Shown in pieces: positions 1 through 35,581 of a stretch of 35,581 nt of DNA. The notes below the pieces were generated by a model. The model worked only from the letters and a program-made list of their open reading frames with translations. It ran no database searches and was not told the DNA's origin. The DNA lies in contig JACXWD010000034.1 of assembly GCA_014764515.1 (NCBI GenBank), positions 1-35,581 on the forward strand, given 5' to 3'. This DNA is from Candidatus Polarisedimenticola svalbardensis (GTDB lineage Bacteria; Acidobacteriota; Polarisedimenticolia; Polarisedimenticolales; Polarisedimenticolaceae). The position numbers were made by a program, and so were the translations under genes. Position 1 is the stretch's first letter, and each line of letters starts with the position of its first letter.

Positions 1-73
<73 letters not shown>

Positions 74-130
74 AACTCCAGCCAATTCACGGCTACAGCT
101 ACGCTTCCAGCCCCAGGTAGAGCAAACCTC

Positions 131-149
131 AACGGGACTTGGTCCCGTT
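131..149 (+). other. Perfect short hairpin downstream of tRNA-Gly
   Basis: AACGGGAC and GTCCCGTT form an 8-bp perfect stem around the 3-nt loop TTG. No T-tract follows, so it is not a classical intrinsic terminator. It may be a processing or attenuation structure for the tRNA transcript. Confidence 0.5.
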
Positions 150-176
150 AAGGATCCCTGCGGGGCGTTGTCTGAT

Positions 177-196
177 GCCCGCCTACGGCGGGCTTT
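177..196 (+). terminator. Possible weak intrinsic terminator after the tRNA
   Basis: GCCCGCC (177-183) and GGCGGGC (187-193) form a 7-bp GC-only stem with the loop TAC, followed by only three T. It directly abuts the duplicated tRNA 3' end at 197. The short T-run makes termination uncertain. Confidence 0.4.
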
Positions 197-225
197 GCGG
201 GTTCAAGTCCCGTTTCCCGCTCCAA
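197..225 (+). repeat. 29-bp direct repeat of the tRNA-Gly 3' end (copy of 46-74)
   Basis: Bases 197-225 are identical to 46-74, covering the T arm, acceptor 3' strand, CCA and one extra A. Duplication of a tRNA 3' end is the usual scar of site-specific integration, since integrases use the tRNA 3' half as attB, so this can be an att site left by a lost or minimal element. Only 122 bp separate the copies and no integrase is visible there. Alternatively it is the tail of a degenerate tandem tRNA: GCGGG at 160-164 can pair with CCCGC at 216-220 to close a 65-nt tRNA-like fold lacking a normal D arm. Confidence 0.8.
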
Positions 226-687
226 TCCAAGGTACTGAAGGGCAAAGCTATATCCGGCCGCCATCAGGTGGCCATTTTTTAGTCTGCCTCAGGTTTCCTT
301 TCGCTCGGCCTTGGCGAGTGGGATTGTGGCTTTTCAACCTCGAGTCCGCTGGTAGCCACATCCTCTACCAGGGCCAGTCCCAACTTGGCCAACCTCAACC
401 GGTCGAGGAACAGGGGACGTGAGTGGTAGTCGGTCGTTTCGATCTTTATCCCACCAGCCCACCGGGTCAGGCGAAAGCCCTCGTTGAAACAGGTCTGCTC
501 GGGTTTGTTGCTCATGGTCCCCTCCCACCTGCCAGGCGTGGGGTCAATATTGAGCGCGCAGAGGTGGAAAGCAAACCGTCTTTAGATGTGTAAACGACTC
601 TTAGCCCATTTCGGCAACGGTGCGCAATCATGTTCACGGCGTCGCTATTAACTTCCTATAAATAGACCGTTTTTTGCGACTGATGCC
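226..687. other. Largely non-coding stretch between tRNA repeat and sigma-54 promoter
   Basis: Apart from the doubtful minus-strand ORF at 279-515 no convincing gene is visible. From about 555 to 687 the sequence is more AT-rich than its surroundings and may hold upstream activator or IHF sites for the sigma-54 promoter that follows, but I could not identify a specific repeat. A perfect 10-bp palindrome TCAATATTGA lies at 544-553; its role is unknown. Confidence 0.4.
279..515 (-). CDS. Hypothetical short protein, possibly a gene remnant (78 aa)
   Basis: I do not recognise this protein. It begins MSNKPEQTC and has a good Shine-Dalgarno sequence (GGGAGGGG) a few bases before the ATG on the minus strand, which is the main reason to list it. 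The middle part (residues about 14-53) looks like ordinary globular sequence, but the tail becomes Pro/Ser/Arg-rich, as if it ran past a frameshift. It lies in an otherwise gene-free stretch next to the duplicated tRNA end, so a decayed gene from an integrated element is possible. No function is assigned. Confidence 0.25.
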   Translation of the reverse strand: MSNKPEQTCFNEGFRLTRWAGGIKIETTDYHSRPLFLDRLRLAKLGLALVEDVATSGLEVEKPQSHSPRPSERKPEAD

Positions 688-704
688 CCGGCACACCTCT
701 TGCA
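688..704 (+). promoter_or_regulatory. Sigma-54 (RpoN) -24/-12 promoter of the radical SAM gene
   Basis: The sequence GGCACACCTCTTGCA carries the invariant GG (690-691) and GC (702-703) separated by exactly 10 bases, with CAC after the GG and TT before the GC, as in the RpoN consensus TGGCAC-N5-TTGC. Transcription would start near 715, leaving a short leader with the ribosome-binding site AAGGAG before the ATG at 733. This implies control by an enhancer-binding protein that is not encoded in the window. Confidence 0.8.
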
Positions 705-732
705 CTTTCTGGTCTCCTGAAAGGAGATCGTC

Positions 733-2115
733 ATGAAAGTCCTCCTGATCGCTCCGGCAAGCGGAAACTGGCATCATGTCGGACAGCAACGTATTTTTGG
801 CGGTAAAACGTTTCGTTTTTCACTTCTCAGCCTTCTGTCGCTGGCGGCGGAAACACCACCCGGTTTTGAGATCCGCATTGTCGATGAACAGGTCCAGGAT
901 GTTCCCTGGAACGAGCATTTTGACCTGGTCGGAATCACATGCATGACCGCCGCAGCGCCCAGGGCGTACGATATCGCGGATCATTTCCGCACCTGCGGAG
1001 TTCCGGTAGTACTCGGAGGAATGCACCCGACGTTCCTGCCGGACGAGGCCCTCCAGCATGCCGACGCGGTCTGTGTCGGTGAAGCGGAGGGTGTGTGGCG
1101 GCATATCCTCGAAGATGCCCGTCACGGTAAGGTGTCCGGCATCTACCGCGCCGATGAACAGCACACCCTGGTTGGGTTGCACATGCCGCCGCGCGCACTG
1201 CTGGACGCCCGGCGCTACGGCACCATACAGTCGGTTCAGGCGACCAGAGGATGCCCCAACCGCTGCTCGTTCTGCTCCGTGTCGGCATTCCATAAGGGGA
1301 GCCTGCGCTGTCGCCCTGTAGAGGAGGTTGTGTGTGAGGTGAAAGATCTGTCAGGACGTTTCTTTATGTTTGTCGATGACAGCCTGACAGCCGAACGTGG
1401 CTACGCTCTTGAACTGTGCCAGGCGTTGAAACCACTCGGAAAGATCTGGATCAGCCAGTCGACACTCGAGATGGCCGACGATGAGGAACTGGTGCAGGCG
1501 GCATCCGAAGCTGGTTGCATCGGCATGTTCGTCGGACTGGAATCGTTCTCGGAATCGAGCCTGCGTTCGGTCGACAAAGGGTTCAACCGGGTGGCGGAGT
1601 ATCGTGACCGCATCGCCACCCTGCACGCCAATGGCATCGGTGTCGAAGCCGGCATCGTCTTCGGTTTCGATACCGACGGCCCCAACGTTTTCCGGTCGAC
1701 ACTCGAACTGCTTGATGAAATCGGCATAGATGCCATCCAGGTCTCTGTCCTGACGCCGCTGCCAGGCACGCCGATGTTCGACAGGCTGGTGTCGCGCATA
1801 AGTGAGCACGACTGGTCTCGCTACGATTACCACCATGTCGTCTTCCGGCCGGCTCGGATGACCGCCGAACAACTCCAGGCCGGCCATGACTGGGTGACAC
1901 GGGAGTTCTACCGCCCCTGGCGCATTGCCCGCAGACTGGCCCGGATGGCGCTAAGACCGGGAGGGATGCGAATGATGAAATACGCGGCTGCCCTGAACGC
2001 GGCGTATTACGGCCGGACCGTACGCTGGGATATTCGCGGTTACGACCCGGGGGTCAGGTCTCGTACTCATGCCCACGGAGGCGATGTCTCACGTCTGCCG
2101 AGTTTGGGCGGATAG
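733..2115 (+). CDS. B12-binding-domain radical SAM protein
   Basis: This 460-aa protein has an N-terminal cobalamin-binding-like Rossmann domain (residues about 1-150, with the typical VVLGGMHPTFLPDEAL strand-loop and a GEAE motif). A radical SAM core follows, with the cluster motif CPNRCSFC (C174, C178, C181). Such proteins cleave S-adenosylmethionine at a [4Fe-4S] cluster and often do methylations or rearrangements in lipid, hopanoid, cofactor or natural-product pathways; the substrate cannot be read from the sequence. The start is supported by AAGGAG just upstream. It is a single-gene unit behind a sigma-54 promoter and converges on the E2 gene, 23 bp away. The cytoplasmic family is large, so only the class is secure. 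Confidence 0.9.
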   Translation: MKVLLIAPASGNWHHVGQQRIFGGKTFRFSLLSLLSLAAETPPGFEIRIVDEQVQDVPWNEHFDLVGITCMTAAAPRAYDIADHFRTCGVPVVLGGMHPTFLPDEALQHADAVCVGEAEGVWRHILEDARHGKVSGIYRADEQHTLVGLHMPPRALLDARRYGTIQSVQATRGCPNRCSFCSVSAFHKGSLRCRPVEEVVCEVKDLSGRFFMFVDDSLTAERGYALELCQALKPLGKIWISQSTLEMADDEELVQAASEAGCIGMFVGLESFSESSLRSVDKGFNRVAEYRDRIATLHANGIGVEAGIVFGFDTDGPNVFRSTLELLDEIGIDAIQVSVLTPLPGTPMFDRLVSRISEHDWSRYDYHHVVFRPARMTAEQLQAGHDWVTREFYRPWRIARRLARMALRPGGMRMMKYAAALNAAYYGRTVRWDIRGYDPGVRSRTHAHGGDVSRLPSLGG

Positions 2116-2138
2116 GGTGTCGCATGAGCGCAATCCGG
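2116..2138. other. 23-bp convergent gap between the radical SAM and E2 genes
   Basis: The two genes converge with 23 bases between their stops. I see no hairpin terminator here, so read-through antisense transcription between them is possible. Confidence 0.5.
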
Positions 2139-3407
2139 TCACAACAGCGATTCGTCGAAGTTCTCCAGGAAGTTCTTCAGGCGTGCCAGGTACTGGTCGG
2201 CTACCGCTCCGTCCACGACCCGGTGGTCGTAGGACATGGAGATGTACACCATCGGCCGGATGGCGATGGCATCGTTGATGACCACGGGTCGCTTCTCTAT
2301 GCCGCCGATCCCCAGGATCGCCACCTGGGGCTGGTTGATGATCGGGAGGCCGTACAGGCCGCCGAAGATCCCCGGGTTGGTGATGGTGAATGTTCCGTTC
2401 TGAACCTCGTCCGGGTTCAGTTTCTTGGTCCGGGCCCGTTCCGCTAGGTCGTTGACCTGCTTGGACAGGCCGGCCATGGAAAGCTCGTCGGCGTTCCGGA
2501 CCACCGGCACGATCAGGCCCCAGTCCAGGGCGACGGCGATGCCGATGTTCAGTTCCTTGTGGTAGACGATGGTGTCGCCGTCAACCGATGAGTTGATAAT
2601 CGGCCAGGCCCGCAAAGCGTCGCAGACCGCCTTGATGAAGAACGGCGTCATGGTCAGTTTGGTGTCGTGACGGTCCAGGTAGGCCTGTTTCATTTTGGAG
2701 CGCAGAGAGACGATCCGGCTCATGTCCACTTCGAACACCGACTGGACGTGGGCGGAAGTGCGCTGGGAATCGATCATGTGCTCGGCGATCTTGCGCCGCA
2801 TCGGAGTCATGGCCTCGCGGAGGTCTCTTTCACCCGAGGCGAACACCGGAGCCCCGGGCTGGCTGGCTGTCGCCGCCGGCATGGTGACCGGGGTGGTTGT
2901 CGGGGCCGTGGCGCCGCCCTGTGCGATGAACGCCAGGATGTCCTTCTTCGTGACCCTTCCACCGGAGCCGGTGCCCGGCACCCGGGTCGGATCGATACCG
3001 TGCTCGGCGGCGATGTTGCGCACCACCGGGGAGACGAACACGCCTGGCGCGGCCGGGGCTGCTGCCGTCGCCGGCGCAGGATCTGCAACGACCGGTTTCG
3101 GAGCTTCCGGCGCCTTGGCAGGTTCCGGTTTCGCTGCTGGTGCGGCAGGGGCTTTTGCGGCTGCCGTTGCGTCGGTTTCCAGGATCGCAACGATCTCGTT
3201 CACCGGTACGGTTTCGCCTTCCTGGTTTTTGATTTCAACCAGGGTTCCGGCAGCCGGCGCCGGAATCTCCGCGTCGACCTTGTCCGTGGAAATTTCAAAC
3301 AGCGGCTCGTCCCGTTTGACCGTTTCGCCCACTTTCTTGATCCAGCGGGTGATGGTGCCCTCGGCGATTGATTCGCCCATCTGGGGCATCGGTACGTCTA
3401 TGCGCAT
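2139..3407 (-). CDS. 2-oxoacid dehydrogenase E2, dihydrolipoyl acyltransferase
   Basis: This 422-aa protein transfers acyl groups from lipoate to CoA in a 2-oxoacid dehydrogenase complex (2-oxoglutarate or branched-chain type; the sequence does not decide). Domains in order: lipoyl domain (residues 2-77, lipoylated K43 in STDKVD), an Ala/Pro-rich linker (about 80-122), a peripheral subunit-binding domain (about 124-162), a second flexible linker, and the catalytic domain (about 195-422) with the active-site motif DHRVVDG (H395, D399). The ATG is preceded by AGGAG. It lies 16 bp after lpdA on the same strand, so E3 and E2 form an operon. No E1 gene is in the window and must be elsewhere. Confidence 0.94.
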   Translation of the reverse strand: MRIDVPMPQMGESIAEGTITRWIKKVGETVKRDEPLFEISTDKVDAEIPAPAAGTLVEIKNQEGETVPVNEIVAILETDATAAAKAPAAPAAKPEPAKAPEAPKPVVADPAPATAAAPAAPGVFVSPVVRNIAAEHGIDPTRVPGTGSGGRVTKKDILAFIAQGGATAPTTTPVTMPAATASQPGAPVFASGERDLREAMTPMRRKIAEHMIDSQRTSAHVQSVFEVDMSRIVSLRSKMKQAYLDRHDTKLTMTPFFIKAVCDALRAWPIINSSVDGDTIVYHKELNIGIAVALDWGLIVPVVRNADELSMAGLSKQVNDLAERARTKKLNPDEVQNGTFTITNPGIFGGLYGLPIINQPQVAILGIGGIEKRPVVINDAIAIRPMVYISMSYDHRVVDGAVADQYLARLKNFLENFDESLL

Positions 3408-3423
3408 GATCGGTTACTCCTGG

Positions 3424-4827
3424 TTAAATGTGGATGCTGCGGCCGTGAACACCCAGCGCCGCCTCGTGCATGGCCTCGGCCAGGGTCGGGTGGGCGTGGA
3501 CGGCATGGAACAGTGCTTCGGTAGTCGCCTCCAGGTTGACCGCCGCGATCGCTTCTGAAATCAGTTCGGTGGCGTGGGGGCCGATGATGTGCACCCCCAG
3601 GATCTCGTCGTATTTCTTGTCGGACACGATCTTGACGAACCCCCGGGCGTCGCCGATGATCTTGGCCTTGCCGTTGGCGGTGAACGGGAAGCTGCCCACG
3701 GCAACCTCGTAGCCCCGGTCCTTCGCCTCCTGTTCCGACAGGCCTACCGATGCGATCTCCGGCGAGCTGTAGGTGCAGGACGGGATCTTGTCGTAATCGA
3801 TCGGGTGAGGGGAGCCTCCGGCGGCATGTTCCGCGGCGATCACCCCTTCGTGGGACGCCACGTGGGCCAGGGCCGGTGTCTTGACGATATCCCCGATGGC
3901 GTAGACACCGGGCTCGCCGGTCTGCATCATGCCGTCCACCTGGATGAACGGGCCGTCCATTACGACGCCGGTTCCTTCAAGCCCCAGGCCGGAGGTCACG
4001 GCGTTCCTGCCGACGGCTACCAGCAGGACTTCTGTCGACATCTCCACCGCTTCCCCGTCCTTCTCCGCCTTGATCTTTACACCGCCATCGACCTTTTTCA
4101 CCGACTGCACCCTGGTGCCGGTATGGACCTCGATTTTGCGTTTCTTGAACGCCTTCTCCAGCTCCTGTCCCAGGTCCGGGTCTTCCAGGGGAACCAGGTT
4201 GGGGAGCAGCTCTACCAGGGTGACCTTGCTGCCGAAAGTGGCGTAGATCGAGGCGAACTCGACGCCTACGGCGCCGGCGCCCAGCACCAGCATCGATTCG
4301 GGGATACGGTCCAGTTCCAGGGCGTGGTCCGAGCTGATGATGCTCTTGCCGTCGAACTCCATACCCGGCATTTCCCGTACTACCGAGCCGGTGGCCAGGA
4401 TGATCTTGCCGCTCTTGACGGTAAACGGGTCGCCCTGTTCCGGGGTGACCTCCACGGCGCCGGCCCCTGCCAGCCTGCCGGTGCCCTGGATCAGGGTGAT
4501 GCCGTTCTTCTTGAACAGGAACGCCACACCCTTGGCGTTGGTGATTACTGTTTTCTTGCGGTGCTTGTGGACACCGGGCAGATCCAGTTCGGCGTTTTGT
4601 ACCTTCACGCCGTAACCGCCTGCCGTCCGGGTGGTCTCAAGGACCTCCGCCGAATGCAGCAGCGCCTTGGTGGGGATGCACCCCCAGTGCAGGCAGGTGC
4701 CGCCGGGTAGCTTGTATTTTTCGATCACCGCGGTTTTCAGCCCCAGTTGAGCCGCGCGGATGGCGGCGACGTAACCGCCGGGTCCGGAACCGATAATGGT
4801 GAGGTCGAACTGCTCGTTCGCTGACAC
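3424..4827 (-). CDS. lpdA: Dihydrolipoyl dehydrogenase (E3)
   Basis: This FAD enzyme reoxidises dihydrolipoamide with NAD+ in 2-oxoacid dehydrogenase complexes. Visible features over 467 aa: an N-terminal FAD site GSGPGGYVAA, the redox disulfide C45/C50 in GGTCLHWGCIPTKAL, the central NAD-binding LGAGAVGVEFA, and the C-terminal dimerisation domain with the catalytic pair H446/E451 in HPTLAE. Length is normal for the family. The start codon is GTG, supported by GAGGAG seven bases upstream. It is the first gene of a unit with the E2 gene and is driven by a clear sigma-70-type promoter in the divergent region shared with the MidA-like gene. Confidence 0.96.
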   Translation of the reverse strand: MSANEQFDLTIIGSGPGGYVAAIRAAQLGLKTAVIEKYKLPGGTCLHWGCIPTKALLHSAEVLETTRTAGGYGVKVQNAELDLPGVHKHRKKTVITNAKGVAFLFKKNGITLIQGTGRLAGAGAVEVTPEQGDPFTVKSGKIILATGSVVREMPGMEFDGKSIISSDHALELDRIPESMLVLGAGAVGVEFASIYATFGSKVTLVELLPNLVPLEDPDLGQELEKAFKKRKIEVHTGTRVQSVKKVDGGVKIKAEKDGEAVEMSTEVLLVAVGRNAVTSGLGLEGTGVVMDGPFIQVDGMMQTGEPGVYAIGDIVKTPALAHVASHEGVIAAEHAAGGSPHPIDYDKIPSCTYSSPEIASVGLSEQEAKDRGYEVAVGSFPFTANGKAKIIGDARGFVKIVSDKKYDEILGVHIIGPHATELISEAIAAVNLEATTEALFHAVHAHPTLAEAMHEAALGVHGRSIHI

Positions 4828-4854
4828 GTTGGACTCCTCTGCCGGGAAAACCTC

Positions 4855-4883
4855 AATGTATCGTTAGGTCGGTGGAGCGTCAA
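4855..4883 (-). promoter_or_regulatory. Sigma-70 promoter of lpdA-E2 operon
   Basis: On the minus strand TTGACG (plus 4878-4883) and TACATT (plus 4855-4860) are separated by exactly 17 bp. Transcription would start near 4848, about 20 bases before the GTG start. The -35 box lies within ten bases of the divergent -10 element of the MidA-like gene, so the two promoters probably compete. Confidence 0.72.
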
Positions 4884-4886
4884 GAA

Positions 4887-4895
4887 TGTTACAAT
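4887..4895 (+). promoter_or_regulatory. Extended -10 promoter of the MidA-like gene, possibly leaderless
   Basis: TGTTACAAT is an extended -10 element (TG-n-TACAAT) with no recognisable -35. It ends 10 bases before the ATG at 4906, so the transcript would begin about four bases before the start codon. No Shine-Dalgarno is visible there, which fits a leaderless mRNA. Confidence 0.45.
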
Positions 4896-4905
4896 TCCGG
4901 CCCTT

Positions 4906-6045
4906 ATGGCCAACCATTCCGATTCTGAAAGGCTGGAGCCGGAAGCTTCGATCCGGGACGAGATCCTGGAACAAGGTCCTGTTACTTTCGCACGTTTCAT
5001 GGAGTTGTGCCTGTACCACCCGGTCCACGGTTATTACACCCGGGGCGGCGGCCGGATCGGACGGGACGGCGACTTCTTTACCGTCAGCGACGTCGGGACC
5101 TATTTCGGCGCCTGCATAGCCAGGCAACTGCAGGAAATGGATGACGTCCTCGGAAACCCCGAGCCGTTTCGCCTGCTCGAGTTCGGCGGTGGACGGGGAC
5201 TGCTGGCGAAGGACATCCTGGATACGATCGGCGCCGGGGAAGAATCGTTCCGCGGCCGGATGCGGTACACCCTGGTGGATCGCAGCGCCGGCATGCGTGA
5301 GATGGCTGCCGGGGAGGTTCACACCGTTTCTGCGGAGGAATTGCCGGCCGAACCGGCAGGCTCCGGCTGCGTGGTGGCGGTAGAACTGTTCGACGCCCTG
5401 CCGGTGCACCGCGTGGTTCGTCGAGACGGATCGTTGCGGGAGATACGGGTCGGACTGGACCGTGGGGGAGAACTGGCATCTGTGGAGGTCGAACCGACGG
5501 AGGAGGTCGCCGCCTACGCCGGGCGGTACGACGTCGCCTCGGGGGAAGGCCAGGAAGCCGAGGTCTGCCTGGCGGCGGAGGCGCAGTTCAACCGCATGGC
5601 GTCCACCCTGGAGTCCGGCTTCATGATCCTGGTGGACTACGGCCACCCGGCCGCCCAGTTGTACGACGCCTCCCGGCCCCGCGGGACCCTGCTGGCCTAT
5701 CACCGCCACAAGACCAATGAGGAGTACTACAGCCGGGTCGGAGACCAGGATCTGACCGCCCATGTGAACTGGAGCGGTTTGACCGACCACGCCGCCGCCG
5801 CCGGTTGGCGCCGGCTGGCCCTGACCACACAGGACCGCTTCCTGGTGGCCAACGGGATTCTGGAGCTGTTTGAGGCCCGTGACGAGGCGGACTGGCAGGA
5901 CCCGGAAAGCGTGAAACGAAGATTGAAGGCGATGCAGTTGATACATCCGGAAGGAATGGGCCGGATGTTCCAGGTCCTGGTGTTGTATCGCGGGAGCGGA
6001 GATCTGCCCCGGCTGGGCGGTCTTGAAGACCCGTACCGCCGGTAG
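4906..6045 (+). CDS. MidA/NDUFAF7-like SAM-dependent methyltransferase
   Basis: This 379-aa protein belongs to the family of mitochondrial MidA (NDUFAF7), an arginine methyltransferase needed for complex I assembly; the role of bacterial members is less clear. The N-terminal HGYYTRGGGRIGRDGDFFTV stretch (residues 41-60) is a family signature. The SAM-binding motif LEFGGGRG lies at 91-98, and acidic and aromatic motifs follow (VAVELFDALPVHR; LVDYGH). Length is typical. It is divergent from lpdA. The ATG was chosen because it gives a full N-terminal helix; no strong ribosome-binding site precedes it. The next gene starts 47 bases downstream. Confidence 0.88.
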   Translation: MANHSDSERLEPEASIRDEILEQGPVTFARFMELCLYHPVHGYYTRGGGRIGRDGDFFTVSDVGTYFGACIARQLQEMDDVLGNPEPFRLLEFGGGRGLLAKDILDTIGAGEESFRGRMRYTLVDRSAGMREMAAGEVHTVSAEELPAEPAGSGCVVAVELFDALPVHRVVRRDGSLREIRVGLDRGGELASVEVEPTEEVAAYAGRYDVASGEGQEAEVCLAAEAQFNRMASTLESGFMILVDYGHPAAQLYDASRPRGTLLAYHRHKTNEEYYSRVGDQDLTAHVNWSGLTDHAAAAGWRRLALTTQDRFLVANGILELFEARDEADWQDPESVKRRLKAMQLIHPEGMGRMFQVLVLYRGSGDLPRLGGLEDPYRR

Positions 6046-6091
6046 GCTGTATATTATTTTGCATCTGTTCCTTTATATGAGGTGTGAACCG

Positions 6092-7705
6092 ATGCGGTTG
6101 TTCTCACGGTTGCTGCCGGTGCTGGTCCTTCTACTGGGAGGATGCAGCGAACCGTTGCCGACGGTAGGCGGCAAGGTCGTTGGAGATTCAGGCGAGGTCG
6201 GCGTCGATTCCATCCGGGCCGTCCGCCTGTTCGAGAACCACTCCACCGCGCTGATCGAATGGCGACGGGCCGGTGTGCGGGATCGTGTACTGGTCCATCT
6301 GGACGGCCACTCCGATCTGGACTGGCTGCCGGACATCACGGTTTCGCGGATCGCCGCCGCCCGCCCCGACGAACTCCCGGCGCTGGAACTGCACCCGTAC
6401 ACCATGGACGGCACCGCCCTGAGCCGGTTCGGGATCTGGAACTTCATTTATCCTGCGGCCCGCATGGGGATCGTTCGGGAACTGGTCTGGGTCGTACCCG
6501 ACGGCTCCCTGGGCGACGCCGAGTCGGTTGTGCGCATGGCCAGGGAGATCCTGGTCGGGAAACTGGAAATGGTATCGGTTGACGAGGCGCTCAGCCTCAG
6601 ACCGGTGGGCCGGGCGATTCAGGGAGAGATTCTCGGCGTACCGATCCTCGTTTGCGAGATCGGCGACCTGCCGGCAATTCACGAACCGGTCCTGCTGGAT
6701 GTGGATCTGGACTATTTCACCACCGGTTCGGCGATTTCCCAGGAGGTCACCGCCGAGCCGTGGATCACCCCCAGGGCGGTGCTGGACGTCCTGCAAAAGA
6801 AACAGATCCGGACCGATCTGGTGACCCTGTCCTATTCCACCATTGGAGGTTTCCTGCCGCCGGGGAGCCGCTGGATCGGCCCGGCCCTGGTGCGGGGCCT
6901 GCGGAACCCCCGGGCGGACCTGCCGGATGGTGACCGGGCCAGGATGGAGGCCCAGGAAGCGATGGAAGCAGGGCATGACGGACGGGCCGCCGAACTGTTC
7001 AGCGAGTGGACCCGGGTCGAGCCGGAAAGCGCCTGCGCCTGGTTCTCCTACGCGGCTGCCCTTCAGAATGCGGGTCGTCAGGATGAAGCGGTAGCGGCCA
7101 GGCGGCAGGCGGTCGCCCTGGACCCGATCCTGGCCCATGAAGCTCTGTTCAGCGCAGACCGTTTATGGTTCAACCGGCAGTACGGCGCCGCCCTGGCCGA
7201 GTACGAGCGCTACCTTGACCGGCTGCCGGTCGGGCCGTTCACCGCCTACGCCCTGCGCAGGCAGGGCGGTTGCCTGATGCGCCTCAACAGGGACGCCGAG
7301 GCGATGACGATCTACCGCCGGATGCTGGAGCTGGCGCCGGATCATGGCGACAGCCTGCTGGACCTGGCCATCCTGCTGCGGGAGTCGGGAGATCTGCCCG
7401 GGGCGCTGGAGCTTCTCCGGCAGGCCCGGGAAGTCCTGCCGGATCGCTCCAATTACGCCCGGGCTCTCGGGACAACCTATCTGATGAACGGGGAGGTTCA
7501 GCCCGCCATCGCCGAACTGAGTGCCGCCGCCGAACAGAAGCCGACTTCGGTAATCATCCGCCGAAATCTGGCCATCGCACTGATCCAGGACAACCGGCCG
7601 GCGGAGGCTGCAGACCAGATCCGTATCGCCCTGCTGCTGGAGCCGGGCAACCCTGCGATCCGCCAGATCGCCCGCCAACTGCAGCGAGCCGGAGTCCAGC
7701 CTTAA
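6092..7705 (+). CDS. Lipoprotein with UPF0489 domain and TPR repeats
   Basis: This 537-aa protein starts with a lipoprotein signal (lipobox LLGGC, lipidated C18). An upstream in-frame ATG at 6023 would bury the signal inside the preceding gene, so 6092, preceded by GAGGTG, is preferred. Residues about 40-285 match the UPF0489 family, with HLDGHSDLDW (D71, H73, D75) and LLDVDLDYF (D203, D205, D207). These acidic/His motifs resemble the metal-binding motifs of ureohydrolase-fold enzymes, an inference only. From about residue 288 to the end there are TPR-like helical repeats. It is probably exported and membrane-anchored. The combination of a putative metallo-domain with a TPR tail on a lipoprotein is unusual. 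Function unknown. Confidence 0.85.
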   Translation: MRLFSRLLPVLVLLLGGCSEPLPTVGGKVVGDSGEVGVDSIRAVRLFENHSTALIEWRRAGVRDRVLVHLDGHSDLDWLPDITVSRIAAARPDELPALELHPYTMDGTALSRFGIWNFIYPAARMGIVRELVWVVPDGSLGDAESVVRMAREILVGKLEMVSVDEALSLRPVGRAIQGEILGVPILVCEIGDLPAIHEPVLLDVDLDYFTTGSAISQEVTAEPWITPRAVLDVLQKKQIRTDLVTLSYSTIGGFLPPGSRWIGPALVRGLRNPRADLPDGDRARMEAQEAMEAGHDGRAAELFSEWTRVEPESACAWFSYAAALQNAGRQDEAVAARRQAVALDPILAHEALFSADRLWFNRQYGAALAEYERYLDRLPVGPFTAYALRRQGGCLMRLNRDAEAMTIYRRMLELAPDHGDSLLDLAILLRESGDLPGALELLRQAREVLPDRSNYARALGTTYLMNGEVQPAIAELSAAAEQKPTSVIIRRNLAIALIQDNRPAEAADQIRIALLLEPGNPAIRQIARQLQRAGVQP

Positions 7706-7735
7706 ATCATGGATAAACCGGCTGATTCCAGTCCT

Positions 7736-7765
7736 TTGAGGGGGCTTGGCGACCTATGGTACGAT
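7736..7765 (+). promoter_or_regulatory. Putative sigma-70 promoter of the Fe-S oxidoreductase operon
   Basis: TTGAGG (7736-7741) and TACGAT (7760-7765) are 18 bp apart, placing the start near 7772. That is downstream of the ATG at 7756 and 20 bases before the GTG at 7792, supporting the GTG as the real start of the next gene. Confidence 0.4.
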
Positions 7766-7791
7766 CCGCGTTCGACGCCATGGGAGGTACC

Positions 7792-9801
7792 GTGAGACCG
7801 ACCGAAAGTTTGCCGGCCTTTATTTTTTTCCTCGTCCTGGTGTTTGGCTCCCTCGGTACCTTCGGGTATCTCATGGAGAGCCGCCTGGCCCTGCTGGCAG
7901 CTGCCATGCCGTCGGACCGGTTCAACCGCTGGGGTGAACGGATCCGGGGACTCCTGGTGTTCTTCATCGGACAGAGGAGGATCCTCAATCCGCGACACCT
8001 GCTCCCCGGTCTGATGCATGCCCTGATTTTCTGGGGGTTCCTGGCGGTTGGCCTGAATACCGTCCATTTCATCGGCGGTGGTTTCAGCGCAGGCTGGCAC
8101 CTGCCCTGGTTCGGTCCGGGCAGCGTGCTCGGTGAAGGGTATGTCCTGGTTCGGGACGTCTTCGAGTTCGTGGTGCTGGCCATGGTCCTGGTCGCAATAG
8201 CCCGGCGGTTGTTCGTCAAGCCGACCCGCCTGACCCTGTCCGGCGATGCGCTTCTGGTTCTGGGTATGATCGGCGCCCTGATGCTGACCGATCTGCTCAT
8301 GGCAGGCATCGAATCGGCCCACCATGCCGGAACCGGGTACCGCTCCTTCGCCGGGCAGACGCTGGCTCCCCTCATGGCTGGGCTGGGATCGGGAACGGCG
8401 GTGAAGTTCTACCACGTGTCCTGGTGGGTTCACCTTGGGACCCTGATGTTCTTCCTGACCTTCCTGCCGGTGTCGAAACATTTCCACGTGGTCACCGGCC
8501 TGCCTTCCGTTCTGTTCCGGCGCCTGGACAGCGGCTCCCTGCCGTCCATGGATCTCGAAAACCTGGAGAACTTCGGCACGACCGGTTTCAAGGACATGAG
8601 CTGGAAAGACATCCTGGACGTTTACTCGTGCACCGAATGCGGACGTTGCCAGGAAGCCTGTCCTGCGTACAACACCGGCAAACCGCTGAACCCCAAACAG
8701 ATAAATGAAGACATGCGCGCGGCGCTGTTCCCTGCACTGCCCACCCTTCTGGGCCGGGGCGGTGAAGGTTCGGATACGGCCGGTCCGGTCCTGCCTGCCG
8801 AAACCATCGGGGAAGATGTGCTGTGGTCCTGCACCACCTGCCGCGCCTGCGAGGAAGCGTGTCCCTTGTTCATCGAATTCATCGACCGTATCGTCGGGAT
8901 GAGGCGGAAGCTGGTTCTGGAAGAGAGCTCCTTCCCCGCCGAACTGACCGGCATGTTCAAGAACCTGGAGCGGCAGGGGAATCCATGGGGCATCGATCCT
9001 TCGGAGCGTACCGCCTGGACCGAGGGCATGGACATACCGTTGATGTCCGACCGGCCCGAAGACGTGGAGTACCTCCTGTGGGTCGGCTGTGCCGGCGCCT
9101 TCGATGATCGCAGCAAGAAGGTGGCCCGGGCTACCGCCAGGCTGCTCACCGCCGCAGGGATCAAGTTCGCCATTCTGGGAACGGAGGAGACCTGCACCGG
9201 CGATTCCGCCAGGCGTGCCGGCAACGAATACCTGTTCCAGATGATGGCGGAGCAGAACGTAGAGACCCTCAACGGCTACGGGGTGAAAAAAATAATCACC
9301 CAGTGCCCGCACTGTTTCAACACCCTGGGGAATGAGTACCCGGAGTTCGGCGGAAACTTCGAAGTGGTGCACCATTCCCAGATCCTGGCCGACCTTTTGG
9401 CCGACGGCCGCCTCCCTTTGATGCAGACCGCCGCCGACATGCCGCCGGTTACCTTCCATGACTCCTGTTACATCGGCAGGCATAACGGCGAATACGACAA
9501 GCCGCGGAACGCTCTGAACGCGGTGCCGGGGCTGGAACTGATCGAGATGCCCAGGAGTCGCGAAAACGGCTTCTGCTGCGGGGCCGGCGGTGCGCGGATG
9601 TGGATGGAGGAGACCCTCGGAACCAAGGTCAACCTGGACCGGGTGGAAGAGGCGGCAGGCTCCGGCGCCGGGGTGGTGGCTACATCGTGTCCGTTCTGCA
9701 TCACCATGCTGGCCGACGGCGTCAACGACACCGGCCGGCAAGAGACGATGGAGGTCCTGGACATCGCCCAGATCCTCGAGAGCAGGCTGGCGGCGGATTG
9801 A
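7792..9801 (+). CDS. Membrane Fe-S oxidoreductase, HdrD/ETF:menaquinone oxidoreductase-like
   Basis: This 669-aa protein fuses a NarI/HdrE-like membrane domain (residues about 1-240, about six hydrophobic helices) to two 4Fe-4S motifs (CTECGRCQEAC from C280; CTTCRACEEAC from C347). Two cysteine-rich CCG domains of heterodisulfide-reductase type follow (CPHC..HDSCYIGRH, and ENGFCCGAGG..CPFC). Related proteins pass electrons from an electron-transfer flavoprotein or thiol system to menaquinone at the inner membrane; no etfAB lies nearby, so the donor is unknown. I chose the GTG start because GGGAGG sits four bases upstream; an ATG at 7756 would add 12 residues with no ribosome-binding site. Its stop overlaps the next start (TGATG), indicating coupled translation. 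Confidence 0.9.
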   Translation: MRPTESLPAFIFFLVLVFGSLGTFGYLMESRLALLAAAMPSDRFNRWGERIRGLLVFFIGQRRILNPRHLLPGLMHALIFWGFLAVGLNTVHFIGGGFSAGWHLPWFGPGSVLGEGYVLVRDVFEFVVLAMVLVAIARRLFVKPTRLTLSGDALLVLGMIGALMLTDLLMAGIESAHHAGTGYRSFAGQTLAPLMAGLGSGTAVKFYHVSWWVHLGTLMFFLTFLPVSKHFHVVTGLPSVLFRRLDSGSLPSMDLENLENFGTTGFKDMSWKDILDVYSCTECGRCQEACPAYNTGKPLNPKQINEDMRAALFPALPTLLGRGGEGSDTAGPVLPAETIGEDVLWSCTTCRACEEACPLFIEFIDRIVGMRRKLVLEESSFPAELTGMFKNLERQGNPWGIDPSERTAWTEGMDIPLMSDRPEDVEYLLWVGCAGAFDDRSKKVARATARLLTAAGIKFAILGTEETCTGDSARRAGNEYLFQMMAEQNVETLNGYGVKKIITQCPHCFNTLGNEYPEFGGNFEVVHHSQILADLLADGRLPLMQTAADMPPVTFHDSCYIGRHNGEYDKPRNALNAVPGLELIEMPRSRENGFCCGAGGARMWMEETLGTKVNLDRVEEAAGSGAGVVATSCPFCITMLADGVNDTGRQETMEVLDIAQILESRLAAD

Positions 9802-10109
9802 TGGCGGCATGGGTGGCAGTCGGCAGGGTAGGGGATACCGCCCCCGGCAGCGGCAAGGTGATCGTTCTGGGTGAGCGCCGCCTGGCGTTGTTCGACGACG
9901 ACGGCGAGTACCGCGTTCTGGATGACGCCTGTCCCCACCAGGGCGCATCCCTGGGTGAGGGCTCTTCGTTCCGTGGAACGGTTGTCTGTCCCTGGCACTC
10001 CTGGAGCTTCGACCTCAAGTCCGGGGTCTGTCCTGAAGCGCCGTCTTTTCAGGTCCGCTCCTACCCGGTGCGGGTCGTGGACGGCACCATCGAGGCGGAC
10101 CTGACATGA
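9801..10109 (+). CDS. Rieske [2Fe-2S] ferredoxin-like protein
   Basis: This 102-aa single-domain Rieske protein is of the nitrite-reductase small subunit/dioxygenase-ferredoxin type. Cluster ligands are C44 and H46 (CPHQGAS) and C63 and H66 (CPWHSWSF). There is no signal peptide or membrane anchor, so it is cytoplasmic and unlike the Rieske protein of the bc1 complex. The ATG overlaps the stop of the upstream Fe-S oxidoreductase by one base and its stop overlaps the next gene by four bases, so all three are one translational unit. It is probably an electron carrier for the membrane oxidoreductase or a partner enzyme; this is inference from context. Confidence 0.92.
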   Translation: MAAWVAVGRVGDTAPGSGKVIVLGERRLALFDDDGEYRVLDDACPHQGASLGEGSSFRGTVVCPWHSWSFDLKSGVCPEAPSFQVRSYPVRVVDGTIEADLT

Positions 10110-10672
10110 GATTCCGTTCGGCCGCAATGATCCTGTTCCTGATCTGCACGCTGATCGCTCCCGGTCCGGCCGAGGCGGGCAGTTCCGGCGTGGTAGTGGA
10201 TTCCAGGTTCTTCCCCCTTCCCGGCGCCCAGGTGTGCCTGGTGGAAGGGGATGAGACCGGGCCATGCGTCATGACCGACGGAGGCGGTGAGTACATTCTT
10301 CCGGATTCGGAAATGACCCGGGTGGAGGTCACCCTGGCCGGTTTTATCCCGACGGTGGTCCCGGCGGTGGACCACGTCAACCCGGTGAGGCTGGAACGGG
10401 CCGCATCGATCCTGGTGGTGTTCCTGGATGACCTCACCGGCGAATCTCTGACCCTCGGCCAGTTCTGGCTGGACAACGCCGCAGGGGTTCGGGTCGGACC
10501 GTTCCCGGTCAGCGCTTCCGGCACCCGGGTGAAATCGCTCCGTCCCGGGTCGGTAGCTGTTCGGGGGGAGATCGCCGGCTATCGCCAGGAAGAACCGTTT
10601 CTGACCGAACTGTTTTCCGGAAACGAGACGCAGATCGAGGTGCGGCTGTCGTCGTCTAATCCGGCCAGGTAA
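10106..10672 (+). CDS. Secreted carboxypeptidase-regulatory-like (beta-sandwich) protein
   Basis: This 188-aa protein has a clear signal peptide (cleavage expected after AEA, near residue 24). A carboxypeptidase D regulatory-like domain follows (SGVVVDSRFFPLPGAQVCLV...YILPDSEMTRVEVTLAGF) and then a second beta-rich half. Such domains are found in exported, surface or TonB-associated proteins and bind or present rather than catalyse. The start overlaps the stop of the Rieske gene (ATGA). Its 3' end overlaps the convergent LVIVD gene by 17 bases. Why a secreted protein is coupled to two redox proteins is not clear from the sequence. Confidence 0.8.
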   Translation: MRFRSAAMILFLICTLIAPGPAEAGSSGVVVDSRFFPLPGAQVCLVEGDETGPCVMTDGGGEYILPDSEMTRVEVTLAGFIPTVVPAVDHVNPVRLERAASILVVFLDDLTGESLTLGQFWLDNAAGVRVGPFPVSASGTRVKSLRPGSVAVRGEIAGYRQEEPFLTELFSGNETQIEVRLSSSNPAR

Positions 10673-11690
10673 CCTTGAACGTCCGTTCCTTCGGCAGGAT
10701 GAACTGCGGTTCCCCGGCCTGCCCCAGATCCAGAACCGCCAGCCCTGCGATATCCGACGCGATGTACAACAGGCCGTCGTGGAGTACCGAGCGCAAGGCG
10801 GGGAACCCTCGGGGCAGCCTGGTGGCGGCACGCTCCACCGGTGTGTAGGGATCGGCCAGGTCCATGACCTGGACCCCCTGGCCGCTGCGGCAGATACTGG
10901 CGATACCGTCGGCCAGGGAGACGCTGACCGCTTTCCCCGGTCCCTCTATGACCGCCACCTGTTCCGGACGGTGGCCGGACTCCAGCCGGAACACAAGGAC
11001 ACCCTGGTTACCGGCGGCCACCAGCAGGATGTTGCCGTCGAGGGCCACGTCCATCGCCCCTTCGGTTCGCCGCACAGACCGTATCACCCGGGGTTGATCC
11101 GCCCGGCTGATGTCGATCAGCCTTACTCCCGCCGTTCCCTCGGCGGTGGCCAGCAGATCTCCGGAAACCGCCATGCTGCGGATCCGGTTCCGCGAGCTGA
11201 CCACCGATCTCCGAACCGGCTTGTCCGGCCGCGAAATGTCCAGCGCCACCAGGCCCTGCACGCCGTCGGCCAGAAGGGCGACCTGGCCCCGGACCACCAC
11301 CTGCCGGGTCAGGCCCGGTGTGTCGTAACGGGTCCGGAACAACGGTTCTTCCTCATCGGTAAGATCGACCATGATCAGGCCGAGCTTGCCGGCGGCCAGG
11401 AACGCAGTGTCCCCCTCGACGGTGACTCCGGTGACTGTTGACGTCAATTCCAGGCTGCCCAGAACGACAGGGTTGGACGGGTCGGCGATGTTCAGGATAT
11501 CGAAGCCGGAGGTTCTTCCGATATAGGCCCGGTCCCCATGAACGGCGACATCGAAAGTACGGACGGTTTTCGCCAGCAACTCACGGTCCACTTCGGGGCG
11601 GTCTTTCTTTCCGCCACTGGCCGGTACGGTCCCCAGCGCCGCCAGCAGGAGCAGCAGTGCCGAAACCACAGGTTGTTGCAATCGATTCAT
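10656..11690 (-). CDS. Exported LVIVD-repeat beta-propeller protein
   Basis: This 344-aa protein has an N-terminal signal peptide (hydrophobic core residues about 9-22, likely cleavage near PASGG). Repeats of about 40 residues follow, of the form 'V.G..A.LA.G..G L.ivDisdP..P', the LVIVD repeat that builds a beta-propeller. At least six repeats can be followed (for example ADPSNPVVLG, SRPDKPVRRS, SRADQPRVIR, ADPYTPVERA). It probably acts in the periplasm or at the cell surface as a binding scaffold; no catalytic residues are evident. GAGGG precedes the ATG. It is divergent from the small membrane protein gene and convergent with the preceding secreted protein. Confidence 0.85.
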   Translation of the reverse strand: MNRLQQPVVSALLLLLAALGTVPASGGKKDRPEVDRELLAKTVRTFDVAVHGDRAYIGRTSGFDILNIADPSNPVVLGSLELTSTVTGVTVEGDTAFLAAGKLGLIMVDLTDEEEPLFRTRYDTPGLTRQVVVRGQVALLADGVQGLVALDISRPDKPVRRSVVSSRNRIRSMAVSGDLLATAEGTAGVRLIDISRADQPRVIRSVRRTEGAMDVALDGNILLVAAGNQGVLVFRLESGHRPEQVAVIEGPGKAVSVSLADGIASICRSGQGVQVMDLADPYTPVERAATRLPRGFPALRSVLHDGLLYIASDIAGLAVLDLGQAGEPQFILPKERTFKVTWPD

Positions 11691-11732
11691 ACCGAACCCT
11701 CAGGACTCCATGAAAAGGTATCATGCTCTCCG

Positions 11733-12143
11733 GTGAAGCAAAGCGGCACAATCGGCCTGGCACTTACGGCGCTCCTCCCAGTGGCGGCGCTGACCGCTTT
11801 CCTGGCGCCGGGAGAGTGGGGGGAGTGGGTCCTGGTTTTGGTCTGCGCGGCGTTTCCGGCGGCGTTGTACCTGAGTGCACCGGTTCCGGGGAGATCCGGC
11901 CGCCGGGGTGTCGCCTTTCCCGTGCTGCTGTTGAGCGTTCTTCTGACCGGTCTGTCCGGTCTGTTTCTTTTTTCCGCCGCAGGCCGCGGCGCCGATGGCC
12001 TGGTCTGGTTGATCCTGAGCCTGTGGTTCCTGCCGCTGGTTCTGGTCGCTGCATTCCACGGCATATACGACCGGGACGACCGGTTGAACGATGCTCTGGC
12101 CGAACTGCAGCGCCGGTTCGGAAACCGGGAGGATGACCGTTGA
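11733..12143 (+). CDS. Small membrane protein, partner of the downstream symporter
   Basis: This 136-aa protein has four predicted membrane segments (about residues 8-24, 29-48, 61-80 and 88-109) and a charged C-terminus (YDRDDRLNDALAELQRRFGN). I place the start at GTG 11733 because the reading frame further upstream lies inside the divergent LVIVD gene and reads as low-complexity shadow sequence. No strong ribosome-binding site supports this choice. Its last four bases overlap the start of the sodium/solute symporter. Small membrane proteins often sit in front of SSS-family transporters and may be accessory subunits; that role is inferred only from position. Confidence 0.65.
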   Translation: MKQSGTIGLALTALLPVAALTAFLAPGEWGEWVLVLVCAAFPAALYLSAPVPGRSGRRGVAFPVLLLSVLLTGLSGLFLFSAAGRGADGLVWLILSLWFLPLVLVAAFHGIYDRDDRLNDALAELQRRFGNREDDR

Positions 12144-13606
12144 CGGCGGTGGTTGCCCTGGTCTATCTGGCCGGGATGATCGGGATAGGCGTCTGGGCGG
12201 CGAGACGAACCCGCACCCAGGAAGATTACTTTGTTGCCGGCGGCCGGCTCGGGTTATGGGTCACCGGCCTGGCGGCGATGTCCGCCGGCTTCAGCGGTTT
12301 CGTATTCCTGGGCGGCCCGGGTTACTTCAGCCAGGTCGGCTCCGGTTCCCTGTTCATCGTTATACCGGTCGGCTTCACTGCCGGACTGATCTGCAGGGTG
12401 ATGGGCCGGCGTCTGCGCCTTCTGGCTGCTGTCCGAAAACTCTATACCGTCCCCGACGCCGTTGCGGCTCGTTACGGCAGGACCGCAGGCGGGCTGGCGG
12501 CGGTGGCGGTACTGGCCGGTACGATCGGTTACCTGGGAGTCCAGATCCTGGCGGCGGGGCGGTTGATCGAGATCGTGTTCGGAACACGGCAACTGCTGGG
12601 TGAGTGGAGCCTGCCTCTGGCCATGATCGCAGGCCTGGTGGTCGTCCTGATCTACAGTGTCGCCGGCGGGATCCTGGCCGGTGTGTACACCGACCTGGTC
12701 CAGGGCGGTCTGATGCTTCTGGTGGCGGTGGCGGTGTTCGCCTGGGCCGTTACCGACGGCGGAGGCTGGGCGGGGATGACCGCCGGTATTGCCGCCGATC
12801 CCCGTTACGGGGAAGGGTTCCTCGATCCCCTGGGACGGTTGCCGTCGTTCCAGGTGCTGGGGTTCTTCTTCGTCTTCGGCATCGGCGCCCTGGGGCAGCC
12901 TCATGTCCTGCACAAGTTCTACATGCTCCGGGACCCTCGCGGGTTGCGCTGGATGCCGTTCATTCTCGGTGGCGGCCAGAGCCTGTGCCTTCTGATCTGG
13001 ATCGGCGTCGGACTGGCGGTGCCGGCGTTGGTGGCCAAGGGCCGCATGATCCTGCCGGAAAGCCCGGACGACGCGGCGGCGGCGTTCCTCCTGCACCACA
13101 CGCCGGACCTGCTTGCCGGACTGGCCCTGGCAGGGGTTCTGGCCGCCCTCATGTCCACTTCCGACTCGTTCGTGAACATCGGCGCCGCCGCCCTGGTCCG
13201 GGACCTGCCCCGGGCCCTGGGACGCCCGGTCCGGCCAGGCCTGGGGCTCCCGCGGCTGGCCACGGTGGCCATCGGACTGGCGGCCTTCCTGCTGGCCTGG
13301 TGGAAAGACGACCTGATCGCCCTTCTGGGCAGTTTCGCCTTCGGCATCTTCGCGGCGGCCCTGACTCCGGCCCTGGCGGTCGGGTTGCACTGGAAGCGGG
13401 TCACGCCAACCGCCGGCGCCGCATCCATCGCCACCGGCACCGTCCTGAGCATCGCCCTGGAATTCTGGGACAATCCACCCTGGGCGGAAGGCCTGCCTCC
13501 ATCCGCCGTCGCCCTGGCCGCCTCTTTCGTGGTGCTGTTCGCCGTCACCCTGATGACCCGCCCGGTCCCTCTCCCGGCGGACGTGGACGCGGTCCTGGAT
13601 CTTTAA
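12140..13606 (+). CDS. Sodium/solute symporter (SSS family, PutP-like)
   Basis: This 488-aa inner-membrane transporter has about 13 hydrophobic segments. The first helix is followed by the family signature RRTRTQEDYFVAGGRLG and then TM2 with AAMSAGFSGFVFLGGPG. Helices later in the chain contain the Na+-site-like region MSTSDSFVNIGAAAL (Ser/Thr-rich). Members import proline, pantothenate, sugars or carboxylates with sodium; the substrate cannot be told here. The start is a TTG preceded by GGGAGG seven bases upstream and overlapping the previous stop (TTGA), so translation is coupled to the small membrane protein. The stop codon lies at the beginning of the 83-nt hairpin. Confidence 0.92.
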   Translation: MTAVVALVYLAGMIGIGVWAARRTRTQEDYFVAGGRLGLWVTGLAAMSAGFSGFVFLGGPGYFSQVGSGSLFIVIPVGFTAGLICRVMGRRLRLLAAVRKLYTVPDAVAARYGRTAGGLAAVAVLAGTIGYLGVQILAAGRLIEIVFGTRQLLGEWSLPLAMIAGLVVVLIYSVAGGILAGVYTDLVQGGLMLLVAVAVFAWAVTDGGGWAGMTAGIAADPRYGEGFLDPLGRLPSFQVLGFFFVFGIGALGQPHVLHKFYMLRDPRGLRWMPFILGGGQSLCLLIWIGVGLAVPALVAKGRMILPESPDDAAAAFLLHHTPDLLAGLALAGVLAALMSTSDSFVNIGAAALVRDLPRALGRPVRPGLGLPRLATVAIGLAAFLLAWWKDDLIALLGSFAFGIFAAALTPALAVGLHWKRVTPTAGAASIATGTVLSIALEFWDNPPWAEGLPPSAVALAASFVVLFAVTLMTRPVPLPADVDAVLDL

Positions 13607-13687
13607 AAAATGGGGACATCGCACATTATATTACAATAATTAAAAGGGAGTAATTATTAGAATATAATGTGCGATGTCCCCTTTTTT
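13605..13687. repeat. 83-nt near-perfect hairpin: MITE/REP-like element or bidirectional terminator
   Basis: A 6-nt A-run (13605-13610) is followed by one unpaired T and a 21-nt arm (13612-13632), which begins GGGGACATCGCACATTAT. The perfectly complementary arm lies at 13661-13681, followed by a T6 run. Between the arms a second stem, AATAATTA (13635-13642) with TAATTATT (13651-13658), closes an 8-nt loop AAAGGGAG. GGGGACA-type palindromes resemble those mobilised by REP-associated tyrosine transposases in many genomes; no such transposase is in the window. The symmetrical A6/T6 flanks would also let it act as an intrinsic terminator in both directions. It separates the symporter from the polymerase gene. 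Confidence 0.75.
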
Positions 13688-13720
13688 GTTTCCTGTTTTC
13701 GCCTACACTACCTCCAGGCA

Positions 13721-13735
13721 CGAAAGTAAGACGAA
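13721..13735 (+). promoter_or_regulatory. Putative SOS-type operator CGAA-N7-CGAA before the Y-family gene
   Basis: CGAAAGTAAGACGAA is a direct repeat of CGAA with 7-bp spacing, 15 bases before the ATG. It matches the reverse complement of the dnaE2 upstream site (CGAAAGTAAAGCGAA) at 13 of 15 positions, and similarity continues into both flanks (CA before; ATCA shortly after). The architecture recalls the direct-repeat LexA boxes of Alphaproteobacteria (GTTC-N7-GTTC). The element overlaps the leader of the gene. Confidence 0.55.
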
Positions 13736-13750
13736 AATCAGGAGGTGGGT

Positions 13751-14893
13751 ATGCAGGTCATCCACCTGGATGTGGCCGATTTTGCCGTGGCGGTGGAACG
13801 GGTGGTGGATCCCGGTCTTTGCAACCGCCCGGTGATCCTGGCCCCGGATGCGGACCGGGCGCTGGTGGCCACTGTCTCCAGGGAGGCCCGGCGGGAAGGG
13901 GTCCGACCCGGAATGCCCCTCCGCGAGGCGTTGCGGCGTTGTGGCGGCGCTCGGGTGGTCCGGCCCAACGAGCCGCTGTACGCCCGGGCCTTCAAGGCGG
14001 TGGGGGAGGTGGCCGGCCGGTTCAGCCCGGTGCTGGAACCTGTCTCTCCCGGTCGGATCTACCTGGACGTTACCGGCACCGACCGGCTGTTCGGCCCGCC
14101 TCTGGACCTGGCGGCCCGGCTGCGTCGTGAACTGTCGGCCCGGTTGCGCCTGGACGCTGCTGTAGGTGTGGCTGCCAACAAGCTGGTGAGCCGGGTGGCC
14201 GCCGATCTGACCGAACCGGACGGCCTGCTGGATGTCCGGACCGGGGATGAGGCGCCGTTCCTGGCGCCGCTCCGTGTGCAGCGGCTTCCGGGGGTCGGCG
14301 CCGCCGTGGGGCGGGAACTGGATGCGTTGAACATCCGGTGGGTTCGGCAGCTGGCGGTGATGGAGCCGGCCCACCTGGATCTGGCGTTCGGCCGTTTCGG
14401 CGCCGTGCTGCGGCAACGGGCCCTGGGGATCGATCCGCGCCCGGTACAGCCGCCTCTTCGAAAGCCGGAGGTCCAGCGGGAGGAAACCCTGGTGGAGGAT
14501 TCCAACGATCCGGCGGTGTTGCGCGCCGCCTTCCGCACCCTGGTGGAGAGCGCCGGCCTGGAACTGCGGGTCCGGGGGCTGACGGCGGCCCGCATGGCGC
14601 TGGAGCTGAGGTATGCCGATTCCCGGGCCACTGCCCGGTCGGTTCGTGCCCGCCGGCCCCTGCAGCAGATCTCCGAACTGTGGCGCAGCGCCGAAGAGCT
14701 GCTGGAGGCCGCCCTGTCCCGACGGGTCCGGGTCCGCCATCTCCGGTTCCGCCTTGCCGGCCTGGCCAGCCGCCCACGGCAGATGGAACTGTTCGGCGAG
14801 CCTTCGCCGGAACGGCCGCTGACCACCGCCATGGACCGGATCCGGACCCGGTTCGGCGAGACGGCGCTGCTCCACGGCCTGCAACTTCCGTAA
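13751..14893 (+). CDS. ImuB-like Y-family DNA polymerase homologue with altered active site
   Basis: This 380-aa protein has the Y-family fold order: palm/fingers start VIHLDV (D7 retained), REARREGVRPGMP, then the motif that in DinB reads S-L-D-E-A-Y-L-D. Here it reads SPGRIYLD, so the two catalytic carboxylates are replaced by G101 and R102. HhH (RLPGVGAAVGREL) and little-finger regions follow. Near the C-terminus QMELF (344-348) fits a beta-clamp-binding motif. This pattern matches ImuB, the non-catalytic scaffold that recruits DnaE2 to the clamp, although typical ImuB is longer. The ATG at 13751, after AGGAGG with 5-bp spacing, is preferred to a GTG six bases upstream. A dnaE2 gene lies 5.6 kb downstream under a similar operator. 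Confidence 0.85.
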   Translation: MQVIHLDVADFAVAVERVVDPGLCNRPVILAPDADRALVATVSREARREGVRPGMPLREALRRCGGARVVRPNEPLYARAFKAVGEVAGRFSPVLEPVSPGRIYLDVTGTDRLFGPPLDLAARLRRELSARLRLDAAVGVAANKLVSRVAADLTEPDGLLDVRTGDEAPFLAPLRVQRLPGVGAAVGRELDALNIRWVRQLAVMEPAHLDLAFGRFGAVLRQRALGIDPRPVQPPLRKPEVQREETLVEDSNDPAVLRAAFRTLVESAGLELRVRGLTAARMALELRYADSRATARSVRARRPLQQISELWRSAEELLEAALSRRVRVRHLRFRLAGLASRPRQMELFGEPSPERPLTTAMDRIRTRFGETALLHGLQLP

Positions 14894-15013
14894 GGCGGCC
14901 AATTTCCGGTATCCTAGTGAATATCAATGCTCACAGCACCTCTTCGGCGTATGTATTCAGCTGGGTTGGTTTGTCTTTCAGCCAGTATCAACGGTATTTT
15001 CTCGGGGGGGGCC
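14894..15013 (+). other. Upstream region of the subtilase gene
   Basis: This 120-bp gap holds a possible -10 TATCCT (14910-14915) without a good -35. An in-frame ATG at 14927 would add 29 residues before the signal peptide and is unlikely to be the start. A G-rich ribosome-binding stretch (15004-15011) precedes the ATG at 15014. I see no riboswitch or terminator. Confidence 0.4.
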
Positions 15014-18000
15014 ATGAAATCCTGCATCCAGAAAGTCTTTGTTCTATCTCTCTTTACTGTCGTTTCCCTGGCGGTGCCGATCCTGGGAGAAGAGCGGCTT
15101 GAGGTGTCTTCCGATCAGTCCGGAGCCGCCATCGGTCTTACCGGTGCGGCGCCGTTCCATACGACGACAGGTCGGATCACGGATGAACGGCTGATCCAGG
15201 TGCCGGGTACCGGCACCCGTCTGGCGCTCTGGAACGAGACCGACGGCGGTGGTGCGGTGTCGCCGTACTACGCCATCAGCCGGGCCGGGGAGCCGATGGG
15301 ACAATCGGTGCGAACCTCCTATACGTTGAGACTCCGTCACGGTGACTTTGACCCGTCCCGTTCGGTGGCGGAGGTAGACGATTTCTTCTCTTCGGGGGAA
15401 GGTGAGAACCTGCATATCGTCCAGTTCGAAACCCAGCCCCTGGCAGAGTACCGCAGGGCGCTCCGGTTCCTAGGAGGGGAGACTCTCGGTTACCTGCCGG
15501 GGCACGCGGTCATCGTGCGGGTCAGCCCGGGGAACCTGGCCCGTGTCCACCAGTTGCCGTTCGTGCGCTGGTCCGGCCCGTACCACCCGGCCTACCGCCT
15601 GGAGGAGTTTCTCAGGGACAACCGGGAAAATGCGACGGAAGCCTACCCGTCGCAGCGCTACAACATCCTGACTTTTGAGGAAGGGGAAAGTGGTCTGCAG
15701 AAGGTCCTGCAGCGGCTCAAGGCCCTGGGTGACGGTGTGGAGCCGTATCCCGGCGGCAAGTACCTGGCCACGGCGCTGCTCACGCCGGTCCAGCTTTACC
15801 GGGTCGCCCGCTGGGACGAGGTCCAGTTCATCGACCGCTGGACTCCGATGGAAAAGGACATGGACATCGTCCGTGAGATCGGCGGCGCAAACTATCTGGA
15901 GACCGTGGCCGGGTACACCGGCGCCGGGGTTCGGGCGGAAATCTTCGATGCCGGGTTCAATATCGCCCATCCTGACTTCCAGTCCCGGCCGCTCATCGAA
16001 CATGGTGGCGTCGTCGGCAACGATTCCCACGGTACCGCCACCGCCGGGGTCAATTTCGGCGACGGCACAGGCGACCCCAGGGCCCGTGGGATCATGCCGG
16101 ACGGCCAGGGCATCGTAGCCGACTACAGCAACGTCGGACTGAACGGGGCGACCCGTTACGCGCACACCGGGGAACTGCTGCAGGACCCGTATTACGCGGT
16201 GTTCCAGACCTCCAGTGTAGGTGACGGACGTACCTTCAACTACACCACCATCTCCGCCGACCACGACACCCTGCTGTTCGACTGGGACCTGCTGCACTGC
16301 CAGTCCCAGAGCAACGCCGGCAACCAGGACTCCAGGCCCCAGGCCTGGGCCAAGAACGTGCTCTCCGGCGGGGCGTTCAACCATTACGACACCCTCACCC
16401 GAACCGATGACTGCTGGTGCAACAGCGGCAGTATCGGGCCAGCCTCCGACGGCCGGATCAAGCCGGACCTGAGTTTCTTCTACGACGATACCTACACGAC
16501 CTACTCCACCGGTGCGGGCTATGGCGAATTCGGCGGCACCAGCGGCGCCACGCCGTCGATCTGCGGGTACAGCGGTCTGTTCTTCGAAATGTGGTCCGAC
16601 GGCATTTTCGGCAATGAAGTCGACCCGCTGGGGACGGTGTTCGAGAACCGACCCCACATGACCACCGCCAAGGCGTTCATGATCAACACCGCCGACCAGC
16701 ACCCGTTCACCGGCCAGTCCCATGACCTGACCCGGGTGCACCAGGGCTGGGGCGTGCCGGATATCCGCAACCTGTACGACATGCGCGATAACATTTCATT
16801 CATCGACGAGTCGTTCCTCTTGACCAACATGGAGGGCGTGGAGTTCAACGCCCTGGTCGATCCCGGCGAACCGGCCCTGCGGGTGACCATGACCTATGCC
16901 GATCCCGCCGGGAACCCGGCGGCGTCCCAGCACCGGGTCAACGATATTTCGGTGAAGGTGACTTCACCATCCGCGGTGGTGTACCACGGCAACGTCGGCC
17001 TCCTGGACGGCAACTGGTCCACCCCCGGCGGCGTGCCCAACAATTACGACACCGTGGAAAACGTCTTCGTGGATAACCCGGAGGAAGGGCTCTGGATCAT
17101 CGAACTCACCGCGGCGGAGATCAACCAGGACGGTCATGTGGAAACACCGGAACTGGACGCCGACTTCGCCCTGGTCGTTTCCGGTGCATTCATGACCAAG
17201 TGCACCTCTGACGGCCGGATCTCCTTCAATGGCTCGAAGTACGCCTGTGAGGACCAGGCCAGGGTCCGGGTGGTGGATTGCGACCTGAACACCGACGACG
17301 GCACCATCCAGACCGTGGCCGTTTCCCTGACCTCCGGTTCGGAGCCTGCCGGGGAAACGCTCATCCTCACCGAAACCGATCCTGCTTCAGGAACGTTCCA
17401 GGAACTGATAGCCGTCAGTGAAACCGATGCGTCCGGGGTCCTGCAGGTCGCCAACGGTGATCTGATAACCGCCGAGTACATCGATGCCGACAACGGCGAG
17501 GGCGGCACCAACCTGTCCAAGACGCGGCAGGCGGAGATCGATTGCTCCGAGCCGTTGATAACAGGGGTCGGCGAGAGCGGCGTCAGCGATGTCGCCGCCA
17601 CCGTTACCTGGACTACCGACGAAAATGCGTCCAGCGAACTGGTCTGGGGCGGCGTGATCCCTCCGACCAACTCCGTTGCCCGTGCAGGCAACCGGACCGA
17701 CCATGCCATCAACCTGAGCGGTCTCTCCGCATGCACCATTTACCACTACGAGGTCCGGTCGGAAGATCCCTACGGCAACATGGCGGTGGACGACAACGGC
17801 GGCGAGTATTACCACTTCGAAACCATGGGTGATTTCGGCTCGGGGTTGCAGCCGTGTCATGCAGGCCAGGTTGACTTCGACCAGGCGGTGGTGTCCTGCG
17901 CCGACACCCTGTCGTTCCAGGTGGTGGACCTGGATTTGAATACCGACCCGGCTGTGGTGGAGACAGTTACCCTGTTTGTCAGCAGCAGCTCCGAGCCTGC

Positions 18001-19624
18001 CGCCGAGCCGGTCGTCGCCACCGAGACCGGCGCCAACACTGCGGTGTTCACCGGCTCCATCGGCACGGCGCCTGGAGCGGCGGCCTCGGACGGACAGCTC
18101 CAGACCGCCGGCGGTGACCTGCTCACCGTGACTTACCATGATCACGATGACGGTTTCGGCGCCACGGCGGTGTCGTTCGCCACGGCGGTAGCCGACTGCA
18201 GCGGGCCTGCGATCCAGAACCTGCGTGTCACCGATCTGACCGACCAGCGCTTCACCGTGCGCTGGGAGACCGGAGAGCCGGCGGACACATGGCTGGAGTG
18301 GGGAGCGACCCCGTCCCTGGGCACCACAGTATCCAGTCCCGGGCTGACAACCAGCCATGCGGTGACCCTGAATCAGTTCGATGCCTGCGGCCACGGGTAC
18401 CTGTCGGTCCGTGGCACCGATATCCATGGCAATCTCGCCGTTGCCGATCTTGGGGGGCAGCCGTATGTCACCTCAACCGGGATGATCCCCGGCCTGTACT
18501 GGCAGGACACCTTCGAGAACGGGTCCGGCGGCTGGACCCTGGACGGGGAGTGGGAAATCGGCCAGCCCCAGGGGTTGGGCGGCTCTTCCGGCGGCGGCGA
18601 CCCGTCCGATGCCTTCAACAACGCCGGTATCCTGGGCCACGACCTTTCGGGGCAGGGGGCCTACGGCGGCGACTACGAGCCGGACACCAGCGAATCCGCA
18701 AGCTCGCCGACGCTGGACGCCACATCGTGGACCAACACGCGGCTGATCCTGACCCGGCGGCTGAACGTGCACACCACCGACACGGCATCCATGTGGCTGT
18801 GGACCGATTCCGGACGTCCACTGTTCCTCAGTGACGGCACGATGAACGAGTCGAGCTACCAGGTGCAGGTCCTGGACATCCCCCAACAGGTGGACGGCAA
18901 ACCGGCCATCCGCCTGGAGTTCAAGCAACAGGCCGACGGCGCCACCCAGTACTCCGGCTGGAACGTGGACGACCTCATCTTCAAGGACGGCAGCCTCCCG
19001 GATAACGGCGTCTGTGCCGACTGCTCCGGCAACCCGTCCTTCGCCGGGATCGTTTCGGCCATGGACAACAACGCCTGCGGACTGGACGGCGTCACCGTGT
19101 CCTGGAACCCGGCGTTCTCCTGGGGCAGCGGCTCCGGAGGCACCTATGCCGTTTACCGGGACATGGCGCCTGGCTTTGCGCCGTCACCGGCGAACCAGGT
19201 GGCGTCGGGGATCGCCGGCCTGTCCTGGGTGGACAATACGGCGCCGACGGGACAGCAGGTGTACTACCTGGTTCGGGCCGAGAGCGACGAGACCTGCGGG
19301 GGAGGCCCCAACAACGGCGGCATGACCGACAGCGGCACCGTCTACGCGGCGGTGACCGATACCGACACCCAGGCGGTGCCGGGTGAAGTCACCGGGTTCG
19401 CCGTCGACCTGTCCAACAGCGTCCACGTGCGGTTGAGCTGGAGCGCTCCTCCGAACGCATCCGGCTACCGTGTGTACCGCTCCACCGATCCCCAGCCGGG
19501 GACGTTCCTCCAGCTTGGGGAAACTTCGGAGACGTTCCTGGACGACACCGGCGCCGGTGCCAACGCCAACCGGTACTACTACAAGGTCGCGGGGGTGAAC
19601 GCCTGCGGGCAGGAGGGGCTCTAG
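15014..19624 (+). CDS. Large secreted subtilisin-like (S8) protease with duplicated Ig/FN3 modules
   Basis: This 1536-aa exported serine protease begins with a signal peptide (core VFVLSLFTVVSLAVPI). A propeptide-like region to about residue 290 is followed by the S8 domain with D312 (EIFDAGF), H339 (NDSHGTATAG) and S510 (GGTSGATPS), a complete triad. After a beta-rich domain (about 600-725) come two copies of a module pair: an Ig-like domain with DLNTD and SEPA motifs (about 730-845 and 950-1055), each followed by an FN3-like domain (about 850-937 and 1057-1150). Then follow a jelly-roll/MAM-like domain (about 1160-1330) and two C-terminal FN3-like domains. No C-terminal anchor or sorting signal is seen. 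The start follows a long G-tract. It is probably involved in extracellular protein degradation. It separates the two polymerase genes. Confidence 0.92.
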   Translation: MKSCIQKVFVLSLFTVVSLAVPILGEERLEVSSDQSGAAIGLTGAAPFHTTTGRITDERLIQVPGTGTRLALWNETDGGGAVSPYYAISRAGEPMGQSVRTSYTLRLRHGDFDPSRSVAEVDDFFSSGEGENLHIVQFETQPLAEYRRALRFLGGETLGYLPGHAVIVRVSPGNLARVHQLPFVRWSGPYHPAYRLEEFLRDNRENATEAYPSQRYNILTFEEGESGLQKVLQRLKALGDGVEPYPGGKYLATALLTPVQLYRVARWDEVQFIDRWTPMEKDMDIVREIGGANYLETVAGYTGAGVRAEIFDAGFNIAHPDFQSRPLIEHGGVVGNDSHGTATAGVNFGDGTGDPRARGIMPDGQGIVADYSNVGLNGATRYAHTGELLQDPYYAVFQTSSVGDGRTFNYTTISADHDTLLFDWDLLHCQSQSNAGNQDSRPQAWAKNVLSGGAFNHYDTLTRTDDCWCNSGSIGPASDGRIKPDLSFFYDDTYTTYSTGAGYGEFGGTSGATPSICGYSGLFFEMWSDGIFGNEVDPLGTVFENRPHMTTAKAFMINTADQHPFTGQSHDLTRVHQGWGVPDIRNLYDMRDNISFIDESFLLTNMEGVEFNALVDPGEPALRVTMTYADPAGNPAASQHRVNDISVKVTSPSAVVYHGNVGLLDGNWSTPGGVPNNYDTVENVFVDNPEEGLWIIELTAAEINQDGHVETPELDADFALVVSGAFMTKCTSDGRISFNGSKYACEDQARVRVVDCDLNTDDGTIQTVAVSLTSGSEPAGETLILTETDPASGTFQELIAVSETDASGVLQVANGDLITAEYIDADNGEGGTNLSKTRQAEIDCSEPLITGVGESGVSDVAATVTWTTDENASSELVWGGVIPPTNSVARAGNRTDHAINLSGLSACTIYHYEVRSEDPYGNMAVDDNGGEYYHFETMGDFGSGLQPCHAGQVDFDQAVVSCADTLSFQVVDLDLNTDPAVVETVTLFVSSSSEPAAEPVVATETGANTAVFTGSIGTAPGAAASDGQLQTAGGDLLTVTYHDHDDGFGATAVSFATAVADCSGPAIQNLRVTDLTDQRFTVRWETGEPADTWLEWGATPSLGTTVSSPGLTTSHAVTLNQFDACGHGYLSVRGTDIHGNLAVADLGGQPYVTSTGMIPGLYWQDTFENGSGGWTLDGEWEIGQPQGLGGSSGGGDPSDAFNNAGILGHDLSGQGAYGGDYEPDTSESASSPTLDATSWTNTRLILTRRLNVHTTDTASMWLWTDSGRPLFLSDGTMNESSYQVQVLDIPQQVDGKPAIRLEFKQQADGATQYSGWNVDDLIFKDGSLPDNGVCADCSGNPSFAGIVSAMDNNACGLDGVTVSWNPAFSWGSGSGGTYAVYRDMAPGFAPSPANQVASGIAGLSWVDNTAPTGQQVYYLVRAESDETCGGGPNNGGMTDSGTVYAAVTDTDTQAVPGEVTGFAVDLSNSVHVRLSWSAPPNASGYRVYRSTDPQPGTFLQLGETSETFLDDTGAGANANRYYYKVAGVNACGQEGL

Positions 19625-19641
19625 CGGCAGGTGAAATAGGG

Positions 19642-19679
19642 TTGCCTGGAGTTGAGCAAAGTATATACTTATATATACT
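19642..19679 (+). promoter_or_regulatory. Promoter/operator of the nucleotidyltransferase-RHH module
   Basis: TTGCCT (19642-19647) and TATACT (19664-19669) with 16-bp spacing form a plausible promoter starting near 19676, four bases before the ATG. The -10 lies inside the perfect 10-bp palindrome AGTATATACT (19660-19669), and a second TATACT follows at 19674-19679. Such repeated TATAC half-sites are typical binding sites for ribbon-helix-helix antitoxins that repress their own operon. Confidence 0.5.
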
Positions 19680-20141
19680 ATGTTTTTGTTGAAAGTTACC
19701 CAGGCGTTGGAGAAGGCCAAGGTGTCGTACGCCCTGGTCGGCGGTTTCGCCGTGGCCCTCCATGGCGCCGTGCGAGGCACGCTGGACGTCGACCTGATCC
19801 TGCGGTTCTCCGAGAAGCAGTTCACGGCAGCCGAACAGGCTCTGGAGGCTATCGGCCTCCGCCCCCGATTGCCCGTGACCGCCAGGGAAGTTTTCCGGTT
19901 CCGTGAAGAGTACATCCGCAACCGCAACCTGCATGCCTGGTCGTTCGTGAATCCCGATCGCCCATCGGAAATCGTGGACGTCATCCTCACGGAGAACCTG
20001 GCGGATGTGAAGGTCCGTCGGTTGAAGGTTCAGGGCCAGACCGTCCGTGTGATCTCCGTGGCAGATCTGATCCGCATGAAGGAACAGAGCGGACGGCCCC
20101 AGGATCTGGAAGACGCCAGGGCGTTGAGGGACCTCTCATGA
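19680..20141 (+). CDS. AbiEii/MNT-like nucleotidyltransferase, probable toxin-antitoxin component
   Basis: This 153-aa minimal nucleotidyltransferase has GG at 21-22 (LVGGFAVALHG), the paired carboxylates D36 and D38 (RGTLDVDLIL) and a third at D100 (EIVDVIL). That is the full polymerase-beta-type metal site, so it should be catalytically competent. Relatives in the AbiEii and MNT groups add nucleotides to RNA or to partner proteins, as toxins or as antitoxins. The last four bases overlap the start of a ribbon-helix-helix gene, giving a two-gene module. There is no Shine-Dalgarno before the ATG and the promoter lies right against it, so the mRNA is probably leaderless. Base composition around the start is AT-rich compared with its neighbours, in line with horizontal acquisition. 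Confidence 0.82.
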   Translation: MFLLKVTQALEKAKVSYALVGGFAVALHGAVRGTLDVDLILRFSEKQFTAAEQALEAIGLRPRLPVTAREVFRFREEYIRNRNLHAWSFVNPDRPSEIVDVILTENLADVKVRRLKVQGQTVRVISVADLIRMKEQSGRPQDLEDARALRDLS

Positions 20142-20401
20142 GGCCGGTGCAGTACTTCTCCAGGGAGTACCTGAAACAAACACGGCGCATGAGCCCGGAG
20201 GAAATCCTCCGGTTCCTGGAAGACTTCCGGCTGATGCACGAGAAGCCTGCGGCCAGCAAGTTGATCAGTATGAAGGTACCGGAGTCGCTTTTAGCTGCTT
20301 TCCGATTCAAATGCAGCGAGCGGGGGGTAAAATACCAGACCCGGATCAAGGAACTGATGACGGCCTGGGTCCAGGGTGATGAGAACAATCAAAAGGAGTG
20401 A
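20138..20401 (+). CDS. Ribbon-helix-helix (BrnA/CopG-like) protein, partner of the nucleotidyltransferase
   Basis: This 87-aa protein has an N-terminal helical part (residues 1-35) and then the sequence KLISMKVPESLLAAF followed by GVKYQTRIKELM. These match the beta strand, helix and 'YQT.I' end seen in CopG/BrnA antitoxins. RHH dimers insert the beta strand in the DNA major groove and usually repress their own operon while neutralising a toxin. It overlaps the nucleotidyltransferase by four bases (ATGA), so translation is coupled. The order here (enzyme first, RHH second) is the reverse of most RHH toxin-antitoxin operons. Role as antitoxin is inferred from context. Confidence 0.78.
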   Translation: MRPVQYFSREYLKQTRRMSPEEILRFLEDFRLMHEKPAASKLISMKVPESLLAAFRFKCSERGVKYQTRIKELMTAWVQGDENNQKE

Positions 20402-20422
20402 GCCGGGGGTTTTTTGTTGTCC

Positions 20423-20451
20423 TTGATATTCGCTTTACTTTCGTGTATTTT
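20423..20451 (+). promoter_or_regulatory. dnaE2 promoter with SOS-type operator in the spacer
   Basis: TTGATA (20423-20428) and TATTTT (20446-20451) are separated by exactly 17 bp. The spacer contains TTCGCTTTACTTTCG (20429-20443), the reverse complement of the CGAA-N7-CGAA element found before the ImuB-like gene. A repressor bound there would block RNA polymerase. A further copy of the left half, TAAAGCGAA (20467-20475), forms a perfect 9-bp inverted repeat with TTCGCTTTA (20429-20437) just before the ATG. Damage-inducible control is the natural reading. Confidence 0.6.
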
Positions 20452-20480
20452 GAAAAAGGCACCTAATAAAGCGAAAACCT

Positions 20481-23400
20481 ATGGAAAATTCAGGGCAGTT
20501 CGTCCATCTCCATGTCCATTCCCATTTCTCCTTCTGCCGGGGGGTGGACGGGCTCCGTGAGCTGTGCCGGGCTGCCCGGGCGCGAGGCATGGACACCCTG
20601 GCCGTCACCGATACCAACGGCCTGTACGGCCTGATCTGGTTCCTGCAGTTCGCCCGTGAAGAAGGCATCCGGCCGATCGTCGGGGCGGAGGCGGTCTGGG
20701 GCGGGGAGCAGGCGGTGGTCCTGGTCCGGAACGAGGAAGGGTACTCCGGTCTGTGCCGCCTGCTCTCGAACCTGCACCAGGCGGCGGGGCCGACTGTCGG
20801 CTCAGAGGGCATCGGGGCAGGCTCCCCGGCGCCGTTCGATCTGGGCCAGGCCCTGGTCGACCTTCCTGCCGGGGTGGTGATCCTGACACGTTCCACCCGG
20901 TTGCTGGAGCGGTTGGCGGTCCACCGGTCCACACAGGATCTGTACGGCGAACTCCGTCCCGACCTGGCCCCGGCGGAGCGAGGCCGGTTGAAACGGTTTC
21001 TGAAGGACCACGGCCTGCCCCCGGTGGCCACCGCCGCCGCCTGTTTCGCCCACCGGGAGGGGCACCGCACCCACCGGTTGCTCCGGGCCATCGCCACAGG
21101 CTCCACCCTGGCGTCGTTCCGGGGTGACGACCCACCTGGAACCGCGCCGCCGGATTGCTGGCTGGCGGACCCGGGGGTTATGGAAGGGCGGCACCCGGAT
21201 CAGCCCGAGGCGATGGCCAACAGCCTGCGTATCGCCGACGCCTGCCGCTTCACCCCGGAACTGGGCAAACCGATCTTCCCGGCGTACGTCACCGCCGACG
21301 GCGGCGATCCTGCTGCTCTCCTGGAGCAGCTTTGCCTTGATGGCGCCTACAGGCGGTACGGCGGCGTAGGTGAACCGGTCCGTCGCAGGCTGGATCACGA
21401 GATGGCGATCATCCGGGCCAAAGGGTTCTCGCCGTACTTCCTGGTGGTCCGGGATATCGTTGCCCAGGCGCCCCGGACCTGCGGCCGGGGGTCCGCCGCC
21501 GCCAGCCTGGTGTCGTACCTTCTGGGGATCACCCACGTCGATCCGATCCGTCACGACCTGTACTTCGAGCGCTTCCTGCACCACGGCCGCAGCGACCCTC
21601 CGGACATCGACGTCGATTTCCCCTGGGACGAGCGGGACGATGTCCTCAAATGGGTCTTCGACCATTTCGGGGAGGGCCAGGTGGCGATGATCGCCAACCA
21701 CTGCACCCTCGGAACCCGGGCGGCGGTGCGGGAGACCGCCAAGGTCCTGGGGCTGCCCGGCGCCGAGATCTCCCGGGTGTGCAAGCGGTTCCCGTGGCAC
21801 GCCGACGATCCGATGGAAGTGGTCAGGAAGCACCCCTGCTTCCGGGGAGTGGAACTGGGGGAGCCGTGGCCGGAGATCTTCCGGCTGGCGATGACGGTGC
21901 AGGGAACTCCCCGGAACCTGTCGGTGCACTGCGGCGGTGTGGTCATCGTCCCAGGCGGCGTGAGCCGGGTGGTGCCGGTGCAGCCGACCCCCAAGGGGTT
22001 GCCGGTGGTGCAGTGGGAGAAGGACCAGGCGGAGGACGCCGGCCTGGTGAAGATCGACCTCTTGGGAAACCGCTCTCTGGCGGTGATCCGGGACGCCTGC
22101 CGGGAGGTTGGGGATCACGGCGGGGAGTCGATCGACTTCCACCGCTTCGATCCGACCGAGGATGCCGAAACCTGCGCCATGGTGTCCCGGGGAGAGACCA
22201 TGGGGGTGTTCTACGTGGAATCGCCGGCCATGCGGCAGTTGCAGGCCAAGTGCGGCAAGGGCGACTTCGAACATCTGGTGATCCACTCCTCCATCATCCG
22301 GCCTGCCGCCAACGTCTACATCCAGGAGTACGTCCGGCGGCTCAAGGGCGGGTCCTGGGAGCCGCTGCATCCGGCCCTCGACCATGTCCTGCGGGAGACC
22401 TACGGGATCATGGTTTACCAGGAAGACGTTTCCCGGGCCGCCATCGCCCTGGCCGGTTTCGACGCCGGATCCGCCGACGAGCTCCGGAAGGTCATGTCGA
22501 AGAAACACAAGGCGGCGAAGCTGGCCGACTACCGGGACCGCTTCATCGACGGCGCCCGGCGACGGGGGATCGGCGACGACGTCATCGGGAAGATCTGGGA
22601 CATGATGCTGTCGTTCTCCGGGTACTCGTTCTGCAAGCCGCACTCGGCGTCGTACGCCATGGTGTCGTTCCAGTCGGCGTACCTCAGGGCCCACCATCCG
22701 GCGGAGTTCATGGCGGCGGTGATCTCCAACCAGGGCGGGTACTACTCCGCCTTCGCCTACGTGTCCGAAGCGCGGCGGATCGGTCTTGCGGTTCTTCCGC
22801 CGTGCATCAACCGCTCCATGAAACACTGGACCGGACGGAACGACGCCATCCGGGTCGGGCTCATGCAGCTCCAGGGTTTTCCCGGCAGTGCACGGGATCA
22901 CCTGTTGCAGGACCGGGCGCGGTCCGGGCGTTACCGGGACTTTGACGACCTGCTGCAACGGGCCGGGGACGTTGCAGGACCGGAGGCGGTCCGGACCCTG
23001 ATCCTAGCCGGGGCGTGCGACGGCCTGCTCCCTGCCGGCGGCAACCGGGCCGACCTGGCATGGAAGCTGGCGGCATGGAGCCGCAGCCGGGAAAGAACCC
23101 CTGCAGACGCAAGCCTGTTTGCCTCCCACCGGGTCGAACCTGAGCCACCGTCCCGCCTCCCCCGCATGGGCCGCTACGACGACAGGGCGCTCCTGGAACA
23201 CGAGGTCCGCTGCCTCGGCTTTCTGGTCAGCCGCCACCCGCTGACCCTGTACACCGACGTCATCCGGAAGGCGAAGGCGGTGCCGGCCCGGGACCTGAAC
23301 CGTCATGTAGGGCGGAGGGTCACCCTGGTCGGCTGGTACGTCACCGGCAAGCCGGTGATGACGAAACACGGAGAGGCGATGGAGTTCCTGTCGTTCGAGG

Positions 23401-23573
23401 ACACCACCGCCCTGTACGAGACCACGTTCTTTCCCAGGGCGTACGACCGTTTCTGTTCCATGATCTCCCGCCACCGGCCGTATTTCCTCACCGGACGGGT
23501 GGAGGAGAACTACGGCGTGGCGACCCTGAACGTGGACGGGGTGCGTCCCGTGGATCGCGCCGCTGGCGGATGA
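20481..23573 (+). CDS. dnaE2: Error-prone DNA polymerase III alpha subunit, DnaE2 (ImuC) type
   Basis: This 1030-aa C-family polymerase has an N-terminal PHP domain (HLHVHSHFSFCRG, H9/H11/H13), then the palm with the catalytic motif PDIDVDF (374-380; D377 and D379 correspond to the E. coli alpha metal ligands). After the polymerase core and HhH region comes a C-terminal OB fold (VTLVGWYVTGKPV..EFLSFEDTT). Length about 1030 and the absence of the long DnaE1 tail fit DnaE2, the translesion polymerase of the ImuA-ImuB-DnaE2 mutasome. Replicative DnaE1 is usually about 1150 aa or more. No imuA is adjacent; an ImuB-like gene is 5.6 kb upstream. No clear Shine-Dalgarno precedes the ATG. The operator in its promoter suggests induction by DNA damage. 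Confidence 0.92.
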   Translation: MENSGQFVHLHVHSHFSFCRGVDGLRELCRAARARGMDTLAVTDTNGLYGLIWFLQFAREEGIRPIVGAEAVWGGEQAVVLVRNEEGYSGLCRLLSNLHQAAGPTVGSEGIGAGSPAPFDLGQALVDLPAGVVILTRSTRLLERLAVHRSTQDLYGELRPDLAPAERGRLKRFLKDHGLPPVATAAACFAHREGHRTHRLLRAIATGSTLASFRGDDPPGTAPPDCWLADPGVMEGRHPDQPEAMANSLRIADACRFTPELGKPIFPAYVTADGGDPAALLEQLCLDGAYRRYGGVGEPVRRRLDHEMAIIRAKGFSPYFLVVRDIVAQAPRTCGRGSAAASLVSYLLGITHVDPIRHDLYFERFLHHGRSDPPDIDVDFPWDERDDVLKWVFDHFGEGQVAMIANHCTLGTRAAVRETAKVLGLPGAEISRVCKRFPWHADDPMEVVRKHPCFRGVELGEPWPEIFRLAMTVQGTPRNLSVHCGGVVIVPGGVSRVVPVQPTPKGLPVVQWEKDQAEDAGLVKIDLLGNRSLAVIRDACREVGDHGGESIDFHRFDPTEDAETCAMVSRGETMGVFYVESPAMRQLQAKCGKGDFEHLVIHSSIIRPAANVYIQEYVRRLKGGSWEPLHPALDHVLRETYGIMVYQEDVSRAAIALAGFDAGSADELRKVMSKKHKAAKLADYRDRFIDGARRRGIGDDVIGKIWDMMLSFSGYSFCKPHSASYAMVSFQSAYLRAHHPAEFMAAVISNQGGYYSAFAYVSEARRIGLAVLPPCINRSMKHWTGRNDAIRVGLMQLQGFPGSARDHLLQDRARSGRYRDFDDLLQRAGDVAGPEAVRTLILAGACDGLLPAGGNRADLAWKLAAWSRSRERTPADASLFASHRVEPEPPSRLPRMGRYDDRALLEHEVRCLGFLVSRHPLTLYTDVIRKAKAVPARDLNRHVGRRVTLVGWYVTGKPVMTKHGEAMEFLSFEDTTALYETTFFPRAYDRFCSMISRHRPYFLTGRVEENYGVATLNVDGVRPVDRAAGG

Positions 23574-23618
23574 CGCCGGATGCGATATTCTTCCACCTGC
23601 GATGGGAGGAGGATTCCG

Positions 23619-24422
23619 GTGAACACGAAGCTCTTGTGGGTATTTGCGGTCGTTCTGACCTTGTTCTCTGCGGTTTATCAGCGCATGACCGGGCCGACCT
23701 ACCCGGTGCGTGTGGCGGCGGAGATCGCCGGGCAGGCGGTCAGCGCCAAGCTGCTGACCTCCCACAGCGTATCCACCGACCTGCCGGTGACGGTGACTGC
23801 GGCGGACGAGAGCATCACAGGCAAGGTGGTTTTTCGTCGCCTGGGATCGGGTGACGACTGGACCGCGGTTCCGATGAACCGTGACGGGGAGCAACTGACC
23901 GCGTCCCTGCCGAAGCAACTATCGGCCGGGAAGCTGGAGTACAGCGTCATGCTGGAGTCCGGCGGAGAGCAGTTGCAGCTTTCCGGAGTGGAAGCCGTAG
24001 TGGCCCGGTTCAAGGGCGACGTCCCGGCGGCTGTTCTGATTCCCCATATCTTCCTGATGTTCTTCGCCATGGTGTGGGCCAACCGTGCCGCCCTGGAGGC
24101 GCTGGTCAAGGGGAACAACCTGGTCCGCCAGTCCACCTGGGCGCTGCTTCTACTGGTGGTGGGCGGACTGATCCTGGGTCCGATCGTGCAGAAGTACGCC
24201 TTCGGGGCGTACTGGACCGGCTGGCCGTTCGGTGGAGACCTCACCGACAACAAACTGGCGGTGGCGGTACTGGCCTGGGCGTTCGCCGCCTGGAGAGTTC
24301 GCACCGGATCCCGGTGGCCGGCGGTGGTGGCGGCGATCATCCTCCTGGCGATGTACATGATCCCCCACAGCGCCCTCGGTTCGACCCTGGACTACGAGAC
24401 CATGCAGACGGTGACCGGATGA
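23619..24422 (+). CDS. Membrane protein of unknown function, five predicted segments
   Basis: I do not recognise a named family. From the GTG start (preceded by GGGAGGAGG, ideal ribosome-binding site) the protein has 267 aa. An N-terminal membrane segment (about 5-20) is followed by an extracytoplasmic beta-rich domain of about 120 residues (about 28-145, ending near ARFKGDVPAAV). Then come four membrane helices (about 147-170, 180-200, 220-235, 242-262). A conserved-looking loop FGAYWTGWPFGGDLTDNK sits between helices 3 and 4 and contains aromatic, Gly and acidic residues that could bind a ligand. It follows dnaE2 by 45 bases and could be cotranscribed, but nothing links it to mutagenesis. 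Confidence 0.75.
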   Translation: MNTKLLWVFAVVLTLFSAVYQRMTGPTYPVRVAAEIAGQAVSAKLLTSHSVSTDLPVTVTAADESITGKVVFRRLGSGDDWTAVPMNRDGEQLTASLPKQLSAGKLEYSVMLESGGEQLQLSGVEAVVARFKGDVPAAVLIPHIFLMFFAMVWANRAALEALVKGNNLVRQSTWALLLLVVGGLILGPIVQKYAFGAYWTGWPFGGDLTDNKLAVAVLAWAFAAWRVRTGSRWPAVVAAIILLAMYMIPHSALGSTLDYETMQTVTG

Positions 24423-24426
24423 TGGA

Positions 24427-24464
24427 TTGAATCCGCATTGATCATGATGTATATTCATATACAT
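24427..24464 (+). promoter_or_regulatory. Autoregulatory promoter/operator of the RHH-MazF module
   Basis: TTGAAT (24427-24432) and TATATT (24450-24455) are 17 bp apart. The -10 lies within the perfect palindrome ATGTATATTCATATACAT (24447-24464, 8-bp arms around TC), which runs into the start codon at 24463. The antitoxin dimer bound here would cover both the -10 and the start. The predicted transcript begins at or next to the ATG, so it should be leaderless. Confidence 0.65.
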
Positions 24465-24696
24465 GAAATCGATACAGATCACCTTCGACGAATCACTCCT
24501 GGCCGCCCTGGACGCCACCGAAGAAGTTAAAAAAGATGGCCGTTCCGCCGTCATGCGGAGAGCCGTCCAGATGTACCTGAAGCGGCGACGCAAGTGGGAA
24601 ATCGCTGAACGGTACCGCAAAGCCTATGTTGCCGACGGCGGCTCCCTGGAAGGATTCGAGGGTTGGGAGGATCAGGGCGCATGGCCGGACGAGTAA
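24463..24696 (+). CDS. Ribbon-helix-helix antitoxin (MazE-type partner of MazF)
   Basis: This 77-aa protein begins with the RHH DNA-binding fold (MKSIQITFDESLLAALDATEE, then the helix GRSAVMRRAVQMYLKRRR). An acidic, aromatic C-terminal tail (SLEGFEGWEDQGAWPDE) is of the kind that wraps over and inhibits a MazF toxin. It should neutralise the downstream endoribonuclease and repress the operon through the palindrome that overlaps its own start codon. Its 3' end overlaps mazF by 16 bases. No Shine-Dalgarno precedes the ATG. Confidence 0.88.
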   Translation: MKSIQITFDESLLAALDATEEVKKDGRSAVMRRAVQMYLKRRRKWEIAERYRKAYVADGGSLEGFEGWEDQGAWPDE

Positions 24697-25007
24697 GCCG
24701 GGGCGAGATCTGGATGTATGAGTTCAGCCGCCCGGACAAACGCCGTCCGGTCCTGGTCCTGACCCGCCAGGAGGTCATCGGCTTCCTGAACACGGTAATG
24801 GTCGCGCCGATTACCTCCACCCTGCGAGGCTCCCCTGGCGAAGTGACAGTCGGCTTTGCCGAAGGGCTGAAGCACGATTCGGCCGTGAACCTGGATCACG
24901 TCCAGACCGTGCAGCAGAACCGGCTCCACAAATACGTCGGCTCGCTGTCCGGTGAAAAGATGAACGAGGTCTGCCAGGCGCTGGCTATCGCAGCCGGTTG
25001 TTCCTGA
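24681..25007 (+). CDS. mazF: MazF/PemK-type endoribonuclease toxin
   Basis: This 108-aa toxin cleaves RNA at short single-stranded sequences and arrests growth when its antitoxin is lost. Family features: N-terminal RVSRGEIWMYEF, then KRRPVLVLTR, the strand VMVAPITSTLRGSP, the substrate-loop region and VNLDHVQTVQQNRL near the C-terminal third. Length is typical. I chose ATG 24681 (MAGRVSRGEIW) with GGGAGG 10 bases upstream; an ATG six codons earlier would add MGGSGR with no benefit. It overlaps the antitoxin gene, as in most type II modules. Confidence 0.92.
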   Translation: MAGRVSRGEIWMYEFSRPDKRRPVLVLTRQEVIGFLNTVMVAPITSTLRGSPGEVTVGFAEGLKHDSAVNLDHVQTVQQNRLHKYVGSLSGEKMNEVCQALAIAAGCS

Positions 25008-25062
25008 TTCCACGCATCGGCTGTACCATACCGATACCAACTGGAACAGGGAGGCTGCGATC

Positions 25063-25473
25063 ATGAAAAAATCCATCATCATCCTGAGCATGCTGATTGC
25101 CGTGCTGTCTTTTGCCGGCTGCGGCGGCGGCGAACCGGTGGAGGAGGCCGCTCCCGAACCGGAACCGGTAGTCCCGCTGACTGCCGAGGAACTGGAGCAG
25201 GTACAGGTCCTGGTGGAGGACAACATCTGCACCGAGTGCCACGGTGAGAACCTTGAGGGGACCGAGACCGGCCCTGCTCTCGCCGCCGTCCGGCAGTACT
25301 GGACCAAAGATCTGCTGATCAAGTACATCTACAATCCGGAATTCTTCATGGTCTCTCATCCGGAGGTGAAGCGCCGGAACCCGGGATTCGACATCGACAT
25401 GCCGCCCTACACCGACCTGTCCGAGGACGAACGCCGGCTGCTGGCCCGGTGGGTGTTGCAGCAGAGTGAGTGA
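25063..25473 (+). CDS. Monohaem cytochrome c lipoprotein
   Basis: This 136-aa protein has a lipoprotein signal (lipobox SFAGC, lipidated C20), a Gly/Glu/Pro-rich linker and a small class I cytochrome c domain. The haem site is CTECH (C56, C59, H60) and the likely distal ligand is M113 in DIDMPPY. It would carry electrons on the periplasmic face of a membrane. GGGAGG lies nine bases before the ATG, and a weak promoter (TTCCTG-17-TACCAT) may precede it. The end overlaps the next gene by eight bases, so the two are probably co-translated. Confidence 0.9.
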   Translation: MKKSIIILSMLIAVLSFAGCGGGEPVEEAAPEPEPVVPLTAEELEQVQVLVEDNICTECHGENLEGTETGPALAAVRQYWTKDLLIKYIYNPEFFMVSHPEVKRRNPGFDIDMPPYTDLSEDERRLLARWVLQQSE

Positions 25474-26584
25474 CCGGGCCGGCAAGCTCGGGAAGAAGAT
25501 CCACGATGACATGGCCGTACTGGTGCGGGAAATTCTGTCCCGCAAACCGGGCGGACACCTGGTTGATCCGACGCTCCACGAGGTGATCCTGGAACTCGTG
25601 GTTTCCCTGAATGACGCCGAGGATTCGGCTGCCTGTTTTGCCGACGTCCTGACCCGCCACATCGATCGTGTTCTGGATGACGCCATCCAGCATGTCGCCA
25701 TGTTCCGGCCGGGGAGGACGTTCTGCCATCGATGCGGAGGCCCTGAATGCGAACATGCCGAGCCGCCGTCATCACGGCACGTGTTTGCCGGTTACAGACC
25801 GACCGGTACGCCGGTCTGGAAGGATTTCGCCCAGCAATGTCTGGAGGAACGCCACGAACAGGTAGACCGGCTTTATGACGACAAGCCGGCATTCCTGACC
25901 CTGGTGCGGGACCCTGAGGCGTTGCGCCGGGACCTGCTGGAGGCGTTCCGCGCCAAAGGGTACCGGCTTCACGGCCAGGTCACCGCCGGGTTCTATACGG
26001 TTCCCGGAAAAGTGACTGAAGGGCGGGCGGTGCTGGCGCTGACCTTCCAGGTCGCCTCCGCCGCAGGAGCCGGAGGGAAGAAAAGCTTTGGCCTGAACAT
26101 CCTGGGCCGGACGCCGGAGGAAGGACTGTTCCCGTGGCGCAGGCCGGTGCAGTGGGCCCAGTCCGCACTGGCGACACTGGGTCGCGGCAGGCAGGACGAT
26201 CTCGACGGTCGCATCGAGGGGATTCTGAACGGCCTTGCAAGAAGGTTGCAGCAGGAACAGCGATCCCGGTCTCGCCGCACCCGTCATGCCGGCCAGCGCC
26301 ATGATGCAGGGGACCGCCCCACCCGCAAGGCTCTGGAAGATCTGGAAGCTGCAGGCAGCGACGATTTCTACCTGGACGAACGCAACGGGACCCTGGTGGT
26401 ACTGGGGCAGCGAGGCCGTACCCACTTCTTCAGCGCCGACGGCCGGCTGGTGAGCAGCGTGCGCTACAGTCGAGAGGGGATCGGCGGCAAGCTCAAGAAC
26501 GGCTTGTGGCGCAGGGCTGCCGGTGAGGAAATCGAAACGGTGCGCAAGCAGGTTTCCGCTAGGGCCGACGCTTCCGGTTCCTGA
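25466..26584 (+). CDS. Conserved-looking hypothetical protein, 372 aa, with Cys/His cluster
   Basis: I do not recognise a family. The protein starts at a GTG overlapping the cytochrome gene by eight bases. It has a helical N-terminal region (1-80), a possible zinc-binding cluster C87-x2-C90-x4-C95-x-H97, and a central alpha/beta region (about 105-250). A basic, Arg-rich, low-complexity stretch (about 255-285) and a C-terminal beta-rich piece (about 295-345, with FYLDERNGTLVVLGQRGRTHFF) follow. There is no signal peptide, so it is cytoplasmic, unlike its coupled neighbour. The 3' end overlaps the convergent rarA gene by 26 bases. Role unknown; nucleic-acid binding is possible from the zinc cluster and basic segment, but that is a guess. 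Confidence 0.72.
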   Translation: MSDRAGKLGKKIHDDMAVLVREILSRKPGGHLVDPTLHEVILELVVSLNDAEDSAACFADVLTRHIDRVLDDAIQHVAMFRPGRTFCHRCGGPECEHAEPPSSRHVFAGYRPTGTPVWKDFAQQCLEERHEQVDRLYDDKPAFLTLVRDPEALRRDLLEAFRAKGYRLHGQVTAGFYTVPGKVTEGRAVLALTFQVASAAGAGGKKSFGLNILGRTPEEGLFPWRRPVQWAQSALATLGRGRQDDLDGRIEGILNGLARRLQQEQRSRSRRTRHAGQRHDAGDRPTRKALEDLEAAGSDDFYLDERNGTLVVLGQRGRTHFFSADGRLVSSVRYSREGIGGKLKNGLWRRAAGEEIETVRKQVSARADASGS

Positions 26585-27866
26585 GCGCCTGCAGTCGTTC
26601 CGAAAGCAGTTTCTCCATACCCCGTTCCGTCGGTTCGTAGAACGTCGAACCGCGCAGGCGGTCCGGCAGACAGTCGAGATCGGCCACGCCGCCCGGTTCG
26701 TCGTGGGCATAACGGTACCCTTCGCCGTAACCTTCCGCCTTCATGAGCCGGGTCGGGGCGTTACGGATCGCCATCGGCACCGGATCGGTGGCGCCGCTCC
26801 GGATCACCTTGCGGACCTTCTTCCAGCCGGCGTAAAGGGCGTTGGATTTCGGCGCCAGCGCGTTGAACACGGCAGCCTGGGCAAGGGCCAGGTCGGACTC
26901 CGGTCTTCCGACGAACCGGACAGCATCCTTGGCGGCCAGCGCCAGTGTCAGTGCCCTGGGGTCGGCCAGTCCGACGTCTTCACTGGCGAACCGGACGATC
27001 CGTCGGGCGAGATAGAGCGGGTCTTCTCCAGCCTCCAGCATGCGGGCCAGCCAGTACATCGTTGCATCCGCGTCGGAGTTCCTCATCGACTTGTGCAGGG
27101 CGCTGATCAGGTTGAAATGTTCTTCCCCCTGTTTGTCGTAGTACAGCGCCTGATTCTGGATCGTCTCTTCCAGCAGGGCCCGGTCCAGCTTGCCCCCTTC
27201 CCCTGCGGTGGACGCCATGAACTCCAGAACGTTGAGGGCAAAGCGGGCATCGCCCTGGCTGGATCCGGCCAGGGCCTCCAGAACGCCTTCTTCCGCCTGA
27301 AGGTTCATCCTTCCCAGCCCCTTGTCTCTGTCCTTCAGGGCGCTCTCAAGCACGCCGTACAACGCCTCGTCGGAGATCCGTTCCAGGCGGTAGACCCGGG
27401 TTCGGGACAACAGGGCGGCGTTGACTTCAAATGACGGGTTTTCCGTCGTTGCACCGATCAGGACGATCGCTCCCGATTCCACATGAGGCAGCAAGGCGTC
27501 CTGCTGGGCCTTGTTGAAGCGGTGAATCTCGTCCAGGAAAAGGATGGTGCGGCGACCGGCGGTCCGGTCGGCCTCGGCACGGGCCAGCGCTTCACGGAGG
27601 TCCTTCAGGCCGGCCATGACCGCCGACATCGGAACGAAGTTCGCCCTGGTATGGGAGGCTATGATCCTTGCCAGCGTGGTCTTGCCCGACCCGGGCGGAC
27701 CCCACAGCACGATGGAGCCGAGGTCATCCCGGCGTATCGCCTTGTGGAGAGGGGAGGACGGGCCGACCACGCTGTCCTGCCCTGCCATTTCCTCCAGCGA
27801 AGCCGGCCGCATACGATCCGCCAGCGGTGCACTGCCGGATTCGAACAGTCCCTTGTCACTGGCCAT
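26559..27866 (-). CDS. rarA: Replication-associated recombination protein RarA (MgsA), AAA+ ATPase
   Basis: RarA is a clamp-loader-like ATPase acting at stalled replication forks with SSB. From the ATG at 27866 (preceded by GAGG) the protein has 435 aa, the normal length. Walker A is GPPGSGKT (56-63, K62), Walker B TILFLDEIHRF (D112/E113), sensor 1 GATTENPS, and an arginine-finger region NAALLSRTRVY. The C-terminal tetramerisation domain includes the MYWLARMLEAGEDPLYLARR and DVGLADP stretches diagnostic for RarA. A frame open to a TTG at 27923 would add 19 residues running through the upstream gene's terminator, so it is rejected. It converges on the 372-aa gene. Confidence 0.95.
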   Translation of the reverse strand: MASDKGLFESGSAPLADRMRPASLEEMAGQDSVVGPSSPLHKAIRRDDLGSIVLWGPPGSGKTTLARIIASHTRANFVPMSAVMAGLKDLREALARAEADRTAGRRTILFLDEIHRFNKAQQDALLPHVESGAIVLIGATTENPSFEVNAALLSRTRVYRLERISDEALYGVLESALKDRDKGLGRMNLQAEEGVLEALAGSSQGDARFALNVLEFMASTAGEGGKLDRALLEETIQNQALYYDKQGEEHFNLISALHKSMRNSDADATMYWLARMLEAGEDPLYLARRIVRFASEDVGLADPRALTLALAAKDAVRFVGRPESDLALAQAAVFNALAPKSNALYAGWKKVRKVIRSGATDPVPMAIRNAPTRLMKAEGYGEGYRYAHDEPGGVADLDCLPDRLRGSTFYEPTERGMEKLLSERLQALRNRKRRP

Positions 27867-27880
27867 GATGAGGTCCTCAA

Positions 27881-27907
27881 AAGAAAAAAGGCGACCGGTC
27901 GGCCGCC
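27881..27907 (-). terminator. Intrinsic terminator of the 27935-28432 gene
   Basis: On the minus strand GGCGGCC and GGTCGCC form a 7-bp stem (one G-U pair) around the loop GACC, directly followed by TTTTTTCTT. It lies 28 bases after the stop of the secreted-protein gene and just before the ribosome-binding site of rarA. Confidence 0.8.
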
Positions 27908-27934
27908 TCGATTCGTTCGTCAAGTGCGGACGGA

Positions 27935-28432
27935 TCAGAACGGCGTTGCGCTGTCCGCACCTTCCTCTGAAGTGTCTTCAAAAATCGCCCAGGTCAGAAC
28001 GGCGATGGTTGCGCCGATGCCGATCTTGCCCCACATCGGGAGCTCACTGGCGGTGGTCTGGGCAGGAGCCAGTTCGACGGCTGTGCTGATCACTATGGAG
28101 ACGGGGGCGTTCTCACCGTCGGCCAGAGTGATGTTCTCCGCCGTAAGGAACCCGACATCGCCACGCTGGGCCAGGACTGCATAGCTTCCTGCCGGAGCCG
28201 ATTCCAGCCGGAACGCACCGTACCCGTTGGTCGGTTCCGAGTTGTAGGTGGTGCCGGTCTCCTCCACGCCGAGTCGCACCACGACCCCTTCAATTGGGGT
28301 GATGCCGTCTTCCGCCACAACCTTGCCCTGGAATACTGCTGTACCCGCCAGGCTGGTGGAAGGAACGGCAAACAGGACCAGTGTTACGGCAAGGACCGTC
28401 CCGAGAATTCGTCGTGTTCTATTGCTGTTCAT
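27935..28432 (-). CDS. Secreted carboxypeptidase-regulatory-like protein with C-terminal membrane helix
   Basis: From the ATG at 28432 (GGAG 10 bases upstream) this 165-aa protein has a signal peptide (core ILGTVLAVTLVLFAVPS, cleavage near SLA|GT). A single beta-sandwich domain of carboxypeptidase-regulatory/CnaB type follows (FQGKVVAEDGITPIEGVVVRL...GYGAFRLESAPAGSYAVLA), then a short linker, a hydrophobic helix (about 137-153) and an acidic tail. Longer in-frame starts upstream run into the promoter and are unlikely. It has its own promoter and terminator, so it is a single-gene unit. The function is unknown; it resembles the next gene in build. Confidence 0.75.
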   Translation of the reverse strand: MNSNRTRRILGTVLAVTLVLFAVPSTSLAGTAVFQGKVVAEDGITPIEGVVVRLGVEETGTTYNSEPTNGYGAFRLESAPAGSYAVLAQRGDVGFLTAENITLADGENAPVSIVISTAVELAPAQTTASELPMWGKIGIGATIAVLTWAIFEDTSEEGADSATPF

Positions 28433-28499
28433 GAAGTGAAAATCTCCAATTGATATCTTTGCCCCCATGACGGGGATACAACCGCACTCCAGCGGCCGA

Positions 28500-28528
28500 A
28501 TTGTCCCGGTATCGATTGCGGAAGTCAA
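28500..28528 (-). promoter_or_regulatory. Sigma-70 promoter of the 27935-28432 gene
   Basis: On the minus strand TTGACT (plus 28523-28528) and GACAAT (plus 28500-28505) are separated by 17 bp. The predicted start near 28493 gives a leader of about 60 bases before the ATG at 28432, and excludes the longer reading frame that begins at 28537. Confidence 0.7.
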
Positions 28529-28588
28529 CCCCGGCATGAATTAATCTGCAGCTGAATCGCCGCATCTAATGAAATTGATTTATATTTT

Positions 28589-29179
28589 TCAGGGAATGGT
28601 CGGCGAAACAGGAGCCGGAGCCGGATCCGATCCTGAGGCGATAGCCAGCAGGGCTGCGCCGGAGATGCCGGTGATGATGGCGATCCCTGCCGGGCCTCGC
28701 CAGAATTCCTTGCCGACAGCCTTGCGGGACAGTCGCGCCACACCTTCTACCGGAGAATCGCTGCCCTGGAAACTTCGGACCGTACCGGTGCGGTCATCCT
28801 CATACGGCTCCAGCGCCAGGCTCACAACGACCTTGCCGGAGGGCGGAACCACCACCACCTGACTGGCGACATAAAGTTTGCCGTCCAGCTCCACGGCCAG
28901 GTCAAAGTAGCCGTAGGGGATGCCGACGATGGTCACCGTCCCTTTCTGTTTGGCCGGTTCGGATCGGAACACCTGCTTGGAATCGATATGGTAGGCGGTG
29001 AGCACCGTCCCTTCCGGAGAGCCGCCTTGTCCGCGGATCTGGATCTTCGCTTCGATGGTGCCCCTGCCGGCAGGTTCAGTACTCGCGGCCCCATCCTGGG
29101 CCATGGCGGGGAGCAGGCTGATCAGCATGACAGCCAGGCTGAGGACGGCGATCCGGGATATTTGAGCTCTATGTGACAT
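28589..29179 (-). CDS. Secreted protein with beta domain and C-terminal membrane helix, unknown role
   Basis: This 196-aa protein has a signal peptide (core IAVLSLAVMLISLLPA, cleavage near AMA|QD). A beta-rich domain (about 40-130: GTIEAKIQIRGQGGSPEGTV...GKVVVSLALEP) looks like a carboxypeptidase-regulatory or transthyretin-like fold. A charged linker, one hydrophobic helix (about 165-182, with IAIITGISGAALLAIA) and a Pro/Ala tail complete it. The architecture matches the neighbouring 165-aa protein, although sequence similarity is low. It is divergent from the small membrane gene at 29277. The upstream region contains the small inverted repeat ACAAT-N5-ATTGT. No enzyme motif is seen. Confidence 0.7.
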   Translation of the reverse strand: MSHRAQISRIAVLSLAVMLISLLPAMAQDGAASTEPAGRGTIEAKIQIRGQGGSPEGTVLTAYHIDSKQVFRSEPAKQKGTVTIVGIPYGYFDLAVELDGKLYVASQVVVVPPSGKVVVSLALEPYEDDRTGTVRSFQGSDSPVEGVARLSRKAVGKEFWRGPAGIAIITGISGAALLAIASGSDPAPAPVSPTIP

Positions 29180-29276
29180 TTTTAATCTTGACCCCTAAAA
29201 GTCCAACAATGTAAAATTGTCATAACAGGTTAGCAGCCCGGACGGACTTATGCGAGGGCGAACCTAGGGGAGCATT

Positions 29277-29579
29277 ATGTCAAAAACGCAAACGTCCGGC
29301 GATTCTCTAACTGCCCCACCTCCTCTGAGCCGAAGAAGAAGCCGACCGATTCCGGTGAAACGCAGCCGTCGTGCCCGGTTGCGAATCGGTTTTTTTCTCG
29401 CCACGGCGATCTGGGGATTCATTTTGGGAGCCGGGTTCCTGGCCGTGGGTATGAGCCTTTCAAATGTCTCAATACCAAGAGACGGCTCCACCGTCGGCCT
29501 GCTGGGAGCAGGGATCCTTTTTGCGGTTGTCGGCGGTCTTCTCGCTTCCAAGGCGTATCGCGAATCAAGGAACCGGTGA
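29277..29579 (+). CDS. Small two-helix membrane protein (100 aa)
   Basis: The ATG follows AGGGGAG, a good ribosome-binding site. The first 35 residues are polar and rich in Arg, Ser and Pro (SRRRSRPIPVKRSRR). Two hydrophobic helices follow (about 36-58 and 73-90) and then a short basic tail. By the positive-inside rule both ends are cytoplasmic. No family is recognised. It stands alone between two oppositely oriented units, and the 3' end comes within nine bases of the convergent glycosyltransferase gene. Confidence 0.65.
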   Translation: MSKTQTSGDSLTAPPPLSRRRSRPIPVKRSRRARLRIGFFLATAIWGFILGAGFLAVGMSLSNVSIPRDGSTVGLLGAGILFAVVGGLLASKAYRESRNR

Positions 29580-29587
29580 AATCGTAG

Positions 29588-30292
29588 CTACATTCCCAAC
29601 AAGCCGTACTTGACGATGCAGCGCAGCGCGCTGAAACCGTCCCGCCAGTTGATCTTCTTGCCTTCTTCATAGGTTCTGCCGGAATATCCGATCCCAACCT
29701 CGTACATCCGGAGTTTTTTGCGGGCCAGCTTGGCGGTGATTTCCGGTTCGATGCCGAACCGGTTCTCCTCCAGCCGGATGCCGGACAGCGCTTCGGCGGT
29801 GAACACCTTGTAGCAGGTTTCTATATCCGTGAAATTCAGGTTGGTCGCCATGTTGGAGAGCAATGTGATCAGCCGGTTTCCGATCATATGCCAGAAGAAC
29901 AGAACCCGGTGGGCATCGCTCCCGGCAAATCTCGAGCCGTAAACCACATCCGCCCTCCCTTCCAGGATCGGGGCAAGCAGTTTCGGGTATTCCCTCGGGT
30001 CGTACTCCAGGTCGGCATCCTGCACCAGGAGCAGGTCGCCCCGGGCCTCGGTGAACGCCCTTCGCAGGGCAGCTCCCTTACCCTGATTGACCGGCTGGTG
30101 AAACAGGTGGATCCTGGGATCTGCTTCGAACGTGTTCAGCACCGCTGCGGTGCCGTCTGTGGAGGCGTCGTTGACTACTACCAGCTCCCGTTCCATGCCC
30201 TCGGGAAGAGGCGCGGCCAGCACGGTCTCTATCAGTCTGCCCGCGAGTTCCGCCTCGTTGTAGACCGGGATGATGATCGATAGCTTGGTCAC
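29588..30292 (-). CDS. Family 2 glycosyltransferase, DPM1-like
   Basis: This 234-aa GT-A fold enzyme is of the dolichyl/polyprenyl-phosphate mannose synthase type. Motifs: N-terminal [10 protein letters not shown], the nucleotide-binding pair [10 protein letters not shown] (41-48), the metal-binding QDADLEY (91-97), GSRF and the later [12 protein letters not shown] stretch. There is no C-terminal membrane domain, as in soluble DPM1. It would load a sugar from a nucleotide donor on a lipid carrier or on the growing polysaccharide. It is the last gene of the exopolysaccharide cluster on the minus strand, 30 bases after the TPR gene. Confidence 0.92.
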
Positions 30293-30322
30293 ATCGAGCC
30301 TTCCTTCCGTTCCTGCCGGATG

Positions 30323-31465
30323 CTACCGGCGATAGCCTGTCAGTTCGTCTACCCTCTGTCCGGCCTTGTCATGATCCGGCTTGAGGGTCAGGATCTGGCG
30401 CCAGTAATCCAGCGCGATCCTGAAGTGCATTCTATCTTCCTCGTACCCGGCCATGTGCATCAGTAGTTTGATCCGTACCGAATCAGGGTAGCTGCCGGTA
30501 GGCTGGAATAGTCCCCGGCGCCATAGATCGGCAGCCTTATCCGAGTCACCCAGCCGGTTCCATGCATCGCCGCAGGTCAGCAGGACCGAAGAGTTGCGGC
30601 CCAACAGTTGAAGGGCGGTTTCCACATCCCGGGTCATCTCATCCCTGTTCCCGTTGACCGCATGGGATACGGCCCGGAACCCGTAGAGCAGTGCGAACTC
30701 CGGCTCCTCCGGAATAACCGGTTCCTCGGCAAAGACGGCCTGCAGTCGATCGGTGTCACCTGAAGCCAACGCCCGAGCCGCCAGGAACTGCATTATCCAG
30801 GGTCGACCCGGCCAGCGCCTCGCGGCCTCTTCCATGCGGGCCAGGGCCTCCTCGATGGCGCCCTGCGCTTCCAGGCTGCGACTCCAGGCCAGCCAGGCGT
30901 CCGGGTCGTCGGGCACGCCGGTGGATGCCATTTCTTTGCCCAGCAGTGGAAGCAGGCTCTCCAGGATACGAACGCCGGTGCGCGGATCGAACAGGAAGGT
31001 GTTCCTGGCGATGTCCAGGGCCTCTTCGACTCGGCCGCACCGGGCGAGTACAAGAGCCGACTGGCGGATCACCGGCACCGTCACAGGCGCAATTTCGGCG
31101 GCTCGCGCAGCGTGGAATGAGGCCGCCCGGGTGTCGTCAAGACTGCGGCTGACACTGAGCAGCAGGCTGGCGTATACAGCTCTCCTGCCCGCGTCCACCG
31201 GCGTCCGGCCCAGCGCCCGGCGCAGTTCCTGCAACCGGTTTCGAACCGCAGGGGAATCGTTCCCTTCTTCAAGGGCCAGCAGCGCCGTTTCCCTTGCCAG
31301 GCCTTCCACGTCCAGCGGCCTCCGCCCACGATCTACGCCCAGCCAGGTGGCTGCCAGGGCGATCATGAGTATGAACGCAGCGACTCCCGGGCCTGCCAGG
31401 GGGACCGGTCGACCGTCCTCCGCCGTCGGGCGGTGCACCAGTCTCAGTCCGTGGTTTGCGGACAT
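30323..31465 (-). CDS. TPR-repeat membrane protein of the polysaccharide locus
   Basis: From the ATG at 31465 this 380-aa protein has one N-terminal membrane helix (about 28-44) followed by an all-helical extracytoplasmic part with TPR-like repeats (for example ALDIARNTFLFDPRTG, AIEEALARMEEAARRWPG, ALDYWRQILTLKPDHD). The frame remains open upstream inside the ligase gene, but that part is Arg-rich shadow sequence, so I take the ATG just after GGGG as the start; it overlaps the ligase gene by 22 bases. TPR proteins in such loci usually help to assemble the polymerisation or export machinery. The specific partner is not known. Confidence 0.8.
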   Translation of the reverse strand: MSANHGLRLVHRPTAEDGRPVPLAGPGVAAFILMIALAATWLGVDRGRRPLDVEGLARETALLALEEGNDSPAVRNRLQELRRALGRTPVDAGRRAVYASLLLSVSRSLDDTRAASFHAARAAEIAPVTVPVIRQSALVLARCGRVEEALDIARNTFLFDPRTGVRILESLLPLLGKEMASTGVPDDPDAWLAWSRSLEAQGAIEEALARMEEAARRWPGRPWIMQFLAARALASGDTDRLQAVFAEEPVIPEEPEFALLYGFRAVSHAVNGNRDEMTRDVETALQLLGRNSSVLLTCGDAWNRLGDSDKAADLWRRGLFQPTGSYPDSVRIKLLMHMAGYEEDRMHFRIALDYWRQILTLKPDHDKAGQRVDELTGYRR

Positions 31466-32856
31466 GGTATCCCCAGAAGTGCGCCGGCGAGAATTGCAGC
31501 CAATGCTGCGATGGCCGGGAGATGGAACGGGAAGTCGAACATGGAATAGAGGACGATGGCGGCCAGCCCTGCTCCGAAACCGACGGCCGTGGCGCCGAAA
31601 CGGCCGCCAACCGCCGCCGCGGTTCGCCGAGCTACGTTCCAGGCCAGGGGCAGGAGGAGCAGGAGGCCGATAAAGCCGGTTTCGACGATCCATTGCAGCA
31701 GGTCATTGTGGAGATGGTCGAAGAATCTTCGTATCTCCGGTGAGCGGTAGGACGGGTAGACCTGGGAGAACGTGCCCAGACCGGTTCCGGCCACCGGATA
31801 ATCCCGGATGATCCCCAGGCTGTCGCTCCAGGCTGTCCGGCGTCCGGCCTCGTCGGTGAGGGACTCCGCCGTTCGTGTATACCGATCCGCCAGGCGGCCG
31901 GGATCAAATCGCAACAAGGGCACCGCCACCAGAATCAGAAGGAGGGCGGGGATCATGAACCGGCGTTTCCCGCCGCTGTTTTCGGAGCGGAACCATACCC
32001 AGGCCAGGACCAGAAGACCCAGGGCAGTGCCATGGCGGGAGAAGGACAGCAGCAGTCCGGCGGCTCCCAGCAACACCAGAATCCGGAGGAGCATGTTGCG
32101 GCCGCCTCGGGGGCCGAACCAGTAAGCCAGACGTTTCCCTCCCCGGACCGCCGGCGCCGAAACCGAGAGGGCCATTGCTGCGGCGGGAGCCAGGCACGCT
32201 ACGACGAAAATGGCAAAGTGCCCACGGTTCACAAAGGTGCCGGTGGCGCAGTCCAGGAAATACCGTTTGGGGATATGCCAGATCTGGTCGTGGCCCGAGA
32301 GCAGGACCAGGGCGCCATGGGTGCCCTGAAATCCGGCGGAGAGGGCCATGGCCCAGGCCAGGCGCCTGAGGCCTAGCTCCCGGCCCACGGTGCAGGCCAC
32401 CAGCAGCAATGCCGCCAAGGCGGCTCCGGTGCGCAAGGCGGAGACGGTGCTGTCCGGGGCCAGGGAAAGTCTCGCCCCCGGCTCCAGGGAGGATGGTGGG
32501 GTGTCGAGAAGCCGGCTCTCCGCCGCCAGGGCCTCTCCCGTCGGGATGCCTGCCTGCCGGGCGGCGATCACATTGGGAGAGACAGTGCCGGCCAGGGGTG
32601 CGCCCAGCGGTACGGCCTGAAGCAGGACCAGTGCGAGCATGCCGACCAGGGACACGATGACGCCACGGCCGGGCCCCGGTTCCGGTCGCAGCAGAGCTCT
32701 TGCCAGCCACAGTACCAGGAGGATTGCGGCGGCCAGTTCCAGCCCGGTTCGACCCAGGGGCAGAACGGCTCCGAACGGGAGGGGAGCGATCAGGATCACG
32801 GCGCAAAGACCGGCTTCCAGGATCCGTACCATCCTGTCGTTACTGAGACCGTCCAT
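31444..32856 (-). CDS. O-antigen ligase/polymerase family membrane protein (Wzy/WaaL-like)
   Basis: This 470-aa protein has about 11-12 hydrophobic helices and, between helices in the C-terminal half, the family signature region DYPVAGTGLGTFSQVYPSYR followed by FFDHLHNDLLQWIVETG. That is the periplasmic loop of the Wzy_C/O-antigen ligase domain, where the conserved HNDLLQ motif belongs. Such enzymes polymerise undecaprenyl-linked repeat units or attach them to an acceptor at the periplasmic face. With a Wzc-like kinase and SLBB exporter next to it, a Wzy-type polymerase role is likely. It lies eight bases after the kinase gene and overlaps the TPR gene. Confidence 0.9.
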   Translation of the reverse strand: MDGLSNDRMVRILEAGLCAVILIAPLPFGAVLPLGRTGLELAAAILLVLWLARALLRPEPGPGRGVIVSLVGMLALVLLQAVPLGAPLAGTVSPNVIAARQAGIPTGEALAAESRLLDTPPSSLEPGARLSLAPDSTVSALRTGAALAALLLVACTVGRELGLRRLAWAMALSAGFQGTHGALVLLSGHDQIWHIPKRYFLDCATGTFVNRGHFAIFVVACLAPAAAMALSVSAPAVRGGKRLAYWFGPRGGRNMLLRILVLLGAAGLLLSFSRHGTALGLLVLAWVWFRSENSGGKRRFMIPALLLILVAVPLLRFDPGRLADRYTRTAESLTDEAGRRTAWSDSLGIIRDYPVAGTGLGTFSQVYPSYRSPEIRRFFDHLHNDLLQWIVETGFIGLLLLLPLAWNVARRTAAAVGGRFGATAVGFGAGLAAIVLYSMFDFPFHLPAIAALAAILAGALLGIPCPQTTD

Positions 32857-32864
32857 CGGTGTAA

Positions 32865-35087
32865 TCAGGCCCCTCCGGAACTGTGGGACGACAACTCACT
32901 GTACTTGCGGGGGTAGTTGCGATAGTCAGGCAAGGAGGTTTCGGTGTCGTTTAGGACCGCGCCGACCAGGCGGATATCCGATTTTCGGAACTTGTCGGTG
33001 CTGTGCCTGATCGCCTGCTTGGGTGTGCTGCCGGCCCGGACGACCAGCAGGGAGCAATCGGCAATGCTGGCCAGGATCATCGGATCCGCAACCGCCAGTA
33101 CGGGAGGCGCGTCTAACAGTATGTGATCGTAACCGGCTGCCTTCAGCGCCTGCAGCAGGCGGGTGAACACCGGTCCGTCCAACAGCTCGGAAGGGTTCGG
33201 AGGTATGGGGCCACTGGGAAGGAACTCCAGGTTCTCCACGACGGTCGGCTGGATGAGTAGTTTGACATCGGTCTCCATACCCGACAGGTAGGTGCTGGCT
33301 CCTGCCTCGTTGGGCTGGTCCAGTGCCAGATGCAAACGGGGTCTCCTCAGATCCGAATCAACCACGACGACCCGCTTTCCCAGCTGGGCAAGCACAATCC
33401 CCAGGTTCAAGATGGTGGACGACTTGCCTTCCCCGGGCATGGCGCTGGTGATGGTAATCGAACGGGGTGGTTTGCCGGCGCCGGACAACAGGATGGCGGT
33501 TCGCAGATCGCGGTACGCCTCGGCAACCGGTGACATGGCATCTCGATGGGTGATCAGCTCCACCTGGGATCCGCCGGGATAGCTCCCGGCCTTTTTCCTG
33601 GAAACCGGCAGGATACTTCGCTCCTGGCTGCTGACCCTGGGTATGGACGCCAGAACCGGCAAGCGGATCAGCTCCTCAAGGTCCCGGGTGGAGTCCACGG
33701 TATTGTCCAGGAAATCCAGGAGGAACGTCAGGCCAAGGCCGAGCAGCAGCCCACCGATCAGGGCATAGGCCAGGTTCTTTTTAGTATTCGGCTTGTACGG
33801 TACGCCGGCAGCCCGGGCCCGCTCCACGATCCGCACGTTGGTCAGCTTGATCTTCGGGTCGCTGAGGCTGCTTGAAATCTGCATCTCATCCTGCCTTGCG
33901 AGCAGGGATCGGAGGGTCTCGCGTTTTTTCTCGACTTCCGCCAACAAGCTGCCGTAATCGATGGTGTCCCGGCGGAGGTTCTGAGCGTTCTCCTCGGCTT
34001 TCAGAAGCAGGGCGTCGAGGTTCTCTACCTCCTTGCTGGCCTTGAGGTGTTCCGCCTCCGCGGCTTCGAGGGTTGTGGCGGCGATCGCATCGATTTCCTC
34101 GCCCAGTCGGGTCTTCAGCAGATCGTACTTGGATTGCATCGCCTGCAACTCAGGCCAGCCCTCCTTGAACCGGCCCTGCATCCGGTTGATCTCCCCCTCA
34201 AGGGTAGAGGTCTGCTGTTTGAGATGGAGGATCAGTTCCGACTCCTGTATCTGAGGCAGGGCGGCGGGCGGCGTGTCTTTGGTGGCGCTCAGGAAGGCCT
34301 TTTTCTCCGCCAGGCGGGCCTTGGCGGCTGTCTGTTGGGCGGCAATGTCGGACAAGGCACGCAGCGTGATATTGCTGTTGTCGTCCATGGATACGATGTT
34401 CTTAGCCTCACCGTAATCCTGTAGCTCCTCCTCCATCCTGTGAGTCTCTTGCTTCAGAGTCTCGATCTGGTCGATGAGGAACTCGGATGCTCCGGCACTG
34501 GTGTTGGTGCTGGACTCCATGTTGTATTCGATATAGGCGTCGGTGACGGCGTTGGCGACCCTGGCCGCCATTTCCGGGTCCGGTGCGCTGTAGGCGATCT
34601 CCACCAGCTGGGATGTGCGGGACGGCGTAATCGACAGCCCGGCTTTGACCTGCGCCAACCCCATGTCTTCCCGGGACGGCGGCTGTGTCGAACCTTTCCT
34701 CGGGATCAGGTTGCGGACCTTGGCCAGACGGTCCAGCAGGCTCGGTTCAGCGGCTGTGCCTTCCGTGGCGCTGGATAATCCGAGCCGCTTTGATGCCCGT
34801 CGTGCAATCTCGTCACTTCTCAGGATCTGGTGCTGGGTTTCGTAGAAATCCATGTAGGCCGTCATGGAATAATCCATGCGCGAGATATCCCTGAAGTTGA
34901 GTATGTCCGGGCCACGACGCTCGATCTGAATGGTGGCCGTTGAACGGTACAACGGGGTGGCCAGGAGGGACCAGAACAGGGCGACGGTCATAACCGCCAC
35001 CACGGTGATGATCACCGCCCAGCGGCGTTTTACCACCACGTTCCAGAGTTTGTTCAGGTGCTGGTAAGTGTTGACTTCGGAAATCAT
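32865..35087 (-). CDS. Wzc-type polysaccharide co-polymerase and tyrosine autokinase
   Basis: This 740-aa inner-membrane protein has an N-terminal Wzz domain with a membrane helix (about residues 20-39), a long periplasmic coiled-coil region (about 190-400) and a second membrane helix (about 435-455). A cytoplasmic BY-kinase domain follows with Walker A SAMPGEGKSS (K555), Walker A' VVVVDSDLRRP and Walker B HILLDAPPVL. The C-terminus carries the tyrosine cluster Y722, Y725, Y729, the usual autophosphorylation site. It controls chain length and export through cycles of phosphorylation. The ATG directly follows the stop of the SLBB gene (TAGATG), so translation is coupled. Confidence 0.95.
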   Translation of the reverse strand: MISEVNTYQHLNKLWNVVVKRRWAVIITVVAVMTVALFWSLLATPLYRSTATIQIERRGPDILNFRDISRMDYSMTAYMDFYETQHQILRSDEIARRASKRLGLSSATEGTAAEPSLLDRLAKVRNLIPRKGSTQPPSREDMGLAQVKAGLSITPSRTSQLVEIAYSAPDPEMAARVANAVTDAYIEYNMESSTNTSAGASEFLIDQIETLKQETHRMEEELQDYGEAKNIVSMDDNSNITLRALSDIAAQQTAAKARLAEKKAFLSATKDTPPAALPQIQESELILHLKQQTSTLEGEINRMQGRFKEGWPELQAMQSKYDLLKTRLGEEIDAIAATTLEAAEAEHLKASKEVENLDALLLKAEENAQNLRRDTIDYGSLLAEVEKKRETLRSLLARQDEMQISSSLSDPKIKLTNVRIVERARAAGVPYKPNTKKNLAYALIGGLLLGLGLTFLLDFLDNTVDSTRDLEELIRLPVLASIPRVSSQERSILPVSRKKAGSYPGGSQVELITHRDAMSPVAEAYRDLRTAILLSGAGKPPRSITITSAMPGEGKSSTILNLGIVLAQLGKRVVVVDSDLRRPRLHLALDQPNEAGASTYLSGMETDVKLLIQPTVVENLEFLPSGPIPPNPSELLDGPVFTRLLQALKAAGYDHILLDAPPVLAVADPMILASIADCSLLVVRAGSTPKQAIRHSTDKFRKSDIRLVGAVLNDTETSLPDYRNYPRKYSELSSHSSGGA

Positions 35088-35581
35088 CTAGAAGAACGCC
35101 TCGGGAACCAGGATCAGATCATCCTTCTGCAGGATCGGATCCTCCTGTTTCCCTTTTTTGATCAGTTTGAGATTCACGACGATGGAGACCCTCTGGCCAT
35201 TCTCGTCGGTCCGGTAAATGGTCACTCTCTTCTGCGCTGCCCGGTCGGTAGTGCCGCCTGCCAGGGTGATCGCCTTGAGCACGGTAACCGGTTCCGATCG
35301 AGGGACTTCGTAGCGGTCCGGATCCCGCACCGCTCCCGTGACGAAGATGCGGATCTTCTCCACGGTGGGAACGTAGATGATGTCGCCTGGCTTGACCGCC
35401 AGGTTCAGGTCGGGATCGGCGGCATAGACCAGTCCGTGCAACTCTACCGGGATTCGCCTGGTGACTCCGTCCTCGAGTTCACGGAAAATGAAAAGCTCGT
35501 TGCCAAGGTCTGCGTCCAGCCCCCCGGCCAGGGAAATCATTTCCAGCAGGGTCTTCTCCCCCAGCATCTCGTATGATCCCG
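35088..35581 (-). CDS. Polysaccharide export protein (SLBB/Wza-like), 5' part outside window
   Basis: The frame is open to the window edge (GSYEMLGEKTLLEMISLAGG), so only the C-terminal about 164 residues are present. The segment contains two SLBB beta-grasp domains: one ending in LNLAVKPGDIIYVPTVEKIRI, the next with FVTGAVRDPDRYEVPRSEPVTVLKAITLAGG. This is the architecture of Wza-family outer-membrane export channels. The methionine at 35567 lies within the first SLBB domain and is not the start. It ends immediately before the kinase gene and is probably the upstream member of the operon. Confidence 0.9.
   Translation of the reverse strand, partial: GSYEMLGEKTLLEMISLAGGLDADLGNELFIFRELEDGVTRRIPVELHGLVYAADPDLNLAVKPGDIIYVPTVEKIRIFVTGAVRDPDRYEVPRSEPVTVLKAITLAGGTTDRAAQKRVTIYRTDENGQRVSIVVNLKLIKKGKQEDPILQKDDLILVPEAFF

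Follow-up and report, generated by a model that had tools for sequence, protein, structure and literature searches.

What is a Y-family DNA polymerase for when its catalytic site has been lost, and which partners might it work with? The question is raised by one gene in the window, a stretch of 35,581 nucleotides of Candidatus Polarisedimenticola svalbardensis (contig C165 of the 3.69-Mb genome), which had been read in an earlier note as an ImuB-like protein and perhaps a minimal adaptor subunit. We find that its product is very probably a catalytically dead, gbDinB2-like subunit of a mutasome that lacks ImuA and includes the error-prone polymerase DnaE2 encoded downstream. The DnaE2B-iPolY pairing itself has already been published for relatives of Geobacter; the split of the cassette and the candidate LexA box described below are new details. 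The gene and its features, with the evidence for each, are:

13751..14893, + strand: inactive Y-family polymerase (iPolY, gbDinB2-like), 380 aa (translation, Pfam, alignment, tree)
14051..14056, + strand: codons of G101-R102, in place of the DinB catalytic D103-E104 (alignment to E. coli DinB)
14777..14791, + strand: beta-clamp-binding motif QMELF at residues 343-347, located in a tail of low confidence (translation, family alignment, AlphaFold)
14810..14878, + strand: RecA-N-terminus-like motif, about residues 354-376, PERPLTTAMDRIRTRFGETALLH (alignment, shuffle test, AlphaFold helix)

The reading frame translates without internal stops, and Pfam places the IMS domain at residues 6-152 (E 1.9e-34) and IMS_C at residues 241-347. 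A MAFFT alignment pairs D8, D103 and E104 of E. coli DinB with D7, G101 and R102 of iPolY, so the catalytic acids are not merely shifted by a few residues; it agrees with the original reading of SPGRIYLD in place of SxDEAYLD, with D7 kept and two catalytic acids lost. Displaced acids were also rejected on the clade-wide pattern, with both acids of the second motif replaced in 37 of the 37 tested members of the iPolY clade. The protein of a same-genus sister species is 90% identical and likewise carries G-R, and the two orthologues are under purifying selection (dN/dS = 0.23). Because of the sister species, the dN/dS value and the clade-wide absence, the loss of the acids is neither chance nor a sequencing error; the first two also led us to reject a pseudogene.

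Nor is the protein shortened, as had been supposed: 380 aa is a normal length for a PolY. The AlphaFold model, built from a 21-sequence alignment, has the Y-family fold (mean pLDDT 83, pTM 0.57), with palm, fingers, thumb and little finger all present. It superposes on DinB and Dpo4 structures with Z of about 28-29 over about 335 residues at an rmsd of 6-7, and domain placement in the model is therefore loose. The genome contains a second Y-family gene, of the active type, whose IDEAFLD motif has the acids intact.

The loss is shared well beyond this genus. About 20 relatives from the same phylum lack both acids, most of them at 39-52% identity to iPolY, as do further relatives from Geobacteraceae, Desulfobacteraceae, Nitrospirota and others. 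Nearly all clade members have Gly at position 101, followed by His, Arg, Gln or Gly at position 102. A maximum-likelihood tree of 57 rows gathers the inactive PolYs into one group with a single label change (support 91/83), separate from DinB, UmuC and active PolYs and including proteins of Citrifermentans bremense and Geomonas. The nearest relatives of the window protein on this tree are all inactive, rather than active DinBs with displaced acids.

Beyond the little finger, residues 344-354 are disordered in the model (pLDDT < 50), a stretch which takes in most of QMELF. The clamp motif, which had been noticed near the C-terminus, opens this tail and is not buried in the fold. A second motif beyond it, resembling the N-terminus of RecA, had been overlooked. 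The tail sequence AMDRIRTRFGETALL aligns with the N-terminus of the same genome's RecA, AMGQIERQFGKGSIM, and a helix is predicted at residues 356-368, after the disordered stretch. The match is short; its resemblance is equalled in 28 of 5000 shuffles, the motif is conserved across the clade alignment, and such a RecA-NT motif has been described (PMC6511836). The protein terminates a few residues further on, and the C-terminal ImuB-C domain is absent from it.

The surroundings of iPolY hold the following features:

13721..13735, - strand: candidate LexA box TTCGTCTTACTTTCG, upstream of iPolY and 15 bases from its start codon (pattern search)
14927..20401, + strand: genes separating iPolY from DnaE2, also present in the sister species
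14927-19624, + strand: S8-peptidase-domain protein, 1565 aa, a weak domain match (Pfam, E 6.8e-07)
19680-20141, + strand: nucleotidyltransferase, between iPolY and DnaE2
20138-20401, + strand: CopG-antitoxin-like protein, between iPolY and DnaE2
20429..20443, + strand: candidate LexA box TTCGCTTTACTTTCG, lying between TTGATA and TATTTT hexamers of the DnaE2 promoter (pattern search)
20481..23573, + strand: partner polymerase DnaE2, of DnaE2B-like type, 1030 aa, with intact polymerase aspartates and a degenerate PHP site

The DnaE set of the genome consists of the replicative DnaE1 and the protein encoded in the window. The latter keeps the polymerase aspartates in PPDIDV and KIDLL and has lost the PHP metal-site residues, a combination which matches the DnaE2 description in PMC12926913. 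It forms one clade with the DnaE partners of iPolYs, apart from DnaE1 and from the DnaE2 linked to imuA-imuB. In most relatives whose contig is long enough, a DnaE homologue starts between -16 and about 1,300 bases past the iPolY stop; lexA commonly lies just upstream of iPolY, giving a lexA-iPolY-dnaE2 cassette without imuA in most of them, and the linkage spans several phyla. A mobilizable plasmid of Desulfosarcina ovata (L071, NZ_AP021877.1) carries the order lexA-DUF72-iPolY-DnaE2, so the module is able to pass from host to host; several other iPolY cassettes likewise have DUF72 genes nearby. Three phylum-mates (L033, L034, L035) encode a PolY with intact DE and an adjacent related DnaE2 (gap 9-11 bases), with lexA upstream. 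This cassette is apparently an active counterpart and possibly represents the state before inactivation.

In the window, iPolY and dnaE2 do not form an operon, because they lie 5.6 kb apart with other genes in between. The cassette is split likewise in the sister species, the iPolY-dnaE2 segment being common to both at 80% DNA identity. There is one RecA gene in the genome and one LexA gene, which share a contig other than that of the window. The nucleotidyltransferase and CopG-antitoxin-like genes (19680-20401) overlap and look like a small toxin-antitoxin-like unit. Just upstream of iPolY, a 70-bp inverted repeat (13612-13681; GGGGACATCGCACATTATATT and its reverse complement) belongs to a dispersed MITE/REP-like family, with 48 arm matches in the genome and 0 for the reversed control; a further copy is found immediately 3' of the active dinB (C150:11529-11609).

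The separated genes share a promoter site. Allowing at most one mismatch, TTCGNNTTACTTTCG has two matches in the 3.69-Mb genome, which lie in the iPolY and dnaE2 promoters, and both sites are kept in the sister species. The direct repeat TTCGN7TTCG is also present in the lexA promoter, conserved in both species, and the site is therefore probably a LexA box, LexA binding being suggested by this sharing of the motif. The recA promoter has TTCGN7TTCT, one mismatch away, and the active dinB has no such repeat upstream. In a class-mate from a different family, TTCGCTTTATTTTCG precedes iPolY by 52 bases; in most relatives TTCGN7TTCG was not seen upstream of iPolY, and a de novo search for spaced-pair motifs in the relatives' upstream regions returned only GC-rich or clade-copy noise. 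The repeat resembles the direct-repeat LexA box of Alphaproteobacteria, GTTC-N7-GTTC, as cited in PMC8565304. We found no acidobacterial LexA motif in the literature, and a candidate is now on offer for this lineage. That each half of the split cassette keeps a promoter site whose form occurs nowhere else in the genome provides independent regulatory evidence for the partnership of iPolY and DnaE2.

The loss of catalysis with retention of a clamp motif had been taken as the hallmark of ImuB; both traits hold, and the identification as ImuB does not, the protein being DinB-like in sequence and length. A true shortened ImuB, which had lost ImuB-C and worked with an ImuA encoded elsewhere, would resemble iPolY in its catalytic loss, clamp motif and link to DnaE2, and in the 57-row tree ImuB does attach to the iPolY clade (93/80), though via very long branches that make its position unsure. 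However, imuA is not adjacent, as had been observed (the gene upstream of iPolY is a sodium/solute symporter), and is absent from the genome: the best match to the ImuA model NF033429 is RecA itself at 38 bits, below the cut-off of 150, while a true ImuA used as positive control scored 222 bits. In BLASTP iPolY scored 31.6 bits against an ImuB and 211 bits against its Citrifermentans homologue, and its DnaE2 partner falls outside the imuA-imuB-linked group. On the absent ImuA, the tree and the low score to ImuB we rejected a truncated ImuB, a reading we regard as very unlikely. As to a standalone ImuB-C elsewhere in the genome or cassette, no neighbouring gene gave a match and PF20114 matched only below its cut-off; this model also misses a true ImuB and was set aside as an uninformative marker.

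Similarly small credence, and not quite as much, goes to a protein that acts alone, competing for the clamp or RecA and for instance restraining the active DinB, with no stable DnaE2 complex. That DinB has intact acids, the two tail motifs of iPolY would permit competition and the gene is unlinked from dnaE2 here; yet the linkage to DnaE2 in relatives of several phyla, and a promoter site common to these two genes and unique in the genome, argue against solitary action. It is highly improbable that the protein remains an active polymerase with other residues replacing D103 and E104. The window protein does retain D7, and the YLD aspartate (D106) does not vary in the family alignment, but relatives have T, N, A, R, Q or other residues in place of the first aspartate and nearly always Gly at position 101, which leaves no conserved alternative set of ligands. 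The slightest chance of all is left to a decaying pseudogene: the broken operon and lost catalytic site would be expected of one, whereas the frame is open in both species at the dN/dS given above, and motifs and promoter site are conserved.

We consider it most likely, from these sequence comparisons, that iPolY is an SOS-induced, non-catalytic scaffold which brings the clamp, RecA and DnaE2 together for translesion synthesis. DNA damage would lead to cleavage of LexA and to induction of both iPolY and dnaE2. iPolY would then bind the beta clamp by QMELF and RecA by its C-terminal motif while holding DnaE2, which would itself perform translesion synthesis, the Y-family fold serving presumably as a scaffold rather than an enzyme. 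The adaptor part of the earlier suggestion, as an adaptor for DnaE2, is supported by the loss of both acids across the clade, the linkage and the shared promoter site; the protein is, however, no minimal or truncated form of ImuB. A further idea, unlikely though it is, would have the near-invariant Gly and the His/Arg/Gln after it under selection for some new role, such as contact with DnaE2 or DNA, and the two private LexA boxes timing scaffold and polymerase separately.

A DnaE2B-iPolY-RecA mutasome with a gbDinB2-like iPolY was predicted by Timinskas and Venclovas 2019 (PMC6511836) and Timinskas et al. 2026 (PMC12926913), and the latter describes its wider phyletic spread, iPolY in the G. 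bemidjiensis DinB2 group and genomes without ImuA/ImuB. In both papers the ImuA-less DnaE2 mutasomes are predictions from genomes and models, and we found no report of a bench test in the literature. G. bemidjiensis is now Citrifermentans bemidjiense; since Citrifermentans bremense is in the clade, together with Geomonas, sequence places the iPolY of this acidobacterial genome in the published gbDinB2-like group, the congener serving as proxy for the G. bemidjiensis protein. The two systems share an inactive PolY, a clamp motif, a RecA-NT motif, the lack of ImuA/ImuB and the DnaE2 link. They differ in the cassette, which in the window genome is split, with lexA on a different contig and a separate candidate LexA box for each of iPolY and dnaE2; the triad is D-G-R in the window iPolY and T-G-R in gbDinB2-like proteins.

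Other known systems are more distant. ImuB of ImuA-ImuB-DnaE2 is also a dead Y-family scaffold with a clamp motif that works with DnaE2, whereas iPolY has neither ImuA nor an ImuB-C domain, is of low similarity to it and pairs with another DnaE2 clade. The scDinB2-like iPolY of Streptomyces has the same published composition (iPolY, DnaE2B and RecA; PMC6511836, PMC12926913) and is by published description a separate iPolY group, the sequences sampled here being from organisms other than Streptomyces. DinB (Pol IV) is alike in overall fold (Z about 29) and length, and differs in D103 and E104, which are G and R in iPolY. A PolY from a Chitinivibrionia MAG (L114), which branches just outside the inactive clade, has the triad N-D-E, with Asn for the first aspartate and DE kept, and carries TTCGGTTCAGTTTCG 40 bases upstream.
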